A program made the position numbers and the translations under genes. The notes beneath the pieces are model-generated. The model was not told the origin of the DNA. It was given only the letters and a program-made list of their open reading frames with translations, and ran no database searches. A stretch of 56,662 nucleotides of DNA from the NCBI RefSeq assembly GCF_030409335.1, contig NZ_JAUFPN010000198.1, positions 1 through 56,662 on the forward strand, in the 5' to 3' direction. Position 1 is the stretch's first letter. Every line of letters begins with the position of its first letter. The stretch comes from Paeniroseomonas aquatica (GTDB taxonomy: Bacteria; Pseudomonadota; Alphaproteobacteria; Acetobacterales; Acetobacteraceae). Positions 1-56,662 of the stretch are shown here, piece by piece.

Positions 1-837
1 CGGCCGCCCGCCCGCCTGGCCACCCGCCAGGCCGCCCGCACCGCCCCGCGTCCCCGGGCCGCCCCGGTCCGGGCACCGGCCGCCACCCGCCCGACCGCCG
101 CCGCAGCTGCGGCCGGTCCCGCGGAAGGCGGCGACGATGTCCGCCCCGCGGTCGCCCAGGCGCTCGGCAACGCCGCCCGGGCCAGCGGCGCCGACCCCGC
201 CCTGCTGCTCGCCATGGCCTGGAAGGAGAGCCGGCTGGACCCGACCGCCCGCAACCCGCTCTCCTCCGCCCGCGGCCTGATGCAGTTCACCCGCGGCACC
301 TGGCTGGAGGTGGTCCGCGACTTCGGGCCCCGGCACGGGCTGGCCTACCAAGCGGCGCTGCTCTCCACCGACCCCCGCACCGGCGCCATCTCCACCCGCC
401 GGCCGCGGCAGCTGAACGAGATCCTGCGGCTGCGCGACAACCCCCGGCATTCCGCCGTCATGGCCGCCGAGCGGCTGGGCCGCGAGCGGCCGGCCCTGGC
501 GCAGGCCCTGGGGCGGGCGCCGACGGCGGCGGACCTCTACATGGTGCACCTGCTCGGCCCGGCCGGCGCCCAGCGCTTCCTGGCCGAGTTGGCGCTGACG
601 CCGGCGCGGCCGGTGACCGAGGCGGTGGGGGCGGACAGCCTGCAGCGCAACCGCGGGCTGTTCCTGGCGCGGGACACCGGCCGGCCGCTCGGCCTGGCCC
701 AGGTCTACCAGTCGATCGAGCAGCTCGTGGCGGAGCAGCGGAGCGCGCGGCCGGCCCTGCTGGCGAGCCTCGCCCGGCAGGCCACCGGCGCGCCGGGCCA
801 GGCGGGCGGCACCATCGAGGTCGCCGACGCCCGCTGA
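1..837 (+). CDS. Lytic transglycosylase (SLT domain), 5' end outside the window
   Basis: The frame is open from base 1, so the gene starts upstream of the window. The visible part begins with an Ala/Pro/Arg-rich linker of roughly 45 residues. An SLT-type lysozyme fold follows, carrying AMAWKESRLDP with the presumed catalytic Glu near visible residue 76, and then ARGLMQFTRGTW, which matches the GLMQ motif of Slt enzymes. Known members cleave the MurNAc-GlcNAc bond of peptidoglycan in the periplasm. The C-terminal part (VHLLGPAGAQRFL) resembles the extended SLT proteins of Rhodospirillales. The signal peptide and true start cannot be seen. The call is firm for the domain, but the exact subfamily is not resolved. 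Confidence 0.85.
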   Translation, partial: RPPARLATRQAARTAPRPRAAPVRAPAATRPTAAAAAAGPAEGGDDVRPAVAQALGNAARASGADPALLLAMAWKESRLDPTARNPLSSARGLMQFTRGTWLEVVRDFGPRHGLAYQAALLSTDPRTGAISTRRPRQLNEILRLRDNPRHSAVMAAERLGRERPALAQALGRAPTAADLYMVHLLGPAGAQRFLAELALTPARPVTEAVGADSLQRNRGLFLARDTGRPLGLAQVYQSIEQLVAEQRSARPALLASLARQATGAPGQAGGTIEVADAR

Positions 838-855
838 CCGGAACGGGGCCCGGCC

Positions 856-1614
856 TCAGCCGAGGAAGGGCTCCAGCGCGGCGAGGAAGCCGGCCGGGTT
901 CTCCGCATGCAGCCAGTGGCCGGCCCCGGCCACGGTGGCGAAGCGGAGGTCGGGGAAGAGCGCCTCGAAGCCCGGCGTCGAGGCCGGGCGGACATAGCCG
1001 GAGCGTTCCCCGGCCAGGACCAGCACCGGCCCGGCATAGCGCCCGGGCAGCTCGGGGAAGCCCTCGATCCCCGGCATGGCGGCGGCGATCTCGGCCAGGC
1101 CCAGGCGCCAGTCCGGCGGGCTCTCCTGCAGGCGGAGGTTCTGCAGCAGGAAGGCGCGGATGCCCGGCTCGGGGATGGTCTCGGCCAGGGCGGCATCGGC
1201 GTCCCGCCGGGTGAGGCCGGGCCGGAGGGTGATGGCCTGCATCGCCTCGACATAGGCGCGCAGCGCCGGCGGATACCGGATCGGGGCGATGTCGGCGACG
1301 ACCAGCCGGCTGACCAGCTGCGGCTCCTGCAGGGCCAGCACCATGGCGACCTTGCCGCCCATGGAATGGCCGAGCACGGCGGCGGGGGCGGCGGTGACCC
1401 CGGCCATGGTCTCGGCCACGTCGGCGGCCATGGCGGGGTAGTCCATCGCCGCGGCGCGCGGCGAGGCGCCGTGGTTGCGGAGGTCGATGGCCAGCACCCG
1501 GTGGCGGGTGGCCAGCTGGCGCTGGATGCCGCCCCAGTTCTGCCCCGAGCCGAACAGCCCGTGCAGCAGCACGACCGGTGGCCCCTCCCCGGCTTCGACC
1601 ACGTTGAGACGCAT
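856..1614 (-). CDS. Alpha/beta-fold hydrolase, YbfF-like esterase
   Basis: A 252-residue alpha/beta hydrolase of normal length for the YbfF/YwfM-type esterase group. Visible landmarks are HGLFGSGQNWGG near residue 19 (oxyanion region), the nucleophile elbow GHSMGG with Ser84, and GHWLHAENP with catalytic His about 233. The ATG at 1614 was chosen because MRLNVVEAGEGPPVVLLHG aligns directly with the family start; the frame runs open further upstream but that extension is low-complexity. The gene is convergent with the transglycosylase gene, with 18 bp between the stop codons. The substrate cannot be inferred; small-chain esters or thioesters are usual in this family. Confidence 0.85.
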   Translation of the reverse strand: MRLNVVEAGEGPPVVLLHGLFGSGQNWGGIQRQLATRHRVLAIDLRNHGASPRAAAMDYPAMAADVAETMAGVTAAPAAVLGHSMGGKVAMVLALQEPQLVSRLVVADIAPIRYPPALRAYVEAMQAITLRPGLTRRDADAALAETIPEPGIRAFLLQNLRLQESPPDWRLGLAEIAAAMPGIEGFPELPGRYAGPVLVLAGERSGYVRPASTPGFEALFPDLRFATVAGAGHWLHAENPAGFLAALEPFLG

Positions 1615-1978
1615 GGGGGTAATCCTTGCTCCGAGGGTTGCGGATGGCGGTCCGGTGCGGCGACCGAGGCCGCCGGCGGCGCGGATGGTCGCGGCATGCC
1701 GGGGCGAAGGCAAATCCCGCGGGACCAGATGCGCGGTGCCCGGCAGATCTCCGGATGGACCAAGACAACAACGCAATAAATCAACCAAAAGTTGCGTTTT
1801 TTCGAATGCCGGTGCGGCAGATGCCACGCCAAGTCTGTCAACCAGATCATCGCATCGACTATATTATTGGACCTTTTCTCACATGCGGGGGAGTTTATTG
1901 CGGTTTACTTCGACTCCCTGAAATAGCAGCCGCTAGCGTCTTGCCGCCGGCCAGTCCCGGCCGTGGAGGAGCGCAGAC
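1615..1978. other. Divergent intergenic region, 364 bp, with an AT-rich core
   Basis: This is the longest clearly non-coding stretch outside the AT-rich island and it lies between two divergently transcribed genes. Bases about 1765-1910 are markedly AT-rich against the surrounding DNA. It holds a small inverted repeat (AACGCAA at 1770-1776 and TTGCGTT at 1792-1798) followed on the plus strand by six Ts (1797-1802), which looks like a weak intrinsic terminator or operator. A TATATT hexamer at 1860-1865 could be a -10 element for the plus-strand gene, but no good -35 sits at 16-18 bp. A TAGCGT element at 1934-1939 is an alternative. Promoter assignments are guesses. Confidence 0.4.
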
Positions 1979-2860
1979 ATGGCGGATCAGGAAAGAATCA
2001 TCGGCGTCGCCCAATCGGCATGGCTTGCCCTGGTCGACGACGGCATCACGCTGTCCCAGGCCGGCGTCGGGCCCGCCCAGCCCTTCCGGCTCGACGCCAG
2101 TACCCCGCCTGTGGCCCGGCTGAACTTCACCATCACCTACGACCTGGATGCAATCGTCGATCCCCAGGCGGCGCATGGCATCCTCGGCGTCCAGTTCCTC
2201 GACCTGGACGGGCCGGGCGAGAGTGATACGGACACCGGCGGGCTGCGGGGCCCGATCAGCATCACCATCCGGAACGACACCGACGTGCCGCTCGGCCTGC
2301 CGGGTCCGGCCAGCGACACCGCGCTGATCTTCCTCGCCGACAACCAGAGCGACGCGGTCAACTACCTGCAGGACCCGAACCCGGCCAACCAGATCACGGT
2401 CCACGCCCTCTACGCCCATTTCCATGGCGTGCCCGACAGCGCGGGACCGCTGACCCTGGAGCAGCGGTCGCTCACCTCCCCCACCCCCGGCACGCCCGGG
2501 GCGCCCTCGACGCTCGGGCTGCACGGGCAGATCGCCCCCCACAGCAGCGTCACCTTCGATATCGCCACCCTGCACGAGCGGGATCAGCAGGGCATCGACG
2601 ACAGCTTCGTCCTGACCGTCTACCCGACCACCGACTTCATCACCGCCGCCGACTTCGCCACGCTCGAAGCCCAGTGGCACGCGCTGAACGACCCGCCGCC
2701 CGGCCCTGGCCCCGCCCCGGCAGCCACCGACTGGGATGCGCTCGGGGCGCGGGTGGAGCAGTATTTCGCCGATACCGGCGCCTGGGGCAGCCTCGACGAC
2801 TGGCTGACCCCGCCACCGCCGGCGCCCGATGGCGGCCCGATGGACTACCTCATCGCCTGA
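1979..2860 (+). CDS. Hypothetical protein, beta-rich, family not recognised
   Basis: 293 residues, with a strong ribosome site (GGAGG at 1965-1969) nine bases before the ATG, so the start is well supported. I do not recognise the family. There is no signal peptide or membrane segment. The first about 230 residues alternate hydrophobic and polar stretches as in beta-sandwich proteins, with several acidic and Thr/Ser-rich loops (for example DLDGPGESDTDTGG near residue 80). The tail holds a Pro-rich linker (DPPPGPGPAP) and a short acidic, Trp-rich end. It stands alone between a long AT-rich leader and a strong hairpin at 2875-2921. Coding potential is good; function is unknown. Confidence 0.7.
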   Translation: MADQERIIGVAQSAWLALVDDGITLSQAGVGPAQPFRLDASTPPVARLNFTITYDLDAIVDPQAAHGILGVQFLDLDGPGESDTDTGGLRGPISITIRNDTDVPLGLPGPASDTALIFLADNQSDAVNYLQDPNPANQITVHALYAHFHGVPDSAGPLTLEQRSLTSPTPGTPGAPSTLGLHGQIAPHSSVTFDIATLHERDQQGIDDSFVLTVYPTTDFITAADFATLEAQWHALNDPPPGPGPAPAATDWDALGARVEQYFADTGAWGSLDDWLTPPPPAPDGGPMDYLIA

Positions 2861-2874
2861 CGCCGAGCGGGGCG

Positions 2875-2921
2875 TCCCGGCCAGGGCGGCGCCGCGGCGC
2901 CTATGGCAGCCCTGGCCGGGA
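2875..2921 (+). terminator. Perfect 13-bp stem hairpin, probable terminator
   Basis: TCCCGGCCAGGGC at 2875-2887 pairs perfectly with GCCCTGGCCGGGA at 2909-2921. The 21-base loop contains its own GGCGCC/GGCGCC pair. It starts 14 bp after the stop of the preceding gene and ends before the promoter region of the VOC gene. There is no U-tract, so it may act as a stabilising 3' end or a Rho-associated stop rather than a classical intrinsic terminator. Confidence 0.5.
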
Positions 2922-2998
2922 CAGCGGCTGGCCACGGCCTCCCCCTTCCGCCTAGCCTTGCGCGGCGGCACGGAGACCGCCGTCGGAGGATGCGCCAG

Positions 2999-3409
2999 AT
3001 GAAGATCACGCTGCACCACCTCAACCTCTGCTCGGGGAACGTCCCGGGCATGGAGGATTTCTACAGCGCCGTGCTGGAGCTGCGTCCCGAGCCGTCGCTG
3101 GCCGGTGCCCGCGTCACCACCGAGGGCTATGCCGCGCCGGTCGCCTTCCTCTCGGACGGGCAGACCCAGCTGCATCTGGCGGAGACGGACCTGAAGGTCG
3201 GCTTCCGCACCGGGCAGGTCGTCAACCCGCTGGAGCGCGGCCACATCGCCTTCCGCACCGACGACATCGCCGCCTTCAAGCGGCGGCTCGAGGAGAGGGG
3301 CATCCCCTATTCCGACTATGGCCAATGGGCGATGGGCGGCTGGCACCAGATCTTTTTCCACGACCCCGCCGGCAACGTCATCGAGGTCCACCAGGACATG
3401 AACGGCTAG
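2999..3409 (+). CDS. VOC-superfamily (glyoxalase/dioxygenase-like) protein
   Basis: A 136-residue single VOC module. The N-terminal strand KITLHHLNLCSG supplies a metal-ligand His, a second half begins around RGHIAFRTDDIAAF, and the C-terminal strand ends with FFHDPAGNVIEVHQ, giving the canonical final Glu ligand. Known members are glyoxalase I, extradiol dioxygenases and fosfomycin-resistance proteins; the substrate here is not predictable. The start at 2999 is preferred because GGAGG (2985-2989) sits nine bases upstream, while the ATG at 2990 would be flush against it. A TAGCCT element at 2953-2958 could be the -10 promoter hexamer. Confidence 0.8.
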   Translation: MKITLHHLNLCSGNVPGMEDFYSAVLELRPEPSLAGARVTTEGYAAPVAFLSDGQTQLHLAETDLKVGFRTGQVVNPLERGHIAFRTDDIAAFKRRLEERGIPYSDYGQWAMGGWHQIFFHDPAGNVIEVHQDMNG

Positions 3410-3410
3410 C

Positions 3411-3473
3411 GCCGCCAGCAAACCCTACCCGCGCGCCGCCAGCACGACCCTACCCGCGTGCCGCCAGCACGAC
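3411..3473. repeat. Short tandem repeat at the 3' end of the DMT exporter gene
   Basis: Two full units and one partial unit of about 24-25 bp (3411-3433, 3435-3459, 3460-3473), each beginning GCCGCCAGCA and carrying CCCTACCCGCG in the full copies. The third copy encodes the last residues of the exporter on the minus strand and the second supplies its TAG stop. The array therefore looks like slippage duplication of the gene's own 3' end into the convergent intergenic space. Confidence 0.6.
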
Positions 3474-4364
3474 GCTGGCGGCGATCAGCCCGCCCCCGGC
3501 CAGCACGTCCCAGCCCAGCGGCTCGCCGAGCCAGAGGTTGGAGATGAGCACGCCCAGCGCCGGCACCACCAGGAAGCCGACCGAGGCGAGGATGCCGGAC
3601 AGCCGCCGCCCGGCCTCGATGGTGGCCCAGGTGCCGATCGGCGCGGCGACGGCGCCGACGAAGATCGCATAGGGCCAGGCGCCGCCGCCGATGCCGCCCA
3701 GCGGCTCCCGCCACAGCGCCAGCGGCAGCAGCAGCAGCGTCGCCACCCCGAAGCACCAGGGCAGCAGCTCCAGCACCGGCCGGCGCGGCGGCAGGCGGCG
3801 GGTCACCAGGATGGCGAGGCTCCAGAACAGCGAGGCGCCGAGCAGCATCAGGTAGCCCGGCAGCAGCGCCAGGAAGGGCACCGCCCCCGGCTCGGGCGAG
3901 ACCAGCGTCCAGGGCTGCATCAGCACGCCGACGCCGGCGAGGCCGATGCCGACGGCGAGCCACTGGCCGCGCGAGACCCGCTCCCCCAGCACCAGCACCG
4001 ACAGCGGGATCAGCCAGAAGACCGTGACGTTGGTGAGGATCGCCATCCGCCCGGCCGGGATCCAGGACAGCGCCACATGCGTCAGGGCGAAGAAGCCGCC
4101 CAATTGCAGCAGGCCGATCGCCAGGATGCAGGGCAGGTCGCCCCGCGCCGGCAGGCCGAGCCGGCGCAGCCCGGCCAGCAGCAGGGTGCAGACCGCCGTC
4201 GCCATGGCGCAGCGGTTGACGGCGAACCAGAGCGGCGTGGAGCTGGCCAGCGCCGCCTTGGTGATCGGCCAGATGCCGCCGAACAGGCAGACCGAGACCG
4301 CGAGGTAGCGCAGCCCCTGCCCCAGCGTCGCGGTCGGCGAGGCCGGCCGGGCGGTGGCGGACAA
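3450..4364 (-). CDS. EamA/DMT-family transporter
   Basis: 304 residues with about ten hydrophobic segments and the internal duplication typical of EamA permeases of the drug/metabolite transporter superfamily. The first half runs from LRYLAVSVCLFGGIWPITK, the second from LMLLGASLFWSLAILVTRR. Known members export amino acids, metabolites or purines across the inner membrane; the substrate cannot be assigned. The start lies five bases downstream of the quinone oxidoreductase stop, so the two genes form a minus-strand operon. The C-terminus ends inside a small tandem repeat, which may have changed the last residues. Confidence 0.85.
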   Translation of the reverse strand: MSATARPASPTATLGQGLRYLAVSVCLFGGIWPITKAALASSTPLWFAVNRCAMATAVCTLLLAGLRRLGLPARGDLPCILAIGLLQLGGFFALTHVALSWIPAGRMAILTNVTVFWLIPLSVLVLGERVSRGQWLAVGIGLAGVGVLMQPWTLVSPEPGAVPFLALLPGYLMLLGASLFWSLAILVTRRLPPRRPVLELLPWCFGVATLLLLPLALWREPLGGIGGGAWPYAIFVGAVAAPIGTWATIEAGRRLSGILASVGFLVVPALGVLISNLWLGEPLGWDVLAGGGLIAASVVLAARG

Positions 4365-4368
4365 GCCC

Positions 4369-5376
4369 TCAGTCCGCGACCTGCAGCACGATCTTGCCGA
4401 TGTGGGTGCTGCCTTCCATGAGCGCGTGGGCGGCCGCGGCCTCCTTCAGCGGGAAGACCTTGAAGATCGGCGGGGCGCAGCGGCCGGCGTCCAGCAGCGG
4501 CCAGACCTTCTCGCGCAGCGCCTTGGCCAGTTCCGCCTTCTGCGCGGTGGTGCGCGGGCGCATGGTGCTGCCCGTCACCGTCAGGCGCCGCGTCATGATC
4601 GGGCGGAGGTCGGCCTTGCCCACCTCGAAGCCGCCGAGGAAGGCGATGATGACCAGCCGCCCGTCCATGGCCAGGCACTTCAGGTTTCGGTTGAAGTAGT
4701 CGGCGCCGACCATGTCGAGCACGACATTGGCCAGCCTGCCCTCGGTGATGCGCTTCACCTCCGCGACGAAATCCTGGGCGCGGTAGTCGATCGCCGCATC
4801 CGCGCCGAGGTCGAGGCAGGCCTTGCACTTGTCGGCGCTGCCGGCGGTGGCGATGACCGTCGCGCCGAAGGCCTTGGCGAGCTGGATGGCGGTGACGCCG
4901 ATGCCGGAGGTGCCGCCGTGGATCAGCACCGTCTCCCCGGCGGCGAGGCGGCCGTGGCCGAAGAGGTTGGCCCAGACGGTGAAGGCGGTCTCCGGCAGGG
5001 CGGCGGCGCGGATGGCGTCGTAGCCCTTGGGCCAGGGCAGGCACTGGCTGGCCGGCGCCGCGCAGTACTCGGCATAGGCCCCGCCGTTGGTCAGGGCGCA
5101 GACCTTGTCGCCGACCTTGTAGCCGGTGACCTCGGCGCCGACCGCGACCACCTCGCCGGCGGTCTCGAGGCCGATCAGCGGGCTGGCGCCGGGGGGCGGC
5201 GGGTACTCGCCCTTGCGCTGGGCGACGTCGGGGCGGTTCACCCCGGTCGCCTGGACGCGGATCAGCACCTCGTCCGGCTTCGGCGCCGGGGTCGGCACGG
5301 TGCCGGCGACCAGCACCTCGGGGCCGCCGCCGTCGCCGTGCAGCATGGCGGTCATGGTCTCAGGCAGCGTGGCCAT
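4369..5376 (-). CDS. NAD(P)H quinone oxidoreductase, PIG3/QorA-like MDR family
   Basis: A 335-residue medium-chain reductase without the structural zinc Cys cluster, as in quinone oxidoreductases. The GroES-like N-terminal half ([21 protein letters not shown], about 44-63) is followed by the nucleotide-binding Rossmann motif [20 protein letters not shown] starting near residue 152. Known members perform one- or two-electron quinone or enone reduction with NADPH in the cytosol. The ATG at 5376 has GGGAGGAGCAG upstream; the frame is open far beyond it only because of high GC. It is first in an operon with the EamA exporter and divergent from the LivJ-like receptor. Confidence 0.9.
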
Positions 5377-5565
5377 GGGGTCTGCTCCTCCCGGAATGCG
5401 GCGGGGAGGTTTCCGCGCGGCGCGGCGCGGCGTCAAGCCGGCCCGGGATTCCGCCGCCGCGCATGGCCGCGGAATTTGCACGGGAGGCCGGCGTCGATTG
5501 GGGTTGCCAGCGGCCCGCCGCATGGGAAGAATCAGCCACCGCGCGCCCGCCGCGGAAGGATGCCC

Positions 5566-6864
5566 ATGTCGAGGATCGCCCGTCGCCCGCTGCTTGGCGG
5601 CCTCGCCGCCCTGGTCGCACCGGCGCCGCCGCTGCGGGCCCAGGGTGGTGGTGCGGGTGCGGGTGCAAGCAGCGGCAGCGCCGCGGCCCCCGGCGCCGCC
5701 CCGGCGCCCGCCGCCGGCAGCGAGCTCCGGCTCGGCGCGCTCTTCCCCTTCTCCGGCAGCCTGGCGCTGCTGGGCGACGAGAGCTTCCGCGGCCTGGAGC
5801 TGGCGGTCGAGGAGCGCAACGCGGCCGGCGGGCTGCTCGGGCGGGCCATCCGTCTGGCCAAGGGCGATGCGGCCGGGCCGGAGCAGGCGATGGCCGAGCT
5901 GCGCCGGCTGCAGTCGGCCGAGCGGGTGGCCGCGGGCTTCGGCACCTTCGCCTCCCACCTCGGCTTCGCCGCCAGCCAGGCGGCCGAGATGCAGGGCCTG
6001 CCCTACTTCGAGCTGGGCGCCATCGCCGACCCCATCACCGAACGCGGCTTCCGCAACCTCTACCGGCTCTGCCCGCGGGCCAGCGACTTCGCCCGGGATT
6101 CGGTGGCGGTGATCCCGGAGCTGCTGGCCGGCGCCTGGTCCACCCCGGCCGCGGCGCTGCGGATCGCCGTCCTGCACGAGGACGGGCTCTATGGGCAGAC
6201 GGTCAGCGGCCTGCAGGAATCCCAGCTGCGGGCGCGCGGGCTGACCCAGGTGGAACGCATCGGCTACTCGGCCCGGACCGTCGAGCTCTCCCCGGTGCTG
6301 GAGCGGCTGCGGGCGGTGCGGGCCGACGTGGTGCTGCACACCGGCTACCAGAACGACATCGTGCTGTTCTACCGCGGCATGAAGGAGGCCGGCTGGCGGC
6401 CGCGCATGGTGATCGGCAGCGGCGCCGGCTACAGCCTGACCGATACCGCGCGCTCGGTCGGCCCGGAGTTCGAGGGCACGCTCGACGTCGACTTCCCGCA
6501 ATTCGCGGTGGCCGAGGCGGTGGCGCCGGGCGTCGCGGCCTTCGTCGAGCTGTACAAGAAGCGCTACGGCAGCGACCCGCGCTCCGGTCATTCCCTGGCC
6601 AATTACGTCGGCGCCCGGCTGGTGCTGGAGGCGCTGCAGCGGGCCGGCGGGCTCGAGCGGGACAAGGTGCGGGCGGCGCTGCTGGCGACCGACGTGGCGG
6701 AAGGGACGACCGCCACCGGCTGGGGCGCCCGCTTCGACGAGAAGGGCCAGAACCTGCGGGCGCGGCCCTGCCTGGCGCAGTGGCAGGGCGGCCGGCTGGT
6801 GACGGTCGGGCCGGCCGAGGCGGCGGTGGCGCCGCTGCGGGCGGTGATGGGCGGGACCGGCTAG
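5566..6864 (+). CDS. ABC-transporter substrate-binding protein, LivJ/amide-urea type
   Basis: 432 residues. An N-terminal twin-Arg segment ([18 protein letters not shown]) suggests Sec or Tat export. A Gly/Ala/Pro-rich linker follows, then a periplasmic-binding-protein type I fold: [23 protein letters not shown] at about residue 56 is the canonical Peripla_BP_6 opening. Known members deliver branched amino acids, amides or urea to ABC permeases. No permease or ATPase genes are adjacent, so this is an orphan receptor gene. The second ATG (5566) is preferred over 5560 because GGAAGG (5554-5559) is correctly spaced only for it. A dispersed repeat begins two bases after the stop codon. Confidence 0.85.
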
Positions 6865-6865
6865 C

Positions 6866-6968
6866 GCGGTTTCCGTTCGCACTGGCTCACGGAGCCCGCT
6901 CTAGCTTTTTGTTCTGGCAAGCAAATATCTCCGGCCTGATGATTCCATCAGATCGGAGTTTGCTCTAA
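6866..6968 (+). repeat. Dispersed repeat of about 102 bp, copy 1
   Basis: 103 bp that match, with one gap and roughly 80% identity by eye, the reverse complement of 36899-37000. Shared blocks include GCGGTTTCCGTTCGCACTG at the left end, TTGTTCTGGC in the middle and GCTCTAA at the right end. The right half folds back on itself: GCAAA, CTCCG and CTGATG pair with CATCAG, CGGAG and TTTGC around a short loop. It fills the convergent gap between the LivJ-like receptor and the MYG1-family gene. No transposase and no clear target duplication are visible, so it could be a REP/MITE-like element. Confidence 0.8.
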
Positions 6969-7025
6969 CGCCGGCTCCGGCCGGAGGAACCGGCTCGTGG
7001 AACGACCCGCCGGCGCGGGCCCGCC

Positions 7026-7973
7026 TCAGGCCGCCAGGGCCTTCTGCGCCATGGCCAGGGCGCCGTCCCGCGACTTCGCCGCGCCGACGAAGCGGCGCAG
7101 GTGGACGAAGACCGCGTCGGCGATGCCGGATTTCGCCGCCAGGGCCTCGGCCTCCAGCCCGGCCCAGTCCTCCGGCAGCGGCAGGCGCTGGGCGAAGGAG
7201 CCGGGCTCGGGCGGCATGGTGTCCAGCATCCAGTTCCCGTTCGAGGCCGGGGAGACCGTGAACAGCACCGGCAGCCCATGGGCGAAGACCACGTTCTTCC
7301 AGGGCATGCCGCGGTCGAGCACCAGCAGCCGCGGATCCGCCCCGGCGCGGTGCGCCGCCAGCACATGCGCCTCGGCCGCCAGCCGCGCCCGCAGCGCGTC
7401 GACCCGGCGGCGCAGCACGCCGAGCAGCATCGCCGTCGCCTCCTGGAAGGCGGCGTCGCCGGCGCCGGGGCCCTGGCCGGAGGGGTCGTCCCAGCTCGGG
7501 TTGAACTCGCCGACCAGGCTGGCCAGGCCCAGCGTGTCGCGCTGCAGCGGCCCGTCGGCGGCGACGCCGTTGTCGATCTCGTCGATCCGCCGCACCAGGT
7601 TGTCGTCGAGCTCGGCGGCGATGGCGGCGGCGAAGCCGGCGGCCTCGGGCGGCAGCAGGGCGGCGACCGCGCGCTCGCCGTACACCTGCCAGACCAGCCC
7701 GGCCGAGGAGAAGGGCGTCGCGTCGGGCCGCAGCGGGGCGCCGCGCTGGTGGTGGTCGAAGCGGCCGGCGGCGGCGTCGAAGACGAAGCCGACATCCCAG
7801 ACGATGCCGGCGCCGGCGAGCTGGTCCGCCCGGCGGGTGCGCAGCAGCATGTGGTCCCGGCCGGCCTCGCCGAGGCCGAGCGCCAGCCGCAGCACGGCAT
7901 AGGCGAAGACCTCGTCGCAGTGGAACTTGCCGCTATGGGTCGCGAGGATGGGCAGCGGCTGGTCGGGGGTCAT
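7026..7973 (-). CDS. MYG1-family protein (DHH-like metal-dependent hydrolase/exonuclease)
   Basis: 315 residues, the usual length for bacterial MYG1 (UPF0160) proteins. The metal-site motifs are THSGKFHCDEVFA at residues 12-24, WDVGFVF at 59-65 and RFDHHQRG at 71-78. These match the DHH-like phosphoesterase signature of the eukaryotic 3'-5' RNA exonuclease MYG1. The bacterial role is not well established. The start at 7973 places the HSGKFHCDE motif where the family has it, and the longer upstream frame lacks similarity. It is convergent with the LivJ-like gene across the repeat and divergent from the following Bug receptor gene. Confidence 0.85.
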   Translation of the reverse strand: MTPDQPLPILATHSGKFHCDEVFAYAVLRLALGLGEAGRDHMLLRTRRADQLAGAGIVWDVGFVFDAAAGRFDHHQRGAPLRPDATPFSSAGLVWQVYGERAVAALLPPEAAGFAAAIAAELDDNLVRRIDEIDNGVAADGPLQRDTLGLASLVGEFNPSWDDPSGQGPGAGDAAFQEATAMLLGVLRRRVDALRARLAAEAHVLAAHRAGADPRLLVLDRGMPWKNVVFAHGLPVLFTVSPASNGNWMLDTMPPEPGSFAQRLPLPEDWAGLEAEALAAKSGIADAVFVHLRRFVGAAKSRDGALAMAQKALAA

Positions 7974-8100
7974 GGGGCGGATCCGTCGTGATGCGGGTGG
8001 GGTGGCGCCGTGCCTACAGGGCGCGGCCGGCGGCGTCGATGGCTGGAGGGCCGGGCCCGATCTGCTAGGCTGCCGGCCAACCCGCAAGGACCACCCCACC

Positions 8101-9081
8101 ATGACCCGCTTGCCCCTGCGCCTCGCCGCGGCCGCCCTCGGCCTGCTGGCGCTGCCCGCGCTCGCCCGGACGGCCCATGCCCAGGCCCCGGCCTTCCCCG
8201 ACCGCCCGGTCCGGCTGGTGGTGCCCTATACCGCCGGCGGCGCCACCGATGTCGGCGCCCGGGTGCTGGCCGAGGCCCTGGCCCGGGTGCTGCCGCAGCC
8301 GGTGCTGGTGGAGAACCGGGTCGGCGGCGCCGGCATGGTGGCGGCGGAATTCGTCATCCGCGCCCCGGCCGACGGCCATACCATCCTGTTCAACAACACC
8401 AGCCATGCGGTGCTGCGGGCGGTGGTGCCGAATGCCAGCGTCGACCCGATCCGCCAGCTCTCGCCGGTCGCCATCCTGTCGGAGATGCCGATGGTGATGC
8501 TGGTCTCGAACGGCTTCCCCGCGGCAGACGGCCGCGGCTTCATCGCCGAGGTCCGCGCCCATCCCGGCAAGTACGACTTCGGCAGCACCGGCGGCGGCGG
8601 CACGCTCGGGATGGCGGCGCTGCTGTTCCAGCGGACCACCGGCCTGTCGATGAACGAGATCCCCTACCGCGGCGGGGCGCCGGCGACGCTCGACCTCGCC
8701 GCCGGCCGCATCGGCCTGGTCTTCGACATCGCCCTGACCGGGCTGCAGACCGCCCGCGGCGGCCAGGCCCGCGCCTTCGCCGTCACCGGCCCGGCCCGCA
8801 GCCCGGCGGCGCCGGAGGTGCCGACCTGGCGGGAGATCGGGGTCGAGGCCGAGATGGTGGTCTGGCAGGCGATCTTCGTCGCCGCCACGACGCCGGCGCC
8901 GCTGCAGGTGGCGCTGCATGCGGCGGTCGCCCGGGTGCAGCAGGACGAGGCGCTGCGGCGGAAATGGACCGAGCTCGGCGTCGACCGGGTGCTGGCGCTG
9001 CCGCCGGCCGAGGCCGCGGCCTATGTCCAGCGCGACGTCGAGCGCTGGGAAGGGCTGATGGCCAGCGCGCCGAAGCCCTGA
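8101..9081 (+). CDS. Bug/TctC-family periplasmic solute-binding protein
   Basis: 326 residues with a cleavable signal peptide (hydrophobic residues about 5-23, then AHAQAPAFPDRPVRLVVPY). The family hallmarks VRLVVPYTAGGATDVGARVLAE and VENRVGGAGMVAAEF near residues 40-85 define the tripartite tricarboxylate transporter receptors. Known members bind carboxylates, dipeptides or nicotinate-type ligands in the periplasm. No TctA or TctB membrane subunit is near, which is common for this expanded family. A TAGGCT element at 8066-8071 is a candidate -10. The downstream histidine kinase is convergent and separated by 15 bp. Confidence 0.9.
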   Translation: MTRLPLRLAAAALGLLALPALARTAHAQAPAFPDRPVRLVVPYTAGGATDVGARVLAEALARVLPQPVLVENRVGGAGMVAAEFVIRAPADGHTILFNNTSHAVLRAVVPNASVDPIRQLSPVAILSEMPMVMLVSNGFPAADGRGFIAEVRAHPGKYDFGSTGGGGTLGMAALLFQRTTGLSMNEIPYRGGAPATLDLAAGRIGLVFDIALTGLQTARGGQARAFAVTGPARSPAAPEVPTWREIGVEAEMVVWQAIFVAATTPAPLQVALHAAVARVQQDEALRRKWTELGVDRVLALPPAEAAAYVQRDVERWEGLMASAPKP

Positions 9082-9096
9082 GCCCGGGCCGCCGGC

Positions 9097-10143
9097 TCAG
9101 CCGGCGAAGCGGATGCGGCAGAGGGTGCCGGCGGCGGGGCGGCGGCTTTCCATCTCGAAGCTGCCGCCAAGCTGGGCGGCCAGCGCCTTGACGATCCGCA
9201 GCCCCAGGCTGCGGGTCCGCGCCAGGTCGAAATCGGGCGCCAGCCCGTGGCCGTCGTCGGCGATGGTCAGGCCGATCCGCCCCGCCGCCTCCCGCCGCAG
9301 CGCCACCGCGATGGTGCCGGGCGCGGCGGCGCCCCCGGCGGCGGTCCCGGCGGTGGTCCCGGCTTGGGGGAAGCCATGCTCCAGCGCATTGGCGATCAGC
9401 TCGGCGACGATGAGGGCGAGCGGCACGCTCTGGTCCGGGTTCAGCGCCAGCGGCTCGGCGTCGACGGTGCAGCGCACCGCGCCGGCCGCGTCCATCGAGC
9501 CCAGCACGTCGTCGCAGAGTTCGCGCAGGAAGGCGCCGAAATCCACCAGCTGGCCCCGCGGGTCGTGCAGCTTGCGGTGCAGCCGGCCGATGAGGCCGAG
9601 CCGCGCCGCCGCCTCCTCGATCACTCGCCGCGCCTGGGCGTCCTGCACCGTCGCCTTCTGCAGGGTCATCAGCGCGCCGACCACCTGCAGGTTGTTGGCG
9701 ACCCGGTGCTGCAATTCGTGGAACATCATGGCGCTGGTCGCGGCGAGCGACTGGCTGCGCTCGCGCTCCTGGCGGAGCTGGTCGAGCGCCAGGGTCATGC
9801 CGTGGATGATGGCGATGTCGACCGTGACGATGCCGGCGTAGAAGCCGAGCGCCAGCAGGTCGGCCGCCTGCGGCGTGCCGGCGGCGGCGCTCGGCAGCAG
9901 CAGCAGCCAGGCCGCCAGGCCGCAGCCGGCGGCCACCGCCACCGCCGGCCAGAGCCCGCCGAGGAAGGCGGTGAGGATCACCGCGGGGAAGAAGGTCAGG
10001 AAGGGGAAGCCGGGCGGCAGCGCCGGCTCGAGGGCCAGCCGCGCCGCCACCGCCACCGCCAGGCAGGCCAGGGCGATGGTCCAGCGCTGCGCCGCCGGGC
10101 GCCGCGCCGCCCCGAGGCGGGCGACCAGGGCGACCAGGGTCAT
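9097..10143 (-). CDS. Membrane-bound sensor histidine kinase, DUF4118 plus HisKA_2/HWE type
   Basis: 348 residues. The N-terminal 120 residues contain about four membrane helices, including FLTFFPAVILTAFLGGLWPAV typical of DUF4118/KdpD-like sensor modules. A dimerisation domain with FHELQHRVANNLQVV follows (likely phospho-acceptor His146), then an HATPase with N-box ELIANALEHGFP and G-boxes ADDGHGL and LGLRIVKALAAQLGG. HisKA_2 kinases are common in alphaproteobacterial light and general-stress signalling. No response regulator is adjacent, so the partner is encoded elsewhere. Confidence 0.85.
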   Translation of the reverse strand: MTLVALVARLGAARRPAAQRWTIALACLAVAVAARLALEPALPPGFPFLTFFPAVILTAFLGGLWPAVAVAAGCGLAAWLLLLPSAAAGTPQAADLLALGFYAGIVTVDIAIIHGMTLALDQLRQERERSQSLAATSAMMFHELQHRVANNLQVVGALMTLQKATVQDAQARRVIEEAAARLGLIGRLHRKLHDPRGQLVDFGAFLRELCDDVLGSMDAAGAVRCTVDAEPLALNPDQSVPLALIVAELIANALEHGFPQAGTTAGTAAGGAAAPGTIAVALRREAAGRIGLTIADDGHGLAPDFDLARTRSLGLRIVKALAAQLGGSFEMESRRPAAGTLCRIRFAG

Positions 10144-10277
10144 GGCGGGGCGGCCGGGGAGAGGTGATGGCGCGTGATCGGGGCCTTTCGTGGCAGGTCC
10201 GGCCCGGCGGGGCCGGCGCGATCCGGCACCCTAGCGCGGTTCGGCGGCGGAGCCATCCCGGCCCGGCCGCGGGCCGA

Positions 10278-11249
10278 TCAATCGGCGCTGATGCCGGCCT
10301 CCCGCACCAGGGTCGCCATGGAAGCCCGCTCCCGGCGGAGGAAGTCGGCGAATTCGGCCGGGCCGCTGCCGAGGCCGATGGCGCCGAGCGCGGCCAGCCG
10401 CTGCACCACCAGCGGCTCGGCCAGGGCGGCGCGGCAGGCGGCCTGCACCCGCTCGACGATCGCCGGCGGCAGGCCGGCCGGGCCATAGACCCCGTTCCAC
10501 TCGTTCTGGTCGTAGCCGGGGAAGCCCTGCTCGGCGACCGTCGGCACCTCCGGCAGGCCGGGGATCCGCTGGGCGGAGGAGGCGGCCAGCGCGCGCACCC
10601 GGCCGTCCTGCGCCAGCGCCGCGGCGGAGGCGACGGTGGCGAAGCCGAAGTCGACGTCCCCCGCCAGCACCGCGGCCAGCGCCGGGCCGCCGCCGCGATA
10701 GGGCACGTGGCTCAGCTCCACCTTGGCCCTGCTGGCCAGCAGCGCCGCGGCGATGTGGTTCGAGACGGCGTTGCCGGAGGAGCTGTAGGTCACCTGGCCC
10801 GGCGCCGCCCGCGCCCTGTCCAGCAGCTGCGCCAGGCTGCGGAAGGGGCTGTCCGGGCGGACGACGGCGATCAGCGGATAGAGGGTGACCCGGCTGATCG
10901 GGGTGAAGCCGCGCTCGTAGTCGAAGCCGAGGTTGCGGAAGATGAAGGGGGCGACCGCCTGGTTGGCCGCGTCGACCAGCAGGGTGGTGCCGTCCGGCGC
11001 GGCGCGGGCCACCTCGGCGGCGCCGATGGTGCCGCCGGCGCCGGCCCGGTTCTCCACCACCGCGGGCTGGCCGAGGACGGCGCCGAAGGTCGGGGCGAAG
11101 AGCCGCGCCGTGGTATCCGCCCCGCCGCCGGGGGAGAAGGGCACCACCAGCCGGACCTGCCGCGGCGGCACCCATTGCGCCGCGGCGGGGCGGGCAAGCA
11201 GGCCGGCGCCGAGAGCCAGGGCGGCGCGCCGCCCGAATTGATCGTCCAT
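10278..11249 (-). CDS. Bug/TctC-family periplasmic solute-binding protein
   Basis: 323 residues. The N-terminus FGRRAALALGAGLLARPAAAQ looks like a Tat-compatible signal peptide. Family blocks VRLVVPFSPGGGADTTARL and VVENRAGAGGTIGAAEVARA follow immediately, and the HVPYRGGGPALAAVLAGDVDFGF region is typical of the ligand-cleft hinge. The ATG has GGGGAG about seven bases upstream. It lies 66 bp downstream of an alpha/beta hydrolase on the same strand and could be co-transcribed, suggesting uptake of an ester or aromatic acid that the hydrolase handles; that link is inference. No TctAB subunits are nearby. Confidence 0.9.
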   Translation of the reverse strand: MDDQFGRRAALALGAGLLARPAAAQWVPPRQVRLVVPFSPGGGADTTARLFAPTFGAVLGQPAVVENRAGAGGTIGAAEVARAAPDGTTLLVDAANQAVAPFIFRNLGFDYERGFTPISRVTLYPLIAVVRPDSPFRSLAQLLDRARAAPGQVTYSSSGNAVSNHIAAALLASRAKVELSHVPYRGGGPALAAVLAGDVDFGFATVASAAALAQDGRVRALAASSAQRIPGLPEVPTVAEQGFPGYDQNEWNGVYGPAGLPPAIVERVQAACRAALAEPLVVQRLAALGAIGLGSGPAEFADFLRRERASMATLVREAGISAD

Positions 11250-11315
11250 GCGCCGCTCCCCGTCCCGGCCGGCAGGATGCCGGGGGCCGGGGCCGCGGGC
11301 AACCGCGGAGGCCGG

Positions 11316-12221
11316 TCAGCCGCCGAAGCGGCGGTCCAGCATGTCCGCCAGCATGGCGTTGAAGCCCGCCGCCGCCTCGTAGGCCACCCAGTGGCCGGCG
11401 CCGGGGATGACGCCGGTCCAGGCCTCCGGCTGCACCGCATGCAGGGCGGCGAAGCGGGAGGGGATCTCCGGCCAGGCGATGGCGTCGCGCTCCCCGTAGA
11501 GCAGCGCCACCGGCGCGCGGCTGCGGGCGATGGCGTCCTTCAGGCTGGTGCTGCTGGCGAAGCCGCGGCTGCGGAAGCGGGCGGCCTGGCTGTTCGCCTC
11601 CTGGATCGCCAGGGCCAGCGGGTCGATCCGCGCCGGGTCGGCGAACATCAGGCTGGCGAGGTTGTGCCGGTGCGCCGCGATCCGCGCTTCGCCGGTCTCG
11701 GAGCGGACCTTGACCAGCGGGGTGATCTGCCGCGGCAGGCCCAGCGCCCCGGCGCCGACCAGGGTCACGCTGCGCAGCGCCGGCCCGGCCTCGGCGGCGA
11801 TGTGGCCCGAGAGCAGCGCGCCGAAGGAGAAGCCGCAGAGGTGGTAGGGCGTCCCCGCGCCGAGCACCCGGTCGAGGCCGGCGCGGACCACGGCGGCGAC
11901 CGGCGCCGGGGTCTCGGCCGGCGGCGGCATGGCGCTGTCGCCGAGGCCGGGCAGGTCCGGGCAGACGACCATCCGGCCCCGGGCCAGCGCCGCGACGTTG
12001 CGCGCCCAGTGCCGCCAGGAGCCGGAGCCGCCGTGCAGCAGCACCAGCGGGATGCCGCCGCCGCCGCCCCACACCCGCCAGGCCATCTCGCCCGCGCCGC
12101 AGGGAGTACGAAGATGCCGGGCGGCGCCGTCCAGCCGCGCCAGCGCCGCATCGGGCGCGCCGTCCATCCCCTCCGGCACCCGCTCCGGGCCCCGGCTCAT
12201 CTCGTCAGGCATCGCGTCCAT
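11316..12221 (-). CDS. Alpha/beta-fold hydrolase
   Basis: About 301 residues. Visible landmarks are LVLLHGGSGSWRHWARN (oxyanion strand), DLPGLGDSAMPP, the nucleophile elbow CGFSFGALL with its Ser, and GAGHWVAYEAAAGFN with the catalytic His. This order matches alpha/beta hydrolases of the meta-cleavage-product hydrolase/haloperoxidase group. The start is uncertain: ATGs at 12221, 12212 and 12200 are all possible, ribosome sites are weak, and conserved sequence only begins about 45 residues in. It lies 61 bp downstream of the ROK-like gene and upstream of a Bug receptor on the same strand. Confidence 0.85.
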   Translation of the reverse strand: MDAMPDEMSRGPERVPEGMDGAPDAALARLDGAARHLRTPCGAGEMAWRVWGGGGGIPLVLLHGGSGSWRHWARNVAALARGRMVVCPDLPGLGDSAMPPPAETPAPVAAVVRAGLDRVLGAGTPYHLCGFSFGALLSGHIAAEAGPALRSVTLVGAGALGLPRQITPLVKVRSETGEARIAAHRHNLASLMFADPARIDPLALAIQEANSQAARFRSRGFASSTSLKDAIARSRAPVALLYGERDAIAWPEIPSRFAALHAVQPEAWTGVIPGAGHWVAYEAAAGFNAMLADMLDRRFGG

Positions 12222-12282
12222 CGTCCCATCCGCATCGGCGCCCGAGGATCGGCCGGGGCGGCCGGGCTGGCAACCCGGGCCG

Positions 12283-13347
12283 CTACCGCTCGCGGTTGGT
12301 GAAGCGGGCATTGCCCAGGCCGGTGCCGATGGTCAGCACCCCCCAGCGGGAGACGTCGCCCATCCAGGGCACCTGGCTCAGCCCCTGCACCACCGCGTCG
12401 TTGTGCACGACGATGATGGTGGCATGGCCGCCGATCTCCGGCAGCGCCTCCAGCAGCCGCCCCGGCAGGTTGAAGCGGCTGCTCTCCCAATTGCCCGGCA
12501 GGTTCTGGCCGCCCTTGGCGATGCTGCCGTCCGGCTCGATCTGCCCGGGGCAGCCGACGCCGATGAAGGGCGCGACGGCCAGCCCGCGCTTCTCCGCCTT
12601 GCGCAGCAGGTCGGCCAGCATCTCGCAGAGCCGGTCGATCGCCTCCTCGCGCTTCGGCTTGTCGTCGCGGTGGTGCCAGATCTCGGTCTCCCAGAGGCAG
12701 GCGGCGGAGAGGTCCGGCGCCTTCTTCAGGTGCGGCCGCACCAGCCCGACCCGGATGTTCGAGCCGCCGATGTCGACCGCGAGCAGCGCGTCATGGCCGA
12801 GGAAGATCCAGGGCGGCGCGAGCTGCACCGCGCCGATCAGCCCGGCCTCGTCCGGGTCATGGCGGATCGGCAGCAGCTCGGTGGCGATGTCCTCGCCCCG
12901 CAGCAGCATGCCGGCGCGGCCGATCGCCAGCTCGCCGACCCGGCTGCCGCGCATGCCGCCGCCGATGACGATGCGCTCGGTCTCCTGCCAGCCCTTGGTC
13001 TTCAGCAGGCGCTTGATGACGGTGGCGAGGCCTTGGGCGAATTCCTCGACCACCCCATGCACCAGCCCGGCGATCTCGGCGTCGCCCTGGGCCAGCAGCT
13101 TGTCGAGCTGGCGGCGGCTGATCTCGGCGGTCGGGGTGGTGCCGAAGGGGTCGTCGTCAACCTTCTTCAGGGTCTTCCGCCAGGTATCGAGGATCTCGCG
13201 GAAGGCGCCGCTGCTGGCCTGGTCGCCGAGGAAGCCCTCCGGCGTCCGCAGCTCCGCGTTCAGCGCGTCGAGCGTCACCGCGGGCAGCGCCTTCGCGCCA
13301 TGCGCGGGGAAGCCGGGGGGGTTGGGCCGTTCGACCTGAACCGTCAT
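12283..13347 (-). CDS. ROK-family (ASKHA) sugar-kinase-like protein with apparently permuted domain order
   Basis: 354 residues in one unbroken frame. Residues 44-177 match the C-terminal half of ROK kinases: a helical stretch EEFAQGLATVIKRLLK, then RIVIGGG at 125-131 and DEAGLIGAVQLA at 166-177. Residues 189-347 match the N-terminal half: LAVDIGGSNIRVGLV (phosphate 1 loop, 189-203), GVGCPGQIEPDG, NLPGNW, HNDA with the presumed catalytic Asp at 317, and TIGTGLGNA (339-347). Canonical ROK proteins have these halves in the opposite order. The ROK zinc motif (CxCGxxGCxE) is absent. The ATG at 13347 is the only sensible start. Catalysis on a sugar is inferred, not shown. Confidence 0.8.
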   Translation of the reverse strand: MTVQVERPNPPGFPAHGAKALPAVTLDALNAELRTPEGFLGDQASSGAFREILDTWRKTLKKVDDDPFGTTPTAEISRRQLDKLLAQGDAEIAGLVHGVVEEFAQGLATVIKRLLKTKGWQETERIVIGGGMRGSRVGELAIGRAGMLLRGEDIATELLPIRHDPDEAGLIGAVQLAPPWIFLGHDALLAVDIGGSNIRVGLVRPHLKKAPDLSAACLWETEIWHHRDDKPKREEAIDRLCEMLADLLRKAEKRGLAVAPFIGVGCPGQIEPDGSIAKGGQNLPGNWESSRFNLPGRLLEALPEIGGHATIIVVHNDAVVQGLSQVPWMGDVSRWGVLTIGTGLGNARFTNRER

Positions 13348-13435
13348 GGGCACTGCTGTTCCGGATGGGAGCGAGGCCAACGCGCGGTGCGCGGCATTGT
13401 TTCGGCCGGGGCCGCCAGCCGGGCCGCTAGCCGGG

Positions 13436-13972
13436 TCAGGCCGCGGGGTAGCGGATCGCCACCACCTCGAGGCTCTCCGTCCCCTGCGGCATCCGCACCC
13501 GCACCAGGTCGCCGACGCCCGCCCCGAGCAGGGCGCGGGCCACTGGCGAGACCCAGGAGATCCGCCCGGCGCCGCTGTCGGCCTCATCCACGCCGACGAT
13601 GGTGACGGTCACCTCCCGGTCGTCCTCCCGCGCATAGGTCACCGTCGCGCCGAAGAAGATCGCGTGGCGCCGGGTCTGCCGGGCGGGGTCGACCACCTGC
13701 ACCCGTTCGAGCCGCTTCCGGAGGAAGCGGACCCGGCGGTCGATCTCGCGCAGCCGGCGCTTGCCGTACTGGTAGTCGGCATTCTCCGAGCGGTCGCCGA
13801 GCCCGGCCGCCCAGGCGACCAGCTCGACCACCTTCGGCCGCTCCTCGGACCAGAGCCGGCGCAGCTCGGCCAGCAGCGCCGCATGGCCGGCCGGGGTCAT
13901 GTAGAAGGGGGTGCCGGACGGCAGGCCGGGCGGGCCGGCCTCCTCGTCGTCGTCATCCTCGGCACGGCTCAT
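13436..13972 (-). CDS. greB: GreA/GreB-family transcription elongation factor
   Basis: 178 residues. An acidic N-terminus (RAEDDDDEEAG) precedes the coiled-coil with GDRSENADYQYGKRRLREIDRR at about 59-80; this is the conserved acidic tip and helix that enters the RNA polymerase secondary channel and stimulates transcript cleavage. The C-terminal FKBP-like domain includes ISWVSPVARALLGAGVGD. KRRLREIDRRVRFLRKRLE is GreB-like rather than GreA-like. The start codon overlaps the stop of the upstream Bug receptor gene as ATGA, so translation is probably coupled. An accessory Gre-type paralogue is possible. Confidence 0.88.
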   Translation of the reverse strand: MSRAEDDDDEEAGPPGLPSGTPFYMTPAGHAALLAELRRLWSEERPKVVELVAWAAGLGDRSENADYQYGKRRLREIDRRVRFLRKRLERVQVVDPARQTRRHAIFFGATVTYAREDDREVTVTIVGVDEADSGAGRISWVSPVARALLGAGVGDLVRVRMPQGTESLEVVAIRYPAA

Positions 13973-14937
13973 TCGATGGTGATGGCGGCATCCGCCACCA
14001 GCCGGCCGAGCCTCTCCCGCTGCGCCACAAGGTAGCTCGCCGCCTCCTCCGGCGGGCTGCCGACCGCGGTGGCGCCGATCGCGGCGAAGCGGTCCCGCAC
14101 GGCGGGCTGGGCCAGCGCGTGGCGCACCGCCGCATGCAGCCGCGCCAGCACCGCCGCCGGGGTCCCGGCCGGGGCGGCGAGCAGGTTCCACTCATCCAGC
14201 ACCACCGCGGGATAGCCGGCCTCGGCCATGGTCGGCACCGCCGGCAGCGCGGCGACCCGCTGCTCCGAGGCGACGGCCAGCGCCTTCAGCCCCCCGTCGC
14301 GGATCAGCTGGGTCGCCGAATTCACCGTGGCGAAGGCGAAGACCACGGTGCCGGAGATCAGGTCCGGCAGCACCGCGGAGCCGCCGCGATAGGGGACGTG
14401 GCCGATGTCGAGCCCGGTTTCCCGCAGGAACAGGGTGGCCCCGAGATGCGACCCGCCGGCATTGCCGGAGGAGCCGAAGGCCAGCCGCCCCGGCCGCGCC
14501 CGCGCCCAGTCGACGAACTCCGCCAGGGTCGCGACCGGCAGCGCCGGCGGCACCACGAAGATCTGCGGCAGCACCGTCAGCAGGCTGACCGGGGCGAAGG
14601 CGGTCGCGTAGTCGAAGCGCAGGCCGTGCAGCAGCTGCGGATTCACCGCATGGTTCAGCGCATCGATCAGCAGGGTATGGCCATCCGCCGGGCTGTCCGC
14701 CACCGCCCCGGCGCCGAGCGAGCCGGCGGCGCCGGGGCGGTTCTCGACCAGCACGGTCTGGCCAAGGAAGGCGCCCATGGCCGGGGCCAGGACCCGCGCG
14801 GTGGTATCGGTGCCGCCGCCCGGGGTGAAGGGGGCGATGATGCGCACCGGCCGGCCGGGGGCGGGCTGGGCCCGGGCCGGGCGCGCGGCGAGGCCGGCCG
14901 GCGCGGCAAGCGCGGCCCGGCGGGTGATGGCTGGCAT
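13969..14937 (-). CDS. Bug/TctC-family periplasmic solute-binding protein
   Basis: 322 residues. A twin-Arg-like signal peptide (AITRRAALAAPAGLAARPARAQ) is followed by VRIIAPFTPGGGTDTTARVLAP and VLVENRPGAAGSLGAGAVAD, both diagnostic of the family, and later HVPYRGGSAVLPDLISG. The gene resembles the receptor at 10278-11249 in its block sequences, suggesting local paralogy. It ends in an ATGA overlap with the GreB-type gene. The orphan ParD-like gene lies 73 bp upstream on the same strand. No membrane subunits are present. Confidence 0.9.
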   Translation of the reverse strand: MPAITRRAALAAPAGLAARPARAQPAPGRPVRIIAPFTPGGGTDTTARVLAPAMGAFLGQTVLVENRPGAAGSLGAGAVADSPADGHTLLIDALNHAVNPQLLHGLRFDYATAFAPVSLLTVLPQIFVVPPALPVATLAEFVDWARARPGRLAFGSSGNAGGSHLGATLFLRETGLDIGHVPYRGGSAVLPDLISGTVVFAFATVNSATQLIRDGGLKALAVASEQRVAALPAVPTMAEAGYPAVVLDEWNLLAAPAGTPAAVLARLHAAVRHALAQPAVRDRFAAIGATAVGSPPEEAASYLVAQRERLGRLVADAAITIE

Positions 14938-15010
14938 GGCGGTCTCCTCGGGGGGAGGCTGCGGGCGGCCCCGGTTGCGGTCAAGCCGCGCCGGCGGATG
15001 GGCGCCGGCC

Positions 15011-15307
15011 TTAGTCCGAGCGTTCCTTGGCGGTCTCGGGGACCCAGACCGCCTGCTGCCGGCGCACGGCGGAGACCAGCTGGTCCTCCGGCACCTCCCA
15101 GCCACGGTTGGGCTGCAGCGCGCCGAGCACCGGCACGACCTGCGACTTCACCCAGCGGGCCAACGCCTCCTCCCGCGCCTGGAACGCGGCGAGGGCGGCC
15201 AGGACCACTGCATTGCCCGATTCATAGGCGCCGGAGGCCACCAGATCGTCGATGTAGCGCGCCTGGTCCGGCGGCAGGGCGACGCTTCGCTTTACGGCTT
15301 GCGGCAC
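15011..15307 (-). CDS. ParD-like ribbon-helix-helix antitoxin, apparently without a toxin partner
   Basis: 98 residues from a GTG start at 15307, chosen because GGGGAG lies nine bases upstream and the ParD-type segment KRSVALPPDQARYIDDLVAS begins right after it. An N-terminal RHH DNA-binding strand-helix-helix (residues about 6-45) is followed by a longer helical tail (AREEALARWVKSQVVPVLG) that in ParD proteins wraps the ParE toxin. No ParE-like gene overlaps or follows; the next gene on the strand is a Bug receptor. It may be a solitary regulator. A TAGCCT element at 15330-15335 (minus) is a possible -10. Confidence 0.7.
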   Translation of the reverse strand: MPQAVKRSVALPPDQARYIDDLVASGAYESGNAVVLAALAAFQAREEALARWVKSQVVPVLGALQPNRGWEVPEDQLVSAVRRQQAVWVPETAKERSD

Positions 15308-15410
15308 GGCACGGTTCTCCCCACCGGGGAGGCTAGGCCCAAAGATTCGGGGTGGCCATGCATTTATCCCGCCCCGGAGGCGATCGGGCGCAATCCGCTG
15401 GACAGCGGCA

Positions 15411-15427
15411 ATGGTGCAGTGCACCAT
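15411..15427. promoter_or_regulatory. 17-bp perfect palindrome between divergent genes, candidate operator
   Basis: ATGGTGCA-G-TGCACCAT has perfect 8-bp arms. It lies 39 bp before the DUF3141 start and about 104 bp upstream of the ParD-like start, in the divergent promoter region. RHH antitoxins bind palindromic operators in their own control region, so the neighbouring ParD-like protein is one candidate ligand. A weaker ATTGGC/GCCAAT pair follows at 15428-15452. Confidence 0.45.
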
Positions 15428-15465
15428 ATTGGCAAACTGCCGACCGGCCAATCAAGGATACGCCA

Positions 15466-17763
15466 ATGACCGTGGTCGCCCCTCCCCCGGGCCGCGAGCT
15501 CCTTGCCCGCGGCGCCGAAACCATGTCCCGCGTGATCGACCAGGCCCGCACCCTCGCGGATGTGGCCGGCCGCCAGGCCGCGGCGCTGGCCCCGGCCGCG
15601 CTGCCGCCGGCGCCGCCACCGCTCCCGGCCAGCCCGCGGGCGCTGCTGCAGGATGCGGCGGACTACGCGGTGGATGCGGCCCAGCGCGGCGTGCTCTTCC
15701 TCGACACCATGCGCCGGGCCGGCAACATCTTCGTCGAGCACGAGGCCGCGGGCTGCCCGCCGGTGCTGTTCTTCGACTGGGACATGGTGGTGGATGGCCG
15801 CACCCTGCCGCGGCCCTGCAACTACGCCCTGGTCCGCATCCGCCACCCCGAGGGCGCCGCGCCGCTCGACCCCAGGCTGCGGCCCTTCGTCATCATCGAC
15901 CCGCGCGCCGGGCATGGCGCCGGCATCGGCGGCTTCAAATCCGATAGCCAGGTCGGCGTGGCGCTGCGCCGCGGCCACCCGGTCTATTTCGTCATCTTCT
16001 TCCGCGACCCGGAGCCGGGCCAGACCATCCTCGACATCACCCGGGCCGAGGGCATCTTCCTCGAGCGCATCCACGAGCTGCACCCGGAGGCGCCGAAGTC
16101 GGTCGTCATCGGCAACTGCCAGGGCGGCTGGGCGGTGATGATGCTCGGCGCCTCGCAGCCCGAGCTCACCGGCGCCATCGTGCTGAACGGCGCGCCGCTG
16201 TCCTACTGGGCGGGCGAGCGCGGGCGGAACCCGATGCGCTACCTCGGCGGCCTCGCCGGCGGCTCCTGGCCGGCGGCGCTGATGGCCGACCTCGGCAACG
16301 GCCGCTTCGACGGCGCCAGCCTGGTGCTGAACTTCGAGAGCCTGTCGCCGGCGAATACCTGGTTCAAGAAGTACTACAACCTCTTCGCCAGCGTGGACGC
16401 CGAGACCCCGCGCTTCCTCGAATTCGAGAAGTGGTGGGGCGGCTACTTCCTGATGAACCGCGAGGAGATCCGCTGGATCGTCGAGAACCTCTTCATCGGC
16501 GACCGCTTCGCCCGCGGCGAGATCAGCTCCGGCGCCGGCGCCACCTTCAACATGCGCTCGGTGCGCAGCCCGGTGATCGTCTTCGCCTCGGCCGGCGACA
16601 ACATCACCCCGCCGGGCCAGGCGCTGCGCTGGATCGCCGACGTCTACCGCGACGAGCGGGAGATTAAGACCCTCGGCCAGACCATCGTCTACCTGATGCA
16701 CGAGGACATCGGCCACCTCGGCATCTTCGTCTCCGGCGCCGTGGCGCTGAAGGAGCACACGGAAATCGCCGAGACCCTGCAGCTCATCGACAGCGTGGCG
16801 CCCGGCCTTTACGAGATGCTGATCACCACCGAGGGCGGCGCCAAGGAGTGGCAGGTCGAGCTCAAGGAGCGGACCATGGCCGATATCCGCGCCCGCTCCG
16901 GCGAGGCGAGGAACGAGGCCTTCCCCGCCGTCGCCCGGATCTCGGCGCTGAACCAGTCCATCTACGACCTCTTCATCGCCCCGGGGGTCCGCCAGATGGC
17001 GACCGAGCGGACCGCCGAGCTGCGCCGGCAGCTGCACCCGATGCGGCTGCGGCGGACCCTGCTGAGCGACCACAACCCCGCCATGGCCCCGGTCGCCGGC
17101 CTGGCCGAGGAGGTCCGCGCGCATCGCCGGCCCGTGGCGCCCGCCAACCCCTTCCTCGCCTGGGAACGGCTCTGGGCGGAGGGGGTGGAGCGGAGCTTCG
17201 ACCTCTACCGCGACCTGCGCGACGGCTGGACCGAATACGCCTTCCACGCGGTCTATGGCGCGCTCGGCACCTGGGGCGTCGCCGGGGGGGACACGGCGGA
17301 GGAGGCGCCGCCCCTGGCCACCGAGGTGGAGGCGCCGGAGGTGCGGGCCGCCCTCGCCCGGGTCGCCGAGGGCGGCTACGCCGAGGCGGTGATCCGCATG
17401 ATGATCCTGCTGGCCCGCGCCCGCGGCGGGGTGCGGCGGTCGCGGCTGGCCCGCTCCAACGCCCTGCTGACCACCGAGGCGCCCTTCGCGGCCATGACCC
17501 CGGCCGGGCGGCAGGCGCTGATCCGCGAGCAGACCGTCATCGCCAGCATGGCCCAGGACGAGGCGCTGGCCGCCCTGCCGAAGCTGCTGCCCCGGGTGGC
17601 GGAGCGGCGGCGGGCCATGGCGGCGGTCGAGGGGGTGGCCGGCCCCGAAGCCGAGCTGGGCGAGGCGGCGCAATCCATGCTGGCGCAACTCCGCGCGACG
17701 CTGGGCCTGAAGCCCGCCAGCCCGGTCCCGGTCGGCTACGAGGCGGCGGCCATGCCCGACTAG
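15466..17763 (+). CDS. DUF3141 protein, PHA-synthase-like alpha/beta hydrolase
   Basis: 765 residues, within the normal range for DUF3141. The N-terminal about 90 residues are Ala/Pro-rich. The core has PCNYALVRIRHP, FVIIDPRAGHGAGIGGFK, and VVIGNCQGGWAVMM with Cys218 at the nucleophile elbow, as in the Cys lipase box of polyhydroxyalkanoate synthases. Later FASAGDNITPPGQA and MHEDIGHLGIFVSG supply the expected Asp and His. The roughly 300-residue C-terminal part is helical. Members are often found near PHA metabolism genes, but none are here. The ATG at 15466 has AAGGA upstream and follows the palindrome. Confidence 0.85.
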   Translation: MTVVAPPPGRELLARGAETMSRVIDQARTLADVAGRQAAALAPAALPPAPPPLPASPRALLQDAADYAVDAAQRGVLFLDTMRRAGNIFVEHEAAGCPPVLFFDWDMVVDGRTLPRPCNYALVRIRHPEGAAPLDPRLRPFVIIDPRAGHGAGIGGFKSDSQVGVALRRGHPVYFVIFFRDPEPGQTILDITRAEGIFLERIHELHPEAPKSVVIGNCQGGWAVMMLGASQPELTGAIVLNGAPLSYWAGERGRNPMRYLGGLAGGSWPAALMADLGNGRFDGASLVLNFESLSPANTWFKKYYNLFASVDAETPRFLEFEKWWGGYFLMNREEIRWIVENLFIGDRFARGEISSGAGATFNMRSVRSPVIVFASAGDNITPPGQALRWIADVYRDEREIKTLGQTIVYLMHEDIGHLGIFVSGAVALKEHTEIAETLQLIDSVAPGLYEMLITTEGGAKEWQVELKERTMADIRARSGEARNEAFPAVARISALNQSIYDLFIAPGVRQMATERTAELRRQLHPMRLRRTLLSDHNPAMAPVAGLAEEVRAHRRPVAPANPFLAWERLWAEGVERSFDLYRDLRDGWTEYAFHAVYGALGTWGVAGGDTAEEAPPLATEVEAPEVRAALARVAEGGYAEAVIRMMILLARARGGVRRSRLARSNALLTTEAPFAAMTPAGRQALIREQTVIASMAQDEALAALPKLLPRVAERRRAMAAVEGVAGPEAELGEAAQSMLAQLRATLGLKPASPVPVGYEAAAMPD

Positions 17764-17825
17764 GCTTGGCCTTGCCGGAAACGATGGTATCCTCGAACGA
17801 TCAAGCCGCGACGCCGGAGGCAGCC

Positions 17826-18140
17826 ATGCACATCAGACCCCTCCGGCTCCTCTGGCCGGCTCTCGCCGTAGCGGCCTGGATCGGTGGCCTTCGGGCCGAG
17901 ACGGCCTGCTTCTACGGCTACGAGGGCTTCGAGGAGAACGTGCGGCACGTGAACCTCGACCGCTGCCCCGGCAAGGAATTGGCGCCGGAGGAAGGCTTCT
18001 GCCGCATGGCGCTGCAGGGCGACGAGGCGCTGATCTACGAATTCCGCCACCTCGACGGCGCCCCCTGCCTGGTGCGCATCGACCGCTACGGCTTCAACGA
18101 TTTCGTCGCGCGCTTCGGCGCGAATTACCCGAAGCCCTGA
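17826..18140 (+). CDS. Small secreted Cys-containing hypothetical protein
   Basis: 104 residues. A signal peptide (MHIRPLRLLWPALAVAAWIGGLRA) is followed by about 80 mature residues containing four Cys, which could form two disulfides in the periplasm: TACFYGYEG, LDRCPGK, EGFCRMA and APCLVRI. GGAGG at 17816-17820 is well placed for this ATG. I do not recognise the family. It lies 62 bp downstream of the DUF3141 gene and is followed directly by an 8-bp perfect hairpin, so it may be the last gene of that unit. Confidence 0.65.
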   Translation: MHIRPLRLLWPALAVAAWIGGLRAETACFYGYEGFEENVRHVNLDRCPGKELAPEEGFCRMALQGDEALIYEFRHLDGAPCLVRIDRYGFNDFVARFGANYPKP

Positions 18141-18146
18141 CGCCGC

Positions 18147-18166
18147 GGCTCGCGCAGTCGCGAGCC
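18147..18166 (+). terminator. Hairpin immediately after the small secreted protein gene
   Basis: GGCTCGCG and CGCGAGCC form a perfect 8-bp stem around CAGT, starting seven bases after the stop codon. The downstream sequence has only a short T-stretch (CTTTCC about 18 bp later), so it is a terminator-like structure without a strict U-tract. Confidence 0.5.
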
Positions 18167-18250
18167 CGCCTTCGGCTCCAGGCTTTCCCCCCGGCCGCCG
18201 ATGGGCCTAGGCTTCCTCCCAAGAAGACACGGGAACGGAAGGAAGCATCC

Positions 18251-19951
18251 ATGGCAGCCGATCTGGTCATTCGCGGCGGCACCATCGTCGACGGCACCGG
18301 CGCCGCCCCCTACCCCGCCGACCTGGCGATCACCGGCGGGCTGATCAGCGCCATCGGGCCGGGGCTGCCGCCGGGGCGCGAGGAGATCGATGCCGCCGGC
18401 CGGCTGGTCACGCCGGGCTTCGTCGACATCCACACCCACTACGATGGCCAGGCGGTCTGGGACAGCCACCTCGCCCCCTCCGCCATCCATGGCGTCACCA
18501 CCGCGGTCATGGGCAATTGCGGCGTCGGCTTCGCCCCGGTCCATCCCGGCGAGGAGATGAAGCTGATCGAGCTGATGGAGGGCGTCGAGGACATCCCCGC
18601 CCCCGTCCTCTCCCAGGGGCTGAACTTCACCTGGGAGAGCTTCTCCGAGTACATGGCCGTGCTGGACGGCAAGCCGCGCGACATCGACATCTGCGCCCTG
18701 GTCCCGCATGCCGCCGTCCGCGTCTATGTCATGGGCGAGCGGGCGCTGAACCTCGAGCCGGCGAACCAGGGCGACATCGCCGCCATGCGGCAGATCGTCG
18801 CCGAGGCGGTGCAGGCCGGGGCCTTCGGCTTCTCCACCAGCCGCACCATCAGCCACAAGACGCTGAAGGGCGACCACACGCCGACGCTCCGCGCCCAGGA
18901 GGATGAGCTGATCGGCATCGCCATGGGGCTGAAGGAGGTCGGCGCCGGCTTCCTCGAGGTCGTCTCCGACTTCAACCTGCCCGATGCCGCCACCGAATTC
19001 GCCATGCTGCGCCGGGTGGCGGAGGCCTGCGGCCGGCCGATGGTCTTCTCCCTCACCGCGCGGCACGACCGGACCGAGGTCTGGAAGGAGCTGCTGGCGC
19101 TGTCCAACCAGGCCGCCGCCGATGGCCTCCGCATCCGCCCGGTCTTCCCGCCGCGGCCGATCGGCATCCTGATGGGCCTGCTCGGCAGCCAGAACCCCTT
19201 CAGCGGCGCGCCGAGCTACAAGGCGATCGCACACCTGCCGGTGCCGGAGCGCGTCGCCGCCATGCGCGACCCGGCCAAGAAGGCGGCCATCCTCGCCGAC
19301 GACCGGATCTCCGGCAGCAACTTCCCCCTCATTACCCGCCTCTCCTTCGAGCGGATGTTCCCCTTCGGCGATCCGCCGGACTACGTGCCGCACCGCGAGA
19401 CCAGCGTCGCCGCCAAGGCCGCCCGCGAGGGCCGCAGCCCGGAGGACGTCGCCTACGACATGCTGCTGGAGAACGAGGGCCAGGGCTTCCTGTTCTGCCC
19501 GCTGACCAACTACGCCGACTTCACCCTGGATGCCTCCGAGGAGCTGCTGCGGCACCGCAACACCATCGTCGGCCTCTCCGACGGCGGCGCCCATGTCGGC
19601 TTCATCTCCGACGGCAGCTTCCCGACCTTCCTGCTGAGCTACTGGGGCAAGCAGCGTGGCCTGCCGGTGGAAGAACTCATCCGCCGCCAGACCAGCGACA
19701 CCGCGCATGCCGCCGGCCTGCCGGACCGCGGCACGCTGAAGGCCGGGATGCGGGCCGACATCAACGTCATCGACTACGAGACGCTGACGCTCGAGCGGCC
19801 GGGGATGCTGTATGATTTGCCGGCCGGCGGGCGGCGGCTGATGCAGCGGGCCCGGGGCTACGACGCGACCATCGTCGCCGGGCAGGTGACCTACCGCCAT
19901 GGCGAGGCGACCGGCGCGCTGCCGGGCAAGCTCGTGCGCTGCTCCGCCTGA
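18251..19951 (+). CDS. N-acyl-D-amino-acid deacylase family amidohydrolase
   Basis: 566 residues. The N-terminal beta-domain VIRGGTIVDGTGAAPYPADLAI is followed by VDIHTHYDGQAVWD with metal His61 and His63. NCGVGFAPV, with the conserved Cys ligand of D-aminoacylases, follows. Later come FGFSTSRTISHKTLKGDHTPT and the C-terminal GLSDGGAHVGFISDGSF. This matches the D-aminoacylase/DAN family that hydrolyses N-acyl-D-amino acids or related amides in the cytosol. The stop overlaps the RidA start (TGATG). A TAGGCT element at 18208-18213 is a candidate -10. Substrate specificity is not determined. Confidence 0.9.
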   Translation: MAADLVIRGGTIVDGTGAAPYPADLAITGGLISAIGPGLPPGREEIDAAGRLVTPGFVDIHTHYDGQAVWDSHLAPSAIHGVTTAVMGNCGVGFAPVHPGEEMKLIELMEGVEDIPAPVLSQGLNFTWESFSEYMAVLDGKPRDIDICALVPHAAVRVYVMGERALNLEPANQGDIAAMRQIVAEAVQAGAFGFSTSRTISHKTLKGDHTPTLRAQEDELIGIAMGLKEVGAGFLEVVSDFNLPDAATEFAMLRRVAEACGRPMVFSLTARHDRTEVWKELLALSNQAAADGLRIRPVFPPRPIGILMGLLGSQNPFSGAPSYKAIAHLPVPERVAAMRDPAKKAAILADDRISGSNFPLITRLSFERMFPFGDPPDYVPHRETSVAAKAAREGRSPEDVAYDMLLENEGQGFLFCPLTNYADFTLDASEELLRHRNTIVGLSDGGAHVGFISDGSFPTFLLSYWGKQRGLPVEELIRRQTSDTAHAAGLPDRGTLKAGMRADINVIDYETLTLERPGMLYDLPAGGRRLMQRARGYDATIVAGQVTYRHGEATGALPGKLVRCSA

Positions 19952-20340
19952 TGGCGGATATCCAGCGCTTCGCCTCGCCGCGGGACGGCCGCCCCTTCCC
20001 GCCGCTCTCGGTCGCGGTGCGGCATGGGGCGACGCTGTATGTCTCGGGCATCGGCCCCTTCGCGCCGGACGGCACGCTGGCGGCCGGCGACTTCGCCGCG
20101 CAGTTCGCCGAGGTGATCAAGTCGCTCCACGCCATCCTGGCGGAAGCCGGGACCGACATCAGCAGGGTGGTGAAGACCAACGTGCTGCTGACGCGTGCCG
20201 GCGACGTGCGGGAGATGAACCGGCTCTACGCCGCGGCCTTCCCCGCGGCGCATCTGCCGGCGCGCACCACCTGCGTGGTCGCGGCGCTGCCGGTGCCCGA
20301 CTTCCTGCTGGAGATCGAATGCGTGGTGGCGCTCGATTGA
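19951..20340 (+). CDS. RidA-family protein (enamine/imine deaminase type)
   Basis: 129 residues, the standard RidA/YjgF length. Visible features are YVSGIGPFAPDGTLAAGDFAA, the trimer-core helix FAEVIKSLHAILAEAGTDISRVVKTNVLL, and the C-terminal PARTTCVVAALPVPDFLLEIECVVAL carrying the conserved Arg and Glu used to bind carboxylates and activate water. Known RidA proteins hydrolyse reactive 2-aminoacrylate and other enamines to ketoacids. Start and stop both overlap neighbouring genes, so it is translationally coupled between the deacylase and the reductase, suggesting clean-up of an imine intermediate in the same route. Confidence 0.9.
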   Translation: MADIQRFASPRDGRPFPPLSVAVRHGATLYVSGIGPFAPDGTLAAGDFAAQFAEVIKSLHAILAEAGTDISRVVKTNVLLTRAGDVREMNRLYAAAFPAAHLPARTTCVVAALPVPDFLLEIECVVALD

Positions 20341-21326
20341 TGCGGGCCGTCTGGTACGACCGCACCGGCCCCGCCGCCGCGGTGCTGCAATTCGGCGAAC
20401 GGCCGCTGCCGGAGCCCGCCGCCGGCGAGGTGCGGGTGCGGCTCGCGGCCTCCGGCGTCAACCCCGCCGATACCTACCGCCGCGCCGGCACCAGCTACGC
20501 CAACGAGTGGCCGCTGATCATCCCGAACAGCGACGGCGCCGGCGTCGTCGAGGCGCTGGGCGAGGGTGTCGATGCGGCGCTGCTTGGGCGACGGGTCTGG
20601 CTCTACAACGCCCAGCGCGGCCGCCCCTTCGGCACCGCCGCCGAGGCGACCTGCGTCCCGGTCGAATACGTCGCGGACCTGCCCGAAGGCATCTCCGATG
20701 AGATCGGCGCCTGCCTCGGCATCCCCGCGATGACCGCGCATCGCTGCCTGTTTGCCGATGGGCCGCTGGCGGGGCTGCGGGTGCTGGTCTCCGGCGGCGG
20801 CGGCGCGGTCGGCAATTACGCGGTGCAGCTGGCGCGCTGGGGCGGCGCGGCCTGGGTCGGCGCCACCGCCAGCGGCGGCTGGAAGTCTGCGGATGCCGAA
20901 GCCGCCGGCGCCGAGGCGGTGTTCGACTACCGCGCCCCGGATTGCGCCGCGCGGATCATGGCGGCGACCGGCGGCGTCGACCGCATCGTCGAAGTGGATG
21001 TCGCCGGCAATGCCGCGCTCTGGTCCGAGGTCGTCGCGCTGAACGGCAGCGTCGTCGGCTATGCCAGCCGCGGCGGCCCCTCCCCGGCCATTCCGGTTTC
21101 CGGCACCTTGATGCGGAAGAACGTGAACCTCCGCGGCGTGGTGCTGAACAGCGCCCCGGCGGCGGCGCGGCGGCAGGCGATGACGGATATCACCCGCTGG
21201 CTGCGCCAGGCCCCGCGGCTGCACCGCATCGCCGCCAGCTTCCCGCTGGCGGAGACGGCTGCCGCGCATGAGGCGGTCGAGGCCGGCACCAAGCGCGGCA
21301 CGGTGGTGGTGGTGCCTAGCCGCTGA
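20340..21326 (+). CDS. NADPH:quinone reductase, zinc-independent MDR family
   Basis: 328 residues. The N-terminal GroES-like part MRAVWYDRTGPAAAVLQFGE and ASGVNPADTYRRAG are typical of Qor/zeta-crystallin enzymes. The Rossmann motif is VSGGGGAVGNYAVQLARWGG near residues 151-167. No zinc-binding Cys cluster is visible. The ATG overlaps the TGA of the RidA gene, giving a three-gene coupled operon, so the enzyme probably reduces an enone or quinone-like product of that pathway. The last 11 bp overlap the convergent SDR gene. Confidence 0.88.
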   Translation: MRAVWYDRTGPAAAVLQFGERPLPEPAAGEVRVRLAASGVNPADTYRRAGTSYANEWPLIIPNSDGAGVVEALGEGVDAALLGRRVWLYNAQRGRPFGTAAEATCVPVEYVADLPEGISDEIGACLGIPAMTAHRCLFADGPLAGLRVLVSGGGGAVGNYAVQLARWGGAAWVGATASGGWKSADAEAAGAEAVFDYRAPDCAARIMAATGGVDRIVEVDVAGNAALWSEVVALNGSVVGYASRGGPSPAIPVSGTLMRKNVNLRGVVLNSAPAAARRQAMTDITRWLRQAPRLHRIAASFPLAETAAAHEAVEAGTKRGTVVVVPSR

Positions 21327-22083
21327 GGGTCAGCCCGCCATCGACGGTGATGGTCTGGCCGGTGACCATCGCCGCCCCGGCCAGCAGGAAGAGCATCACC
21401 TCCGCCAGGTCGTCGGTGGTGCAGCGGCGCCGCAGCAGCGCCTTGTCGATGCTGCTCGCCCGCTGCTCGTTGGTCCATTCGATCATCCAGGAGCTGTCCA
21501 CCGCCCCCGGCGCCACCGCATTCACCCGTACCTCGGGCGAGAGCGCCCGGGCCAGGTTCTTGGTCAGGCTGATCACCCCCGCCTTGGTCGCGCCATAGGC
21601 CATGGAGGATCCCGGCGAGTTCAGCCCGGCGATCGAGGCGGTGTTCACCACCGCACCCCCCGAGGCCTTCAGCGCCCCCGCCGCGGCCTTGGTACAGCGG
21701 AAGACGCCGATCAGGTTCACCTGCAGCAGGGTGTCCCACAACTCCTCGGTGATGCGGTGGAGGTCCTTGCTCGGGATGGCGGTGCGGCTGCCCGGCGTGC
21801 CCGCGTTGTTGGCCAGGAAGTCGAGCCGGCCGAGGTCGGCGACGGCCTGCTCCACCATGCGCACGCAATCCTCGGCATCGCCGACATCGCCGGGGGCGCC
21901 GATGACGTCGAGGCCCTCGCCGCAGAGCCGCGCCACCTGCTCCGGCCCGCGCGGGTCGTCGGCTAGGTGGTTGATCGCCACCTTGGCGCCGTTGCGCGCC
22001 AGCTGCGTCACCAGCGCCAGGCCGATGCCGGAGGCGCCGCCGGTGACGAGGGCGGTCCTGCCCGCCAGATCGTAGCGGATCAT
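21316..22083 (-). CDS. Short-chain dehydrogenase/reductase (SDR)
   Basis: 255 residues with the complete classical SDR set: TGGASGIG at 15-22 for NAD(P), NNAG at about 92-95, the catalytic Ser in NTASIAGLNSP, and YGATK with Tyr and Lys, plus PGAVDSSWM. The C-terminal VTGQTITVDGGLTLSG resembles FabG-like 3-oxoacyl reductases. The start overlaps the upstream 3-hydroxyacyl-CoA dehydrogenase stop (ATGA), so the pair is coupled. The oxidised alcohol is not predictable. Confidence 0.9.
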   Translation of the reverse strand: MIRYDLAGRTALVTGGASGIGLALVTQLARNGAKVAINHLADDPRGPEQVARLCGEGLDVIGAPGDVGDAEDCVRMVEQAVADLGRLDFLANNAGTPGSRTAIPSKDLHRITEELWDTLLQVNLIGVFRCTKAAAGALKASGGAVVNTASIAGLNSPGSSMAYGATKAGVISLTKNLARALSPEVRVNAVAPGAVDSSWMIEWTNEQRASSIDKALLRRRCTTDDLAEVMLFLLAGAAMVTGQTITVDGGLTLSG

Positions 22084-23039
22084 GCGTCGCGCTCCAGGCC
22101 GGCCATGGTGCCGATCTCCCGCATCGCCTGCTTAAGGGCGATCAGCCGGCGGTCGCGCGCCTCGAACAGCGCCGCGGGTTCCTGCGGCCAGTCGTAGTAG
22201 CCGGCGCCGGCCAGCACGCCGGTGCGGCCATCGGCCACCAGCTTGTCCAGCACGTCGCTCCGCCCGCGCACCGGCGGCGGCGCATAGCTCTTGTTCGACA
22301 GGATCGCCTGCGACAGCGCCAGCCCGGTGAAATCCGCCTTGGCGAAGACGCCGAGGATCGGCAGCCGCAGCGCCAGCCCATGGATGATGGCGGCATCGAT
22401 CTCGGGTGCCGTCGCCACCCCCTCATCCAGCAGATGCTGTACCTCGAGGCCGATCGCCGCCTGGATGCGGTTGGCGACATAGCCGGGGACGAAGCGCTTG
22501 AGGCCCAGCGGCTGCTTGCCCATGGCCCGCAGCATGCCCATCACCCCTTCGAAGGCGGCCGGCTCGCAGCGCGGGCCGGGGATGACGTCGACCAGGTCGA
22601 CCAGGTAGGGCGGCGTGTACCAATGGGCGATCAGCGCCTTGGCCTGCCGGGCTTCCGGGATCAGCGGGAAGACGTCGAGATGGCTGGTGTTGCTGGCGAT
22701 CACCGCATCGGGCGGCGCCAGGGCGTCGATCTGCGCGAAGAGCGCGCGCTTGGCCTCCGGCGTCTCGATGATCGCCTCGACCACCAGCTCGGCCCCGTCG
22801 AGCGCCTCGGCCAGCGAGGCATGGCGCGTCACGGATTGCGCCAGATGTGCCGAGGTCCAGTCGGCCGGCGCCTCGCCGCCCGCGACCAGGGTGGCGAGCG
22901 CCTTCTCCATCAGCCCCTGGGCGCGGGCGAGCGTCGCCTCGTTGCTGTCGGTCAGCCGCACCTGATGGCCGCCGAGGGCGAAGACCAGCGCCAGGGCATG
23001 GCCCATGGTGCCGGCGCCGATAACCGCTACGCGTGACAT
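22080..23039 (-). CDS. 3-hydroxyacyl-CoA dehydrogenase family protein
   Basis: 319 residues. The NAD-binding fold opens with VAVIGAGTMGHALALVFALGG. The conserved block LVVEAIIETPEAKRALFAQID and the signature ASNTSHLDVFPL (Ser/Asn region) are followed by HWYTPPYLVDLVDVIPG and FVPGYVANRIQAA, which define the two-domain L-3-hydroxyacyl-CoA dehydrogenase superfamily. HWYTPPYL differs from the HFFNP of fatty-acid enzymes and resembles carnitine or L-gulonate dehydrogenase-like members, so the substrate may not be a CoA thioester. It forms a coupled operon with the SDR. Confidence 0.88.
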   Translation of the reverse strand: MSRVAVIGAGTMGHALALVFALGGHQVRLTDSNEATLARAQGLMEKALATLVAGGEAPADWTSAHLAQSVTRHASLAEALDGAELVVEAIIETPEAKRALFAQIDALAPPDAVIASNTSHLDVFPLIPEARQAKALIAHWYTPPYLVDLVDVIPGPRCEPAAFEGVMGMLRAMGKQPLGLKRFVPGYVANRIQAAIGLEVQHLLDEGVATAPEIDAAIIHGLALRLPILGVFAKADFTGLALSQAILSNKSYAPPPVRGRSDVLDKLVADGRTGVLAGAGYYDWPQEPAALFEARDRRLIALKQAMREIGTMAGLERDA

Positions 23040-23082
23040 GGTCGATCCTTTCTCTGGGCTGCCGGGGATCGGCAGGTGGCGT

Positions 23083-23610
23083 TCAGGCCAGCTTGTCGGC
23101 GCCGTTGATCCCGAGCGCCTCCAGCACGCGGGAGACGCAATTGTAGCCGGCGATGGTCACCACCAGCTCGACCAGCTCGCGCTCCGGCAGCACGGCGCGG
23201 GCGGCGGCGAAGACCTCCTCGGGCACATGCACATGCCTGGTCATGGCATCGCACAGCGCCAGCGCGGCGCGCTCGGTCGCATCGAAGGCCTCCGAGGCGG
23301 ACCAGTCCGGCAGCGCATCCAGCTGCGCCTGGGTCGCGCCCTCCTGCAGCGCGATCGGGGCATGCGCCGCCCATTCGTAGTCGGCGCCGTTGATGGCGGC
23401 GACCTGGCACATCGCCAGCTCCCGCAGCTTGCCGGAGAGCAGCGTCTTCCGCCGCACCGCGTCGTACATCTCGATCCAGCCCATCGCCACCGGCGGGCTG
23501 TGCAGCAGCATCCGGTGCAGGTGGCCGAGCTTCTTGCGGCTGGCGACGATATGCGCCGCCGCCGCCTCGTGCTCGGGCGCTGTCGGATCGGCATAGGGGA
23601 TTCGGGCCAT
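23083..23610 (-). CDS. Carboxymuconolactone decarboxylase/AhpD-like protein
   Basis: 175 residues. The all-helical CMD core contains LSGKLRELAMCQVAAINGADYEWAAH (about 59-84). The usual AhpD Cys-x-x-Cys is replaced by a Cys-x-x-x-x-x-x-x-x-x-Glu/His pattern, as in gamma-carboxymuconolactone-decarboxylase relatives that use Glu/His chemistry. The C-terminal half is LVELVVTIAGYNCVSRVLEALGI. The ATG at 23610 matches the family start. It lies 43 bp upstream of the 3-hydroxyacyl-CoA dehydrogenase gene on the same strand, so it probably leads that operon. The reaction is unassigned. Confidence 0.82.
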   Translation of the reverse strand: MARIPYADPTAPEHEAAAAHIVASRKKLGHLHRMLLHSPPVAMGWIEMYDAVRRKTLLSGKLRELAMCQVAAINGADYEWAAHAPIALQEGATQAQLDALPDWSASEAFDATERAALALCDAMTRHVHVPEEVFAAARAVLPERELVELVVTIAGYNCVSRVLEALGINGADKLA

Positions 23611-23679
23611 GGAATTTCTCTCCCGCGCTTGTGGTCTGCGCTGCGGTGGCGATACTGCCGCGAGAGTGGAGGAAACAGA

Positions 23680-24138
23680 ATGGCCGATCTGCTGATCCAG
23701 CCCGGGCGTGGCCCCGGGACGCGTTACCAGAACATCGAGGACGCCGGGGATACCTGGCACTGGCTCGAGCAGCCGCCGGCCGATGCGACCGATGGCATTC
23801 CCTATGCCTTCATCGCCTCGCTCGGCGACGTCGGCCGCCCGGCGCCCTTCCTCTATACGGTCGAGCTCGACATCGCCGAGGCCGACCTGCCGGCGATCTA
23901 CGAGTGGTACGAGCAGGAGCACCTGCCGATGCTCACCGCCTGCCCCGGCTGCATCGGCGGCACCCGCTACCGCCGGCTCGACGGCGGCGCGCCCAACCTG
24001 CTGGCGGCCTACCGCTTCGAGCGGCCGGAGGTGAACGAGACCCCGGAGTGGATCACCGCCCGCAGCACCCCCTGGACCGAGCGGGTGAAGCCGCTGTTCC
24101 GGTCCTCCCGCCGCTACGTCCGCCGCCTGCTGCCGTAA
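23680..24138 (+). CDS. Hypothetical protein with a ferredoxin-like (dimeric alpha-beta barrel) pattern
   Basis: 152 residues; GGAGG at 23668-23672 sets the start. The middle segment VELDIAEADLPAIYEWYEQEHLPMLTACPG followed by GGTRYRRLDGGAPNLLAAYRFE has the strand-helix-strand order and the W-Y-x-x-EHLP type motif found in EthD-like and DUF4286-like proteins. The C-terminus is basic (RSSRRYVRRLLP). No catalytic residues can be assigned. It is divergent from the CMD gene, with 69 bp between, and precedes a Bug receptor on the same strand. Confidence 0.7.
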   Translation: MADLLIQPGRGPGTRYQNIEDAGDTWHWLEQPPADATDGIPYAFIASLGDVGRPAPFLYTVELDIAEADLPAIYEWYEQEHLPMLTACPGCIGGTRYRRLDGGAPNLLAAYRFERPEVNETPEWITARSTPWTERVKPLFRSSRRYVRRLLP

Positions 24139-24141
24139 TCG

Positions 24142-24171
24142 TTGCGGCCGGCCGCGGGCTTTCGCTAGCCT
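24142..24171 (+). promoter_or_regulatory. Candidate promoter of the Bug receptor at 24221
   Basis: TTGCGG at 24142-24147 and TAGCCT at 24166-24171 with 18 bp between, ending 49 bp before the ATG. The -10 hexamer matches the TAGCCT/TAGGCT elements seen before several other genes in the window. Assignment is by pattern only. Confidence 0.4.
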
Positions 24172-24220
24172 CCCCCACGGCACCCGCGGCAACACGCGGG
24201 GCCATGGGAGAGGACACGTC

Positions 24221-25165
24221 ATGAAGCGGAGAATGCCGCGGCTGGCCGCCATTGCGGTTGCGCTGCTGCTGGCCTGTGCGCCGGCGGCCAGGGCTCAGGT
24301 CCTGCTCGTCATCCCCTGGCCCGCCGGCGGCGGCACGGACATCATCGGCCGCCTCATCCAGCCGGTGATGGGGGAGGTGCTGGGCGGCCAGCTCCTCATC
24401 CGCAACGTCGGCGGTGCCACCGGCACCATCGGCACGGCGGAGGTCATCCGCTCAAAGCCCGATGGCACGACCTTGCTGTTGACCTCGATGGCCGCCGTGG
24501 TCATCCAGCCGAGCTTCCGCGCCAATGCGCCCTACCAGGCCAGCCAGCTCGCCCCGGTCTGCCTGATCGCCGAGGCGCCGGCGACCCTGATGACGCCGAA
24601 AGACAGCGGCATCCGCAGCATCGCCGATATCGCCGCGCGCGCGCGGGCGAACCCCGGCCAGGTCCCCTATGCCTCCGGCGGCGTCGGCGGCCTCGGCCAT
24701 CTGGCGATGACGGCGCTGACCCGGGCGCTCGGGATCGAGATGAACCACATCCCCTTCCGCGGCTCCGGCGACAGCATCCTGGCGATGCAGCAGGGCACGG
24801 TGCAGATGCTGACGGCGGAGGCCAACCTGGTGCAGCAATACGGCATGCACGCCATCGCCGTCTTCGCCGAGCGCCGCAGCCCGGACACGCCGGATGCGCC
24901 GACCCTGCGGGAGCAGGGCCATGACCTGGTCTTCCCGCTCTGGACCGGGCTCTTCGCCCCCGCCGGCACCCCAGAGGCGACGCTGGAGCGGCTGGATAGC
25001 GTGTGCGGCCGCACCCTGCGGACGCAATCGGTGGTGGAGGGCATGACCCGCGCCTCCCACCCCATCCGCTACCTCGGCCGCCGCGACTTCACCGCCTATG
25101 TCCAGGCGGAGACGGTGAAGTATGCCGCGCTGATCCGCGATTCCGGATTGCGCCAGGCGGACTAG
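24221..25165 (+). CDS. Bug/TctC-family periplasmic solute-binding protein
   Basis: 314 residues. The signal peptide is basic then hydrophobic (KRRMPRLAAIAVALLLACAPAARA), followed by the receptor opening VLLVIPWPAGGGTDIIGRLIQP and LLIRNVGGATGTIGTAEVI. The usual VENRxGAxG is altered to IRNVGGATG, a mild divergence. It converges on the hyuB gene with a 4-bp overlap of the ends, so it is next to, but not co-transcribed with, the TRAP-hydantoinase operon. The ligand is unknown. Confidence 0.9.
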   Translation: MKRRMPRLAAIAVALLLACAPAARAQVLLVIPWPAGGGTDIIGRLIQPVMGEVLGGQLLIRNVGGATGTIGTAEVIRSKPDGTTLLLTSMAAVVIQPSFRANAPYQASQLAPVCLIAEAPATLMTPKDSGIRSIADIAARARANPGQVPYASGGVGGLGHLAMTALTRALGIEMNHIPFRGSGDSILAMQQGTVQMLTAEANLVQQYGMHAIAVFAERRSPDTPDAPTLREQGHDLVFPLWTGLFAPAGTPEATLERLDSVCGRTLRTQSVVEGMTRASHPIRYLGRRDFTAYVQAETVKYAALIRDSGLRQAD

Positions 25166-26790
25166 ACGTAGCCCAGCTGCCGGTCGCGCGCGGCGGCCTC
25201 GGGCGCCCGCTGGGCCGGGTCGCCGAAGCCGCCGCCGCCCGAGGTCTCCAGCCGGATGCGGTCGCCCTGCTGCAGGGGGACATTGTCCGACTTCGGCGGC
25301 ATCGGGCTTTCGATGCCGTCGCGGACCAGCACCAGCCGCCCCACCGCGGCGGGGCCGCCGCCGGCCAGCCCATAGGGGGCGTGGACGAAGCGGTCCATGT
25401 TGGCGGTGAAGAAGCAGCGCGGGCTGTCGATCCGCCATTCGCGGGCGAGGCCGAGGCCGCCGCGACGCATGCCCACGCCGCCCGAGCCCGCCAGCAATTC
25501 GTAGCGGGTGATGGTCAGCGGCGCCTGGGCCTCGATCATCTCGATGGGGATGTTGCTGTTGTTGTGCATGCCGGAGGAGAGCGCGTTGACGCCGTCCTTC
25601 TTCGGATGCGCCCCGGTGCCGCCGATCTCGATCTCGACCAGCACCTCCCGCCTCGCATCGGCGGCCACGGTCTGGAAGGTGCAGACATAGCTGTTGCCGT
25701 AATAGGCCGCGGGGATGCGGTCCGGCACCGCCTGGTGCAGCGCGCCGAACATGGCGTTCAGCAGGCGGTGGGTCACCGCGATCCGGTGCACCACCGGTGC
25801 GGGGTGGCGGGCATTCACCACCGAGCCTTCGGGGGCGAAGGTGGAGATGGGGCGGTAGCAGCCGGCGTTCGCCGCGAAAGGCTCGTCGCAGGCGCACATC
25901 ACGGCGAACATGACCGCCGCATTGCTGCTGGCGAGCGTCGCATTGGTCGGGCCCTGCACCTGGGGCGAGCAGCCGGACATGTCGACGCTGATGCTCTCGC
26001 CGGCGATGGTGACCGCGACATGCAGCCTGATGGGCTTGTCGAGGTCGATCCCGTCGTCGTCGAGCCAGTCGGTGAATTCATAGGTGCCGTCGGGCATCCG
26101 CCCGATCGCCGCGCGCATCGCCGCCTCGCTCATGTCGAGGATGCGGGCGCCGGCCTCGATCATGCCGTCGGCGCCGTAGCGCGTCGCCAGCCGGCGCAGC
26201 GCCGCGGCGCCCACCTCCAGTGACGCAATCTGGCTCTGCAGGTCGCCCAGCAGCAGGTCGGGCTTGCGGATATTCTGCCGGATCATCGCCCAGACGCCCT
26301 CGTTGCGGACGCCCTTCTCGATCAGCTTCACGGGGGGGATGCGCAGCCCCTCCTGGAAGATCTCGATCGCCTTGGCGGCATAGCTGCCGGCGACCAGCCC
26401 GCCCACGTCGATGTGGTGGCAGAGGGTGCCGACGAAGGCGATCCGCCGCCCCTCGTGGAAGACCGGCTTGAAGGCGGTGATGTCCGGCAGGTGCTGCCCG
26501 CCGCAATAGGGATCGTTGGAGATGACGACGTCATCCGGCCTCCAGTCGTTCACGTCCACCCACTTGTCCAGCAGCTCCCGCAGGAAATGCGACATGCTGT
26601 TGAGGTGGCTCGGGATGCGGGCCGACTGGGCGAGGTTGTTGCCCTCCGCATCGAAGACGGCGGTGGAGTAGTCCAGCAGCTCCCGCACGATGGTGCTGCG
26701 GCTGGTCCGCCAGACGGTGACGTCCATCTCGGCGGCGGCGGCGGTCAGCGCGTTGCGGATGACCTCGATCTCGATCGGGCCCAAGGTCAT
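25162..26790 (-). CDS. hyuB: Hydantoinase B/oxoprolinase family subunit
   Basis: 542 residues, normal for HyuB. Conserved family landmarks: IEIEVIRNALTAAAAEMDV at the start, NNLAQSARIPSHLNSM, SNDPYCGGQHLPDITAFKP and YELLAGSGGVGMRRGGLGLAREW, with a final GGGFGDPAQR. With HyuA it forms the ATP-dependent amidase of the N-methylhydantoinase, acetophenone carboxylase or 5-oxoprolinase group. The start overlaps the hyuA stop by ATGA. It is the last gene of a five-gene unit beginning with a TRAP receptor, so the ligand is probably imported by that transporter and opened here. The exact substrate cannot be read from sequence. Confidence 0.9.
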   Translation of the reverse strand: MTLGPIEIEVIRNALTAAAAEMDVTVWRTSRSTIVRELLDYSTAVFDAEGNNLAQSARIPSHLNSMSHFLRELLDKWVDVNDWRPDDVVISNDPYCGGQHLPDITAFKPVFHEGRRIAFVGTLCHHIDVGGLVAGSYAAKAIEIFQEGLRIPPVKLIEKGVRNEGVWAMIRQNIRKPDLLLGDLQSQIASLEVGAAALRRLATRYGADGMIEAGARILDMSEAAMRAAIGRMPDGTYEFTDWLDDDGIDLDKPIRLHVAVTIAGESISVDMSGCSPQVQGPTNATLASSNAAVMFAVMCACDEPFAANAGCYRPISTFAPEGSVVNARHPAPVVHRIAVTHRLLNAMFGALHQAVPDRIPAAYYGNSYVCTFQTVAADARREVLVEIEIGGTGAHPKKDGVNALSSGMHNNSNIPIEMIEAQAPLTITRYELLAGSGGVGMRRGGLGLAREWRIDSPRCFFTANMDRFVHAPYGLAGGGPAAVGRLVLVRDGIESPMPPKSDNVPLQQGDRIRLETSGGGGFGDPAQRAPEAAARDRQLGYV

Positions 26791-28841
26791 GGCGTGGTCC
26801 TCGCGATCAGCGCGCCGGCGGCGCCGAGCCGGGCGGTCCAGCCGCGGCTGATGTAGTGGGTGGCGAAGGGTTCCTCGACGATGGCCGGGCCGGTGATGAT
26901 GTCCTCCGGCGGCAGTGCCTCGCGGTCCCAGACCGGGATGTCGCGCCAGGCGCCCTCCTCGAAGACCCGCCGCGTTCCCTTCAGCGCCCGCCGGTCCGCC
27001 GGCTGCGGCTCCGCCGCCTCGGGCTTCGGCAGCAGGCCGGTGGCGATGACGCGGAGGGTGACGATCTCCACCGCCTCCTTCGGATCGGAATAGCTGAAGC
27101 GCTGCCGGTGCATCGCATGGAAGCGCCCGAGCAGCGCATCGAGCGCCGACGCATCCGGTGCGGCCACGTCGCCCCAGGGCACGAGCAGCTCGAAGGCCTG
27201 GCCGTGGTAGCGCATGTCGACCGCCACCTCGATATGCCGCGCCCCTGCCGCCACGCCGTCGGCCGCCAGCCGCGCATCGGCCGTCGCCCGCAGCTCGGCC
27301 AGCAGCGCGCCCACCTCCGCCAGGCTGCCCGCCACCGCCGGCATCACCCGGGACCGCGCGATGTCCTGCACCAGGTCGCTGTAGAGGATGCCATAGGCCG
27401 AGAGCGTCCCCGGCTCGCGCGGGAAGATCACCTCGGCGATGCCCATCTCCGCCGCCACGTCGGTCGCATGCAGCCCGCCGGCGCCGCCGAAGGAGAGCAT
27501 GGAGAATTCGCGCGGATCGAGCCCCTTCTCGAAGAGCGACAGCCGCACCGCCGCGCCGAGGTTGGCGTTGGTCACGGTCAGCATCCCCTGCGCCGCCTGC
27601 TCGACGCTCAGCCCGAGCGGCGTGCCGACCCGGGCGGCGATGGCGGCCCGCGTCGCAGGCATGTCGAGCTTCATCGCCCCGCCGAGGAAATAGTCCGGGT
27701 CCAGCCGTCCCAGCGCCAGATTGGCATCCGTCACCGTCGGCTCCACCCCGCCCCGCCCATAGGCGACCGGCCCGGGCCGGGCGCCGGCGCTGCGCGGCCC
27801 GACCGTCAGCCGCCCGCCATGGTCGACGCTGGCAATCGACCCGCCGCCGGCGCCGATGGTGCGCATCTCCACCATCGGCAGGCGCACCGGCAGCCGGTCG
27901 ATCTCGCCCTGGGTGATGACCGAGACGCGGCCGCCCTGCACGACCGAGACATCGAAGCTGGTCCCGCCCATATCGACCGCGACGAGGTTAGGCCGGTCCA
28001 GCAGCTGCGCGATCCGCCCCGCCGCCAGGGCGCCGCCGGAAGGCCCCGAGAGCAGCAGCCGCGCCGGCTGTTCCGCCGCCGTCCGCAGGCTGCAGACGCC
28101 GCCGTTGGATTGCACCAGGAAGACCAGCGGCCGGAAGCCGCCCTCGCCGAGCTTCGCTTCCAGCCGGTCGAGGTAGGCCTTCACCACCGGCACCAGCAGC
28201 GCGTTCAGCACCGTGGTGCTGGACCGCTCGTATTCGCGGATCTCCGGGCTGACCTCAGAGGAGAGCGAGACCGGCAGACCCGGCCGCGCCGCCCGCAGCA
28301 GCGCCTTCAGCCGCTGCTCATGCGCCGGGTTGACGTAGCTGTGCAGCAGGCAGACGGCGACGGCCTCGGCGCCGAGCGCATCCAGCCTCGCCAGCAGCGC
28401 CGGCATCGCCGCCTCGTCCAGCGCCGTCTCGACGCTGCCATCCGCCCGCATCCGCTCCGCCACGCCGAGGCGGCGGTCGCGCTCGACCAGGCAGGGGAAG
28501 GGATCGGGGTCCACGGCGTAAAGTTCGCGCCGCACATGCCGGGTGATCTCCAGCACATCCTCGAAGCCCGCCGTGGTCAGCAGCACGCCGCGGGCCAGCT
28601 TGCGCTCCAGCACCGCATTGGTGGCGATGGTGGTGCCGTGCAGCAGCAGCCCGACCTGATCGAGCGCGAAGCCGAAGCGCCCGGAGGCCTCCCCCACCCC
28701 GCGCAGCAGGCCGATGGAGGGGTCCTCCGGCGTGGTCGGCGTCTTCCAGGCGCGCACCGAACCGTCGCGGGCATCCATGATCTGCAGGTCGGTGAAGGTG
28801 CCGCCGATGTCGACGGCGATGCGGATGGGCTTGTCGGTCAT
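26787..28841 (-). CDS. hyuA: Hydantoinase A/oxoprolinase family subunit (ATP-binding)
   Basis: 684 residues. The N-terminal Hydant_A_N domain begins IRIAVDIGGTFTDLQIMD (phosphate-1 loop) and continues with LLLHGTTIATNAVLERKLARG. The Hydantoinase_A core has VAVDMGGTSFDVSVVQGG, IGAGGGSIASVD and GGAGGLHATDVAAEMG. Known HyuA proteins phosphorylate the amide or ketone substrate. The ATG at 28841 was chosen over 28862 because it overlaps the DctM stop as ATGA, giving coupling. It lies in the same operon as the TRAP permease. Confidence 0.92.
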   Translation of the reverse strand: MTDKPIRIAVDIGGTFTDLQIMDARDGSVRAWKTPTTPEDPSIGLLRGVGEASGRFGFALDQVGLLLHGTTIATNAVLERKLARGVLLTTAGFEDVLEITRHVRRELYAVDPDPFPCLVERDRRLGVAERMRADGSVETALDEAAMPALLARLDALGAEAVAVCLLHSYVNPAHEQRLKALLRAARPGLPVSLSSEVSPEIREYERSSTTVLNALLVPVVKAYLDRLEAKLGEGGFRPLVFLVQSNGGVCSLRTAAEQPARLLLSGPSGGALAAGRIAQLLDRPNLVAVDMGGTSFDVSVVQGGRVSVITQGEIDRLPVRLPMVEMRTIGAGGGSIASVDHGGRLTVGPRSAGARPGPVAYGRGGVEPTVTDANLALGRLDPDYFLGGAMKLDMPATRAAIAARVGTPLGLSVEQAAQGMLTVTNANLGAAVRLSLFEKGLDPREFSMLSFGGAGGLHATDVAAEMGIAEVIFPREPGTLSAYGILYSDLVQDIARSRVMPAVAGSLAEVGALLAELRATADARLAADGVAAGARHIEVAVDMRYHGQAFELLVPWGDVAAPDASALDALLGRFHAMHRQRFSYSDPKEAVEIVTLRVIATGLLPKPEAAEPQPADRRALKGTRRVFEEGAWRDIPVWDREALPPEDIITGPAIVEEPFATHYISRGWTARLGAAGALIARTTP

Positions 28842-30202
28842 TGCATCACCCGCGGCAGCCACAATGCGATATCCGGCCAGATCATCATCAGTACCACCGC
28901 GAAAAGATAGGCGCCGAGGAAGGGCATCACCCCGGCGAAGACATCCGTGATCGGCCCCGCCTTGGGCCGCATCCCCTGCAGCACGTACATCACCGTGCCG
29001 TCGGGCGGGCTGATCTGGGCGATCTCGACCAGCATGGTCACCATCACCCCGAACCAGATGGGATCGTAGCCGAGCGCCGTGACGATCGGGAAGACCACCG
29101 GCACGGTGGTGATGATCATGGAGAAGCCCTCCATGAAGGTGCCGAGCGCCAGGTACAGCGCCAGGATGCAGGCCATGATGGCCCAGGGCGGCAGCGGCAG
29201 CCCGCCGATGAAGCCGGCGAGCGTCTGCGGCACGTTGATCGCCGTCAGCAGGTAGTTCAGCAGGTAGGCGCCGAAGATGATGAGGCCGAGCAGCGCGGTG
29301 TTGCGTGCCGTGGCCTCCGCACTGGCATTCAGCAGGCGGAAGCTGAGCTTGCCCTCGATGCCGGCGAAGAAGGCGGCGCCGACGACGCCGAGCGCCGCCG
29401 CCTCGGTCGGGGTGGCGAAGCCGGCATAGATCGAGCCCAGCACCAGCAGCATCAGCAGCAGGGTCGGCACCAGGTCGACCAGCGCCTTCAGCTTCAGGAC
29501 CAGCGGCAGCTTCGCCGGCCTCGGCAGCGGGTGCCGCAGGCCATGCGCCATGATGACGAGGATGAAGAGGCCGGTCACCAGGATGCTCGGCAGCAGCGCC
29601 GCGATATAGAGCGCGCCGACCGAGGTCTCGGTGATCAGCCCGTAGATGATGAAGGTGATCCCCGGCGGGATGAGGTTGCCCAGTGCCCCGCCGGCGGCGA
29701 GCGAGCCCAGCACCATCCGCTGGCTATAGGCGCTGTCGTTGAAATAGGGCAGCGCGACCGAGCCCATGGTCGCCGCGGTCGCGATCGACGACCCCGATAT
29801 GGCGGAGAAGACCGCGCAGGAGACGATGTTGGTATGGAGCAGGCCGCCCGGCAGCCGGTTCAGCCAGACGTTCAGCGCCCGGTAGAGCCTATCGGACAGG
29901 CCGGCCCGCAGCAGGATCTCGCCCATCAGCAGGAAGAGCGGCACCGCGACGAGTACGAAATTCGACGACGGCCCCCAGAGCGTCTGCCCGGCGAAGGCCC
30001 ACCAGGGGCGGTCGGAGAAGGTCAGCCCGATCAGCACGCCGAGCAGGCCGAGCACCGCGGCGATATAGACGCCCGCGCCGAAGAAGACGAGGAAGGCCCC
30101 GGTCAGCGCCAGGATCTCGACCACCGGCACCGCCTGGCCGCCATTGGCCGCGGCGACGACGGCACCGGCCAGCAGCAGCAGCAGGAAGACGACGGCGATC
30201 AT
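28838..30202 (-). CDS. dctM: TRAP transporter large permease (DctM)
   Basis: 454 residues with about 12 membrane helices and the DctM signatures FVLVAVPLFLLMGEILLRAG, FSAISGSSIATAATMGSVALP, GNLIPPGITFIIYGLITETSVG and YAGFATPTEAAALGVVGA. It forms the Na+-driven channel of a tripartite ATP-independent periplasmic transporter. Both ends overlap neighbours by ATGA, so stoichiometric translation with DctQ and HyuA is likely. The first helix is preceded by an extra hydrophobic N-terminal segment (AVVFLLLLLAGAVVAAANGG). Confidence 0.93.
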   Translation of the reverse strand: MIAVVFLLLLLAGAVVAAANGGQAVPVVEILALTGAFLVFFGAGVYIAAVLGLLGVLIGLTFSDRPWWAFAGQTLWGPSSNFVLVAVPLFLLMGEILLRAGLSDRLYRALNVWLNRLPGGLLHTNIVSCAVFSAISGSSIATAATMGSVALPYFNDSAYSQRMVLGSLAAGGALGNLIPPGITFIIYGLITETSVGALYIAALLPSILVTGLFILVIMAHGLRHPLPRPAKLPLVLKLKALVDLVPTLLLMLLVLGSIYAGFATPTEAAALGVVGAAFFAGIEGKLSFRLLNASAEATARNTALLGLIIFGAYLLNYLLTAINVPQTLAGFIGGLPLPPWAIMACILALYLALGTFMEGFSMIITTVPVVFPIVTALGYDPIWFGVMVTMLVEIAQISPPDGTVMYVLQGMRPKAGPITDVFAGVMPFLGAYLFAVVLMMIWPDIALWLPRVMQ

Positions 30203-30810
30203 GCCCGGGTGCCCCGCGCCATCTCGACCGCTTCCAGCGCCTCCGCGGTCTCGTCCTCCAGGGTGCGGGAGCCGAGCAGGCGGTCCAGCTCCTCCGGCCG
30301 GCCGGCCAGCAGCGCCAGCAGGCTTTCCAGCAGCAGCACCGCGATCATCGCGCAGAAGGCGATGATGCCGAAGGCCCAGAGCCCCTGCGGCAGCACCAGC
30401 GGTACCCGCAGGGCGCTGTTGTCATGGGCGTCGAACAGCAGGCTCTCATCGACCAGCTCCCAGGCGGCCCAGGCGCAGAAACCGGCGAAGCCGCCGAGCA
30501 GCAGCAGCGAGACCAGGTGCAGCCAGGCCCGCAGCCGCAGCGGCAGCCGGTTGACCCAGACGTCGACCCGGATATGCGCCCGCCGCGCCAGGGTATGCGC
30601 CAGCGCCCAGGCGATGCCGCCGGCCAGCATGTAGCCGGTGATCTCGACCGTGGCGGTGGAGGAGACCCCGAAGGCGCTGCGGCCGATGATGTCGAAGGTG
30701 ATGAACAGGGCGCAGGCCACGTAATTCCAGCCGGCGAGATGGGCCATCACCGCGGCCAGGGCGGCGACGCCCTGGCGCAGCCGCCGTGCGGCGCGAAGCG
30801 ATCCGCTCAC
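30199..30810 (-). CDS. dctQ: TRAP transporter small permease (DctQ)
   Basis: 203 residues, four membrane helices with the family pattern NYVACALFITFDIIGRSAFG, ITGYMLAGGIAWALAHTLARRAHIRVDVWVNRLP and a long acidic C-terminal tail. The start is a GTG at 30810 overlapping the dctP TGA as GTGA; the first in-frame ATG would remove part of helix 1. The tail (RPEELDRLLGSRTLEDETAEALEAVE) is longer than usual. It works with DctM in the inner membrane. Confidence 0.88.
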   Translation of the reverse strand: MSGSLRAARRLRQGVAALAAVMAHLAGWNYVACALFITFDIIGRSAFGVSSTATVEITGYMLAGGIAWALAHTLARRAHIRVDVWVNRLPLRLRAWLHLVSLLLLGGFAGFCAWAAWELVDESLLFDAHDNSALRVPLVLPQGLWAFGIIAFCAMIAVLLLESLLALLAGRPEELDRLLGSRTLEDETAEALEAVEMARGTRA

Positions 30811-31880
30811 CCGCCGGCGCGCACGCCGGCGATCGGCGCGATCACCTGGTTGAAGACCTCGCCGCAGCGGGCGCCGCAGCGGCGGATGAAGCCGGGCAGC
30901 ACGGTCTTCTCGAGGATCTCGCGCAGCGCCGCCCGGTCGGCCGGGGTCGCCGGCACCTCGGTCATCGGCCGGGTGGACAGCGTATGGATCCTGCAGGCCG
31001 CGGCATTGCCGATGGCGCAGTCGATCCCGTCGCGCGTCGCCGCATCGCCGAGTTCCCACTGCTTGTCGCTCATCTCGCGGAAGGTGCCCTCCATGAAGCT
31101 TCGCACCGCCGGGTCCAGCCGGTTCCACCAGGCGAGGTTCACCATGTAGCCGGCCAGGGCCCAGGAGACCGGCAGGTTGGAGATATGCGTCGTCACCTCC
31201 GGCCAGCGCGCGGCGACGCCGCTGCCGGTGCCGGTGATGGCGCAATCGACCACGCCGCGTTCCAGCGCCGAATAGACCTCGGGGAAGCCGATCGAGACCG
31301 GCTGGGCGCCGAAGGCGGTGAAGAAATCGACCAGCGAATTGCCGAAGGTGCGGATCTTGCGGCCGCGCAGGTCGGCGAAGCTGGCGAAGGGGGCGCGGCA
31401 ATAGACCACCTGCGCCGGGAAGGGATAGATGATCATCAGCCGGGCGCCGAAGCGCTCGAGGTCGCGGTTCACCACCGGCAGCATGGCCTCGGCGATGCGC
31501 TTCGCCGTGGCGATATCGGGCGCCAGGCCGGCGAGGTCGACGCCGTCGAGGATCGGCACGTCGCCCGAGAGGGTGCTCAGCGTGCTGGCGCCGATATCCG
31601 CCTGTCCCGAGCGCACCAGCCGCACCAGCTCGGTGCCGCTGAGGTTGCGCTCGGCGTGCGAGGAGAGCTGCACCTCGATCCGACCGCCGGTGCGGGCGGC
31701 CATCTGCTCCCGCAGGTAGGGCACGTCGACGCGGACCATCTGCGGCTGGGTCGGCAGCGGCTGGGTGACGGCGACGATGGTCACCTTGGGTCCGGGCGGG
31801 AGGCTGGCTGGCATCTGCGCCAGGGCCGGGCCGGCGAGGCCCAGCGCGGCGGCGGCGCCGAGCAGGAACTGTCTCATCAT
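30807..31880 (-). CDS. dctP: TRAP transporter periplasmic receptor (DctP family)
   Basis: 357 residues with a signal peptide (RQFLLGAAAALGLAGPALAQ). DctP landmarks: ISNLPVSWALAGYMVNLAWW, the selectivity region RGRKIRTFGNSLVDFFTAFGA with the Arg that usually salt-bridges a carboxylate, and PEVYSALERGVVDCAITG. The substrate is thus probably a carboxylic acid. GGGAGAGG lies about eight bases upstream of the ATG pair. It is the first gene of the dctP-dctQ-dctM-hyuA-hyuB operon and divergent from a second Bug-hyuA-hyuB operon. Confidence 0.92.
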   Translation of the reverse strand: MMRQFLLGAAAALGLAGPALAQMPASLPPGPKVTIVAVTQPLPTQPQMVRVDVPYLREQMAARTGGRIEVQLSSHAERNLSGTELVRLVRSGQADIGASTLSTLSGDVPILDGVDLAGLAPDIATAKRIAEAMLPVVNRDLERFGARLMIIYPFPAQVVYCRAPFASFADLRGRKIRTFGNSLVDFFTAFGAQPVSIGFPEVYSALERGVVDCAITGTGSGVAARWPEVTTHISNLPVSWALAGYMVNLAWWNRLDPAVRSFMEGTFREMSDKQWELGDAATRDGIDCAIGNAAACRIHTLSTRPMTEVPATPADRAALREILEKTVLPGFIRRCGARCGEVFNQVIAPIAGVRAGG

Positions 31881-32067
31881 GCGGAAGCCTCTCCCCTATC
31901 GATGGTCCCGGTGATCCCGGTCCCGGTCGGCCGGCTGGCAGCATGGCATGCGCACCGGGGCCGTCCACTGCCTGCGCGGCGGCAATCGGCGCCACGGGGC
32001 GGCCTCTGCCCACGCCCGGGTCAGCCGCGCCCAGCCCTTGGGCATGCGGCCCGGCCTTGCGGGGGCC

Positions 32068-32095
32068 TTGGCGGCTCGCGGCTGCGTGCTAGCCT
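32068..32095 (+). promoter_or_regulatory. Candidate promoter of the Bug-hyuA-hyuB operon
   Basis: TTGGCG at 32068-32073 and TAGCCT at 32090-32095 with 16 bp between, 27 bp before the start codon. It lies in the 242-bp region shared with the divergent TRAP-hydantoinase operon, where I saw no gene and no clear long palindrome. Confidence 0.35.
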
Positions 32096-32122
32096 CGGCG
32101 CGGACCGGGTCGGGATGGGCGC

Positions 32123-33100
32123 ATGCAGGGCAAATTGCGGCGGCGGATGCTGCCGGCGGCGGGGCTCGGTCTTCTCGCAGGCATCGCCGCGCCGGGTCCG
32201 GCACGCGCCCAGGCCTGGCCGACACGCCCGGTCCGGCTGATCGTCCCCTTCCCGCCCGGCGGCGGCGTCGACCTGACCGCGCGGCTGCTGGCGGAGCCGC
32301 TGGGCCGGGTGCTGGGGCAGAGCGTGGTGGTCGAGAACCGCGGCGGCGCCGGCGGCATCCTCGGGGTGGAGGCGATGTCGCATGCCCCGCCCGATGGCCA
32401 TGTGCTGAGCCTGACCGGCGCCGGCACCACCACCGCCGGGCCGCACCTCCGACCCCTGCCCTATGACGCGATGGGGCTCGGGCATGTCACCCGGCTGGTG
32501 CGGATGCCCTTCATCCTCGCGGTGCGCAACACCCTGCCGGCGCGGAGCCTGGCGGAGTTCATCGCGCTCGGCCGGGCCGGGGAGATCCGCTGGGCCTCGG
32601 GCGGCATCGGCACCAGCCAGCACTTGGCGGGGGAGCTGTTCAAGCAGATGTCGGGGATCGCCATGGTGCACGTGCCCTATCGCGGCACCGGGCCGGCGCT
32701 GGCCGACCTCGCCGCCGGCATCGTCGACGCCTATTTCGGCGACCCGGCGACGCTGGCGCTGATCAACGGCGGCCAGGCGCGGGCGATGGCGGTGACGGCG
32801 CCGGAGCGCTGGCCGCTGCTGCCCGAGACGCCGGCGGTGGCCGAGGCGGTGCCGGGCTATGCCGCGGAGAACTGGTACGGGCTGGCGGCGCCGCCGGGCA
32901 CCCCGCCGCCCATCCTCGACCGGCTCTCGGCCACGGTGCGACAGGTGCTGGCCGAACCGGCGACGGCGGCGCGCTTCGAGGCGGCGGGGCTGCACCCGGC
33001 CACCCTCTCCATCGCCGAGTACCGTGACTTCCTGCGGCGCGACACCGAGACCTGGGGCCGCGTGGTGCGGGCCGGCAATATCCGCGTGGATGGCGATTGA
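32123..33100 (+). CDS. Bug/TctC-family periplasmic solute-binding protein
   Basis: 325 residues. The signal peptide (KLRRRMLPAAGLGLLAGIAAPGPARAQ) is followed by VRLIVPFPPGGGVDLTARLLAEP and VVVENRGGAGGILGVEAM, and later MVHVPYRGTGPALADLAAG. It leads directly into hyuA: its TGA lies two bases before the hyuA ATG at 33103. Unlike the other four receptors it is therefore clearly in an operon with a catabolic enzyme, and probably binds the cyclic amide or ketone carboxylate processed by HyuAB. No membrane subunit accompanies it. Confidence 0.92.
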   Translation: MQGKLRRRMLPAAGLGLLAGIAAPGPARAQAWPTRPVRLIVPFPPGGGVDLTARLLAEPLGRVLGQSVVVENRGGAGGILGVEAMSHAPPDGHVLSLTGAGTTTAGPHLRPLPYDAMGLGHVTRLVRMPFILAVRNTLPARSLAEFIALGRAGEIRWASGGIGTSQHLAGELFKQMSGIAMVHVPYRGTGPALADLAAGIVDAYFGDPATLALINGGQARAMAVTAPERWPLLPETPAVAEAVPGYAAENWYGLAAPPGTPPPILDRLSATVRQVLAEPATAARFEAAGLHPATLSIAEYRDFLRRDTETWGRVVRAGNIRVDGD

Positions 33101-33102
33101 GC

Positions 33103-35160
33103 ATGCTCAGACTGGCAGTCGATATCGGCGGCACCTTCACCGACTTGGTGCTGGAGGATGGCGCGCGGAGCTGGTCCACCAAGCTGCTCACCACCCCCGC
33201 GGCGCCGGAGGCGGCGGTGCTGGACGGCACGGCCCGCATCCTCGCACTGGCCGGCCGGGCGCCGGCCGAGCTGGGCCTCGTGGTGCACGGCACCACCCTG
33301 GCGACCAATGCGCTGATCGAGCGCAAGGGCGCCCGCACCGCGCTGGTGACAACCGAGGGCTTCCGCGATTCCATCGAGATCGCCTGGGAGCATCGCTTCG
33401 AGCAATACGACATCCACATGGAGCGGCCGGAGCCGCTGGTGCCGCGGCAGTGGCGCCGCGGCGTGCCGGAACGCGTCGCCGCCGACGGCGCCGTGCTGCT
33501 GCCGCTCGACGAGGCCGCGCTGCGCGCCGTCGCCGCCGACTTCCGCGCCGCCGGCATCGAGGCCGTCGCGGTCTGCTTCCTGCACAGCTTCACCCATGAG
33601 GCGCATGAGCGCCGCGCCGGGGCGATCCTGGCCGAGGAACTCCCCGGCGTCGCGCTCTCGCTGTCCTGCGAGGTGGCGCCCGAGATCCGCGAATACGAGC
33701 GGGCCTCGACCACCATCGCCAATGCCTATGTGCAGCCGCTGATGGCCGGCTACATCGGCCGCCTGGAGAGCGGGCTGCGGGATGCCGGCGTCGCCGCGCC
33801 GCTGCTGCTGATGATGTCCTCGGGCGGCGTCACCACGGTCGAGACCGCCCGGCGCTTCCCCGTCCGGCTGGTCGAGAGCGGCCCGGCCGGCGGCGCCATC
33901 CTGGCCCAGGCGGTGGCGGCCGAGTGCGGCATCCGCCGCGGCGTCGCCTTCGACATGGGCGGCACCACCGCCAAGCTGACGCTGCTGGACGAGCTGGAAT
34001 TGCAGCGCTCCCGCCAGTTCGAGGTGGCGCGGGCCTATCGCTTCGTCCAGGGCAGCGGCATCCCGGTCCGCATCCCGGTGATCGAGCTGGTCGAGATCGG
34101 CGCCGGCGGCGGCTCCATCGCGCGGATGGACGCACTCGGCCGCATCCAGGTCGGGCCGGACAGCGCCGGCAGCGTCCCCGGCCCGGCCTGCTACGGCCAT
34201 GGCGGCACCGAGCCGACGGTGACCGATGCCGATGCCGCCCTCGGCCGGCTGGACCCGGCGCGCTTCGCCGGCGGCTCCATCCCGCTGCATATCGACCGGG
34301 CGGAGGCGGCGCTGGGCGCCATCGCCGCGGCGCTTGCCAGCGATGCCGCGGGGGCCGCGGCGGGGGTCGCCGAGATCGTCGACGAGACCATGGCCAGCGC
34401 CGCCCGGGTGCATGCGGTGGAGAACGGCAAGGACACCGCCGAGCGCACGCTGATCGCCTTCGGCGGCGCGGCGCCGCTGCATGCGGCCCGCCTCGCGCGG
34501 AAGCTCGGCATGCGCCGCGTCGTGGTGCCGGTCGGCGCCGGGGTCGGCTCGGCCCATGGCTTCCTCAGGGCGCCGATCGCCTATGAGGTGGTCCGCACCC
34601 GGCACATGCGCCTCGACGCCTTCGACGCGGCGCTGCTGGAGGGGCTGTTCGCCGCCATGCGGGCGGAGGCGGAGGGCGTGATCCGGCTCGGCGCGCCGGG
34701 GGAGGCGCTGCTCGAGCAGCGCGCCGCCTTCATGCGCTACCGCGGCCAGGGCCACGAGATCGCGGTGCCGCTGGCGGCCGGGGGCTTCGATGCCGCGGCG
34801 CTGCGCAGCGGCTTCGATGCCGCCTATGCCGCCCTGTTCGGCCGCACCATCCCGCGGCTGGAGGTGGAGGCGCTGACCTGGACCCTCTCGCTCTCGACCA
34901 TCCGGCCGCTGCCGGCGGCGGTGGCGGACCCGCCCCCCCTGCCCGCCCCGGTGCCCGCCGCCTGGCGGATGCTGCTGGACCCGGCGACCGGCCTCCGGGA
35001 GGAGGCGGCGCTGCACGAGCGCGCGGCGCTGGCGCCGGGCATGGCGCTGGCGGGGCCGGCGCTGATCGTTGAGGATGCGACCACCACCGTGGTGCCGCGC
35101 GGCGCCACGGTGGTGGTCAATGCCTTGGGGCAACTGGTTCTGGAGATCGCCGCGGCATGA
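33103..35160 (+). CDS. hyuA: Hydantoinase A/oxoprolinase family subunit (ATP-binding)
   Basis: 685 residues from ATG 33103. A TTG at 33097 overlapping the receptor's TGA is an alternative start, but GGATGG at 33088-33093 suits the ATG better. LRLAVDIGGTFTDLVLEDG, VVHGTTLATNALIERKGARTA, VAFDMGGTTAKLTLLDELE and GAGGGSIARMDALG identify HyuA. The Lys in GGTTAKLTL replaces the Ser/Phe of the minus-strand paralogue GGTSFDVSV, so the two copies belong to different subgroups and probably have different substrates. The stop overlaps the hyuB start (ATGA). Confidence 0.92.
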   Translation: MLRLAVDIGGTFTDLVLEDGARSWSTKLLTTPAAPEAAVLDGTARILALAGRAPAELGLVVHGTTLATNALIERKGARTALVTTEGFRDSIEIAWEHRFEQYDIHMERPEPLVPRQWRRGVPERVAADGAVLLPLDEAALRAVAADFRAAGIEAVAVCFLHSFTHEAHERRAGAILAEELPGVALSLSCEVAPEIREYERASTTIANAYVQPLMAGYIGRLESGLRDAGVAAPLLLMMSSGGVTTVETARRFPVRLVESGPAGGAILAQAVAAECGIRRGVAFDMGGTTAKLTLLDELELQRSRQFEVARAYRFVQGSGIPVRIPVIELVEIGAGGGSIARMDALGRIQVGPDSAGSVPGPACYGHGGTEPTVTDADAALGRLDPARFAGGSIPLHIDRAEAALGAIAAALASDAAGAAAGVAEIVDETMASAARVHAVENGKDTAERTLIAFGGAAPLHAARLARKLGMRRVVVPVGAGVGSAHGFLRAPIAYEVVRTRHMRLDAFDAALLEGLFAAMRAEAEGVIRLGAPGEALLEQRAAFMRYRGQGHEIAVPLAAGGFDAAALRSGFDAAYAALFGRTIPRLEVEALTWTLSLSTIRPLPAAVADPPPLPAPVPAAWRMLLDPATGLREEAALHERAALAPGMALAGPALIVEDATTTVVPRGATVVVNALGQLVLEIAAA

Positions 35161-36863
35161 ACGACATCCGGCTGCAGGTGATGTGGAACCGGCTGCTCTC
35201 GGTGGTGGAGGAACAGGCCCGCGCCCTGGTGCGCACCGCCTTCTCGACCAGCGCGCGGGAGGCCGGCGACATCTCCGCCGGGGTCTTCGACCTCGAGGGG
35301 CGGATGCTGGCCCAGGCGGTGACGGGCACCCCGGGGCACGTCAATTCCATGGCCCGCAGCGTGGTGCATTTCCTGCGGGAATTCCCGGCCGAGACGATGA
35401 AGCCGGGCGACCACTTCATCACCAACGACCCGTGGAAGGGCACCGGGCACCTCTATGACATCGTCATCACCTCCCCGGCCTTCCACGAGGGGCGGCTGGT
35501 GGCGCTGTTCTCCTGCACCACGCATGTGGTCGACATCGGCGGGCTCGGGCAATCGCCGGACGGGCGGCAGGTCTACCACGAGGGGCTGTTCATCCCGCTG
35601 CTGCCGCTGGTGCGCCAGGGCGTCTTCGACGAGAGCCTGATGCGGGTGGTCCGCGCCAATGTGCGCGAGGCGGTGCAGGTGGAAGGCGACATCCATGCGC
35701 TGGTCGCCTGCAACCTGATCGGCGAGCGGCGGCTCTCGGCCATGATGGCGGAGAATGGGATCGCCACGCTGGACGAACTCGGCGCGCATATCATCGGCCG
35801 GTCGCGGGCGGGGATGGAGACGGCGATCGCGGCGCTGCCGCAGGGGAGCTGGGACGGGCACATGCGGATCGACGGCTATGATGCGCCGATCGACCTGCGG
35901 GCGCGGGTCACCATCGCCGGCGACCATGTGGCGGTGGATTTCGCCGGGACCTCGGCGGCCTCGGCCTACGGGATCAATTGCCCGCTGTGCTACACCGAGG
36001 CCTATACCGCCTTCGGGGTGAAATGCATTATCGGTCCCGCCATCCCGAACAATGCGGGCACGCTGGATGCCATAAGGGTGACGGCGCCGGAGAACAGCAT
36101 CGTGCATGCGCTGCATCCGGCGGCGGTGAATGCGCGCTCCACCATCGGGCACATGCTGCCGGACGTGGTCTATGGCGCGCTGCACCAATGCATCCCCGGG
36201 CGGGTGCCGGCGGAGGGGACGAGCAACCTCTGGAACCTCAAGCTCGGGGCCGGGCATGGGATGACGGGGACCGGGGCGCGGGATGCCGGGGACAACCGGG
36301 CGGCCGCCCCGTCCGATCGTCCGAGGGCGGAGCCCGAGGGCGTGAATCGGCCGGGCAAACCCATCTCGGCGCCCTTCATGGTGACGACCTTCCATTCCGG
36401 CGGGGCCGGGGCCAGGCCGCAGCAGGATGGGCTCTCGGCGACGCCCTTCCCCTCGGGCGTGCGGAACGTGCCGGTAGAGATCACCGAGACGATCGCGCCT
36501 GTCGTGGTCTGGAAGAAGGAATACCGGCCGGACAGCGGCGGCGTTGGGCGGCAGCGCGGCGGGCTCGGCCAGGTGATGGAGGTGGAGCACCGGCATGGGG
36601 CGGCCTTCGGGATCTTCGCCACCTTCGAGCGGGTGCATTTCGCGGCGCGCGGGCGGGATGGCGGCGGGGATGGGGCGAAGGGCAGGCTGTCGCTGGCGGA
36701 TGGGACGGTGCTGAAGGGCAAGGGGTTTCAGGTGATCCCGGAGGGCGGGCGGCTGGTGGTGGAGATGCCGGGAGGTGGGGGGTTTGGGCCGGTGGGTGAG
36801 AGGAAGGCGGAGAGGGTGGAAAGAGATGTGGAGGCGGGGTTAGTAAAACGCTATGAAAAATAA
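35157..36863 (+). CDS. hyuB: Hydantoinase B/oxoprolinase family subunit with an internal insertion
   Basis: 568 residues. Family landmarks: IRLQVMWNRLLSVVEEQARA, GHVNSMARSVVHFL, TNDPWKGTGHLYDIVI, CTTHVVDIGGLGQSPDGR, FVTTFHSGGAGARP-like sequence at about 407-419 and VEMPGGGGFGPVGER. An unusual hydrophilic stretch of about 30 residues (DAGDNRAAAPSDRPRAEPEG region, nt about 36285-36372) separates LGAGHGMTG from PFMVTTFHSG, where relatives join almost directly. The last about 25 codons turn A-rich (GLVKRYEK) as the gene enters the AT-rich island. It is coupled to hyuA. Confidence 0.88.
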   Translation: MNDIRLQVMWNRLLSVVEEQARALVRTAFSTSAREAGDISAGVFDLEGRMLAQAVTGTPGHVNSMARSVVHFLREFPAETMKPGDHFITNDPWKGTGHLYDIVITSPAFHEGRLVALFSCTTHVVDIGGLGQSPDGRQVYHEGLFIPLLPLVRQGVFDESLMRVVRANVREAVQVEGDIHALVACNLIGERRLSAMMAENGIATLDELGAHIIGRSRAGMETAIAALPQGSWDGHMRIDGYDAPIDLRARVTIAGDHVAVDFAGTSAASAYGINCPLCYTEAYTAFGVKCIIGPAIPNNAGTLDAIRVTAPENSIVHALHPAAVNARSTIGHMLPDVVYGALHQCIPGRVPAEGTSNLWNLKLGAGHGMTGTGARDAGDNRAAAPSDRPRAEPEGVNRPGKPISAPFMVTTFHSGGAGARPQQDGLSATPFPSGVRNVPVEITETIAPVVVWKKEYRPDSGGVGRQRGGLGQVMEVEHRHGAAFGIFATFERVHFAARGRDGGGDGAKGRLSLADGTVLKGKGFQVIPEGGRLVVEMPGGGGFGPVGERKAERVERDVEAGLVKRYEK

Positions 36864-36898
36864 ACGCCCCACGAAATTCACTACTGACTAGAGAACAT

Positions 36899-37000
36899 TT
36901 AGAGCGAACTTCGATCCGATGAACTCAACATACCGAAGAAGTTCGCTCGCCAGAACAACACGCTGGAGGGGCCCCGTGAGTCAGTGCGAACGGAAACCGC
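36899..37000 (-). repeat. Dispersed repeat of about 102 bp, copy 2
   Basis: The reverse complement aligns with 6866-6968 with one gap. On the minus strand it starts GCGGTTTCCGTTCGCACTG and ends TTCGCTCTAA. Its foldback pairs GCGAACTTC with GAAGTTCGC, where copy 1 pairs GCAAA with TTTGC, so both arms have changed together. It sits 35 bp after the hyuB stop and 24 bp from the end of the DUF262 pseudogene. Confidence 0.8.
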
Positions 37001-37024
37001 TTGAATATTTTTGGCAAATTAAGA

Positions 37025-38605
37025 TTAAGCACATAGAAGCGTAGCTTTTTTTAAAAGTAAATCCACGCGTTCTTCAATAAAAACATCGTACTTATCGTTA
37101 AATAAACTAACTGGGCACAAGGCAGATTCAAGTATTTCTTTCTTATTTAATGCCATTTTTGCTTGATAGGCGGAAGGTGCATCACCACCGAGAATGCGAT
37201 TATCACTTCGAGACAAAAATGCAAAATTGGCCAACACGCTCTCATCAATGGAAATTTGCGCGGATTTTCTTAGAAAGGATCTAGGCATTAAATGATGAAA
37301 CTCTGCCCTATTACTGCTTTTTAAGGTCTCCGCCAAATTCACAGGGGCGCCAGAAACAAAACTTTTCGGGCTATTTTGCGCCAGCATTAAAACAAACGTT
37401 TTTGTGTTGACGTTCCCCATGCCAAATGTGTTTGACGTAAAAAATTTCTTGTCGAGATCCGCGCTAAAGCCGCCTAATGTGGAAGGTTTTTTTGAGCGCA
37501 AAAGCAACATTTCTTTGATATCTGCATTGAGATTTCTTAAGACGCCGGAACTGTAGCGTTTAGAGAAACAGGACCTCCAGAACCACCGATTGATTTGTTT
37601 TCTCTGATCGTCACTAACATCCACCTCTTTATTTCCAGGCACCGCAAAAAAAACAGACAATGGCACTATTGTGGTAGGAAATGGCAGATTATCGATTGAG
37701 TATGCATTCATATGAATTCTTAAATAATCTACTGCGTAGCGAACGCCGTTCAAAATTTCTTCAAATTTACTGCGTATTTCTGCGCCGTTAAGCTTCATTA
37801 AAGCATCAGGAGATGCATCATATTTTAATACGGCTGCGCAGCATCTTAGAAGCAAATTAGTATCAGTGCCAACATCCGAAAAACCAAAAGGCGCAAGCTG
37901 CTCAGAAAGATCTTCGAACTGTTGCTGAAGTTGAAAATCCTCGCTCCAAGTCCATGCCGAGAGCAACTGCAGAGTATCTAGCGGTACTCCTTGTCTATTA
38001 ACTCGTTCAAAAATTATAGCTACCGTTGCCTTGTCGTTAGTACTTGAAATTTGGACAGGAATTTTTGTTTCTTTGAAAACGGATTGCAGATAATCAACCT
38101 TAAGCGCCATGTCATCGCTAAGGCCGCGAGTAGCTTTTCGGTATTTTACCGTATCGAAAAGGCAGTTTAAGGGGAAATGTTTGGACTTATCAACAGCATC
38201 GTCCTTTAGTGCAAGAAACTGTGTTTCTTGCGCGCTCGGATCAGCCGTTAAATCAAAATAAATGTCTCGCCACTCTACTGTGCCTTTTTCTACACTTTTT
38301 GGCGCTAGCTCATTTTGAAAAACACTGAATAATGACGTGACACGCTGCTGTCCATCCAAGACATAGTCAACAGGATAATCTTCTTTTGGATCAGGCAACT
38401 CGAACCGCCCGAAATCTCGCTCAATCTTAAGCTTTTCACGTGTTCACCAAAACAAAATTGAGCCGAATGGATATTGTTTAAAAATGCTATCCATTAAATA
38501 GGCTACACGTTCAGGCTCCCAGACAAAGCCGCGTTGAAAAGCCGGTATGCGAATTTGCCCACGAATAACTTGATCAAGAATTTCTCTGATAGACACTGAT
38601 TCCAT
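37025..38605 (-). pseudogene. DUF262/HNH (GmrSD-like) restriction-type gene interrupted by an in-frame TGA
   Basis: The intact frame would encode 525 residues from ATG 38605, which has a good ribosome site (GAGGAAAC just upstream). Codons 1-53 give the DUF262 start, including IRIPAFQRGFVWEPERV and FKQYPFGSILFW. Codon 54 is TGA (38444-38446). The same frame then resumes with TREKLKIERDFG and the DUF262 motif VDYVLDGQQRVTSLF. The C-terminal part has EFHHLMPRSFLRKS and LSRSDNRILGGDAPSAY, as in the DUF1524 HNH nuclease of GmrSD type IV systems that cut modified phage DNA. An arginine codon CGA mutated to TGA is likely. Reinitiation near 38398 would lack the first domain segment. Confidence 0.85.
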
Positions 38606-38666
38606 TTTAGTTTCCTCAATCTAAATCTTTACTCTGATCATTTTTGACGTTTAAGATTTTTATGAT

Positions 38667-38695
38667 TTTGTACTTTTGTCAACCTGTTTTGTCAA
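38667..38695 (-). promoter_or_regulatory. Sigma70-like promoter of the DUF262 gene
   Basis: Read on the minus strand: TTGACA (38690-38695), a 17-bp spacer, then TACAAA (38667-38672), about 60 bp before the ATG at 38605. A second TTGACA lies inside the spacer, forming a TTGACAAAA direct repeat 13 bp apart. The -35 box lies within the last codons of the neighbouring amidohydrolase gene. Confidence 0.55.
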
Positions 38696-39863
38696 AACTA
38701 AGTATGGCTCCCCCAAACACCACCACCCCCCGCCCCGGATGCTGCGCAATCGCCTCCTGCCCATTCTCCGCCTGCACCGAGAAGAAATTCGCCGGCATCC
38801 CCGCCCCGATCCCCGTCTCCCCCGCGCCCACCGCCCTGGCCCCCTCCACCGTCACCATCGCCAGCATCGCCAGCAGCATCTCATCCGTCCGCCAATCCGC
38901 CCGCCAGCCGATGATCGCCGCCCGTTCCAGCATGTCCCCGCTGCCATAGGGCCCCCAGGTATCCCGCAGGTTGTCGTGGCCGCAGAGGATGCGGACGCCG
39001 GCCGCCCGCAGCAGGCCGAGCGGCGGCAGGCTCGCCCCGCCGGCGCCATGGGTCGCCAGCGCCACGCCGCTCTCGGCCATCAGCGCCGCCGCCGCCTGCT
39101 GCTTGCTCTCGGCAATGCCGCCGAGGCAGAAGCCATGGCTGATGGTGGCCCGCCCCTGCAGCCCATGCGCCACCGTCCGGGCGCAGAACTCCTGCAGCGA
39201 GAACAGCCCCAACTCCCCCGCCTCGTGCAGATGGATGTCGATGCCCTTGCCGTGCTTCTCCGCCAGGCCGAAGACCGCATCGAGGTGCCCCTTGGCGTCG
39301 CGGTCCACCTCGCAGGGGTCGAGCCCGCCGACCAGGTCCGCCCCCGCCCGCAGCGCCGCGTCCAGTAGCTCGAGCGTGCCCGGGGCGCGGATTATGCCGG
39401 CCTGGGGGAAGGCCACCGTCTCGACATGGACCATGTGCCGGTGCGCCTGCCGCGCCGCCAGCGTGCCCTCCAGCGCGGTGAGGCCGAAGGCGGGGGTCAC
39501 GTCGCAATGGCTGCGGATATAGGCGGTGCCGAAGGGCACCACGCGGCGGATCATCGCGGTCGCCCGCGCCTCGGTATCGAGCGGCAGGCCGGGCAGCACC
39601 CGGGCATCGGTCTCGATCCGCGAAAGCCGGGTCGGCCCCGCCTGGTGCGGCATCCAGGGCAGGCCGAGGGTGGTCTTGTCGAGGTGCATGTGCCCATCGA
39701 CCAGCCCGGGCAGCACCAGCTCGCCGCCCAGGTCGTGGGTGGCGGCGGCGGGCGGCAGCGGCGCCCCCGGCGGCAGGAGGGCGGCGATGCGGCCGGCCGC
39801 GCAGGCGATGGCCATTCCGGTGCGCCCGTCCTGGAGACGGGCATTGGTCAGCAGCAGGTCCAT
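38679..39863 (-). CDS. Cytosine deaminase-like amidohydrolase
   Basis: 394 residues. Family motifs: LVLPGLVDGHMHLDKTTLGLP (metal His pair), RSHCDVTPAFG, GIDIHLHEAGELGLFSL, ATISHGFCLGG and RILCGHDNLRDTWGPYGSGDM with the final Asp region of CodA-type enzymes. Known relatives deaminate cytosine, isoguanine or other N-heterocycles. The C-terminal end AILSFDKTG is encoded by AT-rich island sequence and overlaps the DUF262 promoter, so the last residues were probably replaced when the island arrived. The ribosome site at the ATG is weak. Confidence 0.88.
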   Translation of the reverse strand: MDLLLTNARLQDGRTGMAIACAAGRIAALLPPGAPLPPAAATHDLGGELVLPGLVDGHMHLDKTTLGLPWMPHQAGPTRLSRIETDARVLPGLPLDTEARATAMIRRVVPFGTAYIRSHCDVTPAFGLTALEGTLAARQAHRHMVHVETVAFPQAGIIRAPGTLELLDAALRAGADLVGGLDPCEVDRDAKGHLDAVFGLAEKHGKGIDIHLHEAGELGLFSLQEFCARTVAHGLQGRATISHGFCLGGIAESKQQAAAALMAESGVALATHGAGGASLPPLGLLRAAGVRILCGHDNLRDTWGPYGSGDMLERAAIIGWRADWRTDEMLLAMLAMVTVEGARAVGAGETGIGAGMPANFFSVQAENGQEAIAQHPGRGVVVFGGAILSFDKTG

Positions 39864-39912
39864 GCCGCCATCGGAGCCGAAGCGCGCCCCGGCGGCAAGC
39901 CGGGGCCGGGGT

Positions 39913-41094
39913 TCAGCCGACCCGTTCGAGGACGGAGACGTAATTCGCCACCGCCGCCCCGCCCATGTTGAAGACCCCGCCGAGGTCCGCCTTCGGCAGC
40001 TGCAGCGCGCCGGCGGTGCCGGTGAGCTGCATCGCCGTCAGCACATGCATGGAAACCCCGGTGGCGCCGATCGGGTGGCCCTTGGCCTTCAGCCCGCCGG
40101 AGCGATTGACCGGCAGGCGGCCATCGGCCGCGGTCCAGCCCTCCAGCACGGCCCGCGCCCCCTGGCCTTCGGCGGTCAGCCCCATCGCCTCGTATTCGAT
40201 CAGCTCGGCGATGGTGAAGCAGTCATGCGTCTCGACGAAGGAGAGGTCGGTCACGGCGCCGAGCCCGGCCTCGGACATGGCGCGGCCCCAGGCCTCGCGC
40301 GGGCCCTCGAAGCGGGTGATGTCGCGGCTGGCGATGGGCAGGAAGTCGTTCACCTGGACGGCGGCGCGGAAGCGGACCGCCTTGGCCATGGATTTGGCGG
40401 TCTCGGCGTCGGTGATGATCAGCGCGGCGGCGCCGTCCGAGACCAGCGAGCAGTCGGTGCGCTTCAGCGGCGGGGCGACAAAGGGGTTCTTGTCAGACTC
40501 GGCGCGGCAGAAGGCGAAGCCGAGGTCCTTCCGCATCTGCGCCCAGGGGTTGTCGACGCCGTTCTTGTGATTCTTGGCGGCGATGGCGGCCAGCGCATCG
40601 GACTGGTCGCCGTGGCGCTGGAAATAGGCCTCGGCGATGCGGCCGAAGACGCCGGCGAAGCCGCCGCGGATGTCCTGCTCGGTGCGGCGGTAGCTGGCGT
40701 TCAGCAGGATCTCGCCGACCTGGGGCCCCGGGGTCGCGGTCATCTTCTCGGCGCCCAGGATGAGCGCGAAGCGGCCGCGCTTGGCGGCGAGGAAATCCAG
40801 CGCGCCGTGGATGGCGGCGGAGCCGGTGGCGCAGGCGTTCTCGTAGCGGGTGATGGGCTTGAAGCGCAGCTCGGGGATGGATTGCAGAACCAGGGAGGCG
40901 GGGAAGCCCTGGTTGGTGAAGCCCTCGCCGAATACCCCGAGGAAGCCGGCGTCGATATCGGCCGGGCTGATCCCGGCATCCTCGATGGCGGCACGGCCGA
41001 CCCGGGCCAGCAGGCTCTCGATGTCGGGGTCCTCGAGCTTGCCGAAGGGGGTATGGGCCCAGCCCACGATGCAGGCGTCGCGCATTTCGACCAT
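39913..41094 (-). CDS. Thiolase, SCP-x/acetyl-CoA acetyltransferase type
   Basis: 393 residues. The acyl-accepting Cys88 lies in RYENACATGSAAIHGAL. VETHDCFTIAELIEYEAMGL and SGGLKAKGHPIGATG supply the catalytic His residues; the HDCF in place of NEAF is the mark of the SCP-x/lipid-transfer thiolase branch. AAAGGAGG sits five bases before the ATG at 41094. Known members cleave or condense branched and steroid-type acyl-CoAs. It is divergent from the acyl-CoA carboxylase gene, consistent with a shared CoA-thioester pathway, but the substrate is unknown. Confidence 0.9.
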   Translation of the reverse strand: MVEMRDACIVGWAHTPFGKLEDPDIESLLARVGRAAIEDAGISPADIDAGFLGVFGEGFTNQGFPASLVLQSIPELRFKPITRYENACATGSAAIHGALDFLAAKRGRFALILGAEKMTATPGPQVGEILLNASYRRTEQDIRGGFAGVFGRIAEAYFQRHGDQSDALAAIAAKNHKNGVDNPWAQMRKDLGFAFCRAESDKNPFVAPPLKRTDCSLVSDGAAALIITDAETAKSMAKAVRFRAAVQVNDFLPIASRDITRFEGPREAWGRAMSEAGLGAVTDLSFVETHDCFTIAELIEYEAMGLTAEGQGARAVLEGWTAADGRLPVNRSGGLKAKGHPIGATGVSMHVLTAMQLTGTAGALQLPKADLGGVFNMGGAAVANYVSVLERVG

Positions 41095-41176
41095 GGGGTC
41101 CTCCTTTGATCTTGGGGGGAGGATAGGCGCCCCCGCCCGGCCCGGCTAGCGTCGCCCCAAAGACGGAGGGAATGCG

Positions 41177-42739
41177 ATGAGCTGGCAGGCCGAGCTGGAT
41201 GAATTGGCGGCGCGCGAGGCGATGGCCCGGGCCATGGGCGGGCCGGAGAAGGTGAAGCGCCAGCACGACGGCGGTCGGCTGACGGTGCGCGAGCGGATCG
41301 ACGGGCTGCTCGACGATGGTTCCTTCCACGAGGTCGGCGCCATCGCCGGCAAGGCGGCCTACGGGCCGGACGGCCGCCTCGCGGAATTCACGCCGTCGAA
41401 CTGCGTCATGGGGCGCGGGCTGGTGGAGGGCCGGCCGGTGGTCGTGGTGGGGGACGACTTCACCGTGCGGGGCGGCAGCGCCGATGCCACCATCCGCGAC
41501 AAGCCGATCATGGCCGAACGCATGGCCGGCGAGCTGCGGCTGCCGCTGATCCGGGTGATCGAGGGCTCGGGCGGCGGCGGCTCGGTCAAGACCATCGAGA
41601 CGACGGGGCGGGCCAACCTGCCGGGCGGGGTCGGCGGCACCTGGCTCTACCACCATACCGGCGACAACCTCAGCCGGGTGCCGGTGGTGGGCCTCGGCCT
41701 CGGCTCGGTCGCCGGGCTGGGCGCGGCGCGGCTGGCGGCGACGCACTACTCGGTCATGACCAAGGAGATGTCGGCGATGTTCGTCGCCGGGCCGCCCGTC
41801 GTGAATGCGCTGGGGTCGCAGAAATACACCAAGCAGGAGCTCGGCGGCTGGGAGATCCAGTGCAAGGCCGGCGCCATCGACCATGCGGTGGACACCGAGG
41901 CGGACGCCTTCGCGGCGGCGCGGCGCTTCCTATCCTACCTGCCCTCATCGGTCTTCGAACTGGCGGAGCGGCAGCCCTGCACGGACGACCCGGCGCGGGT
42001 GGAAGACAGCTGGCTGAGCGCGATCCCGCGCGACATCCGCAAGCCTTACCGGGCGCGGCCGCTGCTGGACAGCATCTTCGATGCCGGCAGCGTCTTCGAG
42101 ATGGGCCGGCTCTACGGGCGTTCCGTCATCACCGCCTTCGCCCGGCTCAACGGCCTGCCGGTCGCGGTCATCGCCGGCGACCCGATGTTCTACGCGGGGT
42201 CCTGGACCGCCGATGCCTGCGCCAAGATCATCCGCTTCGTCGACCTCGCCGATACCTTCCACATGCCGGTCGTCCACCTGATGGACTGCCCCGGCTTCAT
42301 GATCGGCCTCGAGGCCGAGCAGCGGGCGACCATCCGCTGGGGGGTCAGGGCGATGGCGGCGATCAACCAGTCCTCCATGCCGTGGTGCACCGTCATCCTG
42401 CGCAACGCCTTCGGCGTGGCAGGCGCCATCCACCAGCCGGCCGGGCGGTACTCGATCCGCTACGCCTGGCCCTCGGCGCGCTGGGGCTCGCTGCCGCTCG
42501 AGGGCGGGATCGAGGCGGCCTACCGGGCCGACATCGAGGCCGCCGCGGACCCGGCGGCCAAGCTGGCGGAGATCGAGGCGCGGCTGCAGCTGCTGCGCTC
42601 GCCGCTGCGGACGGCCGAGGCCTTCTGGGCCGAGGAGATCATCGACCCTCGGCAGACCCGGCGGCTGCTGGTCGAGTTCGCCGGCTATGCCGAGAAGCTG
42701 CGGGGTGCCGGCCAGCTCGGGCGCGGCCTCCGGCCCTGA
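41177..42739 (+). CDS. Acyl-CoA carboxylase beta (carboxyltransferase) subunit
   Basis: 520 residues, of the PCC/MCC carboxyltransferase type. The N-half has MGGPEKVKRQHDGGRLTVRERI and VVVVGDDFTVRGGSAD, and EGSGGGGSVKTIE replaces the more common DSGGAR. The C-half has PVVHLMDCPGFMIGLEAE and RNAFGVAGAIHQPAGR. GGAGGG at 41165-41170 sets the start. No biotin carboxylase or biotin carrier subunit is adjacent. The EGSGGGG and DCPGFMIG variants suggest a subgroup other than classic propionyl-CoA carboxylase. Confidence 0.88.
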   Translation: MSWQAELDELAAREAMARAMGGPEKVKRQHDGGRLTVRERIDGLLDDGSFHEVGAIAGKAAYGPDGRLAEFTPSNCVMGRGLVEGRPVVVVGDDFTVRGGSADATIRDKPIMAERMAGELRLPLIRVIEGSGGGGSVKTIETTGRANLPGGVGGTWLYHHTGDNLSRVPVVGLGLGSVAGLGAARLAATHYSVMTKEMSAMFVAGPPVVNALGSQKYTKQELGGWEIQCKAGAIDHAVDTEADAFAAARRFLSYLPSSVFELAERQPCTDDPARVEDSWLSAIPRDIRKPYRARPLLDSIFDAGSVFEMGRLYGRSVITAFARLNGLPVAVIAGDPMFYAGSWTADACAKIIRFVDLADTFHMPVVHLMDCPGFMIGLEAEQRATIRWGVRAMAAINQSSMPWCTVILRNAFGVAGAIHQPAGRYSIRYAWPSARWGSLPLEGGIEAAYRADIEAAADPAAKLAEIEARLQLLRSPLRTAEAFWAEEIIDPRQTRRLLVEFAGYAEKLRGAGQLGRGLRP

Positions 42740-42742
42740 GGC

Positions 42743-43255
42743 TCAGGCGGGGGCGCCGTTCGCGCGGCCGGTCGCCGCGCGGCCGCGTTGCCAGAGCCAC
42801 CAGCCGCCGGCCAGCATGGCGGCGCCCCAGGCGAGGAAGCCGAGATCCCACCAGATCCACTGCGCCCGCGGCACCGTCTCGTTCACGTGGTGCAGGCCGA
42901 GGAGGTGGTGGTCGACCAGCCCCTCGACCAGGTTGAACAGGCCGAAGCCCATCAGCAGGGTCCCGGCCAGCAGCCGGCCGGACCAGCGCAGATGCGCCCG
43001 CCGGGCCCGCCGCCACAGGATGGCCAGGCCGGCCACCACGAAGGCATAGGTGCTGGCGTGGAACAGCCCGTCGGCCAGGGTATTGAGCCGCAGGTTCGCC
43101 ACGCTGTCGGCGGGGTAGCCGGCGCTGGTCAGCATGTGGTGCCACTGCAGGATCTGGTGCAGCACGATGCCGTCGAAGAAGCCGCCGAGGCCGAGGCCGA
43201 AGAGGATGCCGGCGGCGGTGGGGAAGGCCTCGGATACGCGGGTGGGTGGGGTCAT
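42743..43255 (-). CDS. DUF2243 membrane protein
   Basis: 170 residues with four membrane helices. The N-terminal AAGILFGLGLGGFFDGIVLHQILQWHHM, with its paired His in a helix, is the DUF2243 signature. FNLVEGLVDHHLLGLHHVNE in the third segment adds more His residues, suggesting metal or haem binding in the membrane. Some family members accompany cytochrome oxidase or copper genes; none are here. AGGAG lies about nine bases before the ATG at 43255. It converges on the acyl-CoA carboxylase gene with only three bases between the stops. Confidence 0.85.
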   Translation of the reverse strand: MTPPTRVSEAFPTAAGILFGLGLGGFFDGIVLHQILQWHHMLTSAGYPADSVANLRLNTLADGLFHASTYAFVVAGLAILWRRARRAHLRWSGRLLAGTLLMGFGLFNLVEGLVDHHLLGLHHVNETVPRAQWIWWDLGFLAWGAAMLAGGWWLWQRGRAATGRANGAPA

Positions 43256-43346
43256 GCCGCAGGACTCCTCTGGCGCCGCGCCAGCCCATGATTTGCCAGG
43301 GCCGCCGCGCCTGCCGATGCTGCGGGAAGCAGGGGGGGGTACGGCG

Positions 43347-43976
43347 ATGACGGAACCGGAGTGGCTGGCCTGGACGCGTGATCTCCAGGCAATCGCCCAG
43401 ATCGGCCTGGAGTTCACCCGCGACCCCTACGACCGCGAGCGCTTCGAGCAGCTGCGCGGCATCGCCTCCCGCATGATGGCGGCGGGCAGCGGGGTGGCGG
43501 CGGCGCGGATCGAGGCGCTGTTCGCCGACGAGACCGGCTATGCCACGCCGAAGGTCGAGGTCCGCGGCGCCGCCTTCGACGCCGCGGGGCGGGTGCTGCT
43601 GGTGCGCGAGGTGGCCGATGGCGGGCGCTGGACCCTGCCCGGCGGCTGGGCCGACGTGAACCTCACGCCGGCCGAGAACGTGGTGAAGGAGATGCGGGAG
43701 GAGAGCGGCTTCGAGGTCCGGGTGAGCAAGCTCGCCGCGGTCTGGGACCGCACGCGCCAGGGGCACCCGCCCCGGGTCTTCTCCTGCTGCAAGCTCGTCT
43801 TCCTCTGCGAGATCACCGGCGGCGCGGCGGCGACCAGCCTCGAGACCTCAGAGGTCGGCTGGTTCGCCGAGGACAGGCTGCCCGAGGATCTGTCGCTGGG
43901 ACGCGTCCTGCCGGCCCAGCTCCGGCGGATGTTCGCGCATGCGCGCGAGCCGGGGCTGCCGACCGACTTCGACTGA
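43347..43976 (+). CDS. Nudix hydrolase with N-terminal helical domain
   Basis: 209 residues. A helical N-terminal domain (WLAWTRDLQAIAQIGLEFTRD) of the Nudix_N type precedes the Nudix fold. The box reads GGWADVNLTPAENVVKEMREESGF: the REUxEExGU core is intact with Lys for Arg, while the first Glu position is Leu, as in a known subgroup whose members act as ADP-ribose or nucleoside diphosphate pyrophosphatases. A purine-rich GGGGGGG tract lies ahead of ATG 43347. It is divergent from the DUF2243 gene. Confidence 0.88.
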   Translation: MTEPEWLAWTRDLQAIAQIGLEFTRDPYDRERFEQLRGIASRMMAAGSGVAAARIEALFADETGYATPKVEVRGAAFDAAGRVLLVREVADGGRWTLPGGWADVNLTPAENVVKEMREESGFEVRVSKLAAVWDRTRQGHPPRVFSCCKLVFLCEITGGAAATSLETSEVGWFAEDRLPEDLSLGRVLPAQLRRMFAHAREPGLPTDFD

Positions 43977-44017
43977 TCCGATCCGGCCGGCGAGAGACCC
44001 CTCGCCTGCCGCCCCGG

Positions 44018-44506
44018 TCAGCCCCGCGCCCGCAGCAGCCGCGCCTTGTCCCGGGCCCAGTCGCGCGCGGCGATGGCGTGGCGCTTGTCGTGCAATTTGC
44101 GGCCTTCGGCGACGCCGAGCAGCACCTTGGCGCGGCCCTTGTCGTTGAAGTGGATCTGCATCGGCACGATGGTGGCACCGTCGCGGGCGATGTAGCCGAT
44201 GAGCTCGTTCACCTGCTTCTTGTGCAGCAGCAGCTTGCGCGGCCGGCCCGGCTCGAATTTCGCCACCGTGCTGCCGGCCTGCCATTCCGGGATGGTGCAG
44301 CCGAACAGCCAGAGCTCGCCGTCGCGCTCGCCCGCCCAGGCCTCGGACAAGGTGGCGCGGCCGGCGCGCAGCGACTTCACCTCCGGCCCCACCAGGGCCA
44401 TGCCGGCCTCGATCGTCTCGCCGATCGTGTAGTCGAAACGGGCCCGCCGGTTCTGCGAGGCGATCCCGTGCGAGATCAGGGTCTTCTTTTTCTTCGGTTC
44501 GGCCAT
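44018..44506 (-). CDS. smpB: SsrA-binding protein SmpB
   Basis: 162 residues, typical length. SHGIASQNRRARFDYTIGETIEAGMALVG and the oligonucleotide-binding barrel KSLRAGRATLSEAWA are diagnostic, and the basic tail KLHDKRHAIAARDWARDKARLL enters the ribosomal mRNA channel. SmpB delivers tmRNA to stalled ribosomes. It starts three bases after dapA, in the dapA-smpB order common in alphaproteobacteria. The tmRNA gene itself is not in the window. Confidence 0.96.
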   Translation of the reverse strand: MAEPKKKKTLISHGIASQNRRARFDYTIGETIEAGMALVGPEVKSLRAGRATLSEAWAGERDGELWLFGCTIPEWQAGSTVAKFEPGRPRKLLLHKKQVNELIGYIARDGATIVPMQIHFNDKGRAKVLLGVAEGRKLHDKRHAIAARDWARDKARLLRARG

Positions 44507-44509
44507 GAG

Positions 44510-45388
44510 CTAGTTGAGCAATCCTACGGAGACCATGGCATCGCGCACCCGCTTGCGGACCGGGTCGGAGACCGGGGCCATCGGCAGGCGACAATGGGCG
44601 CTGCCCTTGGCGAGCAGGCTGGCGGCATATTTGACCGGACCCGGCGAGGTCTCGGCGAAGAGGGCATCGTGCAGCGGCACCAGCCGGTCCTGGATGGCCA
44701 TGGCCTCCTCGATCCGGCCGGCCCGCCAGGACTTGTGCATCTCGGCGCAGAGCCGCGGCGCCACGTTGGCGGTGACGCTGATGCAGCCGTGCCCGCCCGC
44801 GGCGTTGAACGAGAGGGCGGTGTGGTCCTCACCCGACAATTGGATGAAATCCGCCCCGCAGGCGCGGCGGGTGTGCAGCGGCCGGGCCAGGTTGGCGGTC
44901 GCGTCCTTCACGCCGACGATGTTCGGCAAGGCGGCCAGCCGGGCCATGGTCTCGACCGACATGTCGATGACGCTGCGCGGCGGGATGTTGTAGATGAACA
45001 GCGGCAGGTCGGCGGCCTCGGCCACCGCCTTGAAGTGCAGGTACATGCCTTCCTGGGTCGGCTTGTTGTAGTAGGGCGTCACCACCAGCGTCGCATCGGC
45101 GCCGGCCTGCTTGGCATGGCGGGCGAAATCCACCGCCTCGGCGGTGCTGTTGCTGCCGGCCCCGGCCATGACCGGCACCCGGCCGCGGGCGACCGCGACG
45201 CACATCTCGACGACGCGCTTGTGCTCGGCGTGCGAGAGGGTCGGGCTCTCGCCGGTGGTGCCGACCGGGACGAGGCCTTCGGTGCCCTCGGCGATCTGCC
45301 ACTCGACCAGCTCCTGGAAGGCTTTCTCGTCCACGGATCCGTCGCTGCGCATCGGCGTGATCAGCGCGACCATCGATCCCTTGAACAT
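44510..45388 (-). CDS. dapA: 4-hydroxy-tetrahydrodipicolinate synthase
   Basis: 292 residues. It condenses pyruvate with aspartate semialdehyde in lysine and diaminopimelate synthesis. The Schiff-base Lys161 is in [11 protein letters not shown], Tyr133 in [11 protein letters not shown] and the GTTGESPTL substrate loop at 43-51; all lie at the same positions as in the E. coli enzyme. GGGAGGAAGG precedes the ATG at 45388. It is first in the dapA-smpB operon and divergent from the transglycosylase gene, joining two cell-wall functions. Confidence 0.96.
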
Positions 45389-45452
45389 GACCTTCCTCCC
45401 TCTTCTTCCCGCATGGGTGCGGGCTGTCGCCGCATGGGACGCGGGAGCGGGG

Positions 45453-45481
45453 AACCTAGTGGCAGGGGGCGCCAGCGACAA
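45453..45481 (-). promoter_or_regulatory. Candidate promoter of dapA-smpB
   Basis: On the minus strand TTGTCG (45476-45481), a 17-bp spacer and TAGGTT (45453-45458), about 65 bp before the dapA ATG. This is the best-formed example in the window of the TAG-type -10 element. Confidence 0.5.
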
Positions 45482-45589
45482 GGGATGGCCCCGGGCCGCC
45501 CGCCGGACCGGTTCCGCCGATACGCCCTTGAGTTGAAGGAGGCGCGGTGATGCAGGACAGGGATGGAGGGCTTCGGCTACAGTCGGGGC

Positions 45590-47566
45590 ATGCGCCGTCG
45601 TATCGCCCTCACCCTGCCCCTCGCCCTTGCCCTGCCCCGCCCGGGCGCCGCCCAGCCGGCCCCGCCCGCGGGGGGCGACGCCATGCGCTCGGCCGGCCGG
45701 CAGGCGCTGGCCTTCGCCCAGCAGCAGCGCTGGGCGGAGGCGGATGCCGCGGCGGCCTCGGCCGATCCGCTGATCCGCAAGCTGGTCACCTGGCTGCGGC
45801 TGCAGTCGCGCGGCACCGCGGCGACGGCGGCGGAGGTGGCGGGCTTCGCCCTCGCCAACCCGGACTGGCCGGGGCAGCCGCTGCTGGAGCGGCGGGTCGA
45901 GGAGGCCCTGGCGGCGGAGCCGGACGACCGGCTGGCCTTCGACTGGTTCGCCGCCCGGGCGCCGCGCAGCCTCGATGGCTACCAGCGCCTGGCGGATGCG
46001 CTGGCGCGGGCGGGCAAGGCGGCGGAGGCGGCGACGGTGGTGCGCAGCGGCTGGGTGGAGGGCCTGGCCGATGCCGCGGCCGAGCCCGGCTACCTCGAGC
46101 GCAACGCCGCCAGCCTGGCGCCGGAGCAGCACTGGCGCCGCTTCGACCGGCTGGCCCTGGGGCGGGAGGCGGCGGCGGCCGGGCGGCTGGTCGGCTACCT
46201 CGACCCGGCGCGGCAGGGGATCGCCGCGGCCCGGCTGGCCTATGCCGCCGACCAGCCGGATGCGGATGCGCCGGCGCTGGCCGCCGCCGCCGCCGGCGAT
46301 GCGGCGCTGGGCTTCGAGCGGGCCCGCTGGCTGCGGCGGCGGGACCGCGACGCGGAGGCGGCGGCGGCCTGGGCGAGCAATGCGGTGCCCTCGCCCGAGG
46401 TGGCGCGGGCCGCCTGGCCGGAGCGCCAGCTGCTGGCGCGCAAGCTGCTGCGGCTGGGCGATGCCCGGGCGGCCTACGCCGTCAGCGCCCGGCACGGCAT
46501 CGAGCAGCCGGGGGAGCCGCGGCAGGAGGCCGAATTCCTCGCCGGCTTCATCGCGCTCCGCCGGCTCGAGGATGCGGCGGAGGCGGAGCGGCACTTCACC
46601 CGCCTGGCCGAGGGCAGCCGCAGCGTCATCACCCGGGCGCGGTCGCTCTACTGGCAGGGAAGGGCGCTGGCGGCCCGGGGCGATGCCGCCGGGGCGCGGC
46701 GGCGCTGGGCCGCGGCGGCGGAGTTCCCGCTGGCCTTCTACGGCCAGCTGGCGGCGCTGGCGCTGGGCGAGGATGGCGCGGCGCTCTCGGCGCGGATCGC
46801 CCGCACCCCGGGGCCGGCGGTGCCCGCGCGGCAGGCCGATGCCTTCGCGGCCAAGGAGCTGGCGCGGCTGGTGCTGGCGCTGGCCGATATCGGCGAGACC
46901 CGGCGCGCGCGGCCCTTCCTGCTGCGGCTGGAGGAGCTGGCGCCGGATCCGGCCGAGAAGGCGCTGGCGGCGCGGCTCGGGGCGCGGATCGGCCGGCCCG
47001 ACCATGCCGTCTGGGTGGTGCGGCGGGCCGGGGCGAGCGGCGCCATGCTGCTCGAGGAAGGCTGGCCCGCCCCCTACCCCGCCCCGGCCTTTGGGCCGGA
47101 GGCGGCGCTGGTGAATGCGATCACCCGCCAGGAGAGCAATTTCGACCCCGAGGCGGTCTCCCCGGCCAATGCCCGGGGGCTCATGCAATTGCTGCCGGGC
47201 ACGGCGCAGCAGGTGGCGCGGCGGATCGGGGCGCCCTATGCGGTCGGGCTGCTGACCCAGGACCCGGGCCTGAACATGCGCCTCGGCGCCGCCTACCTCG
47301 AGCAATTGATCGGACGCTTCGGTGGCGCGTTGCCCTTCGCGATAGCCGGGTACAATGCCGGGCCAGGACGGGTGGACGAATGGCTCGGGACCAATGGCGA
47401 CCCCAGGACCGGCGCGGTGCCGATGCTGGACTGGATGGAACTCATTCCCTTCGGCGAGACCCGCAATTACGTGCAGCGGGTGGTCGAGAACATGACGATC
47501 TACCGGGCGCGCGACGCGGGCGCGGCGGGCGGGGAGCATCCCATGGCGCAGTGGCTGCGGGGCTGA
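45590..47566 (+). CDS. slt: Soluble lytic murein transglycosylase (Slt70-like)
   Basis: 658 residues from ATG 45590, chosen over 45563 because it gives a normal signal peptide ([21 protein letters not shown]). A long superhelical helical-repeat region of about 480 residues is followed by the SLT domain: [22 protein letters not shown] with catalytic Glu515, [32 protein letters not shown] and [17 protein letters not shown]. It cleaves peptidoglycan with anhydro-MurNAc formation in the periplasm. Confidence 0.93.
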
Positions 47567-47585
47567 CCTCAAGAATCCTCCGGCG

Positions 47586-48038
47586 ATGACGCCGGCCAAA
47601 TTCGTGGCGACCATGGGCGGGGTCGGGCTGGTCCGGCCGGCGCCGGGGACCTGGGGCTCGGCGCTGGTGCTGCCGCTGGTGCTGCTGGGGCCGGCGGCCT
47701 GCCTCGGCCTGGCGCTGCTGCTGACGCTGGCCGGGTACTGGGCGGTGCGGCAGGTGCTGGCGGATGACCGCCAGGCCGATCCCGGCTGGGTGGTGATCGA
47801 CGAGGGCGCCGGGCAGCTGCTGGTGCTGGCCGCCCTGCCCTCCGAGGCGACCGGCTGGGGCGTGGTTCTGGCCTTCCTGCTGTTCCGCGCCTTCGACGTC
47901 TACAAGATCGGACCGGTCGGCTGGGCCGATCGCCGGCATGGCGCTTTCGGCGTGATGCTGGATGATCTGGTGGCCGGGGCCATGGGGGCCGTGGTGATCC
48001 TGCTGCTGCGGGTCTTCTGGCCGGAGGTGCCGATCTGA
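47586..48038 (+). CDS. pgpA: Phosphatidylglycerophosphatase A
   Basis: 150 residues, four membrane segments. [14 protein letters not shown] near the N-terminus, [12 protein letters not shown] (acidic metal site) and [19 protein letters not shown], followed by [15 protein letters not shown], are all PgpA signatures. It removes the phosphate from phosphatidylglycerol phosphate in the inner membrane. It is 19 bp downstream of slt and overlaps cinA by one base (TGATG). Confidence 0.94.
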
Positions 48039-48523
48039 TGCTGCCCGAAACCACCCTGGAGGCCGCCGCCGCGCTGCTGGCCGCGCTCGAGGCCCGGGGG
48101 CTGACCCTGGCGACCGCCGAGAGCTGCACCGGCGGGCTGATCGCCGCGGCGCTGACCGCCATCCCCGGCAGCTCGGCGGTGGTGACCCGCGGCTTCGTCA
48201 CCTATTCCAACGAGGCCAAGCGCGACATGCTCGGCGTGCCCTGGGGCGTGATCGAGGGCTATGGCGCGGTCAGCGAGGCGGTGGCGCGGCGGATGGCCGA
48301 GGGCGCGCTGCGGGCCAGCGGCGCCGATGTGGCGGTGAGCTGCACCGGCATCGCCGGGCCGGGCGGGGCGACCCCGGGCAAGCCGGTCGGGCTGGTCTAT
48401 GTCGGCGCGGCTCGGCGGGGGGCGGCGACGCGGGTGGAGCGCTGGGTCTTCCCGGGCGACCGCACGGCGGTCCGGGCGGCGACGGTGGCGCGGGCGCTCG
48501 GGCTGGCGGGCGAGGTCGCCTAG
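48038..48523 (+). CDS. pncC: CinA-family nicotinamide-nucleotide amidase (PncC)
   Basis: 161 residues, a stand-alone CinA C-terminal domain. [22 protein letters not shown] contains the catalytic Ser; [37 protein letters not shown] and [21 protein letters not shown] complete the signature. It deamidates NMN to NaMN in pyridine nucleotide recycling. It is translationally coupled to pgpA. Its last bases overlap the convergent deoxyribosyltransferase-like gene. Confidence 0.93.
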
Positions 48524-49086
48524 GCCCCGGGCTTGCCATGGGCCTCGGCGGCGAGCCGCAGGCAGGCCTCGAAGCAGTCCAGCGACTCGAAGGGCAGGTC
48601 CTGGCCGCCCGGCGGCAGCACCATGGGATGGCCGCCGCCGAGCAGGACCGCGCCGGGGACCATGAGGTTGTCGGGCAGGCCGAAGCCTTCCACCATCAGC
48701 CCCGGCATCGGGTCCGGCCGGGCCTCGAGGTGGCGGCGGCTGCGCTCGGCGAAGGGCGTGGCGGCATTGCTGTAGCCGAAGACCGGCCTGCCCCGGCCGA
48801 GGAACCAGCCGACCTCGACCAGTGTCCCGGCATCGGCCGAGGGGCCGCGGAAGGGCGTCAGGTTGGCGATGATGATGTCGCAGGCCTGCATCAGCGCCAG
48901 GTCCTTGGCGAAGATCGCCTTCCAGGCCTGGTGCTCGGGCATGGCGCGCAGGCTGTCGATATCCTCGTTCAGCGGCGGCCGGCCGGTGATGCCGTAGCGG
49001 GCGCAGAGCGCGACCTTGCGGGCGGCCTGCGCCGCGGCCTCGGGCAGGAAGACGTCGGGACCGGCGAGATAGGCGGTGACGGTCAT
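48520..49086 (-). CDS. Nucleoside 2-deoxyribosyltransferase family protein
   Basis: 188 residues. [14 protein letters not shown] at the start, [39 protein letters not shown] in the middle (Asp and Glu of the active site) and a long C-terminal extension fit the NDT family. Known members swap bases between deoxynucleosides or act as nucleoside hydrolases. The extension after about residue 110 is longer than in the Lactobacillus enzymes. It is downstream of yraN on the minus strand. Confidence 0.86.
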
Positions 49087-49154
49087 GGGGGTGTCCTCGG
49101 GTCGGGGCGGTCAGGGCCAAGACGGGACAGGCGGCGCCGGGTTCCCGCCGGGGC

Positions 49155-49535
49155 TCAGGCCGGGGCGTCCCCCGCCCGGAAGGCATCGGCGATGCGGCGG
49201 GTGGTGCCGTCGGCGGCGACCAGCAGCAGGTCGAAGCGGATGCCGGCGGCGCCATGGCCGGGGTTCTCCGCCAGCCAGCATTCGCCGGCCAGCAGCAGCC
49301 GGTCGCGCTGGCGGCGGGTCAGGGCGAAGGCGGCCTCGGTCAGGCTGGGGCGGGCCTTCACCTCGACGAAGGCGAGCAGCCCGTCCCGCTCGGCGACCAG
49401 GTCCAGCTCGCCGGCCGGGGTGCGGACGCGCCGGGCCAGGATGGTCCAGCCCTCCGCCGCCAGGGCCGCGGCCGCGGCGGCCTCGCCGTCCCGGCCGGAG
49501 ACCTCGGCCCGGGCGCCGCGGGCTGCCTTGCTCAG
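49155..49535 (-). CDS. yraN: YraN-family (UPF0102) endonuclease-like protein, apparent CTG start
   Basis: 126 residues if it starts at CTG 49535, which overlaps the threonine aldolase TGA as CTGA. The frame contains no ATG, GTG or TTG before the GTG at 49361, which would delete the core. The protein shows EGWTILARRVRTPAGELDLVAERDG, FVEVKARPSLTEAAFALTRRQRDRL and FDLLLV, the PD-(D/E)xK pattern of YraN proteins (Glu, Asp, Glu-Val-Lys). Family function is not settled; recombination or restriction-related roles are proposed. Usual length is about 120, which fits the CTG start. Confidence 0.8.
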   Translation of the reverse strand: MSKAARGARAEVSGRDGEAAAAAALAAEGWTILARRVRTPAGELDLVAERDGLLAFVEVKARPSLTEAAFALTRRQRDRLLLAGECWLAENPGHGAAGIRFDLLLVAADGTTRRIADAFRAGDAPA

Positions 49536-50596
49536 CGCGCCAGCGCGGTGCGGATGGCGCCGACCGCCTCCTCGATCATCGGCGCGGTCACGTCGAGATG
49601 GGTGCAGGCGCGCACCCTTCCGCCGAGGCCGCTGACCGAGATGCCCTGCATGGCGAGCTTCGCCTGCAGCGTGGCGACGTCAACGCCAGTGTCGCGGATG
49701 TCGAAGAAGACCAGGTTGGTCTCGGGCTCCTCGACCGTGACGCCCTGGATCTGCCGCAGCCCGCGGGCCAGCGCCTTGGCATTGGCATGGTCCTCGGCGA
49801 GGCGGTCGACGTTGTGGTCGAGGGCGTAGAGGCAGGCGGCGGCGCAGATGCCGGCCTGGCGCATCGAGCCGCCGAGCCGCTGCTTCCAGCGCCAGGCCTG
49901 GCCGATGAACTCCTCACTGCCACACAGCACGGCGCCGAGCGGGGCGCCGAGGCCCTTGGTGAAGTCGAGCCAGACGCTGTCGTATTGCGCCACCATCTCC
50001 TTCGGGGCGATGCCGGCGGCGACGCAGGCATTCATCAGCCGGGCGCCGTCCATGTGGGTCGACCAGCCCTGCTCGTGCGCCACCTCGGCCACGGCATTGA
50101 GCTGGGCCAGCGGCCAGACCACGCCGCCGCCGATATTGGCGGTCTGCTCGACCTCCAGCAGGCGCTGCGGCGGCGAGTAGCGGGTCTTCGGGCGGATGGC
50201 GGCGCGGACGTCGTCGGCGCTGAAGAGGCCCTTCGGGCCGCGCAGCGGCATGATCTGCACCCCGGTCAGCGCCGCATGGGTACCGCCCTCGCTGTGCAGG
50301 ATATGGCTGGTCTCGTGCGCCACCACCTCGTCGCCCTTGCCGCAATGGGTCAGGATGGCGATGACGTTGCACATGGTCCCGGACGGCAGGTAGATCGCGG
50401 CCTCCTTGCCCATCAGCGCGGCCATGCGGTCGACCAGGGCATGCACCGTAGGGTCGTCGCCATGCTGCTCGTCGCCGACCTCGGCGCGCATCATCGCCTC
50501 CTTCATCGCCGGACTCGGGCGGGTCTGGGTGTCGGAGTAAAGGTTGATGCGGATGGGCGGGGCGCCGGCGGGCGGGCGGGCGGGGGCGTGGACCAT
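49532..50596 (-). CDS. ltaE: Low-specificity L-threonine aldolase
   Basis: 354 residues, PLP fold type I. NLYSDTQTRPSPAMKEAMMRAEVGDE at the start, the aldolase motif GGTHAALTGVQIMPL, HMDGARLMNACVAAGI for cofactor binding and the PLP Lys in LDFTKGLGAPLGAVL. It splits L-threonine or L-allo-threonine into glycine and acetaldehyde. GAGGAA lies before the ATG. It overlaps yraN by four bases at its end (CTGA). Confidence 0.92.
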   Translation of the reverse strand: MVHAPARPPAGAPPIRINLYSDTQTRPSPAMKEAMMRAEVGDEQHGDDPTVHALVDRMAALMGKEAAIYLPSGTMCNVIAILTHCGKGDEVVAHETSHILHSEGGTHAALTGVQIMPLRGPKGLFSADDVRAAIRPKTRYSPPQRLLEVEQTANIGGGVVWPLAQLNAVAEVAHEQGWSTHMDGARLMNACVAAGIAPKEMVAQYDSVWLDFTKGLGAPLGAVLCGSEEFIGQAWRWKQRLGGSMRQAGICAAACLYALDHNVDRLAEDHANAKALARGLRQIQGVTVEEPETNLVFFDIRDTGVDVATLQAKLAMQGISVSGLGGRVRACTHLDVTAPMIEEAVGAIRTALAR

Positions 50597-50718
50597 CGTC
50601 GGTATTCCTCAGCGTCTGGCGGCGAAACTGCGGCGACGCGGGCCTCCTGGCAAGACGCCTCTGGCGGTGCGGCGCGCGGCATGGCATGGCCGCCCCGGTT
50701 GACCGTTACGAGGACCCC

Positions 50719-51282
50719 ATGACCGGACACGCCCATGTCGAACACGGCAGCGACAAGCGCATCGCGCTGCTGATCGCCATCCTCGCGCTCTTCCTGGCGA
50801 TCGCCGAGACCGGCGCGAAAAGCGCCCAGACCGAGGGCATCTCCCGCAACGTGGAGGCGGCCAACCTCTGGGCCTTCTTCCAGGCGCGGACCATCCGCCA
50901 GACCAACGTGCGGACCGCGGCCGAGGCGGCCGAGCTCGACCGGCTGGCGGCGACGGATGCGGCGGTGCGGGAGGCCATTGCCCGCCAGCAGCAGTCCTGG
51001 CGGGACACCGCGGCGCGGTGGGAGAGCGAGCCGCAGACCGGCGAGGGAAGGCGCGAGCTGATGGCGCGGGCCAAGGCGGCCGAGGCGATCAGGGACCGGT
51101 CGCTGGCCGCCTACCACATGCACGAATTCGGCTCTGCCGCCTTCCAGGTGGCGATCGTGCTGGCCTCCGCCTCGATCATCACCAGCGTGCCGCTGCTGGC
51201 GATCGGCGGCGTGGCGCTCGGCGTGGCGGGCGTGGTGCTCAGCGGGCTCGGCTTCCTGGCGCCGGAGCTGGTGCATTTCTGA
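50719..51282 (+). CDS. DUF4337 membrane protein
   Basis: 187 residues from ATG 50719, preferred over 50686 because GAGGACC is correctly spaced upstream. A helix after DKRIALLIAILALFLAIAETG is followed by an amphipathic coiled region (FQARTIRQTNVRTAAEAAELDRLAA) and two more hydrophobic helices at the C-terminus (IVLASASIITSVPLLAIGG). This is the DUF4337 layout: one N-terminal and two C-terminal membrane segments flanking a helical loop. Function is unknown. It stands alone, divergent from the threonine aldolase gene. Confidence 0.82.
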   Translation: MTGHAHVEHGSDKRIALLIAILALFLAIAETGAKSAQTEGISRNVEAANLWAFFQARTIRQTNVRTAAEAAELDRLAATDAAVREAIARQQQSWRDTAARWESEPQTGEGRRELMARAKAAEAIRDRSLAAYHMHEFGSAAFQVAIVLASASIITSVPLLAIGGVALGVAGVVLSGLGFLAPELVHF

Positions 51283-51409
51283 GCGGCGGCAGGCCGGCAC
51301 CCGGTCCATGCCGCACCCGGCATCGGCGGGCAGGGGACGTTGATCGGCGCCCCGTCCCGACCTAGGTAAGCGGCGTGAGGCCACGTCCTCCCCCTCGACG
51401 GGTTCAGGT

Positions 51410-51423
51410 CCGGGACGGCCCGG
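51410..51423 (+). promoter_or_regulatory. ACGG-loop hairpin in the sugE/gdx leader
   Basis: CCGGG-ACGG-CCCGG forms a perfect 5-bp stem with an ACGR-type tetraloop, ending 23 bases before the GTG start. Guanidine-II (mini-ykkC) riboswitches consist of two such hairpins before sugE/gdx genes. Only this one is clear, and the upstream candidate loops (ACGT at about 51383) do not fit ACGR, so riboswitch status is doubtful. Confidence 0.25.
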
Positions 51424-51446
51424 CAACGTGTTCGAGGGAGAGTGTC

Positions 51447-51767
51447 GTGGCTTGGCTTGTTCTTGTCGTCGCCGGCCTGTTCGAGGTCGTCTGGGCCTTC
51501 TCGATGAAGCAGTCGGAGGGCTTCACGCGTCTCTGGCCCTCGGTCGTGACCTTCGCCGCCATGTTGGTGAGCTTCGGGCTTCTCGCCTGGTCCATGCGAT
51601 TCCTCCCCCTCGGCACCGCCTACACCGTGTGGACCGGGATCGGTGCGGTGGGGGCCTTCATCGTCGGCATCCTGTTCCTCGGCGAGGCCGCGAGCCCGCT
51701 TCGCCTGATCGCGGCCCTGCTGATCGTGAGCGGCCTGCTGCTCATGAAGCTGTCCAGCTCCGCGTAA
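51447..51767 (+). CDS. sugE: Guanidinium/quaternary-ammonium exporter, SugE/Gdx (SMR family)
   Basis: 106 residues, four membrane helices. [23 protein letters not shown] with the essential Glu in helix 1, followed by [24 protein letters not shown], is the SugE/Gdx branch of small multidrug resistance proteins ([10 protein letters not shown] rather than the EmrE pattern). It exports guanidinium with proton exchange as a dual-topology dimer. A GTG start at 51447 follows GAGGGAGA. No partner SMR gene is adjacent, as expected for a homodimer. Confidence 0.93.
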
Positions 51768-51805
51768 TCCCTCTGGGTAGTCCCTCGGGGTAGTCCCTCG
51801 GTCCC
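51768..51805. repeat. 13-bp tandem repeat after sugE
   Basis: Two full units and one partial (51768-51780, 51781-51793, 51794-51805) based on TCCCTCGGGGTAG with one or two mismatches. The array begins directly at the sugE stop and fills most of the gap to the convergent GST gene. It looks like replication slippage and carries no visible coding. Confidence 0.6.
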
Positions 51806-51822
51806 GGGCGGCGGGCACGCCG

Positions 51823-52446
51823 CTAGATGTGCCGGGCCCAGACCGGCGCGATTCTCGGCCGTGCCGCCACCGCCTGCGCCATGGCCTCGACCTTGGGGCA
51901 GTTCGCCGGGATCCACTGCCGCCCGCCCATCCAGCGCGAGAGGAAGCCGAGGTAGAGATCGGCCAGCGAGAAGCGCCCGCCGAGGATGAAGGGCGCCGGT
52001 GCCGCCTCCCGCTCGACCAGGCGCCAGATATCGCGGCCCATCTCGATGGCCCGGGCCTTGATCGCCGGGGCATGGTCCGGGTCGGCGCTGAAGCGCTCGG
52101 GATAGTCGCCGCGGGTGACGCAGGGGTAGAATTCGCCGGCGACCAGCGCCATCCAGCGCAGCGCCACGGCGCGGGCCGGGTCGGCCGGGGGCGGCAGCAG
52201 CCCGGCCTCGGGGTGGCGGCCCTCCAGGGTCAGCAGGATGGCGAGGCTCTCGGTCACCACGGTCCCGTCCGGCAACACCAGCGTCGGGATGCGGCCCATC
52301 GGGTTGATGCGGCGATACTCGGCCGCAAGCTGGGCCTCGCCCTCGAGCGGGACCGGGCGGAGTTCGACGGCGGCGCCGATCTCGGCGAGGGCCATCTCGA
52401 CCGGGGCGGAGCCGGAGCCCTGGTCGCCGTAGAGGATGTAGGTCAT
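51823..52446 (-). CDS. Glutathione S-transferase family protein
   Basis: 207 residues. The thioredoxin-like N-half runs MTYILYGDQGSGSAPVEMALAE and NPMGRIPTLVLPDGTVVTESLAILL, with the cis-Pro and the ES pair that bind glutathione's gamma-glutamyl group. The all-helical C-half contains FILGGRFSLADLYLGFL, the N-capping box of the GST fold. The start at 52446 matches the fold; a longer frame adds a low-complexity leader. The substrate is not predictable. Confidence 0.9.
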   Translation of the reverse strand: MTYILYGDQGSGSAPVEMALAEIGAAVELRPVPLEGEAQLAAEYRRINPMGRIPTLVLPDGTVVTESLAILLTLEGRHPEAGLLPPPADPARAVALRWMALVAGEFYPCVTRGDYPERFSADPDHAPAIKARAIEMGRDIWRLVEREAAPAPFILGGRFSLADLYLGFLSRWMGGRQWIPANCPKVEAMAQAVAARPRIAPVWARHI

Positions 52447-52536
52447 GCCCGGAGGCTGCCCCGGCCGGGACGCCGGGCGCCAACGCAAAAACCTGATGCC
52501 GGGCATCAACCCGGCTGATGGCTCAGGCGCCGAAGC

Positions 52537-53007
52537 TCAGGCGGTGGGCGCCGGGACCGGGGCGGCGCCGGGCGCGGGGCGGCCATAGAGCTGCATGGCG
52601 CGGCGCTCGAAGGCGCGGACCATCAGCCGGACCGCCTCGTTGAAGACGGTGCCGATGACCGCCTGCAGCAGGCGGGAGCGGAACTCGAAGTCGACGAAGA
52701 ACTCGAGCTGGGTGCCCTGCTCGACCGGGATGAACCGCCACTGGTTGTTCAGGTAGCGGAAGGGCCCGTTCATGTACTGCACCAGCACCCGGTCCGGCCG
52801 TTCCAGGGTGACCTCCGAGCGGAAGCTCTCGCGGAACATCTTGAAGCCGATGGTGAGGTCGGCGACCAGCTTGGTCTCGGTGCTGGAGATCACCCGGGCG
52901 CCGACGCACCAGGGCAGGAATTCCGGGTAGCGGCGGACATCGGCGACGAGGTTGAAGAGCTGCTCGGGCGTATAGCGCAGGATGCGCTTCTCGGCGTGCG
53001 TCGGCAT
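52537..53007 (-). CDS. COQ10/RatA-like START-domain protein (ubiquinone-binding)
   Basis: 156 residues. HAEKRILRYTPEQLFNLVADVRRYPEFLPWCVGARV is the SRPBCC/COQ10 opening, followed by the strands ADLTIGFKMFRESFRSEVTL and the long C-terminal helix FNEAVRLMVRAFERRAMQLYG. In mitochondria and alphaproteobacteria these proteins bind coenzyme Q and aid respiration; the E. coli homologue RatA was described as a ribosome-association toxin. It lies four bases after lipA, so it is co-transcribed with lipoate synthesis. Confidence 0.9.
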   Translation of the reverse strand: MPTHAEKRILRYTPEQLFNLVADVRRYPEFLPWCVGARVISSTETKLVADLTIGFKMFRESFRSEVTLERPDRVLVQYMNGPFRYLNNQWRFIPVEQGTQLEFFVDFEFRSRLLQAVIGTVFNEAVRLMVRAFERRAMQLYGRPAPGAAPVPAPTA

Positions 53008-53011
53008 CCGG

Positions 53012-53953
53012 TCAGGCGCTGGCCAGCTGGCGGGCGCGGGCGGCGGCCAGCTGCTCGAAATCCTGGTCGGCGTGGTAGCTGCTGCGGGTCAGCGGCGTGG
53101 CCGAAACCAGCAGGAAGCCCTTGGAGCGGGCCATGCGGGCGTAATCCTCGAACTCGTCGGGGGTGACGAAACGGTCCACCGCGGCGTGCTTGACGCTGGG
53201 CTGCAGGTACTGGCCGATGGTCAGGAAGTCGATCTCGGCGCTGCGCATGTCGTCCATGACCTGCAGCACCTCGATCCGGGTCTCGCCCAGCCCGACCATG
53301 ACGCCGGACTTGGTGAAGATGGTGGGGTCGAGCTGCTTCACCCGGTCCAGCAGCCGCAGCGAATGGAAGTAGCGGGCGCCGGGGCGGATGCTGGGATACA
53401 GCTTCGGCACCGTCTCCAGGTTGTGGTTGAAGACGTCGGGGCGGGCGGCGACCACCACCTCGAGGGCGCCGTCCTTGCGCAGGAAGTCAGGGGTCAGCAC
53501 CTCGATGGTGGTGGTGGGCGTCGCGCCCCGGATGGCGCGGATGGTCTCGGCGAAATGCCGGGCGCCTCCATCGGCCAGGTCGTCGCGGTCGACGCTGGTG
53601 ATGACGACGTGGCGCAGGCCAAGCGTCGCCACCGCCTCCGCCACCCGGCGGGGCTCATCGGCATCCAGCGCCTTGGGCAGGCCGGTCGCCACGTTGCAGA
53701 AGGAACAGGCGCGGGTGCAGGTGTCGCCCATGATCATCATGGTGGCGTGCCGCTGCGACCAGCATTCCCCGATGTTCGGGCAGGCCGCTTCCTCGCAGAC
53801 CGTGACCAGGCGGTTGTCCCGCATCAGGGTGCGGGTCTCGTGGTAGATCGGATGGGTCGGCGCCTTCACCCGGATCCAGCTGGGTTTCCGCTGGATCGGG
53901 TTGTCCGGGCGGTGGGCCTTCTCCGGGTGGCGGATCTCGATGCGGGTGGTCAT
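53012..53953 (-). CDS. lipA: Lipoyl synthase
   Basis: 313 residues, normal length. It carries both iron-sulfur clusters: the auxiliary site [13 protein letters not shown] and the radical-SAM [10 protein letters not shown], plus the C-terminal RSSYHAD that supplies the Ser ligand of the auxiliary cluster. It inserts two sulfurs into octanoyl-lipoyl domains, here most likely those of the pyruvate dehydrogenase E2 encoded 2 kb upstream. It is in the same minus-strand cluster as the E2, lpd and COQ10-like genes. Confidence 0.97.
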
Positions 53954-53976
53954 GCGACGCCTTCAGCTGGCCGGCC

Positions 53977-53996
53977 CCCCCGGCTCGCGCCGGGGG
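53977..53996 (-). terminator. GC-rich hairpin between lpd and lipA
   Basis: CCCCCGGC-TCGC-GCCGGGGG forms a perfect 8-bp stem in the 50-bp gap between the lpd stop and the lipA start. There is no U-tract. It may reduce read-through or protect the upstream message from decay. Confidence 0.35.
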
Positions 53997-54003
53997 CGGC
54001 ACC

Positions 54004-55404
54004 CTACATGTGGATCACCTGGCCATAGGCATCAAGCACCGACTCATGCATCGCCTCGGAGATGGTGGGATGGGGGAAGATGCTGTGCATCAGCTCCACC
54101 TCGGTCGTCTCCATGGTCTTGGCGATGGTATACCCCTGGATCATCTCGGTGACCTCGGGGCCGACCATGTGGGCGCCCAGCAGCTCGCCGGTCTTGGCAT
54201 CGAAGATGGTCTTGATCAGCCCCTCCGGCTCGCCCATGGCGATGGCCTTGCCGTTACCAATGAAGGGGAAGCGGCCGACCTTGAGCTCGTGCCCGGCCTT
54301 CTTCGCCGCCTCCTCGGTCAGGCCGACGCTGGCGACCTGCGGGCGGCAGTAGGTGCAGCCCGGGATGTTCAGCACCTCGAGCGGGTGGACGCCCTCGACG
54401 CCGGCGATCTTCTCGACGCAGAGCACGCCCTCATGGCTGGCCTTGTGCGCCAGCCAGGGCGCGCCGGTGAGGTCGCCGATGGCATAGACCCCCGGCTCCC
54501 CGGTGCGGCAGTATTCGTCGATCATCACGTGGGTGCGGTCGACCTTCACCCCGGTGCCCTCGAGGCCGATGTCCTCGACGTTGCCGACGATGCCGACGGC
54601 GGAGATGACCCGGTCGGCGGTGACCTCCTGGACCTTGCCGTCGGCCTCGATGATGGCGGTGACGCTGTCGGCGGCCTTGCGCAGGCCCTGGACCTTGGCC
54701 TTGGTCAGGATCTGCATGCCCTGCTTGGCGAAGGCCTTGCCGACGAAGGCGCTGATCTCGGCATCCTCGACCGGCAGCACCCGGTCCATCACCTCGACCA
54801 GGGTCACCTTGGCGCCGAGGTTCAGGTAGAAGCTGGCGAATTCCGCGCCGATGGCGCCCGAGCCGATGACGATGAGCGACTTCGGCATGCTCGGCGGGAC
54901 CATGGCCTCGCGGTAGGACCAGACCAGCTTGCCGTCGGGCTCGAGCCCCGGAAGGGTCCGGGCGCGGGCGCCGGTCGCCAGGATGATGTGCTTGGCGGCG
55001 AGCTCGGCGACCGGCTTGCCGTCCTTGGTGACGGCCAGCTTGCCCTTGCCGGCCAGCTTGCCCTGGCCGTCGAAGACGGTGACCTTGTTCTTCCGCAGCA
55101 GGTGCTTCACGCCGCCGGAAAGCTGCCCGGCGACGGCGCGCGAGCGCTTCACGATCTTGCCGATGTCGAATGTGATGTTGTCGGCGCTGAAGCCATAGGC
55201 ATCCAGCGTGTGCAGCAGGTGGTTGATCTCGCTCGAACGGAGCAGCGCCTTGGTCGGGATGCAGCCCCAGTTGAGGCAGATGCCGCCGAGGTTCTCGCGC
55301 TCGACCAGCGCCACCTTCATGCCGAGCTGGCTGGCGCGGATGGCGGCGACATAGCCGCCGGGGCCGCCGCCGAGGACGATGAGGTCGAAGGCTTGTTCGG
55401 CCAT
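54004..55404 (-). CDS. lpdA: Dihydrolipoyl dehydrogenase (E3)
   Basis: 466 residues. FAD-binding GGGPGGYVAAIRASQLG near the N-terminus, the redox-active disulfide in GGICLNWGCIPTKALL, NAD-binding VIGSGAIGAEFASFYLNLG, and the C-terminal interface HSIFPHPTISEAMHE with the catalytic His-Glu pair. It reoxidises dihydrolipoamide in the pyruvate dehydrogenase complex. The ATG at 55404 follows the acetyltransferase gene by one base. E2, GNAT, E3, lipA and the COQ10-like gene form one co-directional cluster. Confidence 0.96.
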   Translation of the reverse strand: MAEQAFDLIVLGGGPGGYVAAIRASQLGMKVALVERENLGGICLNWGCIPTKALLRSSEINHLLHTLDAYGFSADNITFDIGKIVKRSRAVAGQLSGGVKHLLRKNKVTVFDGQGKLAGKGKLAVTKDGKPVAELAAKHIILATGARARTLPGLEPDGKLVWSYREAMVPPSMPKSLIVIGSGAIGAEFASFYLNLGAKVTLVEVMDRVLPVEDAEISAFVGKAFAKQGMQILTKAKVQGLRKAADSVTAIIEADGKVQEVTADRVISAVGIVGNVEDIGLEGTGVKVDRTHVMIDEYCRTGEPGVYAIGDLTGAPWLAHKASHEGVLCVEKIAGVEGVHPLEVLNIPGCTYCRPQVASVGLTEEAAKKAGHELKVGRFPFIGNGKAIAMGEPEGLIKTIFDAKTGELLGAHMVGPEVTEMIQGYTIAKTMETTEVELMHSIFPHPTISEAMHESVLDAYGQVIHM

Positions 55405-55405
55405 G

Positions 55406-55891
55406 TCAGCTCTCCCGGGCCGCCAGCGCGGAGAGCGCGGGGCCGCTGAGTTGTTGCAGGGTCCAGCCCTCGCGGGGCCTGGCGCCGATGGAGCGGTAGA
55501 AGGCGATGGAAGGTGCGTTCCAGTCGAGCACCGACCATTCCATCCGGCCGCAGCCGCGCCCCAGCGCATGGGCGGCGAGATGGGCGAAGATGGCGCGGCC
55601 GATGCCCCTGCCCCGCTGCTCCGGCTCGACGAAGACATCCTCCACGTAGAGCGACGGCAGGGCGTTGAAGGTGGAGACGGCGTAGAACCAGAGGGCGAAG
55701 CCGACCGGCTTGCCCTCCCATTCGGCGATCAGCGCCTCGGCCAGCGGCCGCGGGCCGGTGAGCAGGCGATGGAGGTCCACCTCCGTCGCCGTCACCTCGT
55801 GCAGCAGCTTCTCGTACTCGGCGAGCGCCCGGATGTAGTGCAGGACGAGGCCGGTATCGGCCTCGTCCGCCGGGCGGAGCGTGAGGCTCAC
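55406..55891 (-). CDS. GNAT-family N-acetyltransferase
   Basis: 161 residues, one GNAT domain. SLTLRPADEADTGLVLHYIRALAEYEKL at the start, then LYVEDVFVEPEQRGRGIGRAIFAHLA with the acetyl-CoA pyrophosphate loop (QRGRGIG), and WNAPSIAFYRSIGARP in the last motif. The pattern VEDVFVxPxxRGxGIG with AEYEKL resembles diamine (spermidine/spermine-like) N-acetyltransferases. It is embedded between E2 and E3 of the pyruvate dehydrogenase cluster; whether its role is linked is not known. Confidence 0.88.
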   Translation of the reverse strand: MSLTLRPADEADTGLVLHYIRALAEYEKLLHEVTATEVDLHRLLTGPRPLAEALIAEWEGKPVGFALWFYAVSTFNALPSLYVEDVFVEPEQRGRGIGRAIFAHLAAHALGRGCGRMEWSVLDWNAPSIAFYRSIGARPREGWTLQQLSGPALSALAARES

Positions 55892-55901
55892 AGCATCAGG
55901 C

Positions 55902-56662
55902 TCACAACATGAGACTTAGGGGATCCTGGATGACGCCGCGCAGCGCCTGCATGAACTCCGCGGCCAGGGCGCCGTCGATGACGCGATGGTCGACCGAGAG
56001 GGTGCAGGTCATCACCGTGGCGATGGCCAGCGCGCCGCCCTTCACCACCGGCCGCGGCTCGCCGGCGGCGACGGCGAGGATGCCGGCCTGGGGCGGGTTG
56101 ATGATGGCCGAGAAGGACTGCACGCCATACATCCCCATGTTGGAGATGCTGAAGCCGCCGCCCTGGAACTCCTCGGGCTTCAGCTTGCCGGTCTTGGCCC
56201 GCGCCGCGAGGTCCTTCATCTCGTTGCTGATGGTCGACAGGCCCTTCTGGTCGGCCTTGGCGACGATCGGGGTGATGAGGCCGGTCGGCGTCGAGACCGC
56301 GACCGAGATGTCGACGTCCTGGAACTGCAGGATGGCGTCATCCGTCCACATCGCGTTCACCGCGGGGAAGCGGCGGAGCGTCGCGGCCACGGCCTTGATG
56401 ACGAGGTCGTTGACCGAGAGCTTGAAGGCGCCCGGGCCGTCCTTCGGCGACTTGGCGTTGAGGTCGGCGCGCAGCTTCAGCAGCGCGTCGATCTCGAAGT
56501 CCATGGTCACGTAGAAATGCGGGATGGTCTGCTTCGATTCCGACAGGCGCCGGGCGATGACCTTGCGGATGCCGCTGTTCGGCACCGCGGTATGCGGCGC
56601 GGTCACGGTGGGCGCGGCGGGCTTCGGCGCCGGGGCGGCGCCGGGGGCCGCGGCGGGCGCCG
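55902..56662 (-). CDS. pdhC: Pyruvate dehydrogenase E2 (dihydrolipoamide acetyltransferase), 5' part outside the window
   Basis: The C-terminal catalytic domain is present; the lipoyl and E1/E3-binding domains lie beyond the window. The frame is open to the last base and reads into an Ala/Pro-rich inter-domain linker, so the GTG at 56606 is internal and not a start. The domain shows RKVIARRLSESKQTIPHFYVTMD, FSISNMGMYGVQSFSAIINPPQAGI and the active-site DHRVIDGALAAEF with catalytic His and Asp. It transfers acetyl groups from lipoamide to CoA. Confidence 0.95.
   Translation of the reverse strand, partial: APAAAPGAAPAPKPAAPTVTAPHTAVPNSGIRKVIARRLSESKQTIPHFYVTMDFEIDALLKLRADLNAKSPKDGPGAFKLSVNDLVIKAVAATLRRFPAVNAMWTDDAILQFQDVDISVAVSTPTGLITPIVAKADQKGLSTISNEMKDLAARAKTGKLKPEEFQGGGFSISNMGMYGVQSFSAIINPPQAGILAVAAGEPRPVVKGGALAIATVMTCTLSVDHRVIDGALAAEFMQALRGVIQDPLSLML

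Follow-up and report, generated by a model that had tools for sequence, protein, structure and literature searches.

The ROK sugar kinases (PF00480), represented by the Streptomyces griseus glucokinase 3vgk, the E. faecalis glucokinase 2qm1 and the human ManNAc kinase 2yhy, are the closest described relatives of the protein reported here, with which they share both halves of their fold, the phosphate-1 DIGG motif, the ND pair, the phosphate-2 GTGxG loop, the GGG adenosine motif and the terminal D..GxxGA helix. We take these motifs to serve phosphate, adenosine and sugar binding and catalysis, with the Asp of the ND pair (D317 in our protein) presumably being the catalytic residue; CxCGxxGC is the zinc-binding motif of the family. 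Unlike these kinases, the protein encoded in the window, as we call the whole 56,662-nucleotide stretch of Paeniroseomonas aquatica DNA that was analyzed, has its two halves swapped, lacks the zinc cysteines and appears to leave the Glu and His of the ROK ExGH motif unmatched, and its family has a conserved linker and new termini. Changes of topology are known within the ASKHA fold, FtsA and other ASKHA proteins having a rearranged subdomain; in FtsA-type proteins a subdomain was moved, whereas the present protein has its entire two-lobed chain rotated. ADP-dependent glucokinase and ribokinase are likewise sugar kinases related by a permuted topology, but their ribokinase fold is a different one. 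It is unusual for an entire two-lobed enzyme to be circularly permuted in nature, and we know of no described circularly permuted ASKHA sugar kinase. The original prediction knew of no described permuted ROK enzyme either, and none was found, by title, among open-licence PMC papers that link circular permutation to ROK, ASKHA or hexokinase; the passages of PMC1079889 on the subject speak of permuted kinase folds in general, with no mention of ROK proteins.

Results

The gene lies at 12283..13347 on the minus strand, the strand of all window coordinates given below. It is open throughout, encodes 354 amino acids and ends with a stop codon at 12283-12285, so that the single uninterrupted frame of the original prediction was recovered, with each of the motifs quoted there at its residue. 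In the chain the former C-terminal half of a ROK kinase comes first, followed by a short conserved linker and the former N-terminal half, and the new ends fall at the ExGH loop just before the zinc motif. Residues 1-183 (12799..13347) are the counterpart of the ROK C-terminal half. Residues 1-15 are devoid of invariant columns in a 51-member family alignment (residues 1-10 being of low confidence in the AlphaFold2 model), and H16-G17 (13297..13302), invariant in 51/51 members, form the new N-terminal edge at the position of the ROK ExGH sugar loop. This half also carries RIVIGGG (residues 125-131, 12955..12975), with the adenosine-motif glycines G129-G131 invariant in all 51 members, and DEAGLIGAVQLA (residues 166-177, 12817..12852), the final helix of the ROK fold. 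The linker between the two former termini spans residues 177-187 (12787..12819), where P178 and D186 are invariant and W180 is kept in 50 of the 51 members. Residues 184-354 (12286..12798) correspond to the ROK N-terminal half and hold the phosphate-1 motif DIGGSN (192-197, 12757..12774), HND (315-317, 12397..12405), whose D317 is aligned to the Asp of the ROK ND motif, and the phosphate-2 glycine loop GTGLGNA (341-347, 12307..12327). As had been predicted, the protein ends right after this loop, only 7 residues following it, and the chain stops where ROK enzymes have their ExGH sugar loop, immediately ahead of the zinc motif. Since the same genome encodes one ordinary ROK protein and one ordinary glucokinase, the permuted protein is an additional one.

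Single-sequence searches related the protein to ROK kinases in pieces. No Pfam family scored above its cut-off for the window protein in native order; against PF00480 (gathering score, 22.9 bits) the whole protein was not listed, its C-part reached 13.9 bits, and rotating the sequence still did not bring PF00480 up. Some relatives exceeded that cut-off through one half only, L028 scoring 43.4 bits and L024 reaching 32.2 bits, with their strongest stretch lying within the profile's N-half, and 39 of the 51 family members matched PF00480 at E<=0.1. Among NCBIfam models, the window protein gave a weak match to beta-glucoside kinase (E 1.7e-4; residues 85-174 to 204-282 of 291, towards the C-terminal end of the model), and a profile search of solved-structure sequences retrieved only two ManNAc kinase sequences (E ~9e-4), via the N-half. 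Using phmmer against solved structures, 4htl was aligned twice in swapped order (254-353 to 58-144 and 84-174 to 203-286), a lead only at a whole-chain E of 0.052. The relative L028 matched the NCBIfam ROK glucokinase model TIGR00744 over 179-338 to 1-138 in native order and, once rotated, in one stretch over 6-340 to 1-310 of 318. Matches of single relatives thus lengthened upon rotation, with scores barely altered, and a clear permutation signal appears, from these comparisons, to require family profiles rather than single sequences.

Such a signal was obtained when the 51-member family alignment (44 sequences kept by the filter of hhalign) was compared with 31 ordinary ROK proteins. In native order, residues 189-351 matched ROK columns 1-138 (score 47.9) and residues 74-178 matched columns 195-292 (score 34.2), the two matches standing in reversed order. 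Rotating the family at residue 184 merged them into a single match of 279 columns spanning ROK 1-292 of 294. In a scan of 17 start points, the six from 150 to 189 lifted the score to 61.3, and starts 180, 184, 186 and 189 gave one 279-column alignment reaching ROK 292 of 294; start 200 scored 49.6 and the remaining ten 34.4-47.9. In contrast, 60 column shuffles of the whole profile scored 26.0 at most, and when the N-part was shuffled 100 times the maximum was 23.7, the unshuffled N-part scoring 34.6. Shuffling only the N-part of the rotated profile (60 runs; maximum 57.3, mean 48.5) was a less decisive control. The swapped order stands well above chance. The original prediction had aligned residues ~44-100 with what follows the zinc motif, which was approximate only: the zinc-motif region, minus the cysteines, was matched by residues ~38-49, and ROK 195-292 by residues 74-178.

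AlphaFold2 predicted one confident fold for the window protein (pLDDT 89.6, pTM 0.88), an ASKHA fold in line with the kinase-like permutant first proposed. When the two halves were searched separately for structural matches, model residues 186-352 superposed on residues 2-142 of the ROK glucokinase 3vgk and the N-part, modelled alone, on 143-306; the same complementarity was seen with 3r8e (0-145 and 146-294). ROK-like lobes were thus found as two complementary pieces of one ROK fold. The three lowest Foldseek E-values belonged to chains of human hexokinase 1 and 2, of ~900 residues with two fused kinase units, which, in our reading of these E-values and chain lengths, is what a permutant would give. 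Structures of ROK repressors were also among the fold matches.

Mapping on conserved ROK positions placed D192, G194 and G195 (DIGG), the PG pair (267-268), ND (316-317), the glycines and threonine of GTGLG (341-345), GGG (129-131), D166 and G172; D166 was kept in 50/51 members and all others in 51/51, the DIGG, ND, GTGxG and GGG motifs being invariant throughout. The ATP-site motifs and the Asp of the ND pair are therefore kept, and the zinc cysteines are gone: the ROK cysteines (Cys 170, 172 and 177) had no Cys partner in the permuted family, of which C266 is the sole invariant Cys. The Glu of the ExGH sugar loop fell on a gap and its His on an Ala, in an alignment that is uncertain beside the new N-terminus, and H16 may stand in for the ExGH His. 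This pattern suggests that the ATP site works and that the acceptor pocket is altered.

When one genome per species was scanned, 559 pattern matches emerged, 546 of them encoding a relative. The best 80 of the 546, from Acetobacteraceae, Bradyrhizobium and others, were 57-86% identical over near full length, and in the loci fetched for them the N-part preceded the C-part in one frame in 80/80 cases. Homologues with the same order therefore exist, and with 546 related stretches and the order kept at all 80 loci a sequencing or assembly join is excluded. No head-to-tail duplicated intermediate was present among the 82 frames with a match in these 80 loci, 80 being N-part then C-part and two N-part only. 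Frames with family N-part sequence only (L049:768-1097 and L022:2142-2432) are possible remnants of a duplicated gene. Relatives were also found in 206 plasmid records, chiefly from Rhizobium (111) and Sinorhizobium (79); among the 40 plasmid records listed, those that annotate the gene give 'ROK family protein' and, in one case, 'glucokinase'.

Whole-genome surveys at E<=0.001 found a match in 23/299 genomes of the phylum (16 strong, >=302 bits; 7 weak), 17/385 of the class (one weak) and 23/200 of the window's own family. With the C-part profile 50/398 genomes matched, 22 strongly (>=218 bits) and 28 weakly (<=28 bits). Several weak C-part matches (e.g. G025:C3, G044:C1 and G048:C61) were rejected as family members, being full-length ordinary ROK genes. 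No close linear ROK protein emerged with this profile, the weakest family member scoring 218 bits versus 28 for the best weak match. From these counts and this gap in scores, the gene is accessory, patchy and set widely apart from linear ROK proteins. The family is a discrete one with a fixed permuted order; it occurs patchily among Alphaproteobacteria and also beyond that class. Two diverged copies of the permuted gene occurred in two genomes of the family survey (G421 and G506) and two of the phylum survey (G200 and G217).

The upstream co-directional neighbour in the window encodes a GreA/GreB-type elongation factor (13439..13972), which is not part of the protein and was also present at two other loci (L002 and L010). 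Receptor proteins of TctC-type tripartite tricarboxylate transporters flank the gene (10278-11249 and 13969-15105), and a HisKA_2/HATPase histidine kinase, of a class that commonly relays general-stress signals to PhyR, is encoded ~2 kb downstream (9097-10143). Elsewhere the neighbour was the trehalose-phosphatase otsB in a Rhizobium record (another annotation there being 'haloacid dehalogenase'), an osmoprotectant NAGGN-system peptidase in an S. meliloti record, and ferritin-like and PRC-barrel genes on a Bradyrhizobium plasmid. The neighbours differ by lineage; some fit a stress setting and none names a substrate.

A putative EcfG-type general-stress promoter, GAAAC-N16-CGTT, was found upstream of the window gene (13379..13403, read from 13403 to 13379), ending 31 bases before the ATG. 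Published EcfG promoters read GGAAC-N16-CGTT in Rhizobium etli, and the two commonest -35 elements in Sphingopyxis are GGAAC and GCAAC (PMC3892343, PMC7083833 and PMC4167512). The window -35, GAAAC, is one base off both forms. GNAAC-N16/17-CGTT preceded 48 of 81 genes (the window and 80 loci, whose members are related, Bradyrhizobium above all, and not independent), versus 9 of the 592 remaining gene starts of these loci and 13/4050 mononucleotide shuffles; for the stricter G[GC]AAC-N16/17-CGTT the counts were 32/81 (genes again related, not independent), 8/592 and 6/4050. GGAAC-N16/17-CGTT was present at 5/5 plasmid loci examined (three genera, two loci being the same S. meliloti locus), and the loci of the genome surveys matched the EcfG-type motif in 3/15 cases only. 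The window genome encodes a NepR over its cut-off, in a stretch (L167:1-3072) where two neighbouring sigma-factor-like frames were recognised by eye and from which the EcfG-type motif as written is absent. These motif counts make stress regulation quite probable for many members. A search of open-licence PMC papers for a link between EcfG or general stress and the ROK family led to a passage that names a different ROK gene. Searches there with presumed S. meliloti locus tags led at most to another regulon, so that no tie between the S. meliloti gene and published regulon lists emerged.

Discussion

The best explanation for the protein is a ROK-type sugar kinase of ASKHA fold that has undergone circular permutation in nature and is often stress-induced; as a whole we consider this explanation likely. 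Its core, namely that a known enzyme fold has truly been permuted and that the permutation is conserved, we regard as very likely, since swapped profile matches, a predicted fold with complementary ROK matches and the order kept in 80/80 loci agree. Two unrelated domains, a decayed fusion or an assembly artefact could account for the whole model covering only its C-terminal half on ROK kinases in the top rows of sequential structure alignment, and for the Pfam ROK matches shown in detail covering that same half; the N-part, however, matches the ROK C-half by profile and fold, the model is one confident fold, and dN/dS was 0.16-0.56 across both halves in four comparisons, values compressed by 96% GC at third positions. 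Rotation with its shuffled controls, the N-part fold match and the conserved loci together lead us to regard this explanation as refuted, its probability being next to nil.

Kinase activity itself we judge to be somewhat probable from the conserved motifs. The same permuted fold might instead have lost it and act as an ATP- or sugar-binding regulator or sensor, as the non-catalytic ROK repressors do, which would fit the repressor structures among the fold matches and the lack of counterparts to the ROK zinc cysteines and to the Glu and His of ExGH. We hold this to be unlikely, since the ND pair and all phosphate motifs, unneeded in a sensor, are invariant in 51/51 members, Pfam places no DNA-binding domain in the window protein, and the fold is preceded by only ~15 residues, among which no column is invariant. 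Use of polyphosphate instead of or besides ATP, as by a permuted polyphosphate-dependent glucokinase, overlaps with our preferred explanation, so the odds of the two are not exclusive, and it appears quite improbable. The NCBIfam PolPhglucPhase model was, in native order, the best for L030 (E 8.9e-6) and second best for L028 (2.7e-6), but L024 scored higher with the beta-glucoside kinase and ROK glucokinase models, and all scores were far below the curated cut-offs. Assignment to a ROK subfamily thus failed, the preferred model differing between members and these mixed, sub-cut-off scores singling out none. The polyphosphate glucokinases (NF045942), linear in order unlike the permuted protein, match its N-half motifs about as well as do other ROK subfamilies, with no specific affinity apparent.

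Most likely, then, the protein would be an ATP-dependent kinase that carries no zinc, is often induced by stress and acts on a sugar or a sugar-like compound. Its two lobes would form the usual cleft, in which DIGG, GTGxG and GGG bind Mg-ATP and D317 activates a hydroxyl of the acceptor. Without zinc and the ExGH loop the pocket would be more open, and a substrate other than plain glucose may therefore be used. Sigma-EcfG would probably switch on transcription of many members during general stress, and a role in phosphorylating a sugar freed in stress, desiccation or osmoprotection, the weakest step of this proposal, can be envisaged. A bolder version, a zinc-independent permuted ROK branch in the alphaproteobacterial general stress response with a pocket opened by the new chain ends and a substrate that no linear ROK protein uses, is conceivable but doubtful.

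The plain label 'ROK family protein' hides the permutation in what are probably hundreds of genes, those of rhizobial symbionts among them, and would lead homology models and inferences about the active site astray. The stress-promoter motif offers a direct entry point for experiments. Because the chain is cut at the ROK active-site loop for sugar and zinc, the family amounts to nature's own test of whether that loop is necessary.
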